A DNA stretch of 64,000 nucleotides from Anaeromyxobacter oryzae (GTDB lineage Bacteria > Myxococcota > Myxococcia > Myxococcales > Anaeromyxobacteraceae), in NCBI RefSeq assembly GCF_023169945.1, contig NZ_AP025591.1:1386501-1450500 (forward strand). The letters are read 5' to 3'. A model generated the notes under the pieces. That model worked only from the letters and a program-made list of their open reading frames with translations, did not search any database and was not told where the DNA came from. Of the stretch, positions 1 through 64,000 are shown in pieces. The first letter of the stretch is position 1, and each line of letters opens with the position of its first letter. A program made the position numbers and the translations under genes.

Positions 1-393
1 CCGCGCGTCCGTCGAGGCCTTCCGTGCGACGTCCCCGACCACCTCGAGCAGGTCGGTGACCGTCACGATCCCGACGAGACGCGTCTCGTCGAGCACCGGC
101 AGGCACCCGATCGTGCGGCCGCGGAGCAGGTTCGCCGCCTGCCGCAGCGTGGTGGCCGGCGTGGCCGTCGCGACGCCCTCCGTCATCAGCTCGCCGACGG
201 TGCGCCCCGACCGGATCGCCGCCCCGCGCGCGCCGCCGAGATCGCGCTCCGACACGATCCCCACCACCCTCCCGCCCTCCACGACCACGAGGTGCCGGAT
301 CCCGCCCGCCCGCATGCGCTCGTACGCGAGTTCCGCGCTCTCGCCCGCGGTCGCGGTCCTCACCGCACGTGACATGATCTCGTCGACTCTCAT
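1..393 (-). CDS. CBS-domain protein (3' end beyond window)
   Basis: Reading leftward from the ATG at 391-393 there are 131 sense codons and no stop, so the C-terminus lies outside the window. The translation has two CBS motifs: one begins MRVDEIMSRAV and contains GIRHLVVVEGG then VVGIVSERDL; the second contains TVGELMTEGV, a GCLPVLDE segment and LVGIVTVTDLL. Paired CBS domains bind adenine nucleotides and act as energy sensors. It is divergent from the universal stress protein gene at 740; these two families are often neighbours. Family confident, specific role unknown. Confidence 0.85.
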   Translation of the reverse strand, partial: MRVDEIMSRAVRTATAGESAELAYERMRAGGIRHLVVVEGGRVVGIVSERDLGGARGAAIRSGRTVGELMTEGVATATPATTLRQAANLLRGRTIGCLPVLDETRLVGIVTVTDLLEVVGDVARKASTDAR

Positions 394-739
394 GGCGTCC
401 CCCCCGTCGGCCGGGCGCGCCGGCGCGGCCCGCCCCGCTACCCGCGATGTCACCACCCGCGGCGCGCCGGGTCGAGCGGTCGTGGGGGTCGCAAGGTTCG
501 CGCCGGATGCCTGGCGCTCGCGAGCGCCCGCCGGCCTCCCTGCCGCAGCCCGGCCGAGGAGGTCCGGCACCTGGCGCGTCCGCGCGCGCGGCCCTCCTGC
601 GGGGACCTCCGTCCGGAGCACCCGTCGGACCCCGTCGTTCCTCCAGCGTCCCGGCGGTACAAGGAAGGTGCAGGCACCCCGCCGGCGACGGCAGCCGGGA
701 GGCGCCGCCGCCGGCGTCGCGCCGGCGGAGGCGGGGACC
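394..739. other. Divergent intergenic region, no gene seen
   Basis: These 346 bases separate the divergent CBS-domain and universal stress protein genes and presumably carry both promoters. Reading frames that cross it have no recognisable domain. A purine-rich stretch just before 740 can serve as the ribosome binding site of the stress protein. I see no convincing operator, RNA gene or repeat. Confidence 0.4.
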
Positions 740-1192
740 ATGATGAACTGGGTCGAGATCCTGTGCGCGGTGGACTTCTCCCGGAGCGCGCGAGACGCGC
801 TGGAGACCGCCGCCGACCTGGCCCGCAAGGTCGGCGCCCGGCTCACGCTCGTGCACGTGCACGACGTGCCGCGGGCACCCGGCGCGCGCGTCCAGGTCCA
901 GCCGGAGCAGGTGCAGCAGGAGGCGGACGAGGTGCGGCGCAAGCTGGACGCGTGGCGCGCCGAGGCGGAGCGGCGCACCGGCGCGCCGGTCCGTGCCATC
1001 GTGGAGAGCGGCGCTCCTGCGGAGGTGATCGTGCACGTCGCACGATCCGGTCGATTCGACCTCCTCGTCACGGGAACGAACGCGCGGCACGGCCTCGGCC
1101 GGCTGCTGCTCGGCTCCGTCGCGGAGCGCATCGTGCGGGACGCGCCCTGCCCGGTGCTCGTCGCGCGCTCGCCGCCTGACCACGGAGACTGA
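740..1192 (+). CDS. Universal stress protein (UspA family)
   Basis: 150 residues, the usual single-domain Usp length. It starts MMNWVEILCAVDFS (typical strand 1 with the DFS turn), has VHVHDVP after strand 2, and ends with the nucleotide loop GTNARHGLGRLLLGSVAERI and CPVLVA. In the ATP-binding consensus G-x2-G-x9-G-S/T the second glycine is replaced by alanine (GTNA), so nucleotide binding may be altered. The frame is open far upstream, but homology begins at this ATG, which is preceded by a GGAGGCGGGG-like ribosome binding site. Cytoplasmic stress protein; ligand unknown. Confidence 0.88.
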   Translation: MMNWVEILCAVDFSRSARDALETAADLARKVGARLTLVHVHDVPRAPGARVQVQPEQVQQEADEVRRKLDAWRAEAERRTGAPVRAIVESGAPAEVIVHVARSGRFDLLVTGTNARHGLGRLLLGSVAERIVRDAPCPVLVARSPPDHGD

Positions 1193-1196
1193 CCAC

Positions 1197-2399
1197 GTGG
1201 CGCGCGCCGCTGCCGTCCCGGAGGCGCGCGCCGCGACGACGTCGGCGCCGCCCATGCCGGCGAGGCGCGCCGACGTCGAGTGGCTGCGGATCCTCGGTAT
1301 CCTGCTCGTCTTCACGCTCCATGCGGCCGAGCCGTTCAACCCGTGGGACGCGTGGCACGTGGTGAGCCCGGTCCAGAGCAAGTGGCTCGGCGAGCTGGCG
1401 TTCTTCCTCGCGCCCTGGATCATGCCGCTCTTCATGCTCCTCGCGGGCGAGAGCGCCTGGTACGCGCTGGAGCGGCGCACGGCGCGCACGTACGTGCGCG
1501 AGCGGATCCTGCGGCTCGGGCTGCCGCTCGTGGCCGGGATCCTCGTCCTCGTCCCGCCGCAGGTCTGGCTGGAGCGGCGCCTCCGGGGACAGTTCGACGG
1601 CTCGTTCCTCGCGTTCTACCCGCACTTCTTCGAGGGCATCTACCCGCAGGGCAACTTCTCCTGGCACCACCTCTGGTTCCTCGTCTTCCTCCTCGCGTTC
1701 GCGCTCGTGACGCTGCCATTGTTCCTGTGGCTCCGGACGCCGGAAGGGCGGCGAACGATGGCGCGGCTCGCGGCGCCGTGCACCGGCCCCGCCGGGCTCG
1801 CCTGGATCGTCCTGCCGGCGGTCGCCGTGAGGCTCGCCCTCGAGCTCGTGCTCGCGGGGTTCGCGCCCATCGCCTACGACTGGTCCAGTCGCGGGCTGCT
1901 CCTCCCCGCCTTCATCGCGGGCTTCGCGCTCGCGGGCGAGCCCGCGCTCCGGGAGGCCGTGGATCGGCAGTGGCGGACCGCGCTCTCGCTCGCGCTCGCG
2001 TCGTCGGCGGCGCTCGGGGTGTGGGCGTGGCCGGGGCACGTCCTCGACCGGCTCCCGGCGCCCCGCTCGCTCGCGGGCACGCTGCTCTGGGGCGGCTACG
2101 CCGCCGCCGCGTGGTGCTGGCTCGTCGCGCTCCGGGGCGGCGCGCGCCGCCACCTCGCCGGCGCGCGGACGCCCGCGCTCGTCCGGACGAGCGCGCTCGT
2201 CTACCCGTTCTACGTCCTCCACCACCCCGTGATCGTCGCCGCCGCCGTCGCCGTCGTCGTGCGCGGCCCGCGGCTCCCGGCCTCGTTCGCCGCGGTGTGG
2301 GGCGTCTCGCTCGTCGTCACGGTCGCGCTGTGCGCCGTGGTCGACGCGAGCGGGCCCCTCCGCGTGCTCTTCGGGCTCGGCCGGCGGGCGAAGCGCTAG
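1197..2399 (+). CDS. Acyltransferase family 3 membrane protein (OpgC-like)
   Basis: 400 residues from a GTG start four bases after the Usp stop; an in-frame ATG at 1255 is the alternative, just before the conserved start of the family, RRADVEWLRILGILLVFTLH, whose histidine is the usual catalytic residue. About ten hydrophobic segments follow, and the C-terminal part has YPFYVLHHPVIVAAA, typical of acyltransferase_3 proteins such as OpgC. These integral membrane enzymes O-acylate glycans or lipids; the substrate here cannot be inferred. The C-terminus overlaps the end of the convergent hydrolase gene by four bases. Confidence 0.8.
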   Translation: MARAAAVPEARAATTSAPPMPARRADVEWLRILGILLVFTLHAAEPFNPWDAWHVVSPVQSKWLGELAFFLAPWIMPLFMLLAGESAWYALERRTARTYVRERILRLGLPLVAGILVLVPPQVWLERRLRGQFDGSFLAFYPHFFEGIYPQGNFSWHHLWFLVFLLAFALVTLPLFLWLRTPEGRRTMARLAAPCTGPAGLAWIVLPAVAVRLALELVLAGFAPIAYDWSSRGLLLPAFIAGFALAGEPALREAVDRQWRTALSLALASSAALGVWAWPGHVLDRLPAPRSLAGTLLWGGYAAAAWCWLVALRGGARRHLAGARTPALVRTSALVYPFYVLHHPVIVAAAVAVVVRGPRLPASFAAVWGVSLVVTVALCAVVDASGPLRVLFGLGRRAKR

Positions 2400-3319
2400 C
2401 GGGGCGCCCCGCGCGCCTCGTCGCGCGCGAGGCCCTCGCGGCCGCGGCGGAGGTGGTCGGCGAGGAACGCGCCCACGCGCGCCTCGTACTCCGCGGGCGT
2501 GAACGCGTGGAGGTCGACATGGGCGGCGCCCTCCACCGCCCAGAACGCCTTCGGCTCCGGCGCCGCGTCGAACAGCGCGCGCGACTCGTCGAGGGTCGTG
2601 TACCGATCGGCCGTCCCGGCGAGGACGAACACCGGCGCGGTCTCCTGCGCGATCCGGTCGATGGGGCGGAGCTGCTCGGGCGTCACGCCGCTCCGCGGGA
2701 ACAGCCACGCCATCGCCCCGGGCACGAGCGCGCCGCCGAGCGGACCGAGCCACGCCCGGAGCCGGTCGCGGACCGCGTCGCGGATGGTCGGGTAGACCGA
2801 CTCGAGCACGAGCGCGTCGACGGCGAGCGGCGCGGGGCCGAGCAGGGCCGCGGCGCCGCCCATCGAGACGCCGATCACGCCGATCCGCTCGTCCGGGAGG
2901 ACGGTCCGGAGGAAGGCGAGCGCGGCGCGGGCGTCGCGGCTCTCCAGCGCGCCGTACGTCGGCTGCGCGTCGCCGCTCTCCCCGTGGCCGCGGAAGTCGA
3001 TGAGGAGGACGGAGTAGCCCGCCGCCTCGAGGAACCTCGCCCGCCCGACCATGTCGAGCCGGCTCGCGCCGATGCCGTGCAGCAGCAGCACCGCGCCCGC
3101 GCCCGCGCGTCCGCGCGAGAACCACCCGTCGATCGTGCTGCCCGACCCGCTCCGCAGGGACACCGCGCTCGCCCTCAGGTCGGGGGGTGGGAGGGCGAGC
3201 GAGCCTCCTGGAACGCCCGCCGTCGCGCACTGGACGAGGAGGAACCCGAGGATCACGGCGAGCACCGCGGGGCGGGCGAGGGGCGAGCGGGATGTCGTGG
3301 AGACGGACGGGAGCGGCAT
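2396..3319 (-). CDS. Alpha/beta-hydrolase, predicted lipoprotein
   Basis: 307 residues. The N-terminus has a hydrophobic segment ending LLVQC (lipobox-like), suggesting a lipid-anchored envelope enzyme. The fold is clear: oxyanion-hole HGIG, strand 4 VLLIDFRGHGESG, nucleophile elbow GVSMGG (Ser), acidic residue in AGTADRYTT and histidine in GAAHVDLH. This is the peptidase S9/BAAT-like group often annotated alpha/beta fold hydrolase. Substrate unknown. It ends against the acyltransferase gene tail-to-tail. Confidence 0.82.
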   Translation of the reverse strand: MPLPSVSTTSRSPLARPAVLAVILGFLLVQCATAGVPGGSLALPPPDLRASAVSLRSGSGSTIDGWFSRGRAGAGAVLLLHGIGASRLDMVGRARFLEAAGYSVLLIDFRGHGESGDAQPTYGALESRDARAALAFLRTVLPDERIGVIGVSMGGAAALLGPAPLAVDALVLESVYPTIRDAVRDRLRAWLGPLGGALVPGAMAWLFPRSGVTPEQLRPIDRIAQETAPVFVLAGTADRYTTLDESRALFDAAPEPKAFWAVEGAAHVDLHAFTPAEYEARVGAFLADHLRRGREGLARDEARGAPR

Positions 3320-3495
3320 CGGAGAGCGGGCGCGGGCGGTCCGCCGGATGCGGCCGACGCCGGGTAGATGTAGCGACGCGCGCGGCCCGTCTCAATCGTC
3401 CCGAGGCGGCAACCGCGGGCGGGCGACGGCTCGCCTCCGCTGCGCCGCTGCCGCCAGGACGGGCGCATCGCACATTCCAGCCCGGAGGTGCCGCC

Positions 3496-4005
3496 ATGGC
3501 TGACGAGAACGACCGGCAGGAGGAGGGCCAGGAGGAGCCGCTGCTGAGCGACGTCGAGGTGCTCGCGTCCCTCGCGCGGCTCGACCTCGAGGCCGCGCTC
3601 GCCTACGAGGCCGCCGCGGAGGTCGCGGAGGACGGCGAGCTCGCGGCCCAGCTCCGGCGCTTCGGCGAGGACCACCGCCGGCACGTCGACGGCCTCGCGA
3701 GCGTCCTCGAGCGCGAGGGCGCCGCGGAGCTGGCGCCGTCCGAGGACACGGTGGCGCCGATGCTCGCGGGGCTCGCGCGGCTCGCGGCGCCCCTCGGGCC
3801 GGAGTCCCTCGTCCTCGCGATCCTCGCCGACGAGCAGCTCACGAACCTGAGCTACGAAGACGCGCTCGCGTACGACTGGGACGAGGACGAGGAGCAGCTG
3901 CTCGAGGGGTTCCGCGCCGACGAGGAGCGGCACATGCGCTGGCTCTCCGATCGGCACGACGCGTTCGAGCGGACGGTCGGGGATCTGCCGGAGGCGCCCG
4001 GGTAG
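3496..4005 (+). CDS. Ferritin-like four-helix protein
   Basis: 169 residues, acidic, mostly helical. Candidate di-iron ligands are spaced as in ferritin-like/rubrerythrin domains: Glu in LAYEAAAE, an ExxH in FGEDHRRH, acidic residues in LADEQLTNLSYEDAL, and a second ExxH in ADEERHMRW. The ATG at 3496 follows GGAGGTGCCGCC; the longer open frame upstream overlaps the promoter region. Probably an iron-binding or peroxide-detoxifying cytoplasmic protein; the precise subfamily was not recognised. Confidence 0.65.
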   Translation: MADENDRQEEGQEEPLLSDVEVLASLARLDLEAALAYEAAAEVAEDGELAAQLRRFGEDHRRHVDGLASVLEREGAAELAPSEDTVAPMLAGLARLAAPLGPESLVLAILADEQLTNLSYEDALAYDWDEDEEQLLEGFRADEERHMRWLSDRHDAFERTVGDLPEAPG

Positions 4006-4137
4006 CGGCGCGGACCCGCCCCGTCCGGCGCGCCCCCGTGACCCCGTCGTCCCGAAAGGTAGTGGGCGCGAAGGGCGGGAAGCCGAACCTTGTTTGCATC
4101 CCGCGCGCCGCGCCGGCCGCGGCGCGCCGGACTTCGC

Positions 4138-4422
4138 ATGGATCAGCTCGTCGACGTCTGGGAGTTCCCCCGAGGGTTCGACGTCGCGTCCGTCGCGGAG
4201 ATCGCGCGCGACCGGCTCAGCGAGCCCGACCTCCGGGCGCACCTGGTCTCGAGCCGGGGCGACGTCCTCACGCTCCAGGTCGCGCAGGGCCGGCTCACGG
4301 TGCACGTCGAGATGCTGCTGTACGTGGCCGGCCGCGGCGCGTTCGAGCTGCTGCGGCGCGAGGTGTGGCCGGAGCGGCGGGAGCTCCTGACCCTGCGGGC
4401 GTTGCGGCCGCCACCCGCGTGA
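4138..4422 (+). CDS. Conserved-looking hypothetical protein
   Basis: 94 residues from an ATG at 4138 (an in-frame TTG at 4090 would add 16 low-complexity residues). It starts MDQLVDVWEFPRGFDVASVAEI and has a plausible alpha/beta pattern with a VHVEMLLYVAG strand near the end. Codon use matches neighbours. I do not recognise the family; there is no signal peptide or membrane segment. Confidence 0.5.
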   Translation: MDQLVDVWEFPRGFDVASVAEIARDRLSEPDLRAHLVSSRGDVLTLQVAQGRLTVHVEMLLYVAGRGAFELLRREVWPERRELLTLRALRPPPA

Positions 4423-4496
4423 AGCCAGGAGCCCGTTCCCGGTGAGCCTGTCGAGCCACGGGGCGGAGCGGCGCCGGGTCACCATGAGCCCCGGCC

Positions 4497-4844
4497 CTAC
4501 GTCGTCGGAGGCTCCACGGCACGGAGCAGGTCCGCGATCTTGAATGGCTTGATGAGGACCGCCGTCGCGAGGGCGCGGACGGCCTCGTCCACCTCGCCAC
4601 CGGTGGTGACGATCACGCGGATCCGCCGCCCGACGTCCGTCGACCGGAGCAGCTTCAGGACCTGTACGCCGTCGAGGTTCGGCATGCGCAGGTCGAGCAC
4701 GATGACGTCGGGGATCACGCGGCGGATGGTGCCGAGCGCGGCGATGCCGTCCTCCGCGACCTCCACGGACCATCCCGCCCGCTCGAGCTCGTGGCACACG
4801 AGATCGCGCTGATCCGGATCGTCTTCCACCACGAACGCGCGCAT
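4497..4844 (-). CDS. Single-domain response regulator receiver
   Basis: 115 residues, a CheY-like receiver without output domain. Acidic pocket VVEDDPDQ at residues 5-12, phospho-acceptor Asp in VIVLDLRMPNLDG, the switch Thr in VIVTTGG and the conserved Lys in LIKPFKIADLL are all present. No kinase gene is adjacent, so it is an orphan receiver, perhaps a phosphorelay intermediate or acting by protein contact. Confidence 0.85.
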   Translation of the reverse strand: MRAFVVEDDPDQRDLVCHELERAGWSVEVAEDGIAALGTIRRVIPDVIVLDLRMPNLDGVQVLKLLRSTDVGRRIRVIVTTGGEVDEAVRALATAVLIKPFKIADLLRAVEPPTT

Positions 4845-4930
4845 GGACGCCCGCCCCCGATCCTTCCGACGTCCCGGTCCGCGCCGGCGCTCGGCGCGCC
4901 CGGTCCCGGCCCGCTTCCATCATATGCTCC

Positions 4931-4959
4931 GGCCCGCGGGCCCCGCAAAGACGCGGGCC
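4931..4959 (-). terminator. Hairpin downstream of the DUF3187 gene
   Basis: Eight-base arms GGCCCGCG and CGCGGGCC flank a 13-base loop. On the minus strand it lies about 110 bases after the DUF3187 stop and upstream of the receiver gene, so it could terminate that transcript. There is no U-tract, so this is tentative. Confidence 0.3.
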
Positions 4960-5066
4960 GAGTACGCACGATTGGTGAATGCACCGCCGGCCGCGCCCCG
5001 TCCGGGGGGTCGAGCGCAAGTCCGAGGGCTCGCTCCTCGAGCTCCGCGCGGCCCGCTCCCGCCGCG

Positions 5067-6083
5067 CTATCGCCGCCAGGTGAGCTCGAGCACGCCGGTG
5101 ATGTCCGCCCCGTGCGACGCGTGGAGCACGTTCTCGACGAGGGCGAAGGTGACGGCGGTCCGGCGGGTCACCTCGGCGGCGACGCCGGCGAGCACGTACC
5201 AGCTGGCGCCGTCCACCGCGTCCATGCCGGTGCCGGTGATCGCCGAACCGTGGACGCTCCCCTGGAGCGTGGCCGAGAGCCACGTGGCGAACCGGCGCGA
5301 CGCGCCGATCTGCAGCGCCGCGTGCGGGCGGGTCTCCAGCCTGGCGGGCGTGAACGTGCCGCCGGGAACCACGACGTCGGCGGTCAGGTGGAGCGCGGTC
5401 TTCTCGAACGTCCACCCGCAGAGGACGCCTCCCCCGACGTCCACCGCGCCGCTGCCGAACGGCAGGGCCGCGGTCGGGACCTTGACCGCCGCCCGCCAGG
5501 ACAGCGCGGGCGTCCACCCGTGCCCGGCGGTGATCCGCCCCTTCAGGCCCGCCCAGACGTCGCCCGCGCCGCCCCCGGTCCCCGACCAGTCGATCCCCGC
5601 GCCACCCTCGCGCACGATGTTCACCCGCGCCTTCGGTATCGGCCCGGCGCGGAGCGGGTTCGGATGGCCGACGAACGCGTCGACGAACTTGATGGGCCGC
5701 GCGAGGAAGCCGGGGTAGTCGATGACGCCCGGGATCTCGAGCTCGAGCTCGAGGCCGTCGCGGAGCCCCTGGCGCACCACCACCATGGGCTGCGCGCTCT
5801 CCACCGAGACGTTCACCGAGAGCGCGCTCGTCTGGGCCCGGATGATGGTGTTCGAGTAGAGCGTCCGGAGCGCGATCTCCGTCCCGCCCCTCGACAGCGG
5901 CTCGGGCACGTCGAACGGGAGCTGCAGGAACGGGCGCGCCAGCGGAGCGGGGTCCTGCCAGGAGACGAACCGCGGCGGCGCGGGCGCCTCCGGCGTCCCG
6001 TCGGCGAGCGTCGCGGCGGGCGCGACCGCGAGCGCCGCCAGGGCGAGGGCATGAAGGACGGACGGGCATCTCGACGGCCGCAT
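5067..6083 (-). CDS. DUF3187 family outer-membrane-type protein
   Basis: 338 residues starting at the ATG preceded by AAGGAGACC. An N-terminal signal peptide (hydrophobic run ending VAPAATLADG) precedes a body rich in alternating strand patterns and ending VLELTWRR, as expected for a beta-barrel. The segments ARPFLQLPFDVPEP and IPGVIDYPGFLARPIKFVDAFV resemble the DUF3187 family. Function unknown. It follows the membrane-protein gene at 6098-6847 by 14 bases on the same strand, so they probably share a transcript. Confidence 0.7.
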   Translation of the reverse strand: MRPSRCPSVLHALALAALAVAPAATLADGTPEAPAPPRFVSWQDPAPLARPFLQLPFDVPEPLSRGGTEIALRTLYSNTIIRAQTSALSVNVSVESAQPMVVVRQGLRDGLELELEIPGVIDYPGFLARPIKFVDAFVGHPNPLRAGPIPKARVNIVREGGAGIDWSGTGGGAGDVWAGLKGRITAGHGWTPALSWRAAVKVPTAALPFGSGAVDVGGGVLCGWTFEKTALHLTADVVVPGGTFTPARLETRPHAALQIGASRRFATWLSATLQGSVHGSAITGTGMDAVDGASWYVLAGVAAEVTRRTAVTFALVENVLHASHGADITGVLELTWRR

Positions 6084-6097
6084 GGTCTCCTTGCTCC

Positions 6098-6847
6098 TCA
6101 GAACGACACTACGAGCGACACCACGGCGCCCCCGCGCGGGAGCACGCGCACCCGCGCCGACGCCGCGCCGGGCTCCGCCGGCGAGAGGTCGCCGGCGCGG
6201 TAGCGGGCGAGCTCGCCCACGAGGCCGGTGGGCTGCGTCAGGATCTGCACCTCGCCGAGCGCGAACCCCACTCCCGCGGTGAGGGCGCCGGTTCGCCACT
6301 GGCTCCCCGCCAGGGCTGCGAGCACGCCGAGCGCCGCGTTCAGGAACAGGTTGCTCGCGTGCGCCGCCAGGCCGGTGCCGACCGCCTGGTTCCGCGCGCC
6401 CCGCTCGAGCGCCGCCTCGAGGAGCGCGAGCTCGGCGCAGACATCCCCACCCGCGGGCGGCGCCGGCGGCGGCGTGATCGGCAGGAGGATCATCTGCGCG
6501 TCGCCGAGCGCGGCGCTCGCCGCGCCCGCCGCGAGGACGATACGGCCGTCGCGGGTCGACGCGAACGGCAGCGCGGCGAGCTGACCGATCGCCAGCGCGC
6601 CGTCGACGAACCCCCACGTGGCGGTCCACGTCTCCGCGGGACCGCGCGCGGCCTCGAGGCGCTGCCGCAGGAACGCGACGCGCGTCGGCGCGGGGATCGC
6701 CGCGAGCCGCGAACCCGCGGCGTCGCCGGCGCAGCCCGCGCGGACCGCGGCGGGGAAGAGGAGCAGGGCGACCGCCGCGGCGCCGAGGTGGCACCGCACG
6801 CCCGCCGGACGCCTGCGCGGGGCGCCGTCCCGGGGCTCGTGATCCAC
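6098..6847 (-). CDS. Hypothetical exported/membrane protein
   Basis: 249 residues from a GTG start. A signal-like hydrophobic run (residues about 21-38) precedes CAGDAAGSRL, then several alanine- and glycine-rich hydrophobic helices, including VDGALAIGQLAALPF and NLFLNAALGVLAALAGSQW. The C-terminus ends in strand-like VVSLVVSF. No family recognised. It lies immediately upstream of the DUF3187 gene and is divergent from hpnJ. Confidence 0.55.
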   Translation of the reverse strand: MDHEPRDGAPRRRPAGVRCHLGAAAVALLLFPAAVRAGCAGDAAGSRLAAIPAPTRVAFLRQRLEAARGPAETWTATWGFVDGALAIGQLAALPFASTRDGRIVLAAGAASAALGDAQMILLPITPPPAPPAGGDVCAELALLEAALERGARNQAVGTGLAAHASNLFLNAALGVLAALAGSQWRTGALTAGVGFALGEVQILTQPTGLVGELARYRAGDLSPAEPGAASARVRVLPRGGAVVSLVVSF

Positions 6848-6920
6848 GCGGAGTGCTTACCGCCGCGGGGGCGTACAAGGGAACGCGCCTCGCGGGACGC
6901 CCCCTCCGCACCCGAGCGGT

Positions 6921-6948
6921 CACCGCGCGCACCCCGAAGCGCGCGGTG
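6921..6948 (+). promoter_or_regulatory. Inverted repeat upstream of the hopanoid operon
   Basis: Perfect ten-base arms CACCGCGCGC and GCGCGCGGTG flank an eight-base loop, ending 64 bases before the hpnJ ATG. It could be an operator or a leader-RNA hairpin. Nothing else stands out in the 165-base divergent gap except a TGGAG ribosome binding site just before hpnJ. Confidence 0.35.
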
Positions 6949-7012
6949 TCGGCGCGTCGCTCACCCGCTACAAGGAGCAGGGACGCGCCCCTTCTCCATA
7001 CGTGGAGCCCGC

Positions 7013-8461
7013 ATGCTCGCCACCCTCTTCCTCCAGCCTCCCTCGTTCGACGGATTCGACGGTGGAGCCGGGTCGCGGTACCAGGCGCACCGCGAGGTCC
7101 GATCGTTCTGGTTCCCGACCTGGCTCGGTCAGCCCGCCGCGCTGGTGCCCGGGAGCAGGCTCGTCGACGCGCCGCCCGCCGGGCTCACGCTCGCCGACGT
7201 CCTGCCGCTGGCGAGGGACTACGAGCTCGTCGTGATGCACACGTCCACGCCGTCCTTCGCGTCCGACATCCGGGTCGCGCAGGCGCTCAAGGAGGAGAAC
7301 CCGCGCCTCCTCGTCGGGCTCGTGGGCGCGCGCGTCGCCGTGGATCGCGCCGGCAGCCTCTCGCGCGCGCCCGCCGTGGACTTCGTCTGCGGGAACGAGT
7401 TCGATTACACGATCCTGGAGGTCGCGGAGGGGCGCCCGCTCGCGGGGATCGCCGGCCTCTCCTGGCGCGATCCGTCCGGCGCGGTGGTGAACAACCCGGA
7501 GCGCCCGCCGCTGGAAGACCTGGACGCGCTGCCGTGGGTGACCCCCGTCTACGCCCGCGACCTGCGCATCGAGGACTACTTCAACGGATACCTGCGGCAC
7601 CCGTACCTGTCGCTCTACACGGGGCGGGGCTGCCGCAGCAAGTGCACCTTCTGCCTGTGGCCGCAGACCGTGGGCGGGCACCGCTACCGGTCCCGGAGCG
7701 TCCGGAGCGTGGCGGAGGAGATCGCCTGGGCGAAGCAGGCGCTGCCCCAGGTGAAGGAGTTCTTCTTCGACGACGACACCCTCACCGACGACCTCCCGCG
7801 CACCGAGGGAATCGCGCGGGAGATGAGCCGGATCGGCGTCACCTGGTCGTGCAACGCGAAGGCGAACGTCCCGCGGCGGACGCTCGAGGTGATGCGCGAC
7901 AACGGGGTCCATGTCCTGCTCGTCGGGTACGAGTCGGGGAACCAGGGCATCCTCAACAACGTGAAGAAGGGGGTCCGCCTGGACATCGCCCGCCGGTTCA
8001 CCGAGGACTGCAACGACCTCGGCATCACCATCCACGGTACGTTCATCATCGGGCTGCCCGGGGAGACGCGCGAGACCATCGAGGAGACGATCCGGTTCGC
8101 CTGCGAGCTCGACCCGCACACGATCCAGGTGTCGCTCGCGGCGCCCTACCCCGGCACCGAGCTGTACCGGCAGGCCGTCGAGCACGGCTGGCTCGACGCC
8201 GCGCACGCGGACCTGGTCGACGAGCACGGCGTGCAGCTCGCGCCGCTGCACTACCCGCACCTCGACCACGAGGACATGCACGCCGCCGTCGAGCGCTTCT
8301 ACCGTGAGTTCTACTTCCGGCCGAGCAAGATCGCGGAGATCGTGGGCGAGATGGTCAGGAGCCCGCAGATGCTCCGCCGCCGCCTCCGCGAGGGCGTCGA
8401 GTTCTTCCAGTACCTGCGCGCGCGCCGGGAGCACGCGCGCGGCGTGGGCGCGACGACGTGA
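7013..8461 (+). CDS. hpnJ: Hopanoid radical SAM protein HpnJ (BHT cyclitol ether formation)
   Basis: 482 residues. N-terminal B12-binding-like Rossmann domain (residues about 1-150), then a radical SAM domain with CxxxCxxC as C207, C211, C214 (CRSKCTFC). Start MLATLFLQPPSFDGFDGG and the region WPQTVGGHRYRSRSV are characteristic of HpnJ. In known systems HpnJ contracts the glucosamine ring on bacteriohopanetetrol to the cyclitol ether, after HpnI and HpnK. It is the first gene of the operon, while its partners hpnK and hpnI are the last two. Its stop overlaps the GTG of hpnL. Confidence 0.92.
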   Translation: MLATLFLQPPSFDGFDGGAGSRYQAHREVRSFWFPTWLGQPAALVPGSRLVDAPPAGLTLADVLPLARDYELVVMHTSTPSFASDIRVAQALKEENPRLLVGLVGARVAVDRAGSLSRAPAVDFVCGNEFDYTILEVAEGRPLAGIAGLSWRDPSGAVVNNPERPPLEDLDALPWVTPVYARDLRIEDYFNGYLRHPYLSLYTGRGCRSKCTFCLWPQTVGGHRYRSRSVRSVAEEIAWAKQALPQVKEFFFDDDTLTDDLPRTEGIAREMSRIGVTWSCNAKANVPRRTLEVMRDNGVHVLLVGYESGNQGILNNVKKGVRLDIARRFTEDCNDLGITIHGTFIIGLPGETRETIEETIRFACELDPHTIQVSLAAPYPGTELYRQAVEHGWLDAAHADLVDEHGVQLAPLHYPHLDHEDMHAAVERFYREFYFRPSKIAEIVGEMVRSPQMLRRRLREGVEFFQYLRARREHARGVGATT

Positions 8462-9468
8462 GCCGCGCCGCGCTCCTCCTGGCCCTCGCCGGCCTCGCCG
8501 TCGCGACCGCGCTGGTCGTGCACGCCGGGTTCGGGACGGTGCTCGCGGCGTTCGCGACCGCCGGGCTGGGCGTGGTCTGGGCGAGCCTCGTGCACGTCCT
8601 CCCCATGGCGCTCAACGCGCGGGCGTGGCAGCTCCTCGTCGGCCGGGGCTCCCCTGGGCCGCGGCGGCGCCGGTCGCTGCCGTTCTTCTTCTGGCTCGTG
8701 TGGGTGCGGGAGGCGGTGAACGGGCTCCTGCCCGTCGCGCGCATCGGCGGGGAGCTCGCGACGGCGCGGCTCCTGGTCCGCCGCGGCGTGCCCGGCCCGC
8801 AGGCGGCCGCCAGCCTCGTCGTCGACATGACGGCGAGTCTCGCGAGCCAGCTCGTGTTCACGCTCGGGGGCATCGCCGCCCTCGCCTCCCGCGCGCCGGG
8901 CGGACCGGTCGTCCGGACGTCCTGGATCGCCCTCGCCGCTGCGGCGCCGATCGTCGTCGCGCTCACGCTCCTTCAGCGCGCCGGCGCGTTCGAGACCACC
9001 GCCCGCCTCGCGCGTGCCGTCGCAGGGCGGCGGCTCGCCGCACTCGTGGGAAGCGGACGCAGGATCGATCGCGCGACCACGGCCGTGTACCGGCGCCCGG
9101 GGCGGGTCGCGCGCTGCGCGGCGTGGCAGCTCGCCGGGTGGGCAGCGGGCGGCGCGGAGATCTGGGCGTTCCTCGCGTTCGCCGGTCACCCCCTCACCGT
9201 CCCCGATGCGCTCGCCGTCGAGGCGATCGTCCAGGCGCTCTCGAGCGCGGCGTTCGTCGTGCCGGGTGCACTCGGCGTGCAAGAGGGCGCATTCGTGGCG
9301 GTCGGGGGCGCGGTCGGCCTCCCGCCTGATGCCGCGCTCGCGCTCGCGCTTGCCCGCCGCGCCCGGGATCTCCTCGTCTTCGCGCCCGTGCTCGCGATCT
9401 GGCAGTGGCGCGAGGCACGCGTAGTGCTAGGGGGGCGGCATCCCCGCGCAGGGGATGCGCTGTCCTGA
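8458..9468 (+). CDS. hpnL: HpnL-like integral membrane protein
   Basis: 336 residues with about eight membrane segments, of the lysylphosphatidylglycerol synthase transmembrane type (UPF0104). Conserved features include NARAWQLLVG, the VREAVNGLLPVARIGGELATARLL block and SSAAFVVPGALGVQEGAFV. Proteins like this in hopanoid clusters are named HpnL, with a suggested transport or flipping role. Starts at a GTG that overlaps the hpnJ stop (GTGA). The neighbours make the hopanoid assignment likely; the biochemical function is not established. Confidence 0.82.
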   Translation: MSRAALLLALAGLAVATALVVHAGFGTVLAAFATAGLGVVWASLVHVLPMALNARAWQLLVGRGSPGPRRRRSLPFFFWLVWVREAVNGLLPVARIGGELATARLLVRRGVPGPQAAASLVVDMTASLASQLVFTLGGIAALASRAPGGPVVRTSWIALAAAAPIVVALTLLQRAGAFETTARLARAVAGRRLAALVGSGRRIDRATTAVYRRPGRVARCAAWQLAGWAAGGAEIWAFLAFAGHPLTVPDALAVEAIVQALSSAAFVVPGALGVQEGAFVAVGGAVGLPPDAALALALARRARDLLVFAPVLAIWQWREARVVLGGRHPRAGDALS

Positions 9469-9613
9469 CTTTCGTCTAATGGCAGAAAGTGCCCACACGG
9501 GAGATTGCACGGACAGTCGCCCGGGCGGATGCTCACCAAAACGGATAGTCGAGTCGGGTCGTCCGGCGCGCGCTGCGCCGCCGTCATTCCTCGGTTCTCC
9601 GCGCGAGCGCGTG
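9469..9613 (+). promoter_or_regulatory. Longest internal gap of the hopanoid operon
   Basis: A 145-base gap precedes dxs, while every other junction in the operon overlaps or is under ten bases. It is less GC-rich in places (for example TTTCGTCTAATGGCAGAAAG) and could hold a separate promoter for dxs and downstream genes. No consensus promoter can be called with confidence. Confidence 0.3.
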
Positions 9614-11560
9614 ATGCAGCGACTCCTCGATCGCATAGACTCTCCGGGGCACCTCAAGGCGCTCCCGGTCACCGATCTCCCCCGGCTGTGCGAGGAGATC
9701 CGCGGCGAGATCGTCGCCGTGTGCGCGCGCACCGGCGGTCACCTCGGATCGTCGCTGGGCGCAGTGGAGCTGAATGTCGCGCTCCACTACGTCTTCGACT
9801 CCCCGATCGATCGCCTCGTGTTCGACGTCGGCCACCAGGCCTACGCTCACAAGCTCGTCACCGGCCGCCGCGATCGCTTCGCGACGCTCCGGACCGAGGG
9901 CGGCCTGGCCGGCTTCCCCGAGCGCGCCGAGTCGGAGCACGACGCGTTCGGAGTGGGGCACGCGTCGACCGCCATCAGCGCCGCGCTCGGCATGGTCGAG
10001 GCCCGGCGGATCGCGGGCGGCCGCGGCAAGGTGGTCGCGCTCGTCGGGGACGGTGCGCTCACGGGGGGTGTCGCCTTCGAGGGGCTGAACCAGGCCGGGT
10101 ACCTGCGCCGCGATCTGCTCGTCGTCCTGAACGACAACGAGATGTCGATCTCGCCGAACGTCGGCGCCGTGTCGGAGTGGCTCTCGAAGCGGCTCGCCTC
10201 GCCCTCCGCGGAGCGCGTCGAGCGGCTCGTGAAGGCCGTCCTCCAGGATGCGCCGCACGGCGCCCGGACCATCGACGTGCTTCACCGGGCGGTCGAGGCC
10301 GCGAAGGCCCTCGTCACGCCGGGCATGCTCTTCGAGGCGCTCGGGTTCCGGTACGTCGGGCCGGTGGACGGGCACGACGTCGGCGCCCTCGTCGAGACGC
10401 TCGCCGGCCTCGCCCGCCTCGAGGGGCCCGTGCTGCTGCACGCGCTCACGGCCAAGGGAAAGGGCTACGCGCCTGCGGAGGCCGACGCCGCGACCCGCGG
10501 GCACGCGCTGTCGTTCTTCGACCCCCGCACCGGCCGGCCGGCGACCCGGAGCTCGGGGCCGCCGCCGTACACGGACGTCTTCGCGCAGGCGCTCTGCGAC
10601 GAGATGGCCCGCGACGGACGGGTGGTGGCGATCACGGCCGCGATGCTCGAGGGGACCGGGCTGCGCCGCTGCCAGCGCCGGTTCCCGGACCGGACGTGGG
10701 ACGTCGGCATCGCCGAGCAGCACGCGGTCACGTTCGCGGCCGGCCTCGCGTGCGAGGGCGTCCGGCCCGTGGTGGCGATCTACTCGACCTTCCTGCAGCG
10801 CGCGCTCGACCAGATCATCCACGACGTCGCGCTGCAGCGGCTGCCGGTCACCTTCGCGCTCGACCGCGCCGGGCTCGTCGGCGCCGACGGGAAGACCCAC
10901 CAGGGCGCGTTCGACCTCGCCTACCTCCGGTGCGTGCCCGGCCTCGTGTTGATGGCGCCGTCCGACGAGAACGAGCTCCGGCACATGCTGCGCACTGCGC
11001 TCGAGCTCCCGGGGCCCGCCGCGTTCCGGTTCCCGCGGCGCGCAGCGGCCGGGGTCCCGGCCGAGGAGCCGCGAGCGCTGCCGGTCGGCCGGGCCCGCTG
11101 GCTCCGCGCCGGCGGCCCGCGGCCGGACGTCGTGATCGCCGCCGCCGGGGCGCCGGCCCTCGCCGCGCTCTCCGCCGCCGCGGCGCTCGGGGCCGAGGGG
11201 ATCGACGCCGCCGTCCTCGACGCCCGGTTCGTGAAGCCGCTCGACGAGGAGGCGCTCTGCGACGCGGTCACGGGTCCGCGGCGGCTCGTCACCGTCGAAG
11301 AGGGCTGCCTCGCCGGCGGCTTCGGCGCTGCCTGTCTGGAGGCGCTCGCGGCCCGCGGCGTCCTCGCCGACGGCGTCGCGGTCGCGCGGCTCGGGCTCCC
11401 GGACGCCTTCGTGGGGCACGGCGACGCGGGCCGGCAGCTCGCGGCGCTCGGGCTCGACGCGGCCGGGATCGCGCGGTCCGTCCGCGAGCTCCTCGGGGCG
11501 GAGAGACCGGCCGGCGACCGCCTCACCGCGCGCGCCGACCTGGGCCGGGCGACGGGATAG
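9614..11560 (+). CDS. dxs: 1-deoxy-D-xylulose-5-phosphate synthase
   Basis: 648 residues. It makes DXP from pyruvate and glyceraldehyde 3-phosphate with thiamine diphosphate, the first step of the MEP isoprenoid pathway. Visible motifs: GGHLGSSLGAVELN, DVGHQAYAHKL, the ThDP loop GDGALTGGVAFEGLNQAG, NDNEMSISPNVG, and the catalytic Glu in IAEQHAVTFAAGLA. The frame is open upstream, but the family start MxRLLDRIDSP fixes the ATG at 9614 (an adjacent GTG at 9611 is possible). Placement inside the operon links precursor supply to hopanoid synthesis. Confidence 0.95.
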   Translation: MQRLLDRIDSPGHLKALPVTDLPRLCEEIRGEIVAVCARTGGHLGSSLGAVELNVALHYVFDSPIDRLVFDVGHQAYAHKLVTGRRDRFATLRTEGGLAGFPERAESEHDAFGVGHASTAISAALGMVEARRIAGGRGKVVALVGDGALTGGVAFEGLNQAGYLRRDLLVVLNDNEMSISPNVGAVSEWLSKRLASPSAERVERLVKAVLQDAPHGARTIDVLHRAVEAAKALVTPGMLFEALGFRYVGPVDGHDVGALVETLAGLARLEGPVLLHALTAKGKGYAPAEADAATRGHALSFFDPRTGRPATRSSGPPPYTDVFAQALCDEMARDGRVVAITAAMLEGTGLRRCQRRFPDRTWDVGIAEQHAVTFAAGLACEGVRPVVAIYSTFLQRALDQIIHDVALQRLPVTFALDRAGLVGADGKTHQGAFDLAYLRCVPGLVLMAPSDENELRHMLRTALELPGPAAFRFPRRAAAGVPAEEPRALPVGRARWLRAGGPRPDVVIAAAGAPALAALSAAAALGAEGIDAAVLDARFVKPLDEEALCDAVTGPRRLVTVEEGCLAGGFGAACLEALAARGVLADGVAVARLGLPDAFVGHGDAGRQLAALGLDAAGIARSVRELLGAERPAGDRLTARADLGRATG

Positions 11561-11564
11561 GCGG

Positions 11565-12590
11565 ATGGCCAGGGTCCTCGTCACCGGCGCGAGCGGGTTC
11601 ATCGGCGCGAACGTCGCCCGCGTGCTGCTCGAGCACGGCGACGAGGTCCGCGCCCTCGTCCGGGCCGCCTCCGACCGGAGCAACGTCGCGGATCTGCCCG
11701 TGGAGGTCGTCGAGGGAGACCTCCGCGACGCCGACGCGGTGCGACGCGCGGTCAGGGGCTGCGTCCGCGTGTTCCACGTCGCCGCCGACTACCGGTTCTG
11801 GGCGCGCGATCCGCAGGAGCTGTACGAGTCGAACGTGCGCGGCACGGTGAACGTCCTCGACGCGTGCCTCGCGCACGGCGTGGAGCGCGTCGTCCACACC
11901 TCCACCGTGGGCACGATCGGCCTCTCCGGCCTGCCCCGCCCCTGCGACGAGGCCACCCCGCTCGCGCCGGGCCAGCTCACGAGCCACTACAAGCGCTCCA
12001 AGCTCGAGGCCGAGCGCGCCGCGCTCTCCTACGTCGCGGTCGGGCTGCCGGTGGTCGTGGTGAACCCCACCGCGCCGGTCGGCCCCTGGGACGTGAAGCC
12101 CACCCCGACCGGCCGGATCCTGGTGGACTTCGCGCGCGGCCGGATCCCGGCGTACGTGGACACGGGGCTCAACGTCGTCCACGTGCGCGACGTCGCGGAG
12201 GGGCACCGGCTCGCGGCCGAGCGCGGCGTCCCCGGCGAGCGCTACATCCTCGGCCACCAGAACCTCACGCTGCGCGAGATCCTCGGGACGCTCGCGGAGC
12301 TGCTCGGCCGCCGCCCTCCGCGCGTCCGCCTGCCGTACGCGGTCGCGTGGACCGCCGGCGCGGTCACCACCGCGCTGGCAGAGGTGACGCACCGGCCCCC
12401 CGCGTTCCCCCTCGAGGCGGTCCGCATGTCGCGGCGGCGGATGTTCGTCGACGCGGGCAAGGCGGTCCGGGACCTGGGGCTCCCGCAGACGCCCGTCCGC
12501 GTCGCCTTCCAGGACGCGCTCCGCTGGTTCTTCGAGCGCGGTTACGTGGCACAACCGGATCCGAGGATCGTCGCATGGGCATCCCGCTGA
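11565..12590 (+). CDS. hpnA: Hopanoid-associated sugar epimerase HpnA
   Basis: 341 residues, an extended short-chain dehydrogenase: NAD-binding TGASGFIGANVA at the N-terminus, catalytic STVG serine region and YKRSK (YxxxK). HPxxxFWA-type variation VAADYRFWARDPQELYESNV is typical of HpnA. Its role in hopanoid side-chain metabolism is not fully defined. Starts four bases after dxs and overlaps hpnH by 16 bases. Confidence 0.9.
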   Translation: MARVLVTGASGFIGANVARVLLEHGDEVRALVRAASDRSNVADLPVEVVEGDLRDADAVRRAVRGCVRVFHVAADYRFWARDPQELYESNVRGTVNVLDACLAHGVERVVHTSTVGTIGLSGLPRPCDEATPLAPGQLTSHYKRSKLEAERAALSYVAVGLPVVVVNPTAPVGPWDVKPTPTGRILVDFARGRIPAYVDTGLNVVHVRDVAEGHRLAAERGVPGERYILGHQNLTLREILGTLAELLGRRPPRVRLPYAVAWTAGAVTTALAEVTHRPPAFPLEAVRMSRRRMFVDAGKAVRDLGLPQTPVRVAFQDALRWFFERGYVAQPDPRIVAWASR

Positions 12591-13591
12591 AGCAGGCCGT
12601 CGCCGTCGGGAAGTACATCGTGGCCCAGCGCCTGCGCGGCCGGCGGCGGTACCCGCTCGTGCTGATGCTCGAGCCGCTCTACCGCTGCAACCTCGAGTGC
12701 GCGGGCTGCGGGAAGATCCAGCACCCGGAGGAGACGCTGCGGCGGATGCTCACGCCGGACCAGTGCTTCGCGGCGGCGGAGGAGTGCGGCGCGCCCGTCG
12801 TGAGCATCGCGGGCGGGGAGCCGCTCATCCACCCGAAGATCGGCGAGATCGTCGAGGGGCTGCTCGCGCGCGGGAAGATCGTCTACCTGTGCACGAACGC
12901 CATCCTCCTCGAGAAGAAGCTCGACCTGCTCCGCCCCGACGCGGGCCTCTCCCTCAACGTCCACCTCGATGGCGACGAGCGCCACCACGACGCCTCGGTG
13001 CAGCGCCCGGGCGTGTACCGCACCGCGGTGCAGGCGATCCGGGCGGCGAAGGCGCGCGGCTTCCGCGTGACCATCAACTGCACCATCTTCCTCGGCCACG
13101 CGCCCGAGGACCTCCACCGCTTCTTCGACGAGGTGACGGCCCTCGGGGTGGACGGGATCATGACGTCTCCCGGGTACGCCTACGAGCGCGCGCCGGACCA
13201 GGCGCACTTCCTCGTCCGCGAGCAGACCCGCGCCCTCTTCCGCGAGGTGTTCCGGCCCACCGCCGAGCACGGCTGGGCCTTCAACCACTCGCCGCTCTAC
13301 CTCGACTTCCTCCAGGGCAAGGTCGACTACCAGTGCACGCCCTGGGGCAGCCCGAACTACGGGATCTTCGGGTGGCAGCGCCCGTGCTACCTGTTCTCCG
13401 AGGGCTATGCCTCCACGTTCCGGGAGCTCATGGAGACGACGGACTGGGACCGGTACGGGACCGGCCGCCACCCGAAGTGCGCGGACTGCATGATGCACTG
13501 CGGATACGAGCCGACCGCCGTGGAGGACAGCATGGCATCCGTCGGGAGCGTCGTCCGCTCGGTCCGCTCGGTCTTCGGAGGAGCCCGGTGA
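12575..13591 (+). CDS. hpnH: Adenosyl-hopene transferase HpnH (radical SAM)
   Basis: 338 residues. Radical SAM motif CxxxCxxC at C38, C42, C45 (CNLECAGC) followed by GKIQHP, and SIAGGEPLIHPKI; a C-terminal cysteine set CADCMMHCGYEPTAV is present. HpnH adds the 5'-deoxyadenosyl radical to diploptene, forming adenosylhopane, the first committed step of extended hopanoids. The ATG lies inside the end of hpnA and the TGA overlaps the GTG of fni, so translation is probably coupled. Confidence 0.94.
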   Translation: MGIPLKQAVAVGKYIVAQRLRGRRRYPLVLMLEPLYRCNLECAGCGKIQHPEETLRRMLTPDQCFAAAEECGAPVVSIAGGEPLIHPKIGEIVEGLLARGKIVYLCTNAILLEKKLDLLRPDAGLSLNVHLDGDERHHDASVQRPGVYRTAVQAIRAAKARGFRVTINCTIFLGHAPEDLHRFFDEVTALGVDGIMTSPGYAYERAPDQAHFLVREQTRALFREVFRPTAEHGWAFNHSPLYLDFLQGKVDYQCTPWGSPNYGIFGWQRPCYLFSEGYASTFRELMETTDWDRYGTGRHPKCADCMMHCGYEPTAVEDSMASVGSVVRSVRSVFGGAR

Positions 13592-14655
13592 CGACGCCGC
13601 CGCCCGATCGCAAGGACAGCCACCTCGCCCTCGCCCTCGAGCGCGGCGTCGAGTTCCCGGACGGCGACCCGACCGGCTTCGGAGCGCTCCGGCTCGACCA
13701 CGACGCGCTGCCCGAGCTGGACCTCGACGAGGTCGACACCGGGACGACGCTCCTCGGGAAGCGGCTCGCGGCGCCGCTCGTCGTGGGCGCGATGACGGGC
13801 GGCACGCCGCGCGCGGGGGAGATGAACCGGCGGCTGGCGCTCGCCGCGGCCCGGTGCGGGGTCGGCTTCGCGCTCGGGTCGCAGCGGAAGATGCTCGCCG
13901 ACCCGTCCACGCGCGCCACGTACGCCGTTCGGGAGGCCGCGCCGGACCTGCCGCTCGTCTTCGGGAACGTCGGGGCGGTCCAGCTCAACTACGGCGTCGG
14001 CCTGCCAGAGCTCCGGCGCCTCGTCGCCGACGTGGGAGCCGACGCGCTGAACCTGCACCTGAACCCGCTCCAGGAGGCGATCCAGCCCGGGGGCGACACG
14101 CGGTTCTCGTCGCTCGTCCCGAAGATCCGCGCCCTCGCGCCGGACGTCGGCGTTCCCGTGCTCCTGAAGGAGGTCGGCTCCGGGATCTCCGAGACGACGG
14201 CGCTCAAGATCCGGGACCTCCCGGTGGCGGGCGTCGAGACGGCCGGCGTGGGCGGCACGTCGTGGTCCTGGATCGAGAGCCTGCGGACGGCGGACCCGGT
14301 GAAGCGGGCGGTCGGCGAGCGGTTCACGCGGTGGGGGATCCCGACCGCGGAGAGCGTCGCGACCTGCCGCCGCGTCCTCCCGGACCGGATCGTCGTGGCC
14401 TCCGGCGGGATCCGCGACGGCCTCGAGGTCGCGAAGGCGATCGCGCTCGGCGCGGACGCGGCCGCCGTCGCCCTCCCCATCCTCCGCGCCGCGGAGCGCT
14501 CGGTCGAGGACGCGGTGGCGGTCGTCCTCCGGATCGTGGCCGAGCTCCGGACCGCGATGTTCCTCACCGGCGCGCGCACGGTGGCGGACCTGCGCACGCG
14601 GCGGCTCGTCCCGATGCGCGACCTGGCAGCGGGGCCGCGAGGGGACGCGCGATGA
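13588..14655 (+). CDS. fni: Type 2 isopentenyl-diphosphate delta-isomerase
   Basis: 355 residues, FMN-dependent TIM-barrel enzyme interconverting IPP and DMAPP. Family hallmarks: RKDSHL near the N-terminus, VGAMTGGTPRAGEMNRRLA, SQRKML, FGNVGAVQL, LHLNPLQEAIQPGGDT, VLLKEVGSGIS, GVGGTSWSWIES and ASGGIRDGLEVAKAIALGAD. GTG start overlapping hpnH. With dxs it supplies the allylic precursor for C30 synthesis within the operon. Confidence 0.94.
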   Translation: MTTPPPDRKDSHLALALERGVEFPDGDPTGFGALRLDHDALPELDLDEVDTGTTLLGKRLAAPLVVGAMTGGTPRAGEMNRRLALAAARCGVGFALGSQRKMLADPSTRATYAVREAAPDLPLVFGNVGAVQLNYGVGLPELRRLVADVGADALNLHLNPLQEAIQPGGDTRFSSLVPKIRALAPDVGVPVLLKEVGSGISETTALKIRDLPVAGVETAGVGGTSWSWIESLRTADPVKRAVGERFTRWGIPTAESVATCRRVLPDRIVVASGGIRDGLEVAKAIALGADAAAVALPILRAAERSVEDAVAVVLRIVAELRTAMFLTGARTVADLRTRRLVPMRDLAAGPRGDAR

Positions 14656-16328
14656 CGGGCGTGGGCGGCGACGGGCGCGTCGACGCCCTCGTGATCGGGG
14701 CCGGGATCTCCGGCCTGGTCGCCGCGACGGATCTGGCCGCGAGGGGACACCGGGTCCTCGTGGTGGAGCACGACCACCAGGCGGGCGGCCTCATGGCCGG
14801 GATGCGCCGGCGCGGGTTCCACTTCGACGTCGGCTGCCAGTCGTTCGAGGACATGGGCATCGTCTTCCCGCTCCTCGACGCCTACGGCCTCTCGGACCTC
14901 GCCACCTTCCGGCGCGCGCGCTATCGGCTCGCGATGCCGGGGCTCGACGTGGACGTCGAGTCGATCCCGCAGGTCCGGGCGGCGTTCCAGCGGGCGTTCC
15001 CGGACTCCGCCGCCGCGTTCGGGCGCGTCTTCGACCTCCACGCGCGCACCTCCGAGCTCATCCGCGCGCTCTTCGTGCCGGAGCGCATCCCCCACGTGGT
15101 GGATGGCGGCGGCGCCTCGCTGGCGCGCTGGGTGCTCGGGGCCCTCGGCGGCTCCTCGCCCGCCGCGCTCGTCCGGCGCGTCCGCGACCTCCGCACCTGG
15201 ATGCTCGAGGACTTCGAGCGCTGGTACGCGCGGGAGCTCCCGCCGTCCTCCGCGCGCGACCTCCTCTCGCGGTGCGGGTACACCGGCATGAACGTCTTCG
15301 TCGCCTCGGCGTTCTGGCATCTCTGGGCGGACGACTACTGGTACCCGGAGGGCGGGCTGCAGGCGTTCTTCGAGCGGTGGGTGGCGCGGCTCGAGGCGCG
15401 CGGCGTCCGCTTCATGTTCAAGCGCACGGTGACCGCGCTCGAGGTGCGCGGCGGGCGCGTCGAGGCGGCGGTCACCCACCACGGCGAGCGGCTCGCCGCG
15501 GACGAGGTGGTCTACACCGGCGATCCCCGACAGGCGCTCCGCCTCGTCGGCCGCGAGCGGTTCCCGCCGGCGCGCGCGGCGCGCCTCGAGCGGACGCGCC
15601 ACTCCGACGCGCTCGTCTCCGTCTACCTGGGGCTCGACCTCGCGCCGGAGGCGCTCCGCGAGCGGCTCCGGACCGCCCACGTCTTCTACTTCCCGGACCC
15701 GGGCTGCCGGACCGCGCTCGACGCCGACGCCGGCGCGCACCGGAAGGCGTTCCTCGAGGTGACCGCGCACGGGCTGTTCGATCCGACCCTCGCGCCGCCG
15801 GGGAAGACCGCCGTCGTGCTCCAGGCGTTCACCCGGCACGACTGGCAGGACGGCTGGGGCACCGGGCTCACCGGCGACACCGCGCGCGAGGAGCGCGGCA
15901 CGCCGCGCCCGCCCGCGTACCGGGCCCTGAAGCGCCGCGTCGCCGACGACCTCCTCGCGACCTTCGAGCGGCTCGTCCCGGGCGCGTCGTCGAGGGTCGA
16001 GTTCCTCGACGTCGGCGCACCGCCCTCCACGGTGCGCTTCACCCGGAACGCGTTCGGCGGGAGCTGCGGGTTCGCCCTCGACTGGCGCAACTTCCCGTTC
16101 GCGCTCCCGCTCGGCAACGCCGCGACGCCGCTCGCGAACCTCCACGCCGCCGGCCACTTCACCGTCTGGCCGGGCGCGGTGCCCACCGCCGCCCTCTCCG
16201 GGAAGATCGCCGCCCGCCGCGCCGACGCGCGCCTGCGGGCCCGCAGGCCCCGCCCACGCCCCGTCGCGCCGGCGCCGGGTGGCGCGGCAGAGGATCTCGC
16301 TGCAGAACCAGGAAGGGGGGCCGCATGA
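14652..16328 (+). CDS. FAD-dependent desaturase-type oxidoreductase
   Basis: 558 residues of the phytoene dehydrogenase/HpnE superfamily. N-terminal FAD Rossmann motif VIGAGISGLVAATDL with VVEHDHQAGG; a C-terminal AAGHFTVWPGAVPTAALSGKIAA segment matches the FAD-closing motif of CrtI-like enzymes. In many hopanoid operons HpnE reduces hydroxysqualene to squalene; this protein is larger than a usual HpnE, so it may serve that role or act on a carotenoid-like polyene. Overlaps both neighbours by four bases (ATGA). C-terminal 30 residues are Arg/Ala/Pro-rich and probably disordered. Confidence 0.75.
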   Translation: MTGVGGDGRVDALVIGAGISGLVAATDLAARGHRVLVVEHDHQAGGLMAGMRRRGFHFDVGCQSFEDMGIVFPLLDAYGLSDLATFRRARYRLAMPGLDVDVESIPQVRAAFQRAFPDSAAAFGRVFDLHARTSELIRALFVPERIPHVVDGGGASLARWVLGALGGSSPAALVRRVRDLRTWMLEDFERWYARELPPSSARDLLSRCGYTGMNVFVASAFWHLWADDYWYPEGGLQAFFERWVARLEARGVRFMFKRTVTALEVRGGRVEAAVTHHGERLAADEVVYTGDPRQALRLVGRERFPPARAARLERTRHSDALVSVYLGLDLAPEALRERLRTAHVFYFPDPGCRTALDADAGAHRKAFLEVTAHGLFDPTLAPPGKTAVVLQAFTRHDWQDGWGTGLTGDTAREERGTPRPPAYRALKRRVADDLLATFERLVPGASSRVEFLDVGAPPSTVRFTRNAFGGSCGFALDWRNFPFALPLGNAATPLANLHAAGHFTVWPGAVPTAALSGKIAARRADARLRARRPRPRPVAPAPGGAAEDLAAEPGRGAA

Positions 16329-17281
16329 CGACGCTGACCACCGCCGCGCCCGCGAGCGGGAGCGACCGGGCCCGGGGATACGCCGAGTGCTGGGCGATCC
16401 TGCGGGAGCACGGGAAGACGTTCCACGTGATGGCGAAGCTGCTCGGGCCCGAGCGAGGGGACGCGATCGCCGCGCTGTACGGCTTCGCCCGGATCGCCGA
16501 CGACCTCGTCGACGAGCGCCCCCCGGACGCGCGCCCGGAGGCGATCCGGGCCGAGCTGCACCAGATGCTCGCGGACCTCCGCCGCGCGGTCGCGGGCGAC
16601 GCGCCGAACGCGCGGTACCTCGTCCTCGGCGAGACCATCCGCAAGTACGGGATCCCGCTCGAGCCGTTCGACCACCTCGTGGCCGGGCTCGAGATGGATC
16701 TCGACGGCCTCCGCTACGGCACGTTCGCGGACCTCGAGCACTACTGCTACCGCGTCGCCGGCACCATCGGGCTCATGATCACGCCCGTCGCCGGCTACCG
16801 GGAGGGGACGGCGGCCCTCGAGCACGCGAAGACGCTCGGCACGGCCATGCAGCTCACGAACATCCTGCGCGACGTGGGCGAGGATCACGCCCGCGGCATG
16901 ATCTACCTGCCGGAGGAGGACCTCGGCCGGTTCGGGCTCTGCGCCGGCGACCTCCCGCGCCAGGCGAACGACCCGTCGTTCCGGGCCCTCATGGAGTTCG
17001 AGATCGCGCGGGCGCGCCGCCTCTACGACGAGGGGCTCGCCCTCATCCCGCTCATGACCACCGCCCGCGGACGCGCCGCGTTCCAGTTCGCCGCCGACGC
17101 CTACGGCGCCATCCTCGACAAGATCCGCGCGAACGGGTTCGACGTGTTCTCGCGGCGGGCGTCGCTGACCGTCTCGGAGAAGCTCTCGATGATCCCGGTC
17201 TCCACCTGGCGCGCGTGGCGTGCGGGCCTGGCGGGCCGCCACGAGGGGCCAGCGGGGAACGGGCGCCCGCACGCGCCATGA
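16325..17281 (+). CDS. Squalene/phytoene synthase family protein (HpnD-like)
   Basis: 318 residues, all-helical trans-prenyltransferase head-to-head condensing enzyme. First Asp motif DDLVDE, second NILRDVGEDHARGMIYLP, and the YGFARIADD and YCYRVAGTIGLM family blocks are present. In a hopanoid operon it should condense two farnesyl diphosphates toward presqualene diphosphate or squalene. Only one such gene is present, whereas HpnC/HpnD pairs are usual, so it could be HpnD with HpnC elsewhere, a complete squalene synthase, or a phytoene synthase. Confidence 0.82.
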   Translation: MTTLTTAAPASGSDRARGYAECWAILREHGKTFHVMAKLLGPERGDAIAALYGFARIADDLVDERPPDARPEAIRAELHQMLADLRRAVAGDAPNARYLVLGETIRKYGIPLEPFDHLVAGLEMDLDGLRYGTFADLEHYCYRVAGTIGLMITPVAGYREGTAALEHAKTLGTAMQLTNILRDVGEDHARGMIYLPEEDLGRFGLCAGDLPRQANDPSFRALMEFEIARARRLYDEGLALIPLMTTARGRAAFQFAADAYGAILDKIRANGFDVFSRRASLTVSEKLSMIPVSTWRAWRAGLAGRHEGPAGNGRPHAP

Positions 17282-19290
17282 GCGCGGGCGAGGTGCTCGT
17301 CTGCGATCCTCCGGCGGCGGCCGCCGCCGCACCTGCCCCCGCGCCCGCGATCGGGCTGGCCTCCGCCGCGCGGCGCGCCGCGCGGGCGGCCCAGGACTTC
17401 CTCTGGCGCGTGCGGCGCGGCGATCACTGGTGCGGCGAGCTCGAGTCGAACGCGACGATCACCGCCGAGTACGTCCTGCTCCGGCAGGCCCTGGGGCTCG
17501 ACCTCGGGTGCCGCCGGGACGCGACCATCCGGTACCTCTGCGGCCGCCAGAAGGCGGACGGGAGCTGGGGGATCGCCTGGAACCTGCCCGGCGACGTCTC
17601 GACGACCGTCGAGACCTACCTCGCGCTCCGGCTCCTCGGCCTCGGGGAGGACGACCCGCGGCTCGCGGCGGCGGAGCGGTTCGTCCGGGCGGCCGGCGGC
17701 GTCGAGCGCGTCCGGGTGTTCACCCGCATCAACCTCGCGCTCTTCGGCCTGTTCCCGTGGGACGCGGTGCCGGTGGTCCCGCCGGAGGTCATCTTCCTTC
17801 CATCGTGGGCGCCCATCAACGTGTACCGGCTCGCGAGCTGGGCGCGGTCCACGATGGTGCCGCTCTTCATCGTGTTCCACCACCGCCCCGTCTTCGCGCT
17901 CCCGGGCGGCCGCTCCCCGGAGAGCACGTTCCTCGACCGGCTCTGGCTCGACCCCGCGCACAAGAGGATCCCGTACCGCTCCTCCGTGCTCGAGACGCTC
18001 CGCCGGCACGGCCCGGGGTGGAAGGCCTTCTTCAACGCCGGCGACGCGGTGCTGCGAGTGCACGACCGGTTCCGCGGGAGCGCGCCGCTGCGGGCGCTTC
18101 GCGCCCGGGCGCTCCGGGCCTGCGAGGCCTGGGTGCTCGAGCACGAGGAGGCGACCGGCGACTGGGGCGGGATCTTCCCGCCGATGCTGAACGGCGCGCT
18201 CGCGCTGCGCCTGCAGGGGCACGCGCTCGATTCGGACCCGGTGCGGAGGGCCCTCGAGGCCATCGAGGCCTTCTCCATCTCGGACGCCGAGGGCTTCCGC
18301 ATCGAGGCCTGCCAGTCGCCCGTGTGGGACTCGATCCTCGCGCTGATCGGCCTCGTCGACTCGAGCGCCGACCCCGCCGATCCGCGCCTCGTCGCGACGC
18401 GCCGCTGGATCGAGGCGAAGCAGCTCGTGAACGACTGGGGGGACTGGAAGGTCTACGCGCCGGAGATCCCGCCGGGCGGCTGGTCCTTCGAGTACGCGAA
18501 CACCTGGTACCCGGACGTCGACGACACCGCCGCGATCGTGGTCGGCCTCGTGAAGCAGAACCCCGCGTCGGCCTGCGGCGCGGTGGTCGCGCGGGCGCTG
18601 GCGTGGATGCGCGGCATGCAGAACAGCGACGGCGGCTGGGCCGCGTTCGACGTCGAGAACGACCGCCTCTTCCTGAACGAGATCCCGTTCTCCGACATGG
18701 ACTCGCTCTGCGACCCGTCGAGCCCCGACGTCACCGGGCGAGTGCTCGAGGCGCTCGGGATCGCCGGCGAGCGGCGCGGCCCCGCCGTGGACCGCGCGCT
18801 GGCCTACCTGCGGCGCGCCCAGGAGCCCGAGGGGAGCTTCTACGGCCGCTGGGGCGTCAACTACGTGTACGGCACGTCGAACGTGCTGAACGGCCTCGCG
18901 CGCGTGGGCGTCCCCGCGTCCGACGGGATGGTCGTGCGCGCGCTCCGCTGGCTCGAGGCCGTGCAGAACCCGGACGGCGGCTTCGGCGAGGGGCTCGAGT
19001 CGTACGCGGACCGGACGCGGATGGGGAAGGGGCCGTCGACCGCGTCCCAGACCGCGTGGGGGGTGATGGGGCTCCTCGCCTACCGGCCGGCCTCGGACCC
19101 CGCGGTGACGCGCGGCGTCGCGTGGCTCGTCTCGCGACAGCTCGACGGGGGACCCGCCGCGGGCTCCTGGCACGAGGAGGAGTTCACCGGGACGGGCTTC
19201 CCGCGCCACTTCTACCTCCGTTACCACCTCTACCGGCACTACTTCCCCCTGATGGCGCTCGGGCGCTTCTGCGCCGCGGCGGGCGCGTAG
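17278..19290 (+). CDS. shc: Squalene-hopene cyclase
   Basis: 670 residues. Catalytic DxDD motif is visible as DVDD at residues 413-416 (D of WYPDVDDTAAIV), followed by repeated QW motifs such as QNSDGGWAAFD, QEPEGSFYGRWGVNYVYGT and QNPDGGFGEG. Cyclises squalene to hopene and diplopterol at the membrane. An Ala/Pro-rich N-terminal extension of about 25 residues precedes the domain. ATG overlaps the preceding stop. Central enzyme of the operon. Confidence 0.96.
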   Translation: MSAGEVLVCDPPAAAAAAPAPAPAIGLASAARRAARAAQDFLWRVRRGDHWCGELESNATITAEYVLLRQALGLDLGCRRDATIRYLCGRQKADGSWGIAWNLPGDVSTTVETYLALRLLGLGEDDPRLAAAERFVRAAGGVERVRVFTRINLALFGLFPWDAVPVVPPEVIFLPSWAPINVYRLASWARSTMVPLFIVFHHRPVFALPGGRSPESTFLDRLWLDPAHKRIPYRSSVLETLRRHGPGWKAFFNAGDAVLRVHDRFRGSAPLRALRARALRACEAWVLEHEEATGDWGGIFPPMLNGALALRLQGHALDSDPVRRALEAIEAFSISDAEGFRIEACQSPVWDSILALIGLVDSSADPADPRLVATRRWIEAKQLVNDWGDWKVYAPEIPPGGWSFEYANTWYPDVDDTAAIVVGLVKQNPASACGAVVARALAWMRGMQNSDGGWAAFDVENDRLFLNEIPFSDMDSLCDPSSPDVTGRVLEALGIAGERRGPAVDRALAYLRRAQEPEGSFYGRWGVNYVYGTSNVLNGLARVGVPASDGMVVRALRWLEAVQNPDGGFGEGLESYADRTRMGKGPSTASQTAWGVMGLLAYRPASDPAVTRGVAWLVSRQLDGGPAAGSWHEEEFTGTGFPRHFYLRYHLYRHYFPLMALGRFCAAAGA

Positions 19291-19299
19291 GAGGCGATC

Positions 19300-20100
19300 G
19301 TGGCGGCGGGCGAGGTCCTCCGGCTGCTCTGGGGCACGGTCGTCTACCGCCCTTACGTCTACGTGTTCCTCGCGTGCTTCCTCGCCTTCGCGCTCTGGCA
19401 GCTCGGCTGGAAGCGCACCCTCACCTTCGCCCTCCCGGCGTGGGCGATCGCGTTCGCCGCCGAGTACAGCTCGACCCGCAACGGGTTCCCCTTCGGGCCG
19501 TACGCCTACTTCGACGGGACTCGCACGCGGGAGCTCTGGATCGCGAACGTGCCGTTCTGGGACTCGCTTTCGTTCGTGTTCCTCTCCTACTTCAGCCTCG
19601 CGCTCGCGGCGGCGGTCCGCACTCCGCGCGCGGCGCGCGCGGAGGCGCCCTGGCCCGCCCTCCTCGCGCCCTCGACCCCGCTCCTCGGCGGCCTGCTGAT
19701 GATGCTCCTCGACGTGGTGATCGATCCGGTGACGCTCCAGGGCGAGAAGTGGTTCCTCGGCCGGATCTACGCCTACCCGGGCGACGGGTTCTGGTTCGGG
19801 GTCACCGCCGCGAACTTCGCCGGGTGGTTCGCGGTCGGCGCGGCGACCCAGTGGGTGTTCCAGCAGGCCCTCCTGCGCCTGCCGTGGTGCCGGGATCCCT
19901 GGCGGCGCCTGCCGCCCGTCTTCGCCTGGGCGGTGCTCGGCACGTACGCGGGCGTGCTCGGGTTCATGCTCGCGGTCACCGTCGCCATCGGCGACCTCCG
20001 GCTCGCCGCGGTGAGCGCGGCGGTCAGCGCGGCGACGCTCGTGCCGCTCGCGCGGGCGCTCCGGCCCGCCCGGGCGCTCCTCGCGGAGCCGGGCGCGTGA
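19300..20100 (+). CDS. CruF-like carotenoid-biosynthesis membrane protein
   Basis: 266 residues from GTG, with about seven membrane segments. Family signature-like pieces: FAAEYSSTRNGFPFGPYAYF, a central GGLLMMLLDVVIDPVT and WFGVTAANFAGWFAVG. This matches the carotenoid biosynthesis (DUF422, CruF/bisanhydrobacterioruberin hydratase) family, which hydrates isoprenoid double bonds. Sitting between shc (9 bases away) and hpnG (4-base overlap) it is clearly co-translated with hopanoid genes. Its substrate here, hopanoid, squalene or carotenoid, is unknown. Confidence 0.8.
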   Translation: MAAGEVLRLLWGTVVYRPYVYVFLACFLAFALWQLGWKRTLTFALPAWAIAFAAEYSSTRNGFPFGPYAYFDGTRTRELWIANVPFWDSLSFVFLSYFSLALAAAVRTPRAARAEAPWPALLAPSTPLLGGLLMMLLDVVIDPVTLQGEKWFLGRIYAYPGDGFWFGVTAANFAGWFAVGAATQWVFQQALLRLPWCRDPWRRLPPVFAWAVLGTYAGVLGFMLAVTVAIGDLRLAAVSAAVSAATLVPLARALRPARALLAEPGA

Positions 20101-20861
20101 TCCTCGTCTGCGCCCCGACCCGCACCGAGGCGAACGCGTGCCGGCGCGGGCTCGCCGGCGCCGGCGCCCGGGACGTGGAGGTGCTCCGGACCGGAGTCGG
20201 CCCGGCGCGCGCCGCGGCGGCGCTCCGCGCGCGCCTCGCCGCCGGGCCCCGCCCCGCGCTGGTCGTCTCCTCCGGGTTCGCCGGCGCGCTCACGGCCGGC
20301 GTGCCGCTCCACACGCTCGTGACGGCGGCCAGCCTCCACCGGCTCGACGCGCGCCGCGCGGCCCCCCTGCCGCTACCGGCCGGCGCGCTCCGGCTCGCGC
20401 CGGACGCCCTCGCCTGCCGCGTCGCGGCGGCCGACGCGGTGGTGACCGGCGCGCCGCCGCTGCTCGCCGCGCCCGCCGCGGTGGACATGGAGTCGGTCGC
20501 GCTCGCCGAGGTCGCGGCCGCTGCCGGCGTCCCGATCGCGGTCCTCCGGCTCGTCACCGACACGCCGGACGCGCCGTTCCCGCGGTTCGTGCGCGCGCTC
20601 GGCGAGGCGCTCGCGGCGGACGGAGCCGGGGCCCGGCTCTCGGCCGCGGCGCGCGCCGCTGCGGAGATCGCCCGCGAGCCGGTCCGGGCGGGTGCGTTCG
20701 TCCGCTCGAGCCTGGCGGCCGCCGCGGCGCTCCGCCGGGCGTGGCTGGTCCGCGGCACGCGCGGCCTCGCGGAGGCGCCGGCGGCCGCCGTCGCCGCCGG
20801 CGCGGGCACTTCCGCCGCGGCGCCGGACGGCCCGAGCGCCGGCGCCGCGGCGCGGAGGTGA
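20097..20861 (+). CDS. hpnG: Hopanoid-associated nucleoside phosphorylase HpnG
   Basis: 254 residues from GTG. Nucleoside phosphorylase-type pattern: LVCAPTRTEANAC start, TGVGPARAAAALRARL, VVSSGFAGALTAGV, and AAVDMESVALAEVAAAAGVP with VLRLVTDTPDA near the middle. HpnG removes adenine from adenosylhopane to give ribosyl- or phosphoribosylhopane, directly after HpnH. The C-terminal 30 residues are an Ala/Pro/Gly tail. Family match moderate by sequence, strong by position. Confidence 0.85.
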   Translation: MILVCAPTRTEANACRRGLAGAGARDVEVLRTGVGPARAAAALRARLAAGPRPALVVSSGFAGALTAGVPLHTLVTAASLHRLDARRAAPLPLPAGALRLAPDALACRVAAADAVVTGAPPLLAAPAAVDMESVALAEVAAAAGVPIAVLRLVTDTPDAPFPRFVRALGEALAADGAGARLSAAARAAAEIAREPVRAGAFVRSSLAAAAALRRAWLVRGTRGLAEAPAAAVAAGAGTSAAAPDGPSAGAAARR

Positions 20862-20863
20862 CG

Positions 20864-21745
20864 ATGCGCGCGGATCCAGCGGCCCGGGCGCAGGCCACGG
20901 CGCGGCCACCGCTCGGCCACGTGCTGGTCACCGCCGACGACCTCGGCGCCTCGACCGAGGTCAACGCGGCGGTGGCGCGCGCGCACCGCGACGGGGTCCT
21001 GACCGGCGCGAGCCTGCTCGTCGCGGGCGACGCGCTGGACGAGGCGGTCGCGCTGGCGCGGGCGACGCCGGGCCTCGCGGTCGGGCTCCACCTCGCGCTC
21101 GCGGACGCGCGGCCGGTCCTCCCGTCCCGGGAGGTGCCGCACCTCGTCGGCGCCGACGGCCGGCTCCTCCAGGATCCCGCGCGCGTCTTCCTCCGGCTCG
21201 CGTCGAGCGCGGCCGCGCGGCGCGAGGCGGCGCGGGAGATCGCGGCGCAGGTCGACCGCTTCGTCGCGACGGGCCTCCCGCTCTCGCACGTGGACGGGCA
21301 CCACCATCTCCACCTCCACCCCGCCGTGTTCCCGGTCGTCGCCGAGCGCGCCGCCCGCGCCGGCGCCCGCGGGATCCGGCTCCCGTGGGAGGGGCTCGCG
21401 GCGCTCCCCGAGGCTCGCCCCCGTCGCGCCGCCATCGATGCGGCCGTGCTCGGTGCGCTCGCCCGGGGCTGGCGCGGCGCCGCGCGGCGCCTCGGGCTCC
21501 GGTTCGCCGACCGGGTGCACGGCATCGTCCGGAGCGGCGCGATGGATGCGGCGTACCTGCTCGCGCTCGTGCCGCGCCTCGGCGGAGGCGCCACCGAGCT
21601 CTTCCTCCACCCCTCCACCGCGCCGGGCGACGCCCGCGGTCCGAACCCGCGCGACCTCGCGGCCCTCCTCGACCCTGCGGTCCGCGCCGCGCTCGAGGCT
21701 CGCGGCCTCGCGCTCGCCACCTACGCGGCGCTGGAGCGGCCATGA
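20864..21745 (+). CDS. hpnK: Hopanoid-associated deacetylase HpnK (YdjC-like)
   Basis: 293 residues. YdjC/ChbG-type deacetylase motifs: VTADDLGAS (metal-binding Asp pair), AVGLHLAL and HVDGHHHLHLHPAVFPVV with its metal-ligand histidines, plus ELFLHPSTA. HpnK deacetylates the N-acetylglucosaminyl group added by HpnI to bacteriohopanetetrol. The ATG follows a GGAGGTGACG ribosome binding site that overlaps the hpnG stop. Confidence 0.9.
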   Translation: MRADPAARAQATARPPLGHVLVTADDLGASTEVNAAVARAHRDGVLTGASLLVAGDALDEAVALARATPGLAVGLHLALADARPVLPSREVPHLVGADGRLLQDPARVFLRLASSAAARREAAREIAAQVDRFVATGLPLSHVDGHHHLHLHPAVFPVVAERAARAGARGIRLPWEGLAALPEARPRRAAIDAAVLGALARGWRGAARRLGLRFADRVHGIVRSGAMDAAYLLALVPRLGGGATELFLHPSTAPGDARGPNPRDLAALLDPAVRAALEARGLALATYAALERP

Positions 21746-22905
21746 TCCTCGCCTCGCGCGCGCTCCTCGCCCTCACCGCTGCGAGCTGGGTGTACTGGGC
21801 CCTCGCGCTGCTCGCGGTGCGCCGCCACGTCCGGGCCAGGGTCCCCGTTCCGGCCGCACCGCTCCCGCCGGTGTCGATCCTGAAGCCCGTCCGCGGCGTC
21901 GACGCCGACGCGCGCGCGTGCTTCGAGAGCTTCCTTCGCCAGGACTACCCCACCTTCGAGCTCGTCTTCGGCGTCGCCGATCCTTCCGATCCGGTCCTGC
22001 CGCTCCTCGCGGAGCTGCGCGCGGCGCACCCCGGCGTCGCCGTCCAGGTGGTCGTCGCGCCGGCGCCGGGACCGAACCGCAAGGCGAGCCTCCTCGCGGC
22101 GCTGACGCGCGCGGCTCGCCACGATGTGCTCGTGTCGAGCGACAGCGACATGCGCGTCGAGCCCACGTGGCTCGGGGACGTCGTCGCGACGCTCGAGCCC
22201 GACGTCGGGCTCGTCACCTGCCCGTACCGCGCCGCCGACCCCCGGTCGCTCGCGGCGTCGCTCGAGGCGCTCTACGTCGGGGTCACGTTCCTCCCGTCCG
22301 CGATCGTGGCCGGCGATCTGCTCGGGATGCCGTTCGGAATGGGCTCCACCCTCGCGCTCCGGCGGCGCGACCTCCGCGCCCTCGGCGGATTCGCGGCCCT
22401 GGTCGACTACCTCGCCGACGACTACCAGCTCGGCGCGCGCGTCGCCGCGCTCGGGCGGCGCGTCGTCGTGGCCCGGCACGTGGTGACGACCGTGCTGGGG
22501 CCGACCACCGTCCGCGACGGGTGGGAGCGCGAGGTGCGATGGGCGCGCTGCACGCGCGCGAGCCAGCCGCTCGGGCACTTCGGCTTCGCGATGACGTTCT
22601 CGACTCCTCTCGCGGTGCTCGCGCTCCTTGCGACCGGGCTCGCGCCGCTCGGCTGGGCCGCGGTCGCGGGCTCCCTCGCGGTGCGCTGGCTGGCGGCGGC
22701 GGGCATCGCGCGCGCGACCGGGGACCTGGCGGCGCTGCAGGCACTGCCGCTGCTGCCGCTGCGGGACGGGCTCACCGCGGCGGTGTGGGCGGCGGCGGCG
22801 ATGGGGCGGCGGGTGGTGTGGCGGGGGGACGTCTTCCACGTGGATCGGGTCGGCCGGCTGCGGCCGGTGCCGCCGGAGCGGACCGCCGGGCCCGAGCAGG
22901 CCTGA
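21742..22905 (+). CDS. hpnI: Hopanoid glycosyltransferase HpnI
   Basis: 387 residues, membrane glycosyltransferase family 2 (ceramide glucosyltransferase-like). N-terminal membrane segment, then PPVSILKPVRGVD, the DxD-like SSDSDMRVEP, DYLADDYQLGARV and the Q/RxxRW-type EREVRWARC; C-terminal membrane helices. HpnI transfers N-acetylglucosamine to bacteriohopanetetrol. Last gene of the operon; with HpnK and the distant HpnJ it completes the cyclitol-ether branch. Confidence 0.9.
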   Translation: MILASRALLALTAASWVYWALALLAVRRHVRARVPVPAAPLPPVSILKPVRGVDADARACFESFLRQDYPTFELVFGVADPSDPVLPLLAELRAAHPGVAVQVVVAPAPGPNRKASLLAALTRAARHDVLVSSDSDMRVEPTWLGDVVATLEPDVGLVTCPYRAADPRSLAASLEALYVGVTFLPSAIVAGDLLGMPFGMGSTLALRRRDLRALGGFAALVDYLADDYQLGARVAALGRRVVVARHVVTTVLGPTTVRDGWEREVRWARCTRASQPLGHFGFAMTFSTPLAVLALLATGLAPLGWAAVAGSLAVRWLAAAGIARATGDLAALQALPLLPLRDGLTAAVWAAAAMGRRVVWRGDVFHVDRVGRLRPVPPERTAGPEQA

Positions 22906-22950
22906 GCGCGCCCCAGGCGGCGCCCCTCCCCACCACGCGACGCGGTCGCT

Positions 22951-23256
22951 TCACCTCCTCGCCTCGGAACACGCGCCGTCGCAGGCCTGCGCGATGGCGA
23001 CGCCCCGCCCGACCTCGGCGGCCATCCACGCCCCGACCCCGATCAGCCCGGAGACGAGCATGAAGAGCCCGCCGAGCACGAGGCCGTCGTGCGTCCGGCG
23101 TCGCCCGAACCCCTCGAACGCCGGCCCGCAGCGCGGTGCGCGGCTCGGCGCCGCTGGCGCGCGCGCCGTGGGCCGCGGCAGCTGTTGCCGCGGGACGATC
23201 TGGGGCAGGACCTCCGGAGAGAGCGCGCCCACGCCCGACGCGATCGCGGTGTCCAT
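22951..23256 (-). CDS. Small hypothetical membrane protein
   Basis: 101 residues. The ATG at 23256 has a GGGAGGTCTTC ribosome binding site, favouring it over longer frames. A soluble Pro/Arg-rich half is followed by one strong membrane helix (LVLGGLFMLVSGLIGVGAWMA) and a short Cys-containing tail (ACDGACSEARR). No family recognised. It is tail-to-tail with hpnI. Confidence 0.55.
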   Translation of the reverse strand: MDTAIASGVGALSPEVLPQIVPRQQLPRPTARAPAAPSRAPRCGPAFEGFGRRRTHDGLVLGGLFMLVSGLIGVGAWMAAEVGRGVAIAQACDGACSEARR

Positions 23257-23442
23257 GAAGACCTCCCTGGAGCCGTGCGATGGACGTGGCCCAGCGCAGC
23301 GCTCCGTCAGATGGGAGGACGATGGGCCCTGGGCGCATACGCACCGCATACGGATCGCGGGCCCGGGCGGAGCCCGGGGTCTCGCTGGCGCGCGCACCGG
23401 CGGGAACGGGCCGCCCGCCCCGCCGGCGTCGGGCGAGGCCGG

Positions 23443-26400
23443 CTACGACCCGAGCGCCGGGTCGGCCTCCGCGCACCGCTGGCGCCAGTCCGGCGGCCGC
23501 TCGCCCGGGCCCGGGGCGCCGCGGTCGTGCGCGCGCAAGCACCGCGAGACCTCCTCGCGGAGGCGCTCGCGCGCCGCAGGCACGAGCGGCAGGTCGTCCT
23601 CGACGCCCGGCAGCAGCGGACCGCGGTACAGCCGCGCCACGCGCTCCACGTCGCCCTCGGTCGGCGTCCCCCCGGGCCGTGCGCGGGCCACGGCGAGCGC
23701 CTCCGCGAGCGCCGTGGCGTCGACGAAGCACACGCGCGGCTCGAAGCTCAGCCGCCGGCCGCGCTGGAGAATCGCGTCCGTCCGGCCGAGCAGCGCGCGT
23801 GCGCGGTGGAGCGTGACCTCGAGGTCCCGGCGGGCCGCGTCGCCCTCGGCGTCCGGCCACAGCGTGTCGGCGATGCGGTCCTCGCCCACGTCCCGCCCCC
23901 CCAGCGCGACGAGCGCCTGGAGGAGCCGGATCGGCCTGAGCGGCATCTTCCGCGTGAACCGGACCCGCTCCTCCCCGCGCCACAGCTCGAACCGGCCCAG
24001 CGTGAGGATCCGGACTGGCCACGGCCAGGCGGCGACCGCGGGCGCCCCGTCCGGCGGCGCGAGGCCGAGCGCCGCGATCTGCGCACGGACGTGGTCCGGC
24101 TCCACCTCGTGCTCGAGGGCGAGCGCCGCGACGCGCGCCATGACGTCCCGCCGCCAGCCGATCCAGGGGTGCCTCACGTAACCGTGCTCGCGCCCGACGC
24201 GCATCCCGTCCCGGAGCGGCGGCAGCGCGTCGGCGACGCGGCCCTGCGCCAGGCGCGCGTACGCGATGGAGAGGAGCGCGTGATGGAGCACCGCGGGATC
24301 CCCGACGCGGCGCGCCCACGCGATGCTGCGCTCGAGCCGGGCGACCGCCTCGTCGTGCTGCCCGCGCTCGACGAGGACGTGCGCGACCGTGTGCTCCATC
24401 CAGGCCTCGGCGATCGGGGCGCCGACCGCCGGCGCCACCTCCAGCAACCGCCGCGCGCTCTCCTCTGCCGACGGGAGGTCCCCCGCGCACAGGCTGATCC
24501 ACACGCCGAGGTGCTCGTAGTGCGCGCGGTTCGCCTTCTCGCCGCCCACGTCCCGTCGAACCAGCGCGTGGTAGCGGCGGGCGGCGTCGAGATCGCCGGA
24601 GACGAGGCCCCCGTACGCGCCCTGGACGGCGACGACGTGGTTCAGGCCGAGGACCCCGGTCCGGCCGGCCGTCGCCAGCCCGCGCTCGACCGCCGCGAAG
24701 CACGCCGCCGCATCCCCCGCACGCGCGCAGCAGTGCGCCTCCATGAGGTGCCAGAGCATCTCGGTGCGGGGGGTCACGTCCCGCGCGGCCACGAGCGGCC
24801 TCACCGCGTCGAGGAGCCGCCTCGCCGCGGCGAGGTCGCCGCGCCAGCTCACCCAGTAGAACGCGAGATACGCCGCGAGCCGCATCCGCACGTCCGGCGG
24901 CGCGTCCGAGTCCAGGAGCGCCGTCGCGCGGTCGCGCCAGCGGCCGAGCTGCGGGTGCGCGCCGTACCGCCACATCAGCGCCGCCAGCATGCCGAACGTG
25001 ACCTGCGCCTCCAGCTCGAGGGACGGGAAGCGCACCGTGCCGCTCAGCGCCTCCATGTCGGCGATCCAGGGGTCCAGCTCGCGGAAGTCGTCCCAGACGT
25101 AGAAGAAGGTCCCGACGAACCCCGCCCAGGAGGCGAGCGTGCCGGAGACGTCGCCCGCCTCGCGGAACGCGCGGTACGCCCGCTCGAACCGCGCGCGCGC
25201 GGCCGCCGGGGTCGCGAACCCGCAGACGCCGAGCCAGTACGTCAACCACGGATCCGCGTCGACGGTCGCCTCCGGGAGCGCGCGCAACCAGCCCTCGATC
25301 GACGCGAGCCGACCCTGGGCCGCGAGCGCGGGCGCGTGCTGGCGGACGAGGGCGGCCAGCCCGTCCCACTCGCCGCGAGCGGCGAGCAGGTCGGCGGCGG
25401 CGTCCGGGCTGCCCTCCTGGACGAGGATCTCCGCGGCGCGCAGCGACTGCGCGCGGCGGGTCGACGCGTCGAGGGTCTGCCGGGCGCGATCGAGCAGGAA
25501 CTCGCGGAAGAGCGGGTGGAGGCGGTACCGGGGGCGCGCGCCCGCGAGCCGGAACGTGAAGTAGTTCCTGCGGACGAGGTCCGCCAGGATCTCGCCGGCG
25601 CGCGGACGGCCGGAGAGCGCCGCCGCGGAGGCGGGCTCCACCTCCGGAAGCGCCGCGGTCGCGAGCAGCAGCCCCTGCGCCTCGGCCGGAGCGCGCTCGA
25701 AGATCTCGGCGGCGAAGTAGTCGAAGAGGAGCTGCTGCCCCCTGGGCGCGGCGCCTCGCTCCGGCGGGATCCCGCGCACCGGCGAGTCGAGGAGGAGGAG
25801 GGTCCCGGCGACCCACCCGCCGGTCCTCTCCCGGAGCGCGTTCGCGCAGCTCGCGTCGCAGGGCTCGCGGCGGGCTGCCCGCGAGAGCGCGCGCGTCTCG
25901 GCGACCGTGAGGTCGAGCTCCGCCGGGTCGATCATCGCGATCGCACCCTGCGCCGCGAGCCGCGCGAACGGAGGAGGCGGCGCGGTGCGGCTCAGCACGA
26001 GGACGCGCACCCGCGACGGAAGCGCAGAGAGGGCGCCCGGCAGGAGCAGGTGCAGCGCGGCGTCCTCGGGCGCGTCCTGGTAGTTGTCGAGGACGAGCCA
26101 CGCTCCGTCCGGCAGCAGCGCCCCGAGCCGCTCGAAGAAGTGCCGAGCGTACGCGTCGGGCCCGCGCGCGTACTCCGGCGTCAGCAGCGGCAGCGGTGGC
26201 GCGGCGTGACCGCGAAGACGCATCCGGCGCGCGCCCTCCCGCAGGTAGTAGAAGAACGTCGCCGGGTCCGCGTCGCGCGCGTCGACCTGGTACCACAGGC
26301 ACGGGCGGCGCCGCGCGGCCAGGTAGCTCGCTGCGAGCGTGGTCTTGCCGCTCCCCGCGGCGGCGCTGATCCACACGATCGGCCGGCGCGCGGCGGCGTC

Positions 26401-26484
26401 GAGCCGCCTGTACAGACGCGGCCGGACCACCACCGTCGCGAGGCTCGGCGGCGCCACCTTCGCGAGGACGACTCCGACGGCCAC
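23443..26484 (-). CDS. Large MalT/STAND-type transcriptional regulator
   Basis: 1013 residues. N-terminal NTPase with Walker A AAAGSGKTT (residues about 40-50) and WLVLDNYQDAPED as Walker B; a helical/TPR-rich middle; and a C-terminal OmpR/SARP-like winged helix (RILTLGRFELWRGEERVRF, then LRPIRLLQALVALGG and LEVTLHRARALLG). This is the ATP-dependent STAND regulator plan with a BTAD-type DNA-binding end, here at the C-terminus. Inducer unknown. It could control neighbours on either side. Confidence 0.82.
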   Translation of the reverse strand: MAVGVVLAKVAPPSLATVVVRPRLYRRLDAAARRPIVWISAAAGSGKTTLAASYLAARRRPCLWYQVDARDADPATFFYYLREGARRMRLRGHAAPPLPLLTPEYARGPDAYARHFFERLGALLPDGAWLVLDNYQDAPEDAALHLLLPGALSALPSRVRVLVLSRTAPPPPFARLAAQGAIAMIDPAELDLTVAETRALSRAARREPCDASCANALRERTGGWVAGTLLLLDSPVRGIPPERGAAPRGQQLLFDYFAAEIFERAPAEAQGLLLATAALPEVEPASAAALSGRPRAGEILADLVRRNYFTFRLAGARPRYRLHPLFREFLLDRARQTLDASTRRAQSLRAAEILVQEGSPDAAADLLAARGEWDGLAALVRQHAPALAAQGRLASIEGWLRALPEATVDADPWLTYWLGVCGFATPAAARARFERAYRAFREAGDVSGTLASWAGFVGTFFYVWDDFRELDPWIADMEALSGTVRFPSLELEAQVTFGMLAALMWRYGAHPQLGRWRDRATALLDSDAPPDVRMRLAAYLAFYWVSWRGDLAAARRLLDAVRPLVAARDVTPRTEMLWHLMEAHCCARAGDAAACFAAVERGLATAGRTGVLGLNHVVAVQGAYGGLVSGDLDAARRYHALVRRDVGGEKANRAHYEHLGVWISLCAGDLPSAEESARRLLEVAPAVGAPIAEAWMEHTVAHVLVERGQHDEAVARLERSIAWARRVGDPAVLHHALLSIAYARLAQGRVADALPPLRDGMRVGREHGYVRHPWIGWRRDVMARVAALALEHEVEPDHVRAQIAALGLAPPDGAPAVAAWPWPVRILTLGRFELWRGEERVRFTRKMPLRPIRLLQALVALGGRDVGEDRIADTLWPDAEGDAARRDLEVTLHRARALLGRTDAILQRGRRLSFEPRVCFVDATALAEALAVARARPGGTPTEGDVERVARLYRGPLLPGVEDDLPLVPAARERLREEVSRCLRAHDRGAPGPGERPPDWRQRCAEADPALGS

Positions 26485-26654
26485 GGGACCCCCTCCCGCC
26501 GGTACGGCGTGATCTTAGGCTCTCGCCGCGCCGGTGAACGGGGCAGCCCTCCAGGAGCAGCTGGCGGCCTCTCCGTCGAGCGTGTTGACTGACCGTACGC
26601 GTGGCGGCTCGCCGGGAGGACGACGGTCCCCGCCCGTGTCCGTCCTGCGGGACC

Positions 26655-28961
26655 TCAGCGCGAGGCCGGACCGTCGCCCGGGCCGCGGGGCCGCTCCCGG
26701 CGGAGGATCCAGAGGGCTGCGGGCAGCGCGGTGAAGTCCGCGACCATCGCGAGCAGGAAGGCGCTCGCCGTGATGACCCCGAACTGCCGGATGGGGGGGA
26801 AGCGCGAGAGCGCGAGCCCGAGGAAGCCGGCGGCGTTGATGAGCGTCGCGAACACGATCGCCCGCCCCGACACCCGGAGCGTGTGGCGGAGCGCGCCGTC
26901 GAGGCCCGCCGGCCCCTCCCCCTCGTGCAGGTGGTGGAAGAAGTGGATCTGATCGTTCTCGGTGGTACCGAGGACCGTCGTCGCGATGAGGATCGTCGCG
27001 ACGTTCAGGGTCCCGCCGAACAGCCGCATCCCGAGGAAGGTGACGAGGATGGCGAACACGGAGGGGATCATCGCGAGCAGCCGGGCCGAGGCGCTCCGGA
27101 ACACGAACAGGAAGGCGACCACGATGAGCGCCGCGGTGAGGGCGAAGCTCTGGGTGAGCGTCGGGACCAGGCTCGCGCCCACCTTCGCCTGGAGGAGCGC
27201 CTCGCCGACCACCTGCATCGAGGCGCCCCGGAACGCCGGATCGCCGGCGACGGTGCGCGCCCAGGCAGCGCGGATCCGGTCCGCGAGGGCGCGGTACCCC
27301 GCCTCGTCCACCGAGTCGAAGGTGACCGTGAGCTGCGCGTTGGACAGCGTCCCCACGTCGACGAAACCGCGCAGCTCGGGCTCCGTGAGCAGCAGCTGCT
27401 CGACGTCGGACGCCGCGCGGGCGAAGGCGGCCGGATCGTCCGGGAGCGCCGGCTCCTGGCCGGCGAGGTACCGGCGCATCCGGAGGAAGGTCGTCGGGCC
27501 GACGACGACGTTCACCCGCGGGAGCGCCTCGATGGCCTTCGTGAATCGCTCGAGCCCGCGGAGCACCTCGGGATCGGTCACCGCGCCGGGCGCCGTCCGG
27601 ATCCAGACGCGCGCGACGTCGAGGCCCGAGACGTTGTTCTGGAAGAAGACCAGGTCCTTGTGGATGGCGAGGTCGGGATCGACGTAGTCGAGCTCGTCGA
27701 GTCCCACGCGCATCGGTGCGAGCCGGCCGGGCACTCCCAGGAGCGCGACGAGCCCTCCCGCCGCGAGCGCGAGCGCGACCACGAGGAGTGGCCGGCGCCA
27801 GCGCCAGGTGAACCCGGGGACCGCCGCCGCGAGCGCGTCGTACGCCCGCGCGCGCACCGCCACCGTGCGGCCGGTCGGCGTCCGGAGCGCCCGCTGGAGG
27901 CCCGGGAAGACGGTGAACGCCACCACCCACGACAGCGCGAGCCCGACCGCCGTCCAGATGCCCATCTCCCGCACCGGACGGATCGGCGACACCGCCAGCG
28001 CCGCGAACCCGAGCACCGCCGCCACGGTCGAGGCCGTGACCGGGAGGAACTTGTTCGCGAGGGCGTCGAGCTGGTGCTGGTCGACGTCCACGCCCGGCGG
28101 CTGGTCGACGAAGCGCGAGTGGATGTACACGAGCGACGCGAGCGCCGTCACCATCACCGTGAGCGGCACGAGCGCCGACACCACGGTGAACGCGAACCCG
28201 AGCAGCTTGCCGGCCCCGACCGCGAGGGCGACCGCCGCGCCGAGCGCGAGCAGGAGCGCGAGGAGCGAGCGCCACGAGCGGTACAGGAAGAGCGCGATCC
28301 CGACCACGAGGAGCCCGAAGATCGGGAAATAACGGACGGACGCCTCGCCCGTCTGCCGCTCGATCCAGGACTGGACGTAGGGGCCGCCGACCTTGCGGAT
28401 CGCGCGTGCCGCCCCCGTCCGTGCCCGCGCCACCGCGGCGTCGATGCGGTCGAGGGCGGCGTCGCGCTCGGCGGGGCCGGCCGCGTCGAACGCGACCGCG
28501 ATCGCCAGGAACCGACCCCCGACCAGCCCCTGCCGCCGGAACAGGTCGGCCCCCGTCGCGAACCGGCGGAACGCGGCCGCGCCGGAGGCGTCCGGCGTGA
28601 ACGCCGCGTGCGCGCGTCGGTAGACGTCGAGGGCGGAGACCGGCGTCACGCCCGGCACGGCCCGGAGCGCCTCCTCCACCCGCCCGACCTCGGCGAGGAC
28701 CGCCGGCGCGTACGGGTCGTCCGCCTCGAGGAGCAGCAGCACGACCTGCCCCTCCGGGAACACCTGGTGGAACGCGCGCGTCGCGACGTAGTCGGGATCC
28801 GACGGCACGAGCAGCCGCTCGATGGCGGCGTCCGACGGGATGCGCGTGGCGAGAACGGCGGCGGCGCAGCTCGCGACCGCGGCGGCGGCCAGGATCGGGC
28901 CGCGCAGCGAGATGATCCGCCGGAAGACGGCGACCACGCGGGAGGGTCGAGGCATCGTCAC
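26655..28961 (-). CDS. RND-superfamily (MMPL-type) exporter
   Basis: 768 residues, with the two-fold repeat of RND exporters: each half has one membrane helix, a large periplasmic domain, then a cluster of helices (for example IFGLLVVGIALFLYRSW, and LIVVAFLFVFRSASARLLAMIPS in the second half). It starts at GTG 28961; an ATG two codons later is equally possible. Such COG1033 proteins export lipids or hydrophobic molecules without a dedicated outer-membrane partner. It is shorter than hopanoid transporter HpnN and 4 kb from the operon, so HpnN identity is not claimed. Confidence 0.8.
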   Translation of the reverse strand: MTMPRPSRVVAVFRRIISLRGPILAAAAVASCAAAVLATRIPSDAAIERLLVPSDPDYVATRAFHQVFPEGQVVLLLLEADDPYAPAVLAEVGRVEEALRAVPGVTPVSALDVYRRAHAAFTPDASGAAAFRRFATGADLFRRQGLVGGRFLAIAVAFDAAGPAERDAALDRIDAAVARARTGAARAIRKVGGPYVQSWIERQTGEASVRYFPIFGLLVVGIALFLYRSWRSLLALLLALGAAVALAVGAGKLLGFAFTVVSALVPLTVMVTALASLVYIHSRFVDQPPGVDVDQHQLDALANKFLPVTASTVAAVLGFAALAVSPIRPVREMGIWTAVGLALSWVVAFTVFPGLQRALRTPTGRTVAVRARAYDALAAAVPGFTWRWRRPLLVVALALAAGGLVALLGVPGRLAPMRVGLDELDYVDPDLAIHKDLVFFQNNVSGLDVARVWIRTAPGAVTDPEVLRGLERFTKAIEALPRVNVVVGPTTFLRMRRYLAGQEPALPDDPAAFARAASDVEQLLLTEPELRGFVDVGTLSNAQLTVTFDSVDEAGYRALADRIRAAWARTVAGDPAFRGASMQVVGEALLQAKVGASLVPTLTQSFALTAALIVVAFLFVFRSASARLLAMIPSVFAILVTFLGMRLFGGTLNVATILIATTVLGTTENDQIHFFHHLHEGEGPAGLDGALRHTLRVSGRAIVFATLINAAGFLGLALSRFPPIRQFGVITASAFLLAMVADFTALPAALWILRRERPRGPGDGPASR

Positions 28962-29038
28962 GGAAGGTTACCAGCGGTCGAGCGCCGCGACCCGATCTTC
29001 GCGGTTGCCGGCCCCGCGCGAGGGGTTAAGCTCGCCCG

Positions 29039-29878
29039 ATGCGCTCTGCGGTCGCAGTTGCACTCCTGCTCGCCGCGGGTCCGGTGCGCGCGCCGCAGCC
29101 CCGCGTCACCCTGGTCGCGTGCGCGCCCGGCTACCCCGGGACGCCCGCCGAGGCGCAGCCCAACATGGACGCGCTCGCCGCCGCCGCGGCGCGAGCGGCC
29201 GGCTGGCCCGCGGAGGCCCTCGCGGCCGTGTACGAGCCGACCGAGCGCGACGGGGTCGCGCGGCTCGCCGAGAAGGACGCCGCGGTCGCGCTCGTGCCGC
29301 TGCCGTTCCTCGTGAAGCACGGGGCCGCGCTGCGGCTCGAGCCGCGGCTCGCGGTCGTGACCCAGGGCGCGCGGGAGCCCGTCGAGGTCTGGTCGCTCGT
29401 GGCGAAGCGCGGTCGCGTCGCGACGCCGCCGGCGCTGGCGGGGTTCACGGTGACCTCGACCGCGGGATACGCGCCCGCGTTCGTCCGGGCGGCGCTCGCC
29501 GGCTGGGGCCGCCTGCCCGACGACGTGCGCATCGTCGAGTCCTCGCAGGTCCTGTCCGCGCTCCGCAAGGCCGCGAGCGGCGAGCCGATCGCCGTGCTGC
29601 TCGACGGGACGCAGGCCGCGGCGCTCCCATCGCTGCCGTTCGCGAACGACCTGGAGGTGATCGCGCGCTCGGCGCCGCTCCCCTCCGGAGTCGTCGTGAC
29701 GGTGGGCGACCGGCTCCCGGCCGCGCGCTGGCGCGCCCTCGAGAAGGCGTTCCTCGCCCTGCCCGGCGTGCCCGAGGGGGCGGCCGCGCTCCAGGGGCTC
29801 CGGATGGAGCGGCTCGCGCCGCTCGACGCAGCGGCTCGCGAGGCGATCCGCAGCCTCGGGTCGGGAGCGGCCCGGTGA
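29039..29878 (+). CDS. PhnD-like periplasmic binding protein
   Basis: 279 residues with a short signal peptide (VAVALLLAAGPVRA). The body has the two-lobe pattern of phosphate/phosphonate-type substrate-binding proteins: RVTLVACAPGYPG, AVALVPLPFLVKHGAALRLEP, ALAGFTVTSTAGYAPAFVRAAL and a C-terminal EKAFLALPGVPEGAAAL. No ABC permease or ATPase is nearby; instead it overlaps the TatT-like gene. May sense a small ligand rather than feed a transporter. Confidence 0.65.
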   Translation: MRSAVAVALLLAAGPVRAPQPRVTLVACAPGYPGTPAEAQPNMDALAAAAARAAGWPAEALAAVYEPTERDGVARLAEKDAAVALVPLPFLVKHGAALRLEPRLAVVTQGAREPVEVWSLVAKRGRVATPPALAGFTVTSTAGYAPAFVRAALAGWGRLPDDVRIVESSQVLSALRKAASGEPIAVLLDGTQAAALPSLPFANDLEVIARSAPLPSGVVVTVGDRLPAARWRALEKAFLALPGVPEGAAALQGLRMERLAPLDAAAREAIRSLGSGAAR

Positions 29879-30711
29879 GGCGGATGCTGCTGGTCCTCGC
29901 GATCGCCGTCTCCTGCGCGCCGGCGCTCCGCGCGCCGCCCAAGGCGGCGCCCGCGCCCGCCGGCGCCGAGCCGGCGCCGTCCGCGCCGCGGGGCGGCGAG
30001 GCGGCCCCGAGCGCGGCGGCGCTCCTCGAGGAGGCGCGGACGAGGTTCGCGCGCCGCCCCGACGTGGAGCAGGTCCGGAAGGCGGAGGCGCTGTTCCTCG
30101 CGGCCGCGGCGGCGGACCCGTCCGGCGTCGACGGCCTCGCCGGCGCCGTCGAGACGAGGATCTGGCGGATCGACCACGAGCGCGGCGCGGACCGGGGCGC
30201 GCTCGCGGCCTCGGCGCTCGACGCGGGCCAGGCCTGCGTCGCGCGCGCGCCGGCGAGCGCGCGGTGCGACTACGCGCTCGCGCTCGCGCTCGGGATGCAG
30301 GCGCGCGAACGGCGCGGGACCGCGCTCGACGGGCTCAAGAAGATGGTCGAGCACCTCCGGCGCGCCGCGGCGGCCGAGCCGACGCTCGACGACGCCGGAC
30401 CGGCACGCGTCCTCGCCATCGTCCTCGTCCGCGCGCCGGCGTGGCCGCTCGGCCCCGGCGATCCGGAGGCCGGGCTGGAGGCCGCGCGGCGCGCCGTGGC
30501 GCTCGCACCGGCGTACCCGCCGAACACGCTCGCGCTCGCGGAGGCGCTCGTCGCGACGGGTTCGCCGGCGGAGGGGCGCGCCGCCGCGGAGCGCGGGGTC
30601 GCGCTCGCGCGTGCCCGCACCGGTGATCCGGACGCGCCGGAGTGGATCCGGGACGGAGAGGCGCTGGCCGCGCGGGCGGCGCAGGCGGAGGTGGCGCCGC
30701 CGCCGCCGTGA
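29875..30711 (+). CDS. TatT-like (TRAP T-component) TPR lipoprotein
   Basis: 278 residues from a GTG overlapping the previous stop (an ATG at 29884 is alternative). Lipobox-like LAIAVSC, a Pro/Ala linker, then helical TPR-like repeats including AALLEEARTRFARRP, ALAASALDAGQACVARAPASARCDYALALALGMQARERRG and PAYPPNTLALAEALVATG. This resembles TatT, the trimeric TPR lipoprotein found with some TRAP transporters; no TRAP membrane subunits are in this window. Confidence 0.65.
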   Translation: MRRMLLVLAIAVSCAPALRAPPKAAPAPAGAEPAPSAPRGGEAAPSAAALLEEARTRFARRPDVEQVRKAEALFLAAAAADPSGVDGLAGAVETRIWRIDHERGADRGALAASALDAGQACVARAPASARCDYALALALGMQARERRGTALDGLKKMVEHLRRAAAAEPTLDDAGPARVLAIVLVRAPAWPLGPGDPEAGLEAARRAVALAPAYPPNTLALAEALVATGSPAEGRAAAERGVALARARTGDPDAPEWIRDGEALAARAAQAEVAPPPP

Positions 30712-30745
30712 GCAGCGGAGCAGCGCCCCGACCGAGAGCCGTGCC

Positions 30746-30765
30746 TGGCGCCCGGGTAGGCGCCA
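30746..30765. terminator. Hairpin between convergent genes
   Basis: Seven-base arms TGGCGCC and GGCGCCA around a six-base loop, in the 73-base gap between the convergent TatT-like and methyltransferase genes. Position favours a bidirectional terminator; no U-tract. Confidence 0.45.
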
Positions 30766-30784
30766 CCGGCGCAGGAGGCGCCCG

Positions 30785-31543
30785 TCAGACGAGGCCCCTG
30801 ATCGCGAGCGCGCGCGCCCGGAGCGAGAACGTACCCGCCGGCCGGCCGAGGAGCTCGAAGCAAGCGTCGCGGATCGCTGCCCGACGGCGCTCCGGCTGTG
30901 CCGCGAGGTACCCCGCGGCCGGGCCGATCCCGAACGCGAACGGCGACCAGTAGTCGTCGAAGTCCGCGTACGAGGCGTCGACCTCGATCACCTCCGTCGC
31001 GAGGTCGCGCAGTCCGGCGCGAGCCCAGCGCTCCGCGAGCTCCGGCAGCCGGCGGAGCGGCAGCCGCGCATCGTCGGGCGCGGACGGGTCGAGCCGGAGC
31101 GCGGCCTCCCAGAACGTCCGGACCAGCGCGAACCCGCTCGCCTCGAACGTGCACGCCGCGACGACGCCGCCGGGCCGGACGACACGGGCCATCTCGGCGA
31201 CCACGCGGCCCGCGTCCGGCACGAGCGACAGCACGAGCTGCGAGAGGGCGGCGCCGAAGACCGCGTCGGCGAACGGGAGGGCCTCCGCAGACGCGCGGCG
31301 GACGTCGGCTCCCGGGACTCGCGCGCGGCAGGCCGCCACGAACGGCTCGGAGAGATCGACGGCTGCGACGCTCGACGCGCCGAGGCGTGCGGCGAGGACG
31401 GCGGTGAGGCTCCCCGGCCCGCAGCCGACGTCGAGGACCGGGCCGGCGGAGACGCCCGCGAACGCGAGAAAGCGCGGCGCGAGCGCCCGCGAGTACCGGC
31501 CGATGTACCGGTCGTAGGACTCCGCTGCGACGTCGAACGTCAT
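30785..31543 (-). CDS. SAM-dependent methyltransferase
   Basis: 252 residues from the ATG at 31543. Class I fold: motif I VLDVGCGPGSLTAVLAARLG, acidic AAVDLSEPF, post-motif ADVRRASAEALPFADAVF and motif III-like RVVRPGGVVAACTF. UbiE/type 11 group, substrate unknown. A longer frame upstream lacks homology. Convergent with the TatT-like gene. Confidence 0.82.
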   Translation of the reverse strand: MTFDVAAESYDRYIGRYSRALAPRFLAFAGVSAGPVLDVGCGPGSLTAVLAARLGASSVAAVDLSEPFVAACRARVPGADVRRASAEALPFADAVFGAALSQLVLSLVPDAGRVVAEMARVVRPGGVVAACTFEASGFALVRTFWEAALRLDPSAPDDARLPLRRLPELAERWARAGLRDLATEVIEVDASYADFDDYWSPFAFGIGPAAGYLAAQPERRRAAIRDACFELLGRPAGTFSLRARALAIRGLV

Positions 31544-31662
31544 GAGCCCGTATTCGCGGGCGAGGGCTGCGGCGTCAAGGTCCCCACGCGGCACGCGTCG
31601 TCGAGCCGGCGCGGACGGTGGGGCGGCCAGCGTCGCCCGGCACGGACGACCTCCCTTCGGAG

Positions 31663-31854
31663 TCACCCGCCCGGAGCGACGCCGACCTCGAGCGCGCTCG
31701 TCCAGGTGACGCCCGTCCGCCTGCCGGCGGCGGCGACCTCGTCCGCGAGCAGCGCCGTTCCGGCGAGCACGAGCAGCGCCGCCAGGACGGCGCTGGCGAC
31801 GGTCCGCGCCGTGGATGCCGGCGCTGGGCTCCGGAGCGTGGGGTTCGGGGTCAT
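31663..31854 (-). CDS. Mini membrane protein, paralog 1
   Basis: 63 residues with one membrane helix (VASAVLAALLVLAGTALLADEV) and a short extracytoplasmic tail with TGVTWTSALE. Sequence, start (MTPxxxLRxP) and leader (CCCGGGAGGAGACC upstream of the ATG) match the gene at 32098-32307, so the two are a tandem duplication. Function unknown. Confidence 0.6.
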   Translation of the reverse strand: MTPNPTLRSPAPASTARTVASAVLAALLVLAGTALLADEVAAAGRRTGVTWTSALEVGVAPGG

Positions 31855-31976
31855 CGGTCTCCTCCCGGGCGCTCGCGTCGGTGGCGCCCGGTGGGTGGAC
31901 TGCGCCCGGAGGCGGATCTGACGAGCGGCGTACGGTGATCGCGTCCGCTGCGATCCGCGCTGCGCGAACGCGGCGA

Positions 31977-32012
31977 CGTCGGCGCCGGGGGGGGGGGGAT
32001 CCGGCGCCGACG
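31977..32012. repeat. Hairpin with a run of twelve G between paralogs
   Basis: Perfect 12-base arms CGTCGGCGCCGG (31977-31988) and CCGGCGCCGACG (32001-32012) enclose a loop of ten G plus AT; the uninterrupted G run covers 31987-31998. It lies in the leader region between the two mini membrane protein genes. Could be a terminator for paralog 2, or a structured element. No gene overlaps it. Confidence 0.5.
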
Positions 32013-32097
32013 CGTCGTGCCCGTGAGACGGGACCCGCGCGGCACGCGCCGTCGAGCGGGGCCCGCGCCGTCGAGCGGTGGCGATGGCTCGCCTGCT

Positions 32098-32307
32098 TCA
32101 GCTACCCGAGGTCGCGGTCTCGGGCGCGCCCGTCCAGTCGACCTTCATGCGGCTGCCGAGCGCCATCGCCGCGTCGGTGAGCAGCGCGGCGCCGACGAGC
32201 ACCGCGAGCGTCGCGGTGACCACGCGCAGGATCCGCGACCGGGAGCGCGTGCGCGAGGCCTCCGCCTCACGGCTGCCCGGGGTGCGCAGGGAAGTGGTCG
32301 GGGTCAT
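32098..32307 (-). CDS. Mini membrane protein, paralog 2
   Basis: 69 residues, one membrane helix (LRVVTATLAVLVGAALLTDA) followed by a tail with MKVDWTGAPE, parallel to TGVTWTSALE of paralog 1. The first residues MTPTTSLRTP also match. The ribosome binding site CCCGGGAGGAGACCC is shared with paralog 1, as is GTCAGATCC about 60 bases upstream. Basic stretch before the helix suggests N-in topology. Confidence 0.6.
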   Translation of the reverse strand: MTPTTSLRTPGSREAEASRTRSRSRILRVVTATLAVLVGAALLTDAAMALGSRMKVDWTGAPETATSGS

Positions 32308-32573
32308 GATGGGTCTCCTCCCGGGCGGTTCGTGGCGCCCGCCACTCATGGACCGCGCAGCGGCGCGGATCTGACACGAGCCCCCGACCGGCGCCTGACG
32401 GCCCGGCTCGCACCGTGCTCGGGCGTGCGACCCGACGACCGCAGGGTGCATGCCTCGGCCTGCAACCACCTTGGGGTGGCGCATGCACGTGCACGCCGGG
32501 AGCGCGGCGCCCGTGGATCCGCCAGGGACCTCGCGGAAGGATCGCCGCGTCCTTCGAACGGTCCGCGCGGGGA

Positions 32574-32828
32574 TCAGGCGGCAGGGCTGCCGACGTCCTC
32601 CGCCGCGTTCGCCCGGTCCTGGCCGGTCGCGGGCACGCCCGCCCTCCGGAGCACGATCTCGAGCGGGCAGAACCGCGTGAACCCGCTCTGGAGCAGGTTC
32701 GCGCCGACGAAGACCGTGACCCAGAGGAAACGGGGGCTGACGAACAGCGGGCTCGCGTCGACCCCGAGGGCGAGCGAGGTGAGGACGAAGGCTCCGGCGA
32801 AGATCCGGACGATGCGTTCGGTGGTCAT
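32574..32828 (-). CDS. DUF2892 (YgaP-like) membrane protein
   Basis: 84 residues; ATG at 32828. Start MTTERIVRIFAGAFVLTSLAL, then LFVSPRFLWVTVFVGANLLQSGFTRFCPLEIVLRRAGV: the two-helix DUF2892 domain with its FCPLE motif, also found as the membrane half of the rhodanese YgaP. Located just downstream of the RND efflux operon on the same strand. Here the rhodanese domain is a separate gene 7 kb away. Longer upstream frame is Arg-rich and unlikely. Confidence 0.8.
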   Translation of the reverse strand: MTTERIVRIFAGAFVLTSLALGVDASPLFVSPRFLWVTVFVGANLLQSGFTRFCPLEIVLRRAGVPATGQDRANAAEDVGSPAA

Positions 32829-32948
32829 GGCTCCTCGAGGTTTGCGCCGCCAGCGCGTACTGCGCGGTCGTGCGCTCGATGAGAGCCGCCCGGGCGGCGA
32901 AGGGTTCGTGCTGCGCACCCTTCGCCCGGGCGATCGGACCACCTTGCC

Positions 32949-35900
32949 CTACCCCGCGTTGGTGTGAAGCGTCGCGACCGCGCGCAGCGCGCTCGCCTCC
33001 GCCTCCGCCTCCGCGCGCGCGAGGGCGCCTTCCCGCTGCAGCTCGGCGGCCCGGCCGCGCCGCGCCAGCATGAAGTAGAGCACCGGCACCGCGTACCGCG
33101 ACAGCAGGGTCGCGGCGACCGCGCCCGCCATGAGCGCGACCGCGAGCCCCTGGAAGATGGGGTCCGCGAGCATGACGGCGCTCCCGACGATGACCGCGAG
33201 CGCGGTGAGAGCCATCGGACGGAAGCGCACGAGCACCGCCTCCTCGACCGCCGCGGCGAGCGGCATGCCCTCGCGGAGCTTCAGCTCGGCGAAGTCCACG
33301 AGGATGATGCTGTTCCGCACCACGATCCCGGCGCCCGCGATGAACCCGATCATGCTGGTCGCGGTGAAGAACGTCCCGAGCAGCCCGTGGGCCGGGAGGA
33401 TGCCGACCAGGGACAGCGGGATGGGCGCGAGGATCACGACCGGCAGGGTGAAGCTCTGGAACCACCCGACCATCAGGACGTAGATGAGGAGCATCACCGC
33501 CGCGAAGGCGAGGCCGAGGTCGCGGAAGACCTCGAGCGTGATGTGCCACTCACCGTCCCACTTGATCGCCGGCCGCTCCGTGTCGGACGGGTGCTGGAGG
33601 CCGAAGCGCGGGATGACCTCGCCCGAGTCGGAGCGGATCCCCGCCATTCTCTTCTCGAGGGCGAGGAGCGCGTACAGCGGGCTCTCGATGGCGCCGGCCA
33701 GGTCCCCGGTGACGTAGGCGACCGGCATCAGGTTCTTGTGCTGGATCTCGGGCGCCTCGCGCGCCGCCTCGACGTGGACGAGCTCCGAGAGCGGCACCGG
33801 GCCACGGGCGCCCGGCACGGTGAGCGCGAGGAGGGTCTCGATCCGGCTCCGCGCCGCGGTCGAGAGCTGGAGCACGACAGGCACCTGCGCCGCGCCGCGA
33901 GCGCCGTGGAACGTGCCCACCGTGTCGCCGTAGCCGGCCGCCCCGAGCGTCTGCACGACGTGCGCGGGCTGGACCCCGTGGAGCGCCGCCTTCTCCCGAT
34001 CCACGGCGAGCAGGAGCTGCGGCGTCGTGGGGTTCAGGGTCGAGTCGACGTCCACCACGCCGTCGACGGCGCGGAAGGCGTCCCTCACCTGGCCGGCGAT
34101 CCGGTCGCGCTCCGCCGCGCTCGGGCCGTAGATCTCCGCGACGAGCGTCGCGAGGACGGGCGGGCCCGGCGGGATCTCGACGACCTTCACCCGCGCCTGG
34201 TCCGGCGCGGCGAGCCGCTCGATCTCGGGCCGGACGCGAACGGCGAGCTGGTGGCTCGACGCCTTCCGGTCGCCCTTCGCGACGAGGTTGACCTGGAGGT
34301 CCACCTGCTCGGGCGCGTCGCGCATGAAGCTGTGCCGGACCATGCCGACGAACGTGAACGGCGCTGCGACGCGCGAGTGGACCTGGACGCTCTCGACCTC
34401 GGGCTCCTGCAGCAGCCTCCGGGCGACCTTCTGCCCGAGGGCGAGCGCGCCCTCCCGCGCCGTGCCGGCGGGGAGATCGAGCTGCACCTGGAACTCCCGC
34501 TTGTTGTCGAAGGGGAGCATCTTCACCTTCACCACGCCGAGCCCGAGCAGCGCGACCGCCGCGAGGAGCAGGACGCCCACGGCGGCGAGGAAGCCGAGCC
34601 GCACCTTCGCCGAGCCGAGCAGCCACCGGATCACGCGCCGGTCCGCCCGGGCGAGGCGCCCATCGGGCGCGGTCTCGGGGTGCGCGGAGGGGAGGTCCTG
34701 GAGCGGCTCCGGCCCGTCGCGCTCCGGGTCGCCGGGGTGCAGGCCGGTGGCGTCGGTCTCCGGGAGGTGCGCCTCGTGCTTGAAGATCCGGATCGCGGCC
34801 CACGGGCTCACCACGAACGCGATCACGAGCGAGAAGACCATCGCGACGCTGGCGCCCACGGGGATCGGGCGCATGTACGGCCCCATGAGCCCCCGGACGA
34901 GCGCCATCGGCAGGATCGCGGCGATCACCGCCACGGTCGCGAGGATCGTCGGGTTCCCGACCTCGTCCACCGCGTCGAGCACGATCCGCGAGAAGCTCCG
35001 CCGCGGACCGGGGAGGTACATGTGCCGGTGGATGTTCTCGACCACGACGATCGCGTCGTCCACCAGGATGCCGATGGAGAAGATCAGCGCGAACAGCGTG
35101 ACCCGGTTCAGCGTGTAGCCGTTCAGGTACGTGAGAACCAGGGTGAGCGCGAGCGTCACCGGCACCGCCACCGCCACGACCAGGGCCGAGCGCCAGCCCA
35201 TCGCGAGCAGGATGAGGGCGACGACCGAGAGCGTCGCGATGAGCAGGTGCTCGATGAGCTCGTTCGACTTCTCCGCGGCCGTCTCGCCGTAGTTCCGGGT
35301 CACGGTCGCGTCGACCGACGCGGGGATGAGCCGCCCGCGGAGCGTCCCGAGCTTCGCGATCACGGCGTCCGCAAGCTCGGTCGCGTTGGTCCCGGGCCGC
35401 TTCGCGACGACGATGCTCGCGGCCTGCTCGAAGGCGGGGCGCTCCTTCGAGGCGGTGAGCACCACGGGCGGCTCCGCCTCCGGCCCGTCGACGACGCGCG
35501 CGACGTCCTCGACGTAGATCGGCCGCCCGCCGCGGACCGCCACCACGACGCGGCCGAGCTCGGCGGCGGAGAGCGCGAAGCCGCGCGCCTCGACCGCGAC
35601 GCGGCGGCCGTCCGCCACCAGGTCGCCCGCCGGGAGCTGCGCCTGCGCCGATCGCACCGCGCCGTCGAGCTCCGGCACCGACACCGCCAGCGTCCGGAGC
35701 CGGTCGGGATCCGGCTCCACCCGGATCACCCGCCGCGCGCCGCCGACGACGCCGACCTGCGCGGTGCGCGGGACGTCCGAGAGCTGGCGCGCCACCTCCT
35801 CGGCGAGCGTCCGGAGCGCGCCCGCGGGGAGCGGCTCCGCCGCGTGCAGCGTGACGGTGAGGAAGGGGACGTCGTCGATCGTGAGCGCGCGCACGGTCGG

Positions 35901-36302
35901 CGGCAGCGCGCCGGCGGGCCGGAGCTCCGGGTGCGCGCCGAGCTCCTGGTGGACCTTCACCAGGCTCGGCTCGAGCGGCTCGTTCACCTTGAACCGGACG
36001 GTGATGAACCCCACCCCCGACCGGCTCGTGCTGTACAGGTACTCGACGCCGGGGATGCCCCAGAGCCGCCGCTCCAGCGGCGTCACGAGCTGGCTCTCGA
36101 CCTCGCCCGGCGTGGCGCCCGGGTAGGGCAGGATCACGTCCACCATCGGGACGACGATCTGCGGCTCCTCCTCGCGCGGCGTGAGGACGACCGCCAGGAC
36201 GCCGAGGAGGATCGACGCGACGATGATGACCGGGGTGAGCTTGGAGCGGAGGAACGGCCGCGCGACGCGGCCCGCGATCCCGAGCGGCGCCTCGCGCGTC
36301 AT
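32949..36302 (-). CDS. RND efflux permease (AcrB superfamily)
   Basis: 1117 residues. Typical 12-helix plan: N-terminal helix, large porter domain starting PREEEPQIVVPMVDVILPYPG, helix IV proton-relay FSIGILVDDAIVVVENI with its paired Asp, and a second repeat ending AEALR-type linker. Between the repeats lies a Pro/Asp-rich cytoplasmic loop. Inner-membrane proton-driven pump; substrate unclear. ATG overlaps the adaptor stop by four bases; upstream genes encode the adaptor and outer-membrane factor. Confidence 0.9.
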   Translation of the reverse strand: MTREAPLGIAGRVARPFLRSKLTPVIIVASILLGVLAVVLTPREEEPQIVVPMVDVILPYPGATPGEVESQLVTPLERRLWGIPGVEYLYSTSRSGVGFITVRFKVNEPLEPSLVKVHQELGAHPELRPAGALPPTVRALTIDDVPFLTVTLHAAEPLPAGALRTLAEEVARQLSDVPRTAQVGVVGGARRVIRVEPDPDRLRTLAVSVPELDGAVRSAQAQLPAGDLVADGRRVAVEARGFALSAAELGRVVVAVRGGRPIYVEDVARVVDGPEAEPPVVLTASKERPAFEQAASIVVAKRPGTNATELADAVIAKLGTLRGRLIPASVDATVTRNYGETAAEKSNELIEHLLIATLSVVALILLAMGWRSALVVAVAVPVTLALTLVLTYLNGYTLNRVTLFALIFSIGILVDDAIVVVENIHRHMYLPGPRRSFSRIVLDAVDEVGNPTILATVAVIAAILPMALVRGLMGPYMRPIPVGASVAMVFSLVIAFVVSPWAAIRIFKHEAHLPETDATGLHPGDPERDGPEPLQDLPSAHPETAPDGRLARADRRVIRWLLGSAKVRLGFLAAVGVLLLAAVALLGLGVVKVKMLPFDNKREFQVQLDLPAGTAREGALALGQKVARRLLQEPEVESVQVHSRVAAPFTFVGMVRHSFMRDAPEQVDLQVNLVAKGDRKASSHQLAVRVRPEIERLAAPDQARVKVVEIPPGPPVLATLVAEIYGPSAAERDRIAGQVRDAFRAVDGVVDVDSTLNPTTPQLLLAVDREKAALHGVQPAHVVQTLGAAGYGDTVGTFHGARGAAQVPVVLQLSTAARSRIETLLALTVPGARGPVPLSELVHVEAAREAPEIQHKNLMPVAYVTGDLAGAIESPLYALLALEKRMAGIRSDSGEVIPRFGLQHPSDTERPAIKWDGEWHITLEVFRDLGLAFAAVMLLIYVLMVGWFQSFTLPVVILAPIPLSLVGILPAHGLLGTFFTATSMIGFIAGAGIVVRNSIILVDFAELKLREGMPLAAAVEEAVLVRFRPMALTALAVIVGSAVMLADPIFQGLAVALMAGAVAATLLSRYAVPVLYFMLARRGRAAELQREGALARAEAEAEASALRAVATLHTNAG

Positions 36303-37309
36303 GGGAGCACCTCCACCGGCTGACCGTCCCGGAGCGCGCCGGGAGCGTCGACCACGACGTCGCCCGGCGCGAGGCCGGCCCGGACCGCGACGGCGTCCCC
36401 GGCCTGCTCGCCGACGGAGATCCACCGGAGCTCGGCGCGCCCGCCGCTCGCGACGAAGACGCCGGTGAGATCGCCCCGCTCGACGAGCGCGGTCCGCGGC
36501 AGCCAGGTCGCGGCGCCGCCGCCCTCGCCGACCGGGAGCACGAGCCGCGCGAAGTCGCCGGACCGCAGCTCGCCGTCCGCCTTCCGGACCTGCGCGCGCA
36601 GGCCCCGGCGGTGCGAGACCGGGTCGCCGCCCGGCGTGAGCGCGGTGACGACCGCCTCGCCGCGCACCGCGCCGGCCTGGAACGGTAGCGCGCTCCCCAC
36701 GGCGACGCCGCGCGCCTCCGCCTCGGAGAGGCTCGCGACGAGCTCGAGCGCCTTCCCCTCGAGCTCCAGCATGGGCTGGCCTGGGCCGACGAGATCCCCG
36801 GGCTCCACGCGGCGGGCCTGGACCGTGCCGTCGAACGGCGCGCGGACCTGCGTGTACGCCAGCGTGGCCCGCGCCGAGGCGACCGCCGCCTCGGCCTGGG
36901 ACCGCTGCGCGCCGGCCTGCTCGAGCTCCGACGGGGTCGCCGCCCGCGCCGCGGCGAGGGTGCGGATCCGGCGCTCGTGGGCCGACGCGGCGAAGAGCGC
37001 GCTCTCGGCGGCGCCGAGCGCGCCGCGCACGTCGTCGTCGGACAGCGAGACGAGGACCTGGCCCTCGCGGACGCGCTCGCCCTCGCGGACGTTCACGGCG
37101 CGCACGGTGGCGGCGACGCGCGTCGCGAGCGTGGCGCGGCGGACGGAGACGACGCTCGCGGGGACGAGCGCGCCGCCCCCGGCGGCGCCGGGCCGGACCG
37201 CCCGCACCCGCGCCGGCGCCGGCACCGGATCCGCGCCCTCGGCGCGCGCCTGGAGGGGGGCCGCGAGCACGAGCGCGAGCGCGGTGAGGGTCGAGAGAGA
37301 GCTCGTCAT
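36299..37309 (-). CDS. RND efflux periplasmic adaptor
   Basis: 336 residues with a signal peptide (ALALVLAAPLQARA). Membrane-fusion protein order: biotinyl-lipoyl half AATVRAVNVREGERVREGQVLVSL, short helical hairpin with ARAATPSELEQAGAQRSQAEAAV, second half YTQVRAPFDGTVQARRVEPGDLV, beta-barrel and membrane-proximal domains. Links the permease to the TolC-like protein. Both ends overlap neighbours by four bases. Confidence 0.9.
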   Translation of the reverse strand: MTSSLSTLTALALVLAAPLQARAEGADPVPAPARVRAVRPGAAGGGALVPASVVSVRRATLATRVAATVRAVNVREGERVREGQVLVSLSDDDVRGALGAAESALFAASAHERRIRTLAAARAATPSELEQAGAQRSQAEAAVASARATLAYTQVRAPFDGTVQARRVEPGDLVGPGQPMLELEGKALELVASLSEAEARGVAVGSALPFQAGAVRGEAVVTALTPGGDPVSHRRGLRAQVRKADGELRSGDFARLVLPVGEGGGAATWLPRTALVERGDLTGVFVASGGRAELRWISVGEQAGDAVAVRAGLAPGDVVVDAPGALRDGQPVEVLP

Positions 37310-38646
37310 GGCATCAGTCCTTCGATGGGGTGGTGGAGCGCGAGCGCGAGGCGCGCGCGCGCGAGGCGGGCCTCGACCCGGCTCGCGAGGAGGAGCGCGC
37401 GGGCGCCGGCGAGGCCGGCCTCGGCGTCCAGGACGTCGGTGAGCGGCAGCAGGCCCTCGCGGTGGCGCGCCGAGCGGAGCGTCCGGGCGGACTCGGAGGC
37501 CGCGACCGCCTCCTGCGCGGCGCGGACCCGCGCCGCGGCGGTGTCGACGGCGAGCCAGGCCTCGGAGACGTCGCGCGCCGCCTCCCGCTCGCGCCAGACG
37601 AGCGCGTCCGCCGCGGCCCGGGCGCGCGCCCGCGCGGCGCGCGTGCCCTCGGCGTCGCCGAGCGAGAGGTCCCAGCGCGCCATCACCCCGAACGTGGTCC
37701 ACGCGTTCCCGTGCGAGAGATCGCCCGTGCGCAGCCCCTCGGCGCTCGCCTGCAGGAACACGGAGGGCAGGAGCGCGCCGCGCGCCGCGGTGACGCCCGA
37801 CTCCGCGGCGTCCCGTCGGAGCCGCGCCGCCTCGAGATCCGGCCGGGCCGCGACGCTCGTCTCCTCCCGCGGCGGCAGCGGCGGCAGCGCCTCGATGGGG
37901 GTCGCCAGCTCCGCGGCGGCGACGTCGTCGCCGGCGATCAGCGCGAGCGCGGAGCGGACCGAGGCCCGGCGCTGCGCCGCGGCCGCACGCTCCGCCTCCG
38001 CCTGCGCGCGGAACGCGGACGCGCGCGCCAGGTCCGCGTCGAGCGCGAGCCCCTGCGCGTTCCGCTCGCGCACGAACCGCTCCGTCTCGGTCGCGTGCGC
38101 GAGGAGATCGTCGGCGTACCGGAGCCCCTCGTCCGCTGCCTGCGCGCCGAAGTAAGCCTCGACGACGGACGCCGCCATCTCCATGCGGCGCCTCGTATGA
38201 TCCGCGGCCTCCGCGTTCGCGGCCGCGCCGGCCGCCCGCTGCCCCGCGACCAGGCGGCCTCCCGCGTACACCGGCACGGACAGCGTCGCGCCCGCGCCCC
38301 ACGCCCCGATCGCGGCGGGGTCGTTCAGGCGCGCCGGGTCGAAGTCCGCGGCCGTGATCTGGCCCTGATCGAGCTTCAGTCCGAACGCCATCATGGGCTC
38401 GTCGGTCCTGACGCCGCGCGCCGCGAGGGACAGCGTCGGCAGGCGGGCGTCGCGGGCGCGGGCGGCGTCGGCGCGCGCCGCCTCGACCTGAGAGGCGGAG
38501 GCGCGGAGCGCGGGGTTGCCGCTCCATGCGGCGCGGATCGCCTCCTCGATGGTGACGGGCGCGGCGTGGACGAGCGAGGGAGCGAGCGCCGCGGCGAGCA
38601 ACGCCGCGCGCGCGAGGTGACGGGTGGTGGCGGTCCGGTCGGTCAC
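37306..38646 (-). CDS. TolC-family outer-membrane efflux protein
   Basis: 446 residues from GTG with a signal peptide ending LVHAAPV. Two outer-membrane efflux protein repeats, each starting with the pattern TIEEAIRAAWSGNPALRASASQ, then a barrel part (GATLSVPVYAGGRLVAGQ), ending near LALALHHPIEGLMP. First gene of the minus-strand RND operon, divergent from the sigma factor at 38828. Confidence 0.88.
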   Translation of the reverse strand: MTDRTATTRHLARAALLAAALAPSLVHAAPVTIEEAIRAAWSGNPALRASASQVEAARADAARARDARLPTLSLAARGVRTDEPMMAFGLKLDQGQITAADFDPARLNDPAAIGAWGAGATLSVPVYAGGRLVAGQRAAGAAANAEAADHTRRRMEMAASVVEAYFGAQAADEGLRYADDLLAHATETERFVRERNAQGLALDADLARASAFRAQAEAERAAAAQRRASVRSALALIAGDDVAAAELATPIEALPPLPPREETSVAARPDLEAARLRRDAAESGVTAARGALLPSVFLQASAEGLRTGDLSHGNAWTTFGVMARWDLSLGDAEGTRAARARARAAADALVWREREAARDVSEAWLAVDTAAARVRAAQEAVAASESARTLRSARHREGLLPLTDVLDAEAGLAGARALLLASRVEARLARARLALALHHPIEGLMP

Positions 38647-38747
38647 GGGCGATACGAGCCGCGACGAGCCGGAACGTTTCCGTGCGGCCCCGCTGCGCCC
38701 GCGCCCGAACCGATCTCCGCGACGCGGGCTCTCGCCCCGGTCGCGCC

Positions 38748-38762
38748 CGTCGTGCGACGACG
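38748..38762. promoter_or_regulatory. Inverted repeat between TolC and sigma genes
   Basis: Arms CGTCGT and ACGACG around GCG, 65 bases before the sigma factor ATG, in the 181-base divergent region. A GGAACGTTTCC sequence at 38671-38681 resembles ECF -35 elements. Both are candidate regulatory sites only. Confidence 0.25.
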
Positions 38763-38827
38763 CGCCGCGACCGGTGGAGCCCCTCGCCCCCCTGGTGCGT
38801 ACGCCCCACCTGCGTTACGGATGAGGT

Positions 38828-39664
38828 ATGAGCGAGACGGATCAGCAGCTGGTCGCGGCGGCCCGGAATGGGGACCGCGCAGCGCTGGAGAAGCTCCTCC
38901 GGAACCACGAGGGCGCCGTGTTCCGCTTCGGCATGAAGATGTGCCGCGAGCAGGAGGACGCGAAGGACGTCCTCCAGGAGACGCTGCTCGCCGCTGCGCG
39001 GACGCTGCCGGAGTTTCGCGGCGCGTCCTCGGTCTCGACGTGGCTCTACACGATCGCCCGGAGCTTCTGCATCAAGAAGCGGCGCACGAGCAAGTTCGCC
39101 CCCGAGCAGGTTCACTCGCTCGACGCGGACCCCGAGGCGGTCGCGGCGGTGCGCGATCAGCGGCGCGGCCCGGAGGAGGCCTTCGCCGGCCGGCAGCTCC
39201 GCGAGGCGCTCGACGCGGCGATCGGCGCGCTCGAGCCCATGTACCGCGAGGTCCTGGTGCTCCGCGACGTGGAGGGGCTCTCCGCCCCCGAGGTCGCCGA
39301 GGTGCTCGGGATCAGCGTGGAGGCCGTGAAGAGCCGGCTGCACCGGGCGCGGGTCGCCGTGCGCGAGCAGCTCGCGCCGGTCCTCGAGCCCACGGACGCG
39401 GCAGGGACGCCCGCGCCGGCGCCCGAGGGGTGCCGGGACGTGGTCGCGATGTTCTCGCGCCGGCTCGAGGGCGAGATCGACGAGGCGGCCTGCGCCGAGC
39501 TCCAGGAGCACCTCGAGCGGTGCGACGCCTGCCGCGGTCGGTGCGAGGCGCTGCGGCAGACGCTCGCGACGTGCCGGCAGCTCGGCGCGGCCCCGGTGCC
39601 CGCGCCGGTGGAGCGCTCCGTTCGCGAGGCGCTCCGGCGCTTCCTGGCGTCCGAGCGGGCTTGA
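38828..39664 (+). CDS. ECF sigma factor with fused C-terminal zinc finger
   Basis: 278 residues. Region 2 includes VLQETLLAAARTLPEFRG and STWLYTIARSFCIKKRR; region 4 includes YREVLVLRDVEGLSAPEVAEVLGISVEAVKSRLHRAR. An extra tail of about 90 residues carries a zf-HC2-like site H228, C232, C235 (HLERCDAC) with C222 nearby, normally found in anti-sigma factors. The fused zinc module may sense thiol oxidation or metals. Divergent from the efflux operon. Confidence 0.85.
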   Translation: MSETDQQLVAAARNGDRAALEKLLRNHEGAVFRFGMKMCREQEDAKDVLQETLLAAARTLPEFRGASSVSTWLYTIARSFCIKKRRTSKFAPEQVHSLDADPEAVAAVRDQRRGPEEAFAGRQLREALDAAIGALEPMYREVLVLRDVEGLSAPEVAEVLGISVEAVKSRLHRARVAVREQLAPVLEPTDAAGTPAPAPEGCRDVVAMFSRRLEGEIDEAACAELQEHLERCDACRGRCEALRQTLATCRQLGAAPVPAPVERSVREALRRFLASERA

Positions 39665-39687
39665 GGCGCCGCACCCGGCCGCGCGCC

Positions 39688-39900
39688 TCACGCGCGGCCG
39701 CTCGGGCTGCGCAGCGCGGAGAGCTGGTGCAGGGCGCCGACGACGAGCGCCAGCTCCAGCGCGACGCGGGCGCACGCGGCGCACGCCGCGAGGTGGAGCG
39801 TCACGTGCGCGCGCTCGTCCGGGCCGAGCTCGCGGTCGAGGTACTCCGAGAGCTGCGAGCGGACGGCCTCGCACGCGCCGGCAGGCTGGAACGCGAGCAT
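39688..39900 (-). CDS. Stand-alone zf-HC2 zinc-finger protein
   Basis: 70 residues. H36, C40, C43 (HLAACAAC) plus C10 form a putative zinc site; start MLAFQPAGACEAVRSQLSEYLDREL matches the anti-sigma zinc-finger pattern. A hydrophobic tail ALELALVVGALHQLSAL follows, too short to be a sure membrane helix. It is tail-to-tail with the sigma factor gene and may regulate it. Gap to the rhodanese gene, 39901-40021, is GC-rich with no gene. Confidence 0.7.
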   Translation of the reverse strand: MLAFQPAGACEAVRSQLSEYLDRELGPDERAHVTLHLAACAACARVALELALVVGALHQLSALRSPSGRA

Positions 39901-40021
39901 CGCGGACCTCCCTCAACGTGGGACGTGTGCCCGGTGCGAGCCGGGGCGCCGCGCTCCGGTTCGGCACCGCGGGGCCGCCGGCGCCGGCCCGCGGGCCGCG
40001 AGGCGCGCCGGCCGCTCGCCG

Positions 40022-40408
40022 TCAGCCCCTCACGACCGGATACCCGCGGCTCAGCCAGTCCGGCATGCCGGCCTGGTAGACGAGCACGTTGCGGTAGCCG
40101 AGCGCGACGGCCGCGACCGCGGCCGAGCGGGAGAGGCTTCAACCCATGCCGCGGCAGTAGAAGACGACCGGCGTCGCCCGGTCGCGCGGCAGCGCCGCGG
40201 ACTGCGCCGTGATCCGGTCCGCGGGGATCCCGAGCGCGCCCGGGATGTGGGCCTCCGCGTACTCCTGCGGCGAGCGCACGTCGACGACGACGGCCCTCCC
40301 GCCGACGAGCAGCGCGTGCACCTCGGGCGCGTCCACCACCCTGAACTCGGCCGGAGCGTTCACCGGCGCGGCCGCGAGCAGCACCGCGATCGTCGTCGAC
40401 AGGACCAT
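40022..40408 (-). CDS. Rhodanese-like protein with in-frame UGA, probable selenoprotein
   Basis: Read through the TGA at 40139-40141, the gene encodes 128 residues. A signal-like N-terminus (STTIAVLLAAAPVNA) precedes VVDVRSPQEYAEAHIPGALGI, active-site VFYCRGMG with C85, then Sec at residue 90, then SLSRSAAVAAVALGYRNVLV, YQAGMPDWL and GYPVV, all in the same frame and typical of the rhodanese C-terminal half. The UGA falls where some family members have a second Cys (YCxGxxC). GAGGAGGGACCC precedes the ATG. A conventional reading stops it at 89 residues, losing the fold. Sulfur or selenium transfer in the periplasm is likely; sequencing error or pseudogene is less likely. Confidence 0.8.
40096..40138 (-). 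promoter_or_regulatory. Candidate bacterial SECIS hairpin
   Basis: Immediately after the UGA on the minus strand, seven-base arms CGGCCGC (40125-40119) and GCGGCCG (40114-40108) enclose loop GGUC. The loop begins 20 bases after the UGA, and its first base is G, both as expected for a bSECIS element. A lower stem AGCC (40138-40135) with GGCU (40099-40096) closes the structure at the UGA. Confidence 0.7.
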
Positions 40409-40546
40409 GGGTCCCTCCTCGGGCCGCGCGACGGCGCGGCGCGACGGTGGGAGCCCGGCGGGGTCGCCGAGGTTCGCGTGCGCCCCCGCGCCAGCGCCGA
40501 ATCCTTCCGCTTCCTCGTGGCTCCCTGGAGAGGGAGACTCCTCCAC

Positions 40547-41200
40547 GTGGCCCTTCCCGGTGATCCCCCGCCTCCGGCGGACCTCCAGCGCGCGCTCGAG
40601 ACGCGCTACGGCGCCCTCGCGGCGACGACGCAGTCGCTGTCGTGCGGCAGCGTGCTCGAGCTCGCGGCGCTCCGGGACGGCGAGACCGTCGTCGACCTCG
40701 GGTGCGGGCGCGGGGGCGACGTGCTCCGCGCCGCGGCGGCGGTCGGCGACCGCGGCGTCGCGATCGGCGTCGACTCGAGCCCCGCGATGATCGCCGCGGC
40801 GCGCGCGCCTTCAGCGGACCGCCACCGCATCCGCTTCCTGCTCGGGGATCTCGCCGCGGTCCCCCTCCCCGACGGGGCCGCCGACGCCGTGGTCTCGAGC
40901 TGCGCCATCAACCACGCTCCGGACAAGCCGGCGGTGTACCGCGAGATCCGGCGCCTGCTCCGGCCCGGTGGACGGTTCGTCGTCGCGGACGTCGTCTCCG
41001 AGCGCCCCCTGCCTGACGCGGTCCGCGGCGATCCCGCCGCCTGGGCGGCGTGCTACGGCGGCGCGATCCCCGAGGCCGACTACCTCGCGGCGATCGCGGG
41101 CGCGGGCCTCGCGGACGTGTCCGTCCTCCGGCGCTCGGCGCCGTACGAGCGCGGCGGGGTCCGCATCCTCTCCATCACCGTCGCGGGCATGCGCCCGTAG
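40547..41200 (+). CDS. ArsM-like SAM methyltransferase
   Basis: 217 residues from GTG 40547 (GTG at 40517 is an alternative). Motif I VVDLGCGRGGDVLRAAAAVG, IGVDSSPAMIAAAR and LLRPGGRFVVADV define the fold. Three cysteines outside motif I, C33 (SLSCGS), C119 (SSCAINHAPDK) and C169 (AACYGGAI), sit in the same contexts as the three As(III)-binding cysteines of ArsM; the 119-169 spacing of 50 equals that of the algal ArsM pair. It may methylate arsenic or another thiophilic element. First gene of the cluster, divergent from the Sec-rhodanese. Confidence 0.75.
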   Translation: MALPGDPPPPADLQRALETRYGALAATTQSLSCGSVLELAALRDGETVVDLGCGRGGDVLRAAAAVGDRGVAIGVDSSPAMIAAARAPSADRHRIRFLLGDLAAVPLPDGAADAVVSSCAINHAPDKPAVYREIRRLLRPGGRFVVADVVSERPLPDAVRGDPAAWAACYGGAIPEADYLAAIAGAGLADVSVLRRSAPYERGGVRILSITVAGMRP

Positions 41201-41217
41201 CGGCTCCCGAGGTCTCG

Positions 41218-42570
41218 ATGCGGCTCTCGCGGTCCACCATCGTCGCGCCGATCCCCGGGACCGCCCGGGCGCTCCTCGTCCAGCCGCTCTCGGGCCAGGC
41301 CGCGGTCGTCGCCGCCGAGGACGCGGCCGCGCTCGCCGGGCTCGCCGGCGGCGGCGCGCTCCCGCCAGCCTTGCCGGAGGAGACGCTGCGGGCGGCCGCG
41401 TTCGTCGTCGACTCGGAGGACGAGGACCGCGCGCTCGAGGCGCGGGCGCGGGCCGACTGGGCGATGGAGGCGGCCCGGACACCCACGCAGCTCGTCGTCG
41501 TCCCGGGCTTCGGCTGCAACCTCGCCTGCACCTACTGCTACCAGGAGCCGTTCGATCCGGCCGCCCGCGCGCTCGTCGCGCCCGAGGTGATCGACGCGTT
41601 CTTCGCGTACGTCGACGCGCGGCACGCGGCCGACGCGCCGCGGCCGTACGTGACGCTGTTCGGCGGCGAGCCGCTCCGGGACACCCCGGCCCACCACGAC
41701 CGGATCGGGAGGTACCTCGACGGCGCGGCGCGGCGCGGCCTCGAGATCGCCGTCGTGACGAACGGCTTCGATCTGGAGGCGTTCCTCCCGGCGCTCGCCG
41801 CCGGACCGGTGAAGGAGGTGCAGGTCACGCTCGACGGCCCCCGGCCCGTCCACGACGCCCGCCGCCCCCACGCGAGCGGCGGCGGCACCTTCGACCGCGT
41901 GGTCGCCGGGATCGAGGGGCTCGTGGCCGCGGGGATCCCGGTGAACCTCCGGGTGGTGGCCGATCGCCGGAACCTCCCCGCGCTGCCCGCCCTCGCCGAG
42001 CTCGCCGCGGCGAAGGGGTGGCTCGAGCTGCCGGCCTCCCGGTTCAAGACGCAGGTCGGCCGCAACTACGAGCTGTTCGGCTGCGCGTCGCGGCAGCGCC
42101 GCGAGGACCTCTTCGATCGCGTCGAGCTGTGGGCGCGGTACCTCGAGCTCGCCGAGGCGCACCCCATCCTCCGGAGGTTCCACCGGCCGCGGTTCCACGG
42201 CCTCGGCCACCTCGCCGAGACGGGCGAGCTCCCGGCGCCGAACTTCGACGCCTGCCCCGCGACGAAGAAGGAGTGGGCGTTCGGACCGGACGGGAGCGTC
42301 TACGGCTGCACCGCGACCGTCGGCCACCCCGCCCACGTGCTCGGCCGCTTCCACCCGGAGATCGTCCTCGACAAGGCGGCGATCGGCGCGTGGCGGAACC
42401 GGAGCACGCTCACCATCCCGCGCTGCCGCGCCTGCGCTCTCGCGCCGGTCTGTGGCGGCGGGTGCGGCGCCATCGCCTGGGATCAGGCCGCGACGCCGCT
42501 CGCGCCGGACTGCCGGCCCGTCGTGGAGCTGTACGGGATCGGCGCGCGGTACCACGGCCTCGACACATGA
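41218..42570 (+). CDS. Radical SAM/SPASM-domain enzyme
   Basis: 450 residues. Radical SAM CxxxCxxC at C100, C104, C107 (CNLACTYCY), GGEPL as TLFGGEPLRD, and a full SPASM end: CPATKKEWAFGPDGSVYGC, then CRACALAPVCGGGC and a last Cys in LAPDCRP, enough for two auxiliary clusters. SPASM enzymes usually modify peptides or proteins. The N-terminal 95 residues precede the barrel and may be a recognition domain. 17 bases after the methyltransferase, overlapping DUF5714 by four. Substrate unknown; small Cys-rich products downstream are candidates. Confidence 0.85.
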   Translation: MRLSRSTIVAPIPGTARALLVQPLSGQAAVVAAEDAAALAGLAGGGALPPALPEETLRAAAFVVDSEDEDRALEARARADWAMEAARTPTQLVVVPGFGCNLACTYCYQEPFDPAARALVAPEVIDAFFAYVDARHAADAPRPYVTLFGGEPLRDTPAHHDRIGRYLDGAARRGLEIAVVTNGFDLEAFLPALAAGPVKEVQVTLDGPRPVHDARRPHASGGGTFDRVVAGIEGLVAAGIPVNLRVVADRRNLPALPALAELAAAKGWLELPASRFKTQVGRNYELFGCASRQRREDLFDRVELWARYLELAEAHPILRRFHRPRFHGLGHLAETGELPAPNFDACPATKKEWAFGPDGSVYGCTATVGHPAHVLGRFHPEIVLDKAAIGAWRNRSTLTIPRCRACALAPVCGGGCGAIAWDQAATPLAPDCRPVVELYGIGARYHGLDT

Positions 42571-43289
42571 GCCTCCTCGCGCCGGAGCATCGCAGCGGGT
42601 GCCTCGTGTGCGGGGCGGCGCTCGAGTACCTCGCGGCCGCCGAGCCGATGGCGTGCGTGGGCTGCGGCGCGCCCGCCCTGAGCACCGCGCGCTGCCGCGC
42701 CGGGCACTTCGTGTGCGACACCTGCCACTCCGCGTCCGCGAAGGACGTGATCGAGCGGGCCTGCGCCGGGACGGCGAGCACCGACCCGCTCGCGATCTCC
42801 CGCGAGCTGATGCGACACCCGAAGCTGAAGATGCACGGGCCGGAGCACCACCTCCTCGTCCCCGCCGCCTTCCTCGCGGCGCTCGCCAACGCGCGCGGCG
42901 AGCCCGGCGAGAAGCCCCGCCTCGTCGCCGAGGCACGCCGGCGCTCGGATCCCGTCGCGGGCGGCTTCTGCGGGTTCCAGGGCGCGTGCGGCGCGGCCAT
43001 CGGCGCCGGCATCGCCGTGAGCCTCGCGACCGGCGCGACGCCGCTCTCGACGCAGCCCTGGCGCCTCGCCAACGCCGCCACGGCCCGGGCGCTCGACGTC
43101 GTTTCCCGCGTGGGCGGCCCCCGCTGCTGCAAGCGCGACACCTGGCTCGTGCTCCTCGCCCTCGTCCGCTTCGCGCGCGAGCACCTCGGGGTCGCGCTCG
43201 GCGGGCGCGGCGAGCCGTGCACGTTCGGCGGCCTGAACGCGGAGTGCCTCGCGGACCGGTGTCCGTTCCACCCGCGCCCGGCGCGCTGA
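42567..43289 (+). CDS. DUF5714 family Cys-rich protein
   Basis: 240 residues. N-terminal metal-site pairs (CLVCG, CVGCG, CRAGHFVCDTCH) are followed by the DUF5714 core: ELMRHPKLKMHGPEHHLLVPAAFLAAL, GGFCGFQGACGAAIGAGIAVSLATGATPLS, VGGPRCCKRDTWLVLLAL and a final CLADRCPF. Typical of anaerobes and methanogens, where similar proteins lie by methyltransferase and radical SAM genes. Function undescribed to my knowledge. ATG overlaps the SPASM enzyme stop. Confidence 0.85.
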   Translation: MSLLAPEHRSGCLVCGAALEYLAAAEPMACVGCGAPALSTARCRAGHFVCDTCHSASAKDVIERACAGTASTDPLAISRELMRHPKLKMHGPEHHLLVPAAFLAALANARGEPGEKPRLVAEARRRSDPVAGGFCGFQGACGAAIGAGIAVSLATGATPLSTQPWRLANAATARALDVVSRVGGPRCCKRDTWLVLLALVRFAREHLGVALGGRGEPCTFGGLNAECLADRCPFHPRPAR

Positions 43290-43433
43290 GCCCTCGCCGC
43301 GGCGTCCCGACGCCCGATCGGCCCCTGGGTGCCTCCTCGTGGCCCGGTGCGGCGCCGTGCCGCGAACCCGATCTCTCCCGGACGGCTCGTACCGGACGGC
43401 GCGAGGATCGTCGGCACCTTCCTGGAGGAGACC

Positions 43434-43619
43434 ATGACTTCCCTCGCTGGACCGATGCATCTGGACCTGTCCGCCAAGGAGGTCCGGATCCTGGTGCAGT
43501 CGCTCGGCAACTGCCTCGCGACCTGCCAGACCCACGCGGTGAAGCCCGACGCACCGTGCGAGGACTGCGATGCGGCGCGCGCCCTGAAGCAGAAGCTCGA
43601 GTCCCACCTCGAACGATGA
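43434..43619 (+). CDS. Small helical four-Cys protein
   Basis: 61 residues. Two predicted helices (LSAKEVRILVQSLGN and ARALKQKLESHLER) join through a segment holding four cysteines, CLATC and [16 protein letters not shown] precedes the ATG. Family not recognised; could be a metal carrier or a substrate of the upstream radical SAM enzyme. The 144-base gap after DUF5714 leaves room for its own promoter. Confidence 0.65.
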   Translation: MTSLAGPMHLDLSAKEVRILVQSLGNCLATCQTHAVKPDAPCEDCDAARALKQKLESHLER

Positions 43620-43630
43620 AGGAGAGCGCG

Positions 43631-43732
43631 ATGAAGCTCCTCACCACGCTCAAGAAGACGTGCTGCGCACCGGAGAAGGCGGCGCAGTGCTGTGCGAAGG
43701 CGTCCCGGCTCGTGTCGGGCTGCCACGACTGA
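43631..43732 (+). CDS. 33-residue Cys-rich peptide
   Basis: The ATG at 43631 has AAGGAG seven bases upstream, beginning right at the stop of the preceding gene; an ATG at 43616 in the same frame would add five residues. Lys-rich start (MKLLTTLKKT) then CC, CC and a lone C (TCCAPEKAAQCCAKASRLVSGC). Five cysteines in 33 residues. Could be a ribosomal-peptide precursor, metal-binding peptide or redox partner. Short, so coding status rests on its ribosome binding site and Cys pattern. Confidence 0.55.
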   Translation: MKLLTTLKKTCCAPEKAAQCCAKASRLVSGCHD

Positions 43733-43825
43733 AGCACCGCGGGGCTCCGTCCCCGCCTCTCTCCACCCTTTCCCGCTCCCGGCCGGCTCGCCCGGCCCCG
43801 GAGCGGTCTGAACCTGGAGGTCCAG

Positions 43826-44161
43826 ATGTCCACGTTCGTCGAGGAGATCGCCGCCACCGACTACGACCGCAAGGTGCTCGGCGCCGAGACGCCGGTGGTG
43901 CTCGACTTCTTCTCCACCGAGTGCCCGCCGTGCGAGGCGCTCGCGCCCAAGTACGAAGCCGTCGCGGAGCAGTTCGCCGGGAAGGTGCGCTTCCTCAAGA
44001 TCTTCCGGCAGGGGAACCGCGAGCTCGCGACCCGGCTCGGCGTCAGCGGCAGCCCCACCCTGCTGTTCTTCCGCGGCGGCCGCGAGGTGGCGCAGCGGAT
44101 GAGCGGGGAGGACATCAAGCGCTCCGCCCTGAAGGCCACCGTCGAGTCGCTGCTCGCGTAG
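43826..44161 (+). CDS. Thioredoxin
   Basis: 111 residues. Active site CPPC at C33, C36 (FFSTECPPCEALAPKYEAVAEQF), cis-Pro segment VSGSPTLLFFRGG. The CPPC variant differs from the usual CGPC and suggests a shifted redox potential. GGAGG ribosome binding site. Twelve bases upstream of a thioredoxin reductase gene, so they form a pair, probably reducing protein or small-molecule disulfides made by the upstream cluster. Confidence 0.88.
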   Translation: MSTFVEEIAATDYDRKVLGAETPVVLDFFSTECPPCEALAPKYEAVAEQFAGKVRFLKIFRQGNRELATRLGVSGSPTLLFFRGGREVAQRMSGEDIKRSALKATVESLLA

Positions 44162-44173
44162 CGGGGGGATCCC

Positions 44174-45094
44174 ATGGCCGAACGTCACGACGTCGTCGTC
44201 ATCGGAGCGGGGCCCGCCGGCCTCACCGCCGCCATCTACGCCGCCCGCGCCCGGCTCCGCACGCTGGTCGTCGACGAGAGCATCCCCGGCGGGCAGGTGA
44301 AGACCACGCACAAGGTCTCGAACTATCCGGGGTTCCCCGAGGACATCAAGGGATCGGAGCTCGCGGCGGCGTTCGCGGCCCAGGCCGAGCGCTTCGGCGC
44401 GAGGATCCGCCGCGCCGTCGAGATCACGGCGCACGACCTCGCCGGCCCGGTGAAGACCCTCGAGCTCGACGAGGAGGAGACGATCGAGGCGCGCGCCGTC
44501 ATCGTCGCCACCGGCGCGAAGCCGCGCCCGCTCGGCGTGCCCGGCGAGGACGTCTTCAAGGGTCGCGGGATCTCGTACTGCGCGACCTGCGACGGCGCTT
44601 ACTTCGAGGGGAAGGACATCCACGTGATCGGCGGCGGGAACTCCGCGGTCGAGGAGTCGCTGTTCCTCACGCAGTTCGCGCGGAGCGTGACCATCGTCCA
44701 CCAGTTCCACGAGTTCCAGGCCGAGCCTTCGTCGGCGCAGGAGGCGCTCTCGAACCCGAAGATCCGCGTCCTCTTCGGGCACGAGCCGCGCGGCTTCCAC
44801 GGCGAGACCGCCCTCGAGCGCCTCGAGGTGGAGGAGCTCCGGACGAAGGAGCGGAAGCAGCTCCGGACGGACGGCGTCTTCGTCTTCATCGGGATGGTGC
44901 CCCGCACCGACCTGCTGGCGCGGTACGTCGAGCTCGCGCCCGGCGGGTACGTCGAGACGACGGACGGGATGGAGACGAAGGTGCCGGGCCTCTACGCCGC
45001 CGGCGACATCCGGGTGAAGCGCTTCCGGCAGATCACGACCGCCGTCGCCGACGGGACGATCGCCGCGCTCGCGGCGCAGAAGTACCTGCGCTGA
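44174..45094 (+). CDS. trxB: Thioredoxin reductase
   Basis: 306 residues. FAD motif VVIGAGPAGLTAAIYAARA, redox CATC at C136, C139 (SYCATCDGAYFEGKD), NADPH motif VIGGGNSAVEESLFL and the C-terminal YAAGDIRVKRFRQITTAVADGTIAA. Reduces the adjacent CPPC thioredoxin. Low-molecular-weight bacterial type. A terminator-like palindrome follows the stop by ten bases. Confidence 0.93.
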   Translation: MAERHDVVVIGAGPAGLTAAIYAARARLRTLVVDESIPGGQVKTTHKVSNYPGFPEDIKGSELAAAFAAQAERFGARIRRAVEITAHDLAGPVKTLELDEEETIEARAVIVATGAKPRPLGVPGEDVFKGRGISYCATCDGAYFEGKDIHVIGGGNSAVEESLFLTQFARSVTIVHQFHEFQAEPSSAQEALSNPKIRVLFGHEPRGFHGETALERLEVEELRTKERKQLRTDGVFVFIGMVPRTDLLARYVELAPGGYVETTDGMETKVPGLYAAGDIRVKRFRQITTAVADGTIAALAAQKYLR

Positions 45095-45103
45095 CGGCGA
45101 GCG

Positions 45104-45125
45104 GCCCCCGGCGCGCGCCGGGGGC
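45104..45125 (+). terminator. Palindrome after trxB
   Basis: Perfect 11-base arms GCCCCCGGCGC and GCGCCGGGGGC, ten bases after the trxB stop. As RNA it folds to a stable hairpin, so it likely ends the ArsM-like to trxB transcript. No U-tract. Confidence 0.55.
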
Positions 45126-45295
45126 TGACGCCCGCGTTCCGATCCCGACCGCGGGCGGAACCTCCGCCGCCGTCCCTGCGACACATCGCCGTCCGCTCGC
45201 GGACTCGTGTCGCGAGCCAGGCCGCGCGCGCTAGAACGCACGGTCGAGAGGCGCCTGCGCAACAGCGCGGATCGCTGCGCCCCGGGGAGACGGTC

Positions 45296-46429
45296 ATGAA
45301 CCGCAGGAGATACGCGCTTTACGGGTTGCTGTTCGGCCTGTTCTTTCCGCTCGGCGGGACCCTCCTCCAGGCCGCCTTCGACGTGAGCGCCCCCGGCTTC
45401 GGCGCGAGGCTGGCGCGGGCGCAGGCGATGCCGCTCCTGTGGATCATCGATACGGCGCCGGTCTTCCTCGGGCTCTTCGCGGCCCTCGCCGGCAAGCGGC
45501 AGGACGCGCTCCTCGCCGCGGAGGACGCGAAGAAGGTGGCGTTCGCGCGGACCGCCCAGGAGCTCTTCACGGCCGCGCAGGACCTGCTCGCGACGGTCTC
45601 GTCGTTCAGCTCCCTCACCACGGAGACCGCCGCCTCCGTCCGCGAGACGACCGCGACCATGGGACAGCTCGGCCACACGGCCGCCCAGTCCGCGCTCACG
45701 GCCGAGACCGTCGTGGGCCTCGCCGAGTCCTCGCAGCGGTGCTCGGACGACGGGCTCCGCGCGGTCGAGCGCGCGACGGGGGAGATGGTGGACCTCGCGG
45801 ACGTCACCCGCGGGCTCTCGACCGCCGTCCGGGGGCTGAGCGCCCGGATGCGGGACATCTTCGACGTGGCCTCGGTGGTGAACTACGTCTCGGACCAATC
45901 GCAGCGGCTCGCCGCGCGCGCGGTCGCCGAGGTGGAGCGGAACCCCGCCGTCCAGGGGTTCGCGAAGATCGTCGAGGCAATGCGGCAGCACGCGGACGAG
46001 GCCAAGCGCGCGGCCGGGCAGGTGAAGCACATCCTCGGCGAGGTCGACGCGGCGATGATCGCGGCGGTCACGGCGGCGGAGCACGGCGCGCTCCGCGCCG
46101 AGGCGGGCGCGAAGGTGGCGGCGATGACCGGCGCGACCATCCACCGGCTCGCCGCCGCCCTGCGCGACTCGTCGAAGGCCGCGAAGGACATCGCGCTCGT
46201 GGCGCAGCAGCAGGACCACGGCATCGACCAGGTGCTGAAGGCGATGAACGAGATCTACCTCGCGACGGAGGAGACGATGGTGGGGACGCGGCGCATCGCG
46301 ACGGACGCGCGCGCGCTGAACGACCTCGCGCACCGGCTCGACCGCTCCGTGCGTCCGCCGGGTCCGCTCGGGGCCGCGGCCGCGGTGCAGGGCCCTGGCG
46401 CGGGGCGCGAGGTCCGGCCCGCGGCGTGA
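45296..46429 (+). CDS. Degenerate chemoreceptor-like signalling protein
   Basis: 377 residues. Two membrane helices (YALYGLLFGLFFPLGGTLL, PLLWIIDTAPVFLGLFAALAG) without a periplasmic sensor, then a long coiled coil resembling a methyl-accepting signalling domain (SLTTETAASVRETTATMGQLG). The hairpin tip usually GFAVVAxEVR is replaced by VQGFAKIVEAMRQHADEAK and the preceding NLLALNAAIEAARAGE is replaced by RLAARAVAEVERN, so CheA coupling is doubtful. No che genes nearby. Confidence 0.7.
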   Translation: MNRRRYALYGLLFGLFFPLGGTLLQAAFDVSAPGFGARLARAQAMPLLWIIDTAPVFLGLFAALAGKRQDALLAAEDAKKVAFARTAQELFTAAQDLLATVSSFSSLTTETAASVRETTATMGQLGHTAAQSALTAETVVGLAESSQRCSDDGLRAVERATGEMVDLADVTRGLSTAVRGLSARMRDIFDVASVVNYVSDQSQRLAARAVAEVERNPAVQGFAKIVEAMRQHADEAKRAAGQVKHILGEVDAAMIAAVTAAEHGALRAEAGAKVAAMTGATIHRLAAALRDSSKAAKDIALVAQQQDHGIDQVLKAMNEIYLATEETMVGTRRIATDARALNDLAHRLDRSVRPPGPLGAAAAVQGPGAGREVRPAA

Positions 46430-46436
46430 CCGTGCG

Positions 46437-46712
46437 TCATCCGCCGGACGGCCCGGTTCGGCCCGGCACGGCCCGCCGGCTCGGCAGGCCGATCAGCGCG
46501 CCGACTCCGCCGCCGTAGAGCGATGCGATCCAGACGTTCGACGTGAGGGGGCAGGTCCCGGTGCGGCAGCCCACGAAGTGGGCGTAGGCCGCGCCGATTC
46601 CCGCGCCGGCGAGAGCCGCGAGCGCGGTCCAGAGGAGCCGCGGAACGCCCCGGCGCGGCTGCCCCACCGGGGTCCCCGCCTGCTCCGCCGCCTCGCCTGC
46701 TCGAACGCTCAT
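46437..46712 (-). CDS. DUF6132-like small membrane protein
   Basis: 91 residues; the ATG at 46712 has a GGAGG ribosome binding site. Two membrane helices: LLWTALAALAGAGIGAAYAHF and IASLYGGGVGALIG, separated by VGCRTGTCPLTSNV, the CxxGTCPxTSN motif of DUF6132-like proteins. Such proteins are frequent near rhodanese, thioredoxin and sulfur-metabolism genes. Function unknown. Confidence 0.65.
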   Translation of the reverse strand: MSVRAGEAAEQAGTPVGQPRRGVPRLLWTALAALAGAGIGAAYAHFVGCRTGTCPLTSNVWIASLYGGGVGALIGLPSRRAVPGRTGPSGG

Positions 46713-46798
46713 CCCGGCCTCCGGGTCCATCTTACGAGAGCACGGCCGGGCCGGAACGGTTCGCGACCCTTTCCGCCCGCCAGAGGCTCTCAACGGGC

Positions 46799-47965
46799 AT
46801 GGCCAGGCACGTCCTCGTCCTCGGCGGCGGCTTCGCCGCCCTCGAGTCCGCCATCCAGCTGCGGAAGGCCGGGCTCGACGTCACCCTCGTCTCGAATCGC
46901 CCCTACCTGTTCGTCTACCCGACCTCGATCTGGGTCGCGACCGGCGAGCGGGCGTTCCCGGAGGTCTGCCTCGACCTCGGGGAGGTGGCCCGGCGCCACG
47001 GGTTCGCGTTCGTCGAGGGCGCGGTCGAGGCGGTCTCGGGCGCTCGCCGCGAGGCGGTCGTCGGGGGCCGGACGCTCTCGGGCGATCACCTGGTCGTCGC
47101 GCTCGGCGGCGAGCGGCTCCGCCCGAAGGGCGTCGAGCACACGCACTCGCTCGGCGGCGCGCCCGAGAACGCGGTCCGGCTGCACGACGCGCTCGACGCG
47201 CTGATCGCGAAGGGCGCGGGCCGGATCGCGATGGGGTTCGGCGGGAACCCGAAGGATCCGTCGGCGGTCCGCGGCGGTCCGGTGTTCGAGCTCATGTTCA
47301 ACGTGGACACGCTGCTCAGGCGGCGCGGGGTCCGCGATCGCTTCGAGCTGACGTTCTTCGCGCCGATGGCGAGCCCCGGCGCGCGGATGGGCGACAAGGC
47401 CGTCGCCGCCATCCAGGAGATGTTCGGCCGGCGCGGGATCGCGCTCCGCGCCGGCAAGAAGATCGCCGGGTTCGCGCCGGAGGGCGTCTCGTTCGAGGAC
47501 GGCTCGCGCCTCGACGCGGACCTGGTCGTCTTCCTCCCGGCCGGTGACGGGCACCCGGTCGTGAAGGCCTCCGACCTGCCGACGAACGAGGCGGGCTTCG
47601 TCCGGATCGACGGCGGCTGCGCCGTCCACGGCCACGAGAACGTCTGGGCGATCGGGGACGCCGCGGCGCTCGAGGGCCCGGAGTGGCGGGCGAAGCAGGG
47701 CCACCTCGCCGAGGTGATGGCGCGCGTCGCGGCGACGAACATCGCCGCGGTCGAGGCCGGCCGTGCGGAGCGGGCCAGCTACCTCCCGGAGATCGGGATC
47801 ACCTGCCTCCTCGACATGGGGAACGGCGCCGCGTATGTCCACCGCGACGCGGAGCGACAGCAGCTCGTCCCGCTGCCGGTCGTCGGGCACTGGCTGAAGC
47901 AGGGCTGGGGCGCGTACTTCAAGCTGTCGAAGCTGCGGCGCATTCCGCGCCTGCCGGGGATGTGA
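46799..47965 (+). CDS. SQR-like FAD/NAD oxidoreductase
   Basis: 388 residues. FAD motif HVLVLGGGFAALESAIQLRKA, second nucleotide region, GGPVFELMFNVDTLLRR and FAD-closing VWAIGDAAALEG followed by KQGHLAEVMARVAATN. Overall like sulfide:quinone oxidoreductase or type II NADH dehydrogenase. Cysteines are few (in PEVCLDLG, GGCAVHG, ITCLLDMGNGA), so classic SQR chemistry is uncertain. Followed by a conserved-looking membrane peptide. Confidence 0.72.
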   Translation: MARHVLVLGGGFAALESAIQLRKAGLDVTLVSNRPYLFVYPTSIWVATGERAFPEVCLDLGEVARRHGFAFVEGAVEAVSGARREAVVGGRTLSGDHLVVALGGERLRPKGVEHTHSLGGAPENAVRLHDALDALIAKGAGRIAMGFGGNPKDPSAVRGGPVFELMFNVDTLLRRRGVRDRFELTFFAPMASPGARMGDKAVAAIQEMFGRRGIALRAGKKIAGFAPEGVSFEDGSRLDADLVVFLPAGDGHPVVKASDLPTNEAGFVRIDGGCAVHGHENVWAIGDAAALEGPEWRAKQGHLAEVMARVAATNIAAVEAGRAERASYLPEIGITCLLDMGNGAAYVHRDAERQQLVPLPVVGHWLKQGWGAYFKLSKLRRIPRLPGM

Positions 47966-47970
47966 GCTTC

Positions 47971-48060
47971 ATGACCGATCTCGTCTCGATGATCCTGTTC
48001 CTGGCCGGCTGGGTCCTGCTGCAGTCGGTGATCCTGCCGAGGCTCGGCGTCTCCACCTGA
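47971..48060 (+). CDS. 29-residue membrane peptide
   Basis: A single membrane helix (VSMILFLAGWVLLQSVILP) ends RLGVST. ATG five bases after the SQR-like stop, so probably co-translated. Length and hydrophobicity suggest a small subunit anchoring or stabilising the flavoprotein. Confidence 0.55.
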   Translation: MTDLVSMILFLAGWVLLQSVILPRLGVST

Positions 48061-48163
48061 GGCATGCCTCGACCGCGCCCGGGTGGCGCGGAGAAGGTCG
48101 ACCGGCAGGACCGGGGCGGCTGCTAGGGCCGAACCGGAGGCCCCGGCGCTCGACGGGTGAGCG

Positions 48164-49534
48164 TCACGCGCGCGGCGGCCCGTCGAGGCCGAGCCGCTTC
48201 AGGTGCTTCCAGAGCGTGACCCGGGAGATCCCGAGCCGGCGCGCGGCGGCGGCGCGGTTCCAGCCCGTTCCTTCCAGCGCCGCGCGGAGCTCGTCGGGGG
48301 ACGGCACGCCCGGGCGCCGCGCAGCGGGCGGCGCCGCGACCGCGCGCAGCTCCGGCGGGAGGTGCGCGACGTCGACGTCGCCGTCACCGGCCTGGAGCGC
48401 GGCGAACTCGAGGACGTTCTGCAGCTCGCGGACGTTCCCGGGCCAGGTGCACGCGGACAGCGCCGCGACCGCGGCCGGGAGCAGCCGCCGGGGGCTGCCG
48501 TCCGCCCGCGGCGCGCGGCGCGCGAGGAACGCGTCGGCGATGACGGGGAGATCCTCGAGGTGCTCGCGGAGCGGCGGCACGCGGAGCGGGAAGACGGCGA
48601 GCCGGAAGTAGAGATCCGCCCGGAACCGCCCGGCCTCGACGAGCGCCTTCAGGTCGCGGTGCGTCGCGCAGACGAGGCGCACGTCGACCGGCACCGGCGA
48701 GGAGTCCCCCACCCGCTCGATCTCGCGCTGCTCGATGACGCGGAGGAGCTTCACCTGCACGACCGGGGAGACGTCACCGATCTCGTCGAGGAGCAGCGTG
48801 CCGCCGTCCGCCTCCTGGAACCGGCCGCGGCGGTCGCGCATCGCCCCGGTGAAGGCGCCCTTCACGTGGCCGAACAGCTCGCTCTCGAGGAGGCTCTCGT
48901 TGAGCGCCGAGCAGTTCACCCGCACGAACGGCCCGGCCGCGCGCGGACTGCTCCCGTGGATCGCCTCCGCGACCCGCTCCTTCCCCGAGCCGCTCTCGCC
49001 CTGGATCATCACCGTGGCGCTGGAGCGCGCCACGAGCGCGATCGTGCGCCGGAGCTCGCCCATCGCCGGGTGGTCGCCGAGGAGCCCCTGTCCCGCCCCC
49101 TCGGCCGGCGACGGTCGCGGCCGCGCGTCCGCGATCCCGGCGTCGGTGAACGACTCGAGCGCACCGACCGCCCTGCCGTCCGGCGCGAACAGCGGGACCG
49201 CGTTCTTCACGATCGTGAGCAGGCGCCCGTCCTTCGCGCGGACCGTGCACGTCTTCGACGTCCGCTCGCGCTCCACCATCCCGCACCGGATCGGCCCCGC
49301 GCCGCACGAGCAGCCGTTCACGGCGTCGCCGGCGAGGAGCGAGCAGTCGCGGCCGAGCGCCTCGTGCAGGGACCAGCCCGTGATCCGCTCCGCGGCGCGG
49401 TTCCAGAACGTGATGCGGCCCGCGACGTCCGTCGTGAAGAGGCCGTCCGGGAGGGCGTCGGCGAGGGCGTGCAGCGCGTCCTCGTTGCCGAGCCCGAGGA
49501 ACGGGAGGGGCGCGGCGGGCGGCTCGGAAGACAT
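48164..49534 (-). CDS. PAS-sigma54 enhancer-binding regulator
   Basis: 456 residues. N-terminal PAS domain (ADALPDGLFTTDVAGRITFWNRAAERITG) with a Cys cluster NGCSCGAGPIRCGMVE; AAA+ core with Walker A GESGSGKE, GAFTGA loop (HVKGAFTGAMRDRRGRF) and DGGTLLLDEIGDVS; C-terminal Fis-type helix-turn-helix NRAAAARRLGISRVTLWKHLKRLGL. Activates sigma-54 promoters, possibly in response to redox or a thiol ligand at PAS. Palindromes lie just upstream. Confidence 0.92.
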   Translation of the reverse strand: MSSEPPAAPLPFLGLGNEDALHALADALPDGLFTTDVAGRITFWNRAAERITGWSLHEALGRDCSLLAGDAVNGCSCGAGPIRCGMVERERTSKTCTVRAKDGRLLTIVKNAVPLFAPDGRAVGALESFTDAGIADARPRPSPAEGAGQGLLGDHPAMGELRRTIALVARSSATVMIQGESGSGKERVAEAIHGSSPRAAGPFVRVNCSALNESLLESELFGHVKGAFTGAMRDRRGRFQEADGGTLLLDEIGDVSPVVQVKLLRVIEQREIERVGDSSPVPVDVRLVCATHRDLKALVEAGRFRADLYFRLAVFPLRVPPLREHLEDLPVIADAFLARRAPRADGSPRRLLPAAVAALSACTWPGNVRELQNVLEFAALQAGDGDVDVAHLPPELRAVAAPPAARRPGVPSPDELRAALEGTGWNRAAAARRLGISRVTLWKHLKRLGLDGPPRA

Positions 49535-49544
49535 GGGTTCCCTT

Positions 49545-49558
49545 CGTTCAGGTGAACG
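49545..49558. promoter_or_regulatory. Palindrome in regulator leader
   Basis: Arms CGTTCA and TGAACG with GG between, 11 bases before the regulator ATG. Position suits autoregulation or translational control. Confidence 0.3.
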
Positions 49559-49609
49559 TCCAGGGAGAGCCCGGTGAACGCGATCCGGTTCCCCTCCAAG
49601 TACATGATT

Positions 49610-49632
49610 TTCCGCGACACGTTGTCGCGGAA
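49610..49632. promoter_or_regulatory. Ten-base inverted repeat, candidate operator
   Basis: Arms TTCCGCGACA and TGTCGCGGAA separated by CGT, preceded by an AT-richer stretch (AAGTACATGATT). A perfect 10-base two-fold site of this kind is usually a dimer-binding operator. Confidence 0.5.
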
Positions 49633-49661
49633 CGGTTCCACCGCGACGTCACGTGCGCCTC

Positions 49662-49730
49662 GTCGATTCTCGGGTCGACCACGCCGCCGAGTCGATTCTC
49701 GGGTCGACACGCCGCCGGGTCGATGCTCGG
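49662..49730. repeat. Tandem GTCGA-N8-TCGAC repeats, 28-29 base period
   Basis: GTCGATTCTCGGGTCGAC occurs at 49662-49679 and 49691-49708; a partial copy GTCGATGCTCGG is at 49719-49730. Spacers (C)ACGCCGCCG also match. Each full unit is itself an inverted repeat. Candidate upstream activating sites for the sigma-54 regulator. Confidence 0.55.
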
Positions 49731-49818
49731 AGCCGCTCGTGAACGGCGAACTGCACGGATCGTGCGGGTGGATCCCTCACCCTCGCGCGAGCGTGGCTCG
49801 GATCGGAACACCGGGATG

Positions 49819-49858
49819 CTCGATCTTCATGCACCTGGACCACGCGACTCGATCTTCA
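49819..49858. repeat. CTCGATCTTCA direct repeat
   Basis: CTCGATCTTCA at 49819-49829 and 49848-49858, again 29 bases apart, sharing TCGAT with the larger repeat. May be diverged further copies. Confidence 0.35.
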
Positions 49859-49967
49859 CCCGGCGCCCCGAGGGCGCGTGCGGCAGGCGTGCACGCTCCG
49901 CGCGGGCGGCGTGATACACGCATCGGCGCGTGAGAGCATCCGGCCCTCCGCCCCTGGGAGAACCGTG

Positions 49968-51656
49968 ATGCAGTCGACCGACGCCTTCCAACGCGCGCGC
50001 GACTTCCTCGTCGAGCACCGGCTCGACTACGACCGCGCCTATCGCGAGTTCCGCTGGCCGACCCTCGACGCGTTCAACTTCGCGATCGACTGGTTCGACC
50101 GCCTCGCGCGGGGGAACCGCCGGCTCGCGCTCCACCTGGTCGGCGACGACGGACGATCCGTGCAGCTCACGTACGAGGAGCTCTCCGAGCGCTCGACGCG
50201 GGTGGCGGCGTTCCTGCGGCGTCACGGGTGCGGGCGCGGCGACCGCGTCCTGATGATGCTCCCGAACTGCGTCGCGATCTGGGAGCTCATGCTCGGGGCG
50301 ATGAAGCTCGGCGCGGCGGTCATCCCCGCGAGCACGCTGCTCACGCCGGACGACCTTCGCGACCGGCTCGCGCGCGGCGCGGTCCGGCACGTCGTCACGA
50401 ACGCGGACGGCGCCGCCAAGCTCCGGTGGCTCGGCGACTCCGTGACGCGCATCGCGGTCGGGGAGCCGGTCGCGGGGTGGCACCGGTGGGAGGACGCGTA
50501 CGCGGAGCGCGCCGATCTCGGCCGGCCCGTCGCGACGCGCGGCACCGATCCCGCGCTGCTCTACTTCACCTCCGGCACGACGGCGCGGCCGAAGCTGGTG
50601 GTCCACACGCAGGAGAGCTACTCGGCGGGCCACCTCTCGACCCTGTACTGGATCGGCGCGCGCGAGGGCGACGTCCACATGAACGTGAGCTCGCCCGGGT
50701 GGGGCAAGCACGCGTGGTCGAGCTTCTTCGTCCCGTTCACCGCCGGCGCGACCGCGTTCGTGCACGACTACGCGCGATTCCAGGCGCGCGCGACGCTCGA
50801 GGTGCTCGCCCGCCACGAGATCACGACCCTCTGCGCGCCGCCGACCGTGTGGCGGCTCCTCATCCTCGAGGACCTCGCCCGGCACCCCGTGAAGGTCCGG
50901 GAGGCCCTCAGCGCCGGCGAGCCGCTCAACCCCGAGGTCATCGAGCGGGTCCGCGCGGCGTGGGGCGTCACGATCCGCGACGGCTACGGCCAGACGGAGA
51001 CGACGGCGCTCGTCGGCAACAGCCCCGGGCAGCCGATCGTGCCGGGGTCCATGGGCCGGCCGCTGCCCGGCTTCCGCGTCACGCTCCTCGACGCGGCGGG
51101 CGCCGAGGCCGACGAGGGCGAGATCTCGGTGTCGCTCACGCCGCGGCCCGCGGGGCTCATGGCCGGTTACGAGGGCGACGCCGCGCTCACCGGCCACGCG
51201 ACGCGCGACGGCTTCTACCGGACCGGCGACGTCGCGACCCGCGACGCCCGCGGGTACGTGACGTACGTCGGCCGCGCCGACGACCTCTTCAAGAGCTCGG
51301 ATTACCGGATCAGCCCGTTCGAGCTCGAGAGCGCGCTCGTCGAGCACGCGGCGGTCGCCGAGGCGGCGGTGGTGCCGAGCCCGGACCCCGTGCGTGGCAC
51401 GGTCCCGAAGGCGTTCCTGGTGCTGCGCCCGGGCGCGGAGCCGGGCCGGGAGCTGGCGCTCGACCTCTTCCGGTTCCTGCGCGGGCGCCTCGCGCCGTAC
51501 AAGCGCGTCCGCCGGCTCGAGTTCAGCGACCTGCCGAAGACGATCTCCGGCAAGATCCGGCGTGTCGCCCTCCGCGGCGTCGAGGCGACGCGGCGGGCGG
51601 AGGGCGGCCGCGCCGAGCACGAGCACTGGCAGGAGGACTTCCCGGAGCTGTCGTGA
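49968..51656 (+). CDS. AMP-forming acyl-CoA ligase
   Basis: 562 residues. ATP/AMP motif YFTSGTTARPKLVVHT, GYGQTET, then DGFYRTGDVATRDARGYVTYVGRADDLFKSSDYRISPFELES and the C-terminal catalytic Lys in LPKTISGKIRR. Acetyl/acyl-CoA synthetase group, possibly for short- or medium-chain acids. Divergent from the sigma-54 regulator, which probably controls it. Two bases separate its TGA from the convergent fbp stop. Confidence 0.88.
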   Translation: MQSTDAFQRARDFLVEHRLDYDRAYREFRWPTLDAFNFAIDWFDRLARGNRRLALHLVGDDGRSVQLTYEELSERSTRVAAFLRRHGCGRGDRVLMMLPNCVAIWELMLGAMKLGAAVIPASTLLTPDDLRDRLARGAVRHVVTNADGAAKLRWLGDSVTRIAVGEPVAGWHRWEDAYAERADLGRPVATRGTDPALLYFTSGTTARPKLVVHTQESYSAGHLSTLYWIGAREGDVHMNVSSPGWGKHAWSSFFVPFTAGATAFVHDYARFQARATLEVLARHEITTLCAPPTVWRLLILEDLARHPVKVREALSAGEPLNPEVIERVRAAWGVTIRDGYGQTETTALVGNSPGQPIVPGSMGRPLPGFRVTLLDAAGAEADEGEISVSLTPRPAGLMAGYEGDAALTGHATRDGFYRTGDVATRDARGYVTYVGRADDLFKSSDYRISPFELESALVEHAAVAEAAVVPSPDPVRGTVPKAFLVLRPGAEPGRELALDLFRFLRGRLAPYKRVRRLEFSDLPKTISGKIRRVALRGVEATRRAEGGRAEHEHWQEDFPELS

Positions 51657-51659
51657 GCG

Positions 51660-52802
51660 TCAGTGCGCCGTCACGACGGACGCCTGCTCCTGGTGCCGCT
51701 CCTCCGGGCGGAGCCGGAAGCGGCGGTCGAGCTCGGCGAGCTTCTCCATGATCCCCGTGTACTCGAGCTCGGACATCGGGAGCATCGCGGCCCCGAAGAA
51801 GCCCTGGCGCCGCATCTCCACGGCCTTCTCCGCGACCCGCGTGCGCACCGCGTCCCAGAACGGATGCGCGAACGGATCGACCGGGCCGGTGAGGACGCCG
51901 TTCCTCACCGAGTACGCGCCGCAGGTGACGATCGGCGGCCCGTCGAAGTAGCTCACCGGCGAGCCCAGCGTGACCGGCATGAGCGGCATGTTGTGCGAGC
52001 CCCGCATCCCGCCGGCGACGAAGTGCCCGATCTGGAACGGCGCGAGCACCTCTCCGGTCGCAGGGAACTGCATCTGGCAGCGCACCAGCATCACCGGGTC
52101 GTCCTTCCCGGTGTACTTGCCGGCGATGTTGTGGAGCCGCGAGGTCGCGACGACCGCGGCCTGGTCGCCCGTGGCGCGGGACCACACCGACTCGACCACG
52201 TAGCGCTCCGGATCGCGCAGGAGCGCGGCGAGGTCGTACAGATCCTCGGGGGTCTGGAGCTCGATGATCCGGTCCCCCTCGACGTGCGCGACGTCCATCA
52301 CGACGAACCGGAAGCCCTTGGCCATCTTCGGCGCGAGGAGGAGGCCGGGCGTGTTCATCGGGTCCGCGAACGCGAGGTAGAGCGGCAGGTTGAAGGCCCC
52401 GGGATCCGTCTTGTCCGCCGCGAACAGCAGGAACGGCTCGGCCGCGCGCTCCGCGACGGTCATCTCGGCGACCGCCGGCCCCATGCCGCGGACGTTCCCC
52501 GAGAACGACTCCTTCAGGAGATCCTGCCCCGCCCCGTACAGCCCCTCCCCTTTCGCGACCGCCGTGCCCGCGAGGAACGCGTCCCAGGCGACCCGGTGCA
52601 CGTAGGGATCCCCGGTGCCGCGCGTGTGCGTCATCAGGATCGCGACGTCGTCCCCGGTGTGGCCGACGTGAAAATCGAGCAGGAGCCCGGCGGCCGCGCC
52701 GCGCACGTGCTCCTCGACCGCCGTGACGAGCGGGGTCGACGGCACGAGGTGCCCGCCGATCGAGCCGATGTCCGCCTTGATGACCGTGATCGTGAGGTTC
52801 AT
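51660..52802 (-). CDS. Bifunctional fructose-1,6-bisphosphate aldolase/phosphatase
   Basis: 380 residues, archaeal-type FBPA/P. Start MNLTITVIKADIGSIGGH carries metal ligands D11 and H18; D51 and D52 lie in HTGDDVAILMTHTRG; GLYGAGQDLLKESFSGNVRGMGP is the signature; Y230 and K233 in AGKYTGKDDPVM match the tyrosine and Schiff-base lysine of the family. Converts triose phosphates directly to fructose 6-phosphate in gluconeogenesis. Mostly archaeal and found in some deep-branching or autotrophic bacteria. Last gene of the minus operon. Confidence 0.93.
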   Translation of the reverse strand: MNLTITVIKADIGSIGGHLVPSTPLVTAVEEHVRGAAAGLLLDFHVGHTGDDVAILMTHTRGTGDPYVHRVAWDAFLAGTAVAKGEGLYGAGQDLLKESFSGNVRGMGPAVAEMTVAERAAEPFLLFAADKTDPGAFNLPLYLAFADPMNTPGLLLAPKMAKGFRFVVMDVAHVEGDRIIELQTPEDLYDLAALLRDPERYVVESVWSRATGDQAAVVATSRLHNIAGKYTGKDDPVMLVRCQMQFPATGEVLAPFQIGHFVAGGMRGSHNMPLMPVTLGSPVSYFDGPPIVTCGAYSVRNGVLTGPVDPFAHPFWDAVRTRVAEKAVEMRRQGFFGAAMLPMSELEYTGIMEKLAELDRRFRLRPEERHQEQASVVTAH

Positions 52803-52854
52803 GTTCCGCCTCCTTCACCCTGAGTACTGCCGTTTCCCCTGCCGTCCCGCCGCC

Positions 52855-53106
52855 TCACGCCGCGCGCGCACGCTCGACGAGGTAGGCGGTGCACCCGTCG
52901 AGCGTCCGGATCCGCGGATAGTCCGCCTCGGGGACGTCGACGCCGAGCCGCTCGTGCAGCCCGACCACGAACCGCAGGAAGTCCATCGAGTCGATGTCCA
53001 GCTCGTCGCGCAGGTCCGCGTCCGGCCGGACGTGCGCGAGATCCACCTCCGGCGCGATGCCGCCCAGGATGCCGCGGACCACCGCTCCGATCTCGTCGCG
53101 CGTCAT
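52855..53106 (-). CDS. Acyl carrier protein
   Basis: 83 residues, with the phosphopantetheine serine S40 in DELDIDSMDFLRFV. Start overlaps the E2 stop by four bases (ATGA), so it is translated with a 2-oxoacid dehydrogenase subunit. An ACP here, rather than by fatty acid genes, is unusual; it may carry the acyl group from E2 or an acyl-CoA ligase. 52 bases separate it from fbp. Confidence 0.85.
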   Translation of the reverse strand: MTRDEIGAVVRGILGGIAPEVDLAHVRPDADLRDELDIDSMDFLRFVVGLHERLGVDVPEADYPRIRTLDGCTAYLVERARAA

Positions 53107-54308
53107 GGCTCCTCCGGGACCTGCAGCAGCCGCTCGAGCGCGGCGAGGAACTGGGCGCCGCGGATCCCGTCGCTCACCCGGTGGTCCCCGGACAGCGTCG
53201 CGACCATGACCGGTCGCGGCTCGACGCGGCCGTCGACGACCCAGGGGCGCTGCTGGACGCGGCCGAGCCCGACCAGCGCCACCTGCGGCGGGTAGATGAC
53301 GCCGTAGACCGTTCCGACCCCCAGATCGCCGAGGCTCGTGACGGTGAGTGTCGCGTCCGCCAGCTCCGAGCTGCGCAGGCCGCCGCGGCGCGTGCGGGCG
53401 ACGAGATCGTTCAGCTCGCGCATGAGGTCGCCGAGCGGCTTCTGGTCCACGTCGTGGAGGGCGGGCGCGATGAGGCCGCCCTGCCGGAGGGAGATCGCGA
53501 CGCCGAGGTGCACGGCGGTCGCAGGCCGGAACGCCCCGTCGACGTAGAACCCGTTCACCTCCGGGACCTCGCGGACGGCGCGCGCGATGGCCTTGAGGAG
53601 CAGCACCACCGGGAGGAGCCGCTCCGTCACCGGCCTCCGCGCGTTCTCCGCCGCGAGCCAGCCGAGGGCGCGGGACAGATCGATCTCGGTGCCGAGGTAG
53701 TAGTGCGGGATCTCGCGCTTCGACCGTGCCATCGCGGCGGCGATGGCCTGGCGGATCGGAGGTGGACCGGGCGCGGGCGCGGCGGGTGCGGGCACGACCG
53801 GCGGCGCCGGCGGGGCCGGTGCCGCTCCCCGGGCGGCGGCCTCGACGTCGGCGACCGTCACCGCCCCGTCCGGCCCGGTGCCTCGGACGAGCGCCGGGTC
53901 GACGCCCAGCTCCCGCGCCCGCGCGCGGGCCGCGGGAGAGGCGCGCACGCGCCCGTGCGGCGCGGGGGCGACGGCGACGGCCGGCGCTGGCGGCGGCTGC
54001 GGCGCCCTGGCGAGCTCGGGCGCGGCAGGAGGCGCGGGCGCAGCGGCGGTCACCGGAGGCGCGGCGGCGGCGCCCGTCCCGCGCACCACGGCGAGGACGG
54101 TGCCCACCGGCACCTTCGTCCCGGGCTCGACCCGAAGCGCGTCGACGATCCCGTCCTCCCAGATCTCGACGTCGATCGCCCCCTTGTCGGTCTCCACGAC
54201 CGCGACGACGTTGCCGCGTCTCACCGCGTCGCCCGGCTTCACCTTCCACTCAACGAGCGTCCCGGCCTCCATGTCGGCGCCCAGCGACGGCATCCGGAAG
54301 TCACCCAT
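53103..54308 (-). CDS. 2-oxoacid dehydrogenase E2 (dihydrolipoyl acyltransferase)
   Basis: 401 residues. One lipoyl domain with K42 in ETDKGA, Ala/Pro linkers, peripheral subunit-binding domain ([17 protein letters not shown]), and the acyltransferase core ending in the HxxxDG motif GDHRVSDGI. Transfers acyl groups from lipoamide to CoA, pyruvate dehydrogenase or acetoin dehydrogenase type. Overlaps E1 beta by eight bases. No E3 gene is in the operon. Confidence 0.9.
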
Positions 54309-55281
54309 GGCTCGTCACCAGCTTTCGCGCGGCCTCGGCGATCGCCGCGGGCTGGGGGAGCGCCGCCTCCTCCAGGTGTCGCGGATACGGGATGGGGACC
54401 TCGGCAGTGCACACCCGGGCGACCGGCGCATCGAGGTCGTAGAACGCGCCCTCCATGATGCGGGCGGAGACCTCGGCGGCGAGGCTCCCGGTCCTCCAGC
54501 CCTCGTCGGCGATCACCGCGCGGCGCGTCCGCCGGACCGACTCGAGGATCGTCTCCTCGTCGAGCGGACGAAGCACGCGGAGGTCGACCACCTCGGCGAG
54601 GATCCCCACCCGCTCGAGCGCGTCGGCCGCCGCGAGGGCCTTCGCGAGCGTCCCGCCGTACGCCAGGAGGGACACGTCCCGGCCCCTCCGCCGGATCGCG
54701 GCGCGGGCGAGATCCACCGGCCCCGCGTCGTCGGCGAGGTCGCCCTCCAGGCCGTAGAGCATGGCGTGCTCGAAGATCACCACCGGGTCGGGATCCTCGA
54801 GCGCGGTCCAGAGCATGCCGCGCGCGTCCTCGAGGGTCGCCGGCGCGACCACCTTCAGGCCCGGCACGTGGGCGTACCAGCCCTCCAGGCTGTGCGAGTG
54901 CTGCGCCGCGACCTGCCGGCCGGCGCCGGTCGCCATCCGGATCACGAGCGGGACCGAGACCTGGCCGCCGGACATGTGACGGAGCGTGGCGGCGTTGTTC
55001 ACGATCTGGTCGAGGCAGAGCATGCTGAAGTTGACCGTCATGACCTCGACGATGGGGCGCATCCCCGCCATCGCCGCGCCGATGCCGGCGCCGACGAAGG
55101 TGGACTCCGAGAGCGGGGTGTCGCGGATGCGCTCCGGGCCGAACTCTTCCAGGAGCCCCTTGCTCACCGCGTACGTCCCGCCGTAGCGCCCGACGTCCTC
55201 TCCCATGAGGAAGACGCGGGGGTCCTTCCGGAGCGCCTCCCGGAGGGCGGCGCGGAGCGCCTCGCGGTAGGTGGTCTTCAT
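54301..55281 (-). CDS. 2-oxoacid dehydrogenase E1 beta subunit
   Basis: 326 residues. Family features: [81 protein letters not shown] and [14 protein letters not shown]. With E1 alpha it forms the ThDP-dependent decarboxylase. Pyruvate is the simplest substrate; acetoin cannot be excluded. Four bases after E1 alpha. Confidence 0.9.
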
Positions 55282-55285
55282 CGCG

Positions 55286-56287
55286 TCACCCCCTCGTCGC
55301 CCCCGGCGCCGCGGACACGTCGCGCAGCAGGTCCTCGACCGGCTCCCACGGTGACGCCTCCGCGAACGCCACCGCCTCCTCGACCTCCCGGGCCGCGTCG
55401 GCCTCGACCCGCGCGACGTCCTCGGGAGCGAGCAGGCCGGCGTCGCGGAGGAGCGCCGTGAACGCCGGGATCGGGTCGCGCTGCTTCCAGCGCTCCACCT
55501 CCTCCTTCGACCGGTACAGCTCGGGGTCGTAGGCGGAGTGGGCGCGGAAGCGGTACGTCCTCGCCTCGAGCAGGAACGGGCCCTCGCCGGAGCGCACGTA
55601 CTCCGCCGCCCGGCGCGCCGCCGCCTCCACCGCGAGCACGTCCATCCCGTCCACGCTCTCGGCCGCGACGGCGTAGCCGCGGGCCTTGAGCCCGAGGTCG
55701 AGCTGGGCCTGGTGCCGCTCGATGGCGGTGCCCATCGCGTACAGGTTGTTCTCGCAGAGGAACAGCACCGGGAGCCGCCAGAGCGCGGCGAGGTTCAGCG
55801 ACTCGTGGAACTCGCCCTCGGCGAGGGCGCCGTCGCCGAAGAAGCAGGCGGTCACGCGGCGCTCTCCCCGGAGCCGGTCCGCGAGCGCGAGCCCGACGGC
55901 GATCGGCAGGCCACCGGCGACGATGGCGTTCCCGCCGTAGAAGCGGGTCCTCGCGTCGAACAGGTGCATCGAGCCGCCGCGGCCGCGGCTGCAGCCGGTC
56001 GCCTTCCCGAACATCTCGGCCATCACCGCGGTGGCGGGGACGCCGCGCACGAGCGCGTGCCCGTGCTCGCGGTAGGTCGCGACGATGGCGTCCTCCGGCC
56101 GGAGCGCCTGCAGCGCGCCGGCCGCCACCGCCTCCTCGCCGATGTAGAGGTGGAGGAACCCGCGGATCTTCCCCTGACCGTACAGCTCGGCGCACCGCTC
56201 CTCGAAGCGGCGGATGCGGATCATGTCGCGCAGGAGCGCGAGCCCGTGCTCGCGCGACGGCGCCGGCTCGCCCGGGATCGCGGTCAT
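55286..56287 (-). CDS. 2-oxoacid dehydrogenase E1 alpha subunit
   Basis: 333 residues from the ATG at 56287. [21 protein letters not shown], ThDP-binding [20 protein letters not shown] with ENNLYAMGT, the GGSMHLFD segment, and phosphorylation-loop-like [12 protein letters not shown]. Overlaps the upstream acyl-CoA synthetase by four bases. A much longer frame upstream is a shadow of that gene. Confidence 0.9.
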
Positions 56288-58044
56288 GAGCTGCCCTCCA
56301 GCGTCGACACGTCGCCCTCGGGGAGGCCCATCTCGCGCGCCTTCAGCAGCCGCCGCATGATCTTGCCGCTCCTCGTGCGGGGCAGGGCCGGGAGGAAGTC
56401 GATCTCCTTGGGCGCGACCGCCTTCCCGAGGCGCGTCCGGGCGAAGCCGAGCAGCTCCCGCCGCAGCTCCTCGGAGGCGGCGTACCGCGGCTTGAGCGCG
56501 ACGAAGGCCTTCACGTACTCGAGCGCCACCGGATCGGGCTTGCCGATGGCGGCCGCCTCCGCGACCGCCGGGTGCTCGAGGAGCGCGCTCTCCACCTCGA
56601 ACGGGCCGATGAGGTGGCCGGCCGACTTGATGACGTCGTCCTTTCGGCCGACGAACCAGAAGTACCCGTCGGCGTCGCGGCGGGCGAGGTCGCCCGTGAG
56701 ATACCAGCCGTCCGCGAAGCACGCCGCGTAGCGGGCCTCGTCGCCGAGGTAGCCGCGGAACATGGAGGGCCAGCCGGGTCGCAGCGCGAGCTCCCCCTCG
56801 ACGCCCGGCTCGCGGATCTCGCTCACCGCCCCGTCGGCGCCGCGGCCGACGATCGCCGCGGTGACGCCCGGGAGCGGGCGTCCCATCGAGCCGGGCCGGA
56901 CGGGCAGCGCGGCGAAGTTGGCGATCATGATCCCGCCCGTCTCGGTCTGCCACCAGTTGTCGTGGATGGGCCGGCCGAGCGCCTCGACGCCCCACACGAC
57001 GCCCTCGGGGTTGAGCGGCTCGCCGACGCTCGCCACGAAGCGGACGCGGGACAGATCGTACGGGCGCGCCAGCTCGACGCCCGCCTTCATCAGCATCCGG
57101 ATGGCGGTCGGGGCCGTGTACCAGACCGTCACGCGCTCGTCCTGCAGGATCCGGTACCAGCGCTCCGCGTCGAACTCGGCCTCGTCGACGATGCTCGTGA
57201 CGCCGCAGGTGAGCGGCGAGACGATCCCGTAGGAGGTCCCCGTCACCCAGCCCGGATCCGCGGTGCACCAGAACACGTCGCCGTCGTGGAGATCGAGCGC
57301 GAGGCGGCCCGTCACGTGGTGGGCGACGACCGCCTCGTGGACGTGCTTCGCGCCCTTCGGTCTCCCGGTCGTGCCGCTCGTGAAGTGGAGGAGCGCGAGG
57401 TCCTCCGGGGCGGTCGCCGGGATCTCGAACCGCGGGTCGGACCTCGCGAGCAGCGGCGCGAGCGCGTGGGCGCCGGGGATGTCGGACGGCGCGGCGTCGC
57501 CCGCGAGCACGACGTGCTCGAGGGAGGGCAGCGCGGCGCGGACGGACGCCACCTTCTTCCGGTAGAGCCCCTCGGTCGTGACGAGGACCTTCCCCGCCCC
57601 CATCTCGAGGCGCGCCCGGATCGGCTCGGGCCCGAACGCGGAGAACAGCGGGCAGAAGACGCTCCCGTTCTTGAGGGTCCCGAGCGCCGCCACGTAGAGC
57701 TCCGGGACGCGCCCGAGGAGCGCGAAGACCCGGTCGCCCTTCCCGACGCCGAGCGACCGCAGGACGTTCGCGAACCGGCTCGTCGCCTCGGCGAGCTCGC
57801 CGTACGTGAAGTCCCGCCTGCCGCCGTCCTTCGAGAGGAACCGCAGCGCGAGCTGGTCGCGGCGCGGCCCGCGCGCGTGCCGGTCCACCGCCTCGTGCGC
57901 GAGATTCAGCCCGCGCCCGCCGGGGAGCCCGTCGAGCAGCGCCCGGGCCCGCTCCCACGAGAACTCCGCGCAGGCGCGGCCGTAGTCGAGCAGGTTGGGC
58001 GACACCGCCCAGGGTCCGACCTTCTCGATCGTGTCCCGGCGCAT
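56284..58044 (-). CDS. Acetate-CoA ligase-type acyl-CoA synthetase
   Basis: 586 residues. [76 protein letters not shown] and catalytic [14 protein letters not shown] are all as in AcsA-like enzymes. Activates acetate or a similar acid to acyl-CoA. First gene of the operon with E1 alpha, E1 beta, E2, ACP and FBP aldolase/phosphatase. Confidence 0.88.
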
Positions 58045-58083
58045 GATCCCCTCCCGCCGCGGGACGACGGCGCGGCTCGCCGT

Positions 58084-58743
58084 TCACCCGACGGGTGCGG
58101 GCGCCTCCGCCCGCCACTCGAGGCGCGCCCGCCGCAGCAGCTCCATCGCGACGTCGTCCGACGCCGGCTCGAGCCGCTCGTACCACGCGCTCGTCGCCTC
58201 TCCGGGCGGCGGGAGCGCGAGCGCGATCACCTCGTCGAAGTCCTCCCGGAGCTCCTGCTCGACGCCGGCCGCGAGGACCGGGACGGCGAGCACGACCCGG
58301 GCGGCGCCCCGCCGCCGCGCCGCCCGCGCCGCGGCCCGGGCCGTGGTGCCGGTGGCCACGAAGTCGTCCACCACGATCGCCGTGCGCCCGCCGAGGCGGC
58401 TCGCCGGGAACTCGGCGCGGTAGAGCCGCACGCGCTTCGCGAGCTCGATGACGTCCGCGTCCGCGAGCGACGCCGCGTCGTCCGGGTCGAGCCGCGCGTC
58501 GCGCAGGTAGGTCGGGTTCAGGTACAGGACCCCGCCCTCCGCGATCGCGCCGGCGGACGGCGCCAGTGCACCGAGCTTCCGGACGACGATGAGATCGAGC
58601 GGCGCCTCGAGCACGCGCGCAACCTCGAACGCGACCGGGATGCCACCGCGCGTCAACCCGAGCACGACCGGGTGCGCCGCGGCCAGGTGTTCGAGCCTCT
58701 CCGCGAGCAACCGCCCCGCATGGCCTCTGTCGTGGAACCGCAT
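58084..58743 (-). CDS. Phosphoribosyltransferase family protein
   Basis: 219 residues from the ATG at 58743. PRPP loop [18 protein letters not shown]-terminal [17 protein letters not shown] and [13 protein letters not shown]. This is the stand-alone PRTase family with a GGV stretch ([10 protein letters not shown]), often of unknown substrate and found beside stress or dienelactone-hydrolase genes. Upstream 277 bases, 58744-59020, are divergent from chaB with no gene seen. Confidence 0.8.
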
Positions 58744-59020
58744 CGGATCCCCTCCGTGCAGCCAGCCGCGGCCCGGCACGCTGAGGGCGCTGCGGACCGC
58801 GGGGGGAGCGCACCTCGGAAGGCGCCAGCGGACGCGGCGCCTGGCGATCGAGAGCGTCCCACCGACGGGCGCGCGCCACAACCTCCCGGGCGAGGGGACT
58901 CGTTCCGCGTATGCACCACCCGCCACGCGCCGCGGCATGAGGCCGAGCGCGGGAGCGCCGCCTCGACCGGGCGCGCCCTCGTGCACGCCGGGGTCGTACA
59001 CTGCGGCTCGGGGGTGACCG

Positions 59021-59245
59021 ATGCCGTACGCCGCCAACGACGACCTTCCGCGCTCCGTGCGCGATCACCTGCCGGAGCACGCGCAGGACATCTACCGCGA
59101 GGCGTTCAACCACGCGTGGGACCGCTACGGGGGCGACGAGGTCATCGCCCACCGGGTCGCGTGGGCGGCCGTGAAGCGGTCGTACGTGAAGGTCGACGGG
59201 GGCTGGGCGCCGCGGGGCGGCGGTCGCGCGGCTCCAGCGCGCTGA
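59021..59245 (+). CDS. ChaB family protein
   Basis: 74 residues. The ChaB core is evident: [37 protein letters not shown], then [18 protein letters not shown]. Formerly linked to cation transport regulation; true role unknown. Tail [15 protein letters not shown] is low complexity. Tail-to-tail with the histidine kinase. Confidence 0.85.
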
Positions 59246-59272
59246 CGCTCCGCGCCGGCGCGGCGCCGGGGG

Positions 59273-60694
59273 TCACCCGGACGAGTGCAAGGCGGAGGGA
59301 GCGGCCGGCAGCGTGACCGTCATCGTCGTCCCTGCGCCTGGCGCGCTGCGCGCGACGAGGGTTCCCCCGTGCGCCTCGGCGATGCGCCGCGCGAGGGGGA
59401 GGCCCAGGCCCACGCCCCCGGTCGCCCGCGCACGGCTGCGATCCGCACGGAAGAAGGGGGTGAAGATCCGGTCGAGGTCCTCGGCCGCGATGCCCTCGCC
59501 GCGATCGACGACCTCGATCGCGACCTCCTCGCCCCGGCGCAGCGCCCGGACCCGGAGCTCCGAGCCGGGCGGCGAGTACTTCCGCGCGTTGTCGAGCAGG
59601 TTGTCGATCGCGCGCCGGAGGAGCACCGCGTCGCCGTCGATCGCCGGCAGCCCGGGCTCGAGCTCCACCTCGACCCGCCGGTCCGGGTACCGGTGCCGGA
59701 GCCGCTCGGTCGCGGCGCCGACCACCTCCGCGACGTCCAGGGCGGCCCGACGCATGGGCGGCGTGCCGCCGGTCGCGGTGTTCGCGGCGAGATCCATCCG
59801 CGCGGTGGCGAGCACGTCGTTCACGAGCCCCTCGAGCTCGGCGAGGTCCTCGCCGATCTCGGCGAGCGACTCGCGGGCCACCGCGGCGTCGCCGTCGGCC
59901 GCGAGGTCGAGCGCGACACGGATCCGCGCGAGCGGGGTGCGCAGCTCGTGGGCGACGTTCGCGATGAGCTCGGTCTGCGACCGGATGAGCCCGACCATGC
60001 CGTCGGCCATCTCGTCGAACGCCCGCGCCACGTCGCCCAGCTCGTCCCGGCGCCGGAGCCCGGTGCGCGCGCCCAGATCGCCCGAGCCCAGCGCGTGCGC
60101 CGTGCGCGCGAGCCGGTCGAGCGGCGCCGCGATCGAGCTCCCGAGCAGCGCCGCCGCGATCCCGAGGGCGACGAGGAGGACGGCGAGCCCGAGCAGCTCC
60201 GGAGGCGGGCGAACGCCGCCCGGCGGCCGCCGCGGATCGACCTCGAGGACGAGGTAGCCCACCGGCGCGCCGCCGGAGACGACCGGCAGCGCCACCGGGC
60301 AGGGCCGGCGGTGCGAGCAGCCCTCGCCGCGCTGGAGCAGGCCGTCCCGGGCGAGCGCGTCGCGCTCGGCGGGCGAGAGCGGCTCGGCCGGCCTCGCGCC
60401 GGTGGCCGCGACGAGCGCGCCGTCCCAGCGGTCGACGGTCGCGTCGAACGGGAGGTCCGCCGCGAGGGCCGCGAGCTGCGCCCGGATCGCCGGCTCCGAC
60501 GGCCAGGCGGCGGCGACGCGCCCGGCGGCGTAGCGCGCGACGTCCCGGAACAGCGGGTTCGCCGGCGGCTCGCGGCGCTCGCGGGCGAGGCTCAGCGCGA
60601 GGAAGAGCGCGGCACCGGTCCCGAGCACGGCCGCGGCGGTCACCACGTAGATCCGCAGCGTGATGCGGTAGGGGCCGAGCCGGGAACGCGTCAC
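59273..60694 (-). CDS. Sensor histidine kinase
   Basis: 473 residues from GTG, overlapping the regulator stop (GTGA). Two membrane helices (IYVVTAAAVLGTGAALFLALSLA and LLGLAVLLVALGIAAALLGSSI) flank a periplasmic sensor with a CSHRRPC segment; then HAMP, H-box NVAHELRTPLARIR, N-box RRAIDNLLDNARKY, and ATP G-boxes DRGEGIAAEDL and GVGLGLPLARRIAEAHGG. CpxA/EnvZ-like. Partner of the OmpR-type regulator; a Spy-like protein heads the operon. Confidence 0.9.
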   Translation of the reverse strand: MTRSRLGPYRITLRIYVVTAAAVLGTGAALFLALSLARERREPPANPLFRDVARYAAGRVAAAWPSEPAIRAQLAALAADLPFDATVDRWDGALVAATGARPAEPLSPAERDALARDGLLQRGEGCSHRRPCPVALPVVSGGAPVGYLVLEVDPRRPPGGVRPPPELLGLAVLLVALGIAAALLGSSIAAPLDRLARTAHALGSGDLGARTGLRRRDELGDVARAFDEMADGMVGLIRSQTELIANVAHELRTPLARIRVALDLAADGDAAVARESLAEIGEDLAELEGLVNDVLATARMDLAANTATGGTPPMRRAALDVAEVVGAATERLRHRYPDRRVEVELEPGLPAIDGDAVLLRRAIDNLLDNARKYSPPGSELRVRALRRGEEVAIEVVDRGEGIAAEDLDRIFTPFFRADRSRARATGGVGLGLPLARRIAEAHGGTLVARSAPGAGTTMTVTLPAAPSALHSSG

Positions 60695-61449
60695 TCGTCC
60701 TCCGGGCCGATCGCGAGCATGTACCCCGCGCCGCGGATCGTCTTGAGCAGCCGCGGCTGGCGCGGATCGTCCCCGAGCTTGTGCCGGAGCCGCGACACGT
60801 GGGCGTCGATGGACCGATCGAACGCCTCGTCCGCGCTGCCCTTCGTGAGGTCGAGGAGCTGCTCGCGGCTGAGGACGCGTCCGGCGCGCTCCGCGAGGAC
60901 GCGGAGCAGCAGGAACTCGGACGTGGTGAGGTTCAGGGGCACCCCCGCGAGCGTGGCGCCGTAGTCGCGCGGGGAGAGCTCGAGCGCGCCGACCTGGATG
61001 CGATCGCGGGGCGGACCGAGCGCGCCGCGACCGCGCCGGACCAGCGCCCGGAGGCGCGCGAGGAGCTCCCGCGACGAGAAGGGCTTCGTGAGGTAGTCGT
61101 CCGCCCCCATCTCGAGCCCGAGCACCCGGTCGGCCTCCTCGCCGAGCGCGGTCAGCATGATGATCGGGACCGCGAGGCGCGCGCGGAGCTCGCGGCAGAC
61201 CTCGAGCCCGCTCTTCCGCGGGAGCAAGAGGTCCAGGATCACGACGTCGTGCTGCCCCTTCAGCCCCTCGGCGAGCCCCTGCTGGCCGTCGCCGAGCCAG
61301 GTCACGGTGTGCCCGTGGCCCTCGAGGTAGCGGGTCGTGAGCGCGGCGAGGCGCTCGTCGTCCTCGACGAACAGGATCCGGAAGCGGTCGGCCTGCGTGC
61401 CCGGCACCAGCGGATCCTGGCACGGTTCGCGGTCGAGCGCCCGGGTCAC
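60691..61449 (-). CDS. OmpR-family response regulator
   Basis: 252 residues from GTG overlapping the Spy-like stop. Receiver: FVEDDERLAALT, phospho-Asp in VVILDLLLPRKSG, KPFSSREL; winged-helix LNLTTSEFLLLRVLAERAGRVLSREQLLDL with SIDAHVSRLRHKLGDDPRQPRLLKTIRGAGYML. An extra 20-residue N-terminal stretch precedes the receiver. Likely controls the Spy-like gene and its operon. Confidence 0.92.
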   Translation of the reverse strand: MTRALDREPCQDPLVPGTQADRFRILFVEDDERLAALTTRYLEGHGHTVTWLGDGQQGLAEGLKGQHDVVILDLLLPRKSGLEVCRELRARLAVPIIMLTALGEEADRVLGLEMGADDYLTKPFSSRELLARLRALVRRGRGALGPPRDRIQVGALELSPRDYGATLAGVPLNLTTSEFLLLRVLAERAGRVLSREQLLDLTKGSADEAFDRSIDAHVSRLRHKLGDDPRQPRLLKTIRGAGYMLAIGPEDE

Positions 61450-62027
61450 CGCGCCGCCCCGCGCTTCTGGCCGTCGCGCGCGTCGTAGAGCGCCGCGCGG
61501 TACTCCGACGCGATCTCCCGCGCGCGGTCCCGCTGGCCCGGCGCGAGCACCTCCTCGGCGCGGAGATAGGCGCGCGTGTCCGCGTCGTCGAGGCGCGACC
61601 TCAGCGCGTCCTCCGAGGCGCCTCGCTCCGCCGCACGGTGCCCGCCGCCCGGCGCCGCGCCGCGCCCGCCCATCCCGCCGCCCGGCCGCCCCCCCATGCC
61701 GGGCCCGCCGCGCCCGCCCATCCGCGGCTCGGAGCCGGCGCCGCCGCCGTCCTCCGCCTGCTTGCCGTCGCGTGCCTCCCGCGCAGGAGCCGCTTCGCCG
61801 CCCCGGCCCGCCGGGCCCGCCGCCTTCCGGAGCTCGATCCGCTCGTTCGCGAGCGCGTCGTCGAGCGCCTCCAGGCGAGCGACCTCCGCCTCGGTGAGGC
61901 CGAGCTCCCCCCGGTGTCCCAGGACGGCGGCGATCGAGGATCGGGGGAGGAGCTCTGGCGGGGGCAGGGCGGCGAGCGCGCTCGTCGCCCAGGCGACGGC
62001 GGCGAGCACCGCGGCGCGACGGGTCAT
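61446..62027 (-). CDS. Spy/CpxP-like periplasmic protein
   Basis: 193 residues with a signal peptide (AAVLAAVAWATSALAA). Helical LGLTEAEVARLEALDDALANERIEL and C-terminal LRAEEVLAPGQRDRAREIASEYRAAL resemble LTxxQ-type CpxP/Spy proteins. A Gly/Met-rich middle (GMGGRPGGGMGGRG) could bind copper or silver. First gene of an operon with the two-component pair, suggesting feedback on envelope or metal stress sensing. Confidence 0.65.
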   Translation of the reverse strand: MTRRAAVLAAVAWATSALAALPPPELLPRSSIAAVLGHRGELGLTEAEVARLEALDDALANERIELRKAAGPAGRGGEAAPAREARDGKQAEDGGGAGSEPRMGGRGGPGMGGRPGGGMGGRGAAPGGGHRAAERGASEDALRSRLDDADTRAYLRAEEVLAPGQRDRAREIASEYRAALYDARDGQKRGAAR

Positions 62028-62150
62028 GGTGGAACCCTGGAGCCCGACCGCGACGCGCGTGTCACCGCTCCGTGTCGGAATGTTACGGGCGCGCGCGGCC
62101 GGGAACGCGCCAGGCGCTCGCGCCGTTCCACCCTTCAGCGGGCCGCGTCG

Positions 62151-62162
62151 CGGAACGTTCCG
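62151..62162. promoter_or_regulatory. CGGAACGTTCCG palindrome
   Basis: Perfect 12-base palindrome in the 214-base divergent gap between the Spy-like operon and the LuxR-type gene, 80 bases before the latter ATG. Possible operator for either. Confidence 0.35.
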
Positions 62163-62241
62163 TCACGCGGCCGTCACCGGTGAGCCACCGCCTGGCCGTA
62201 CGGTCGGCCGCGTGGTCCCCCCCGTCCCTCGAGGTGTGTCC

Positions 62242-63357
62242 ATGGCCGTCATCGCACCGCTCCCGCTCCAGCCCTCCCCGTCCCGCGCCGTCCCCTTCGA
62301 GGCGCCGGCGGGGCTGCGCGCCGGTTCGGTCCGGCTCGGGACGGACGAGCTCCTCGTCCTCGACCGGCCGGCGCCGCCGGGCGGGGCTCCCGCCGTGACC
62401 CGCGCGTGCGGTGACCGCCTCGACGCGCTCCGCGCCATCCACGCGTGCTACGCGCCGGAGCCGACGGACGCGGCGTGGCTCGCGGGGGTCGTCCGCGCGC
62501 TCGAGCCGCTCGCGCCGAGCGCGCGGTGGTTCGCGCGGCTCGATCGCCTCGACGGCGGCGACGACGAGGCCGGGTCGCCGGGCGCCGCGGCCGCCCGGGA
62601 CGACGCCGCCGCGGCCATCCTCGAGGCGGTCGGCCGCGAGTGCTACCGCGATCTCGTCCGGCCGCACCCGCCGGTCCAGCTCCTCTCGCACCGGCTGCGG
62701 TCGCTCCCGGCGGCGGTGGAGCGCCGCGTCGCGGGCATCCTGTCGGCGCGCGGCGTGCCCGACGCCCTGCTCCTCTTCGGGGGCGAGCTCGACGGCTGCG
62801 CGATCGCGCTCGGGATGGTCGTCGCGCCCGGGATCCGGGCCCCGTCGCGGACCGTGGGCGTGCTCCGGCACGTGGCCGCGCACCTCAACACGGCGCGACG
62901 GCTCCGGGAGCGCCTCGGGGCGGCCCGCGGCGGCCCGCCGGAGGACGGCCCGGGCGCGCGGAGCCTCGCGGAGGCCGCGGTCGCGCGGCTCGAGCGCGAC
63001 GGCGCGCTCGCCTGGTGTGACGCCGCTGCGGCGGCGCGGCGCTGGGCGGCGCTCGGCGACGGCGCTTACGCGCTCCTGGACCACTGGCGCACCGGTGGAC
63101 GGCTACGCCTCCTCGCGCGCCGGTGCGAGGACGCGGGCGATCCCGCCGCGCTGAGGCGGATGGAGCTGGAGGTCGTCGCGCAGGCGGTGCGCGGCGCGGC
63201 GAACGACGCCATCGGCGCCCGGCTCGACATCGCCGAGGCCACGGTCGTGCTCCACCTCGCGAGCGCGCGGGCGCGGCTCCGGTGCGGGTCGCGCCGCGAG
63301 CTGGTGGCGCTGCTCGGAGCCGCGGCCGAGCCGGGCGCGCGGGCGACGGCGGCGTGA
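62242..63357 (+). CDS. LuxR-type helix-turn-helix protein
   Basis: 371 residues. The C-terminal 60 residues (RRMELEVVAQAVRGAANDAIGARLDIAEATVVLHLASARARL) match a LuxR/GerE-like helix-turn-helix with some degeneracy. The N-terminal 300 residues contain AVTRACGDRLDALRAIH and a GAF-like VLRHVAAHLNTARRLRERLG helix seen before LuxR domains in myxobacterial regulators. Ligand unknown. ATG follows GAGGTGTGTCC. Confidence 0.6.
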   Translation: MAVIAPLPLQPSPSRAVPFEAPAGLRAGSVRLGTDELLVLDRPAPPGGAPAVTRACGDRLDALRAIHACYAPEPTDAAWLAGVVRALEPLAPSARWFARLDRLDGGDDEAGSPGAAAARDDAAAAILEAVGRECYRDLVRPHPPVQLLSHRLRSLPAAVERRVAGILSARGVPDALLLFGGELDGCAIALGMVVAPGIRAPSRTVGVLRHVAAHLNTARRLRERLGAARGGPPEDGPGARSLAEAAVARLERDGALAWCDAAAAARRWAALGDGAYALLDHWRTGGRLRLLARRCEDAGDPAALRRMELEVVAQAVRGAANDAIGARLDIAEATVVLHLASARARLRCGSRRELVALLGAAAEPGARATAA

Positions 63358-63387
63358 CGGCGGCGTGACGGCGCGGTGGGTGCGGCG

Positions 63388-64000
63388 TCACCACGCGAGC
63401 GAGGTGCCGATGGTGAACACGTTCTTGTCGTAGCTTCGGCCGTCCGGGGCGAACGTGGCCGGATCCGGGACGCCACTGCCGCTTCCCATCATCATCCGCT
63501 GCGGTCCCGCGCCGGCGGCGAGCTCCGGCCGGCTCAGGACAACGTCGTCGCGGACGAGCACCGAGAGGCGCGGCGCGAGCCGGATCGTCGCCAGCGCGCC
63601 CCCGAGGAACCGGCGCATGGTCCGAGGATCCCCGTAGACCACGGAGCCAATCCCGTCCGCCTGCGTCAGGTCGAGTCGATCCGCCTCGAGGTACCTGCGC
63701 CACTCGACGCCTCCCGACAGCTCGAGGGCGAACCACCTCACCGGGACGACGCGGGCCGAGAGCCACGCCGTCGCCGAGTCGTGGCCGAAGGCGACGAGGG
63801 GCTCGGCCGTGCAGCCCATCGGGCAGGTCGGGCTCGGCGGGAGCGGCTGCGCGCCGAGCCGGGCGTCGCCGAGCCCGTCGCGGAGCACGCGGACGCCGGC
63901 GCCGAGCGCGACGGCGTGCAAGCGAAGCTCCTGCGAGAGCGTCGCCTCGAGCCGCTCGCCGCCGAGGTAGGCGAACTCGCTCGCGAGCCCCGTCTGGTGG
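63388..64000 (-). CDS. Putative outer-membrane beta-barrel protein (5' end beyond window)
   Basis: The frame is open to the right edge (HQTGLASEFAYLGGERLEATLSQEL is read in from 63998), so the start is outside. It has alternating strands (AFGHDSATAWLSARVVPVRWFALEL, LATIRLAPRLSVLVRDDVVLS) and ends with a C-terminal aromatic (TIGTSLAW), a beta-barrel sorting signal. No named family recognised; probably exported. Confidence 0.6.
   Translation of the reverse strand, partial: HQTGLASEFAYLGGERLEATLSQELRLHAVALGAGVRVLRDGLGDARLGAQPLPPSPTCPMGCTAEPLVAFGHDSATAWLSARVVPVRWFALELSGGVEWRRYLEADRLDLTQADGIGSVVYGDPRTMRRFLGGALATIRLAPRLSVLVRDDVVLSRPELAAGAGPQRMMMGSGSGVPDPATFAPDGRSYDKNVFTIGTSLAW

Follow-up and report, generated by a model that had tools for sequence, protein, structure and literature searches.

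The DNA analysed here, which we call the window, is a stretch of 64,000 nucleotides (C1:1386501-1450500) from the 6.72 Mb single-contig genome of Anaeromyxobacter oryzae. On its minus strand, at 40022-40408, lies a gene for a rhodanese of 128 residues, which runs from an ATG at 40408-40406 through an in-frame UGA at 40141-40139 (codon 90) to a TGA stop at 40024-40022. These are the coordinates that an original prediction, made from the DNA letters, had given without saying on which strand the gene lies. Inspection of the sequence places an AGGAGG ribosome-binding site at 40414-40419 on the same strand, 5 nt upstream of the ATG. The first codons (40355-40408, minus strand) encode a hydrophobic segment with no Lys or Arg inside it, which is a probable signal peptide and the least certain region of the structure model (pLDDT 65-71). 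No basic residue precedes the hydrophobic stretch either here or in the homolog from genome G015. The rhodanese is probably exported or periplasmic, as far as its N-terminus can tell.

A conventional ORF call ends at C-R-G-M-G-stop, and the same frame then continues for 38 sense codons. The expectation that these additional residues complete a rhodanese domain is borne out by Pfam, whose Rhodanese entry (PF00581) covers residues 27-120 of the read-through protein (1.8e-18, 67.3 bits against a gathering score of 22.2). An AlphaFold2 model in which Cys replaces Sec has a mean pLDDT of 93.1 across the read-through protein, and it predicts a helix (92-102), a strand (108-111) and a second helix (114-120) beyond the UGA; since these elements follow the UGA, a product of 89 residues would be expected to lose the end of the fold. 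The UGA stands five residues past Cys85 (TGC, 40154-40156, minus strand), taken as the active-site cysteine from its catalytic role in the rhodanese family, and the loop has the motif C85-x4-U90-x2-S93 (U90-S-L-S93).

Downstream of the rhodanese, also on the minus strand, is a zinc-finger anti-sigma factor (39688-39900; PF13490, 8.4e-11), which has counterparts close to the rhodaneses of G015 and G027. Divergent from the rhodanese, on the plus strand, is an ArsM-like methyltransferase (40544-41197), and the same strand carries a radical SAM/SPASM protein that resembles peptide maturases (41215-42570), a DUF5714 protein (42567-43289; PF18978, 3.8e-57), a thioredoxin and thioredoxin-reductase-like pair (43826-45094) and an FAD-dependent pyridine-nucleotide-disulfide oxidoreductase (46799-47965; PF07992) that looks, by eye, like a sulfide:quinone reductase. 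The plus-strand stretch 40544-43732, which holds the methyltransferase, the radical SAM/SPASM and DUF5714 proteins and two small Cys-containing ORFs (43434-43619 and 43616-43732), is a possible uncharacterised maturation cluster. The DUF5714 protein additionally matches the model of a double selenoprotein, MbdU (3.6e-41; 141.5 bits against a cut-off of 600), and is encoded by an uninterrupted ORF of 240 amino acids.

We compared the neighbourhood of the rhodanese in 10 loci using 12 query proteins. The window and G015 have in common TolC, an ECF sigma factor, the anti-sigma factor, the rhodanese, the ArsM-like methyltransferase, the radical SAM/SPASM protein, the DUF5714 protein, thioredoxin and thioredoxin reductase. 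A 6.6 kb contig of G027, whose rhodanese is of the Cys type, shares the anti-sigma factor, the rhodanese, the methyltransferase, the radical SAM protein, the FAD oxidoreductase (71% identical), a small ORF and part of the reductase. The other eight loci had no shared neighbour at 1e-8 apart from a 37% methyltransferase match in L178. The neighbourhood is therefore not general to the group, and it is weak evidence on function.

The genome contains all four components of the selenocysteine pathway that the original prediction had proposed to look for, namely selA (525 bits), selB (312 bits, above its cut-off), selD (382 bits, itself with a single UGA, whose context is GUACK) and tRNA-Sec (76.9 bits; anticodon tca according to ARAGORN). 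SelB and tRNA-Sec would insert selenocysteine at UGA90, helped by a bSECIS hairpin just downstream. Across the order, SelA was found in 128 of 145 genomes, so its presence discriminates poorly between Sec and Cys types. It occurs in 34 of the 35 genomes with a UGA-bearing match among the matches listed, the exception being G002, which is 61% complete; G049, 80% complete, also has a UGA match among those listed and no SelA match. G027 has SelA together with a Cys rhodanese, so a genome can keep the pathway and still have Cys at this position. SelA was not matched in G008 or G009, whose Cys rhodaneses sit within a mostly Sec clade, which fits a loss of Sec.

A search of the 145 genomes with the read-through protein gave, among the matches listed, homologs in G015 (77% identity), G016 (59%), G020 (58%) and G017 (55%), as well as in G013, G014, G018 and G084 at about 42% identity, each with a single internal TGA. 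The close homologs with named records are L047 from Anaeromyxobacter soli SG29 and L053 from Anaeromyxobacter sp. PSR-1. Relatives with the same loop have either Sec or Cys at residue 90, in agreement with the Cys homologs anticipated at the outset. Cys occupies the position in L021 (from G027, 48% identity), in L024 and in L046, a locus from a Nitrospirae MAG with 50% identity. We translated 30 of 80 homolog loci and, by eye, found 17 with C-x4-(C or U), comprising 15 Cys and 2 Sec, and 13 rhodaneses without the second residue. The genome of the window has a second rhodanese gene (L153, C1:6299594-6299935) with one in-frame TGA, the context FYCKNTYUTASH and a bSECIS-like hairpin of -17.0 kcal/mol.

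The motif extends well beyond the order, and C-x4-U rhodaneses were seen in Myxococcota, in relatives of a Desulfobulbaceae MAG and in a Nitrospirota MAG, where locus L215 reads FYCRGVGU. In the phylum of the Desulfobulbaceae MAG, which we take to be Desulfobacterota, 190 of 395 genomes match at 1e-18, and the best 30 of these 190 matches all have the motif (TGA in 12, Cys in 18). Every one of 44 aligned rows, which were picked for the motif, has C85 and either Sec or Cys at position 90. In a tree of 75 homologs (39 Sec, 36 Cys), likewise picked for the motif and built from 122 columns with column 90 kept as Cys in every row, we count 13 Sec/Cys changes, of which the starred branches force at least 7; 19 of the 72 inner branches are open.

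The codons that follow the UGA appear to be constrained. Between the window gene and G015, the 38 downstream codons have a Ka of 0.099 and a Ks of 0.36, and similar values were obtained for G016 against G017 (0.05 and 0.321) and against G020 (0.088 and 0.331). More distant pairs are less telling, such as the window gene against G016 (0.366 and 0.54), and the downstream stretches of G013, G014 and G018 have too few differences to inform Ka/Ks. Upstream of the UGA, constraint between the window gene and G015 is weaker than downstream (0.165 and 0.244). Judged by these substitution rates, the coding sequence 3' of the UGA is under selection, as expected of a bacterial selenoprotein. The competing explanation, an ordinary stop at the UGA and with it a rhodanese that is decayed or truncated at 89 residues, agrees with where a mechanical ORF call ends, but the frame beyond the UGA shows Ka below Ks and is conserved, it completes the fold, and the same UGA recurs in several genomes at 55-77% identity among the matches listed. 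We consider this explanation very improbable.

A bSECIS-like hairpin, CGGCCGC-GGUC-GCGGCCG, lies at 40108-40125 on the minus strand, with the loop GGUC at 40118-40115. The original prediction had described a hairpin with this loop starting 20 bases after the UGA; the hairpin is indeed present, but the 20 nt lead to the start of its apical loop and not to the start of the hairpin. In its accessible text, a 2026 review (PMC13188914) gives a bSECIS model with a loop of 3-9 nt, a stem of 4-16 bp, a G in the first two loop positions, a spacing of 16-37 nt and an MFE of at most -7.5 kcal/mol. We coded these constraints from that text, scoring continuous stems only, and the window gene conforms to them (loop 4 nt, stem 7 bp, GG, 20 nt, -14.1 kcal/mol). 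We rejected the hairpin as stand-alone evidence because, in five genes of the window, 27.6% of 1630 background codons are also followed by a hairpin that passes the -7.5 cut-off (6.7% at -12 kcal/mol or below). The stretch is GC-rich, and hairpins are common in GC-rich DNA. A lone hairpin is thus weak, yet it becomes convincing because the comparison across homologs contrasts Sec with Cys genes.

For this comparison, we started from 250 profile hits, of which 83 lacked the motif. Once identical downstream stretches had been merged and hits too close to a locus end omitted, there were 137 distinct motif genes, comprising 52 C-x4-U, 84 C-x4-C and 1 U-x4-U. The bSECIS model is passed by 48 of the 52 Sec genes versus 14 of the 84 Cys genes, a set that takes in more distant rhodaneses, and a threshold of -10 kcal/mol retains 42 and 4, respectively. 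The four Sec genes that fail (L189, L201, L208 and L215) have hairpins of 5-6 bp with a loop of GGUC or GGC at 20-22 nt and energies of -4.9 to -7.3 kcal/mol. Two near relatives of the window gene, L021 and L046, are of the Cys type and pass as well; L021, which lies in the partly shared neighbourhood, has a hairpin of -14.9 kcal/mol with the loop AGCGA.

Pairing was also scored in a closer subset, with each row assigned to whichever of two fixed stem registers pairs better. The mean paired fraction is 0.966 in 39 Sec rows versus 0.687 in 36 Cys rows, and 37/39 versus 9/36 rows are at least 5/6 paired. In the first register, 33 Sec sequences (31 distinct) have 96.3% of cells paired, a value that is partly by construction because the rows were entered for their pairing (31 with at least 6/7 pairs, 2 with 5). 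The two-sided changes, found in four of the seven pairs, are better evidence. Of five measures for this register, four lay beyond all 500 shuffles and one was reached in a single shuffle, and slid controls were at most 61.3% paired. The window gene falls in the second register, which is weaker because it has only six rows and because its two-sided pairs were matched by 299 of 500 shuffles; it is 85.7% paired (5/500 shuffles as high), and its covariation score was reached by 0/500.

Of the 52 Sec genes, 20 have CGT as the eighth codon past the UGA and none has CGC, and the 173 Arg codons of the five window genes include 2 CGT and 96 CGC. In the 84 Cys genes, the eighth codon is CGC seven times, with CGT outside the 25 commonest codons (80 rows). 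CGT would place G and U in the loop, seemingly at a cost in codon usage. Because the stem arms overlap conserved Ala codons, some of the pairing may be dictated by the amino acids, for which the Cys homologs are a partial control.

Taken together, the presence of the machinery, the conservation of the UGA, the Cys found at the same column and the hairpin contrast uphold the original reading of a Sec-rhodanese, and on this comparative evidence it is highly probable that UGA90 is read as selenocysteine. A sequencing error for TGC, to which the Cys of relatives at this position might point, can be dismissed as very unlikely, as the original prediction's own caveat is answered by TGA at the identical codon in other, separate genomes and by the model-conforming hairpins of nearly all distinct genes of this kind.

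What the protein does can be proposed more tentatively. C85, the usual rhodanese nucleophile, would carry a persulfide, which U90, in the enlarged loop, would attack, so that sulfide is released or the sulfur passed on. This would leave a C85-U90 selenenylsulfide for a thioredoxin-like system to reduce. We favour this mechanism as a possibility because C85 and C/U90 are invariant in the 44 rows, because a TsoB-like protein has Sec at both positions and because a thioredoxin and its reductase are encoded nearby. We have not adopted that pair as the physiological partner, as neither protein shows a sign of export and their location would not match that of an exported rhodanese.

The roles of the two residues might instead be exchanged, with U90 as a chalcogen carrier, for a perselenide or a bound metalloid, and C85 as the resolving residue. 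Sec is generally the better nucleophile, and the ArsM-like methyltransferase, radical SAM and DUF5714 proteins in the neighbourhood would suit such a role; C85, however, aligns with the usual catalytic Cys and is invariant in the motif-selected rows, and the TsoB-like protein has Sec at the C85 position. We regard the exchange as unlikely. It is also rather doubtful that the Sec-rhodanese has given up sulfur transfer and is a thiol/selenol-disulfide oxidoreductase or a peroxidase on a rhodanese fold. In TsoB, a related rhodanese domain with U-x4-U is fused to a part that resembles DsbD, and DsbD handles electrons, but the window protein is a single domain without that part. Returning to C85 as persulfide carrier and U90 as resolving residue, a wider view, which we put forward somewhat speculatively, is that C-x4-U rhodaneses are a large, old group in which an enlarged active-site loop may set a selenol next to the catalytic Cys and convert a plain sulfur carrier into a redox-cycling enzyme of the cell envelope, with persulfides or polysulfides as the substrates that it reduces; at the resolving position, Sec and Cys would have been exchanged many times.

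Reviews from 2022 and 2026 (PMC9312934, PMC13188914) tabulate, in their accessible text, several rhodanese selenoproteins. The 2026 table gives form 1 as UxxS, form 2 as UxxG, form 3 as CxU, form 4 as UxxG and form 5, TsoB, as UxxxxU (PMC13188914, accessible part). As these include TsoB, with Sec at the position discussed here, the kind is already known, if little studied. Our literature search found no CxxxxU rhodanese and no published function for the C-x4-U/C group. Combining rhodanese and selenoprotein with Anaeromyxobacter led only to a 2006 survey, and with Myxococc only to a soil paper that is unrelated by its title. The accessible table of the 2006 survey has 11 selenoproteins for Anaeromyxobacter dehalogenans, no rhodanese among them, and the available portion of deep-Sep (PMC12013277) has no mention of sulfurtransferase or Anaeromyxobacter. 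To this known kind, the analysis adds one member, the evidence on its SECIS and a view of how broad the C-x4-U group is. They provide a well-supported selenoprotein gene in a lineage whose printed 2006 list, as far as accessible, had no rhodanese, a bSECIS placed by comparative evidence, and a broad C-x4-U/C group with repeated Sec/Cys exchange. Sec and Cys versions occur as natural pairs, one of which shares part of its neighbourhood, and they make it directly testable what Sec adds to a rhodanese.

Among known families, 16 NCBIfam models match the window protein and none of the 16 reaches its cut-off. The best by E-value is TsoB (NF045694, UxxxxU; 1.9e-17, profile 42-157), and in a TsoB-like protein, L213 (G539:C40), the loop FYU-AGLT-U-VRS has its second Sec aligned with U90. 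Beyond the rhodanese domain with its FYUAGLTU, L213 continues into a long part that resembles a membrane protein and contains a CTPC motif. Unlike the window protein, which has Cys85 and a single domain, TsoB also has Sec at the place of the catalytic Cys as well as a DsbD-like part; scoring 62.6 bits where the cut-off is 805, the window protein was not assigned to it. Form 3, or rhodanese_LYCAU (NF041203, CxU), similarly has Sec shortly after the active-site Cys of a rhodanese, but the spacing here is C-x4-U rather than C-x-U, and the score of 45.1 bits lies below the cut-off of 115.

The structure model superposes on BH2092 of Bacillus halodurans (3nhv_D) with an rmsd of 1.4 A at 28% identity, ranking third after two matches to the longer 6mxv. 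BH2092 (PDB 3nhv, 3o3w) has a C-x4-C loop, YCWGPAC, whose first Cys aligns with C85 in a profile alignment, and it has Cys where the window protein has Sec. The reference for form 1 is a PF00581 protein with UxxS, WP_010941598.1 (PMC9312934 and PMC13188914, accessible text). Form 1, as described there, and the window protein both have a rhodanese domain, one Sec and Sec-x-x-Ser. At the place of S93, the 52 distinct C-x4-U genes encode Ser in 36 cases, Cys in 11, Thr in 4 and Ala in 1. Compared by motif only, the window rhodanese likely belongs to the same subfamily as form 1.
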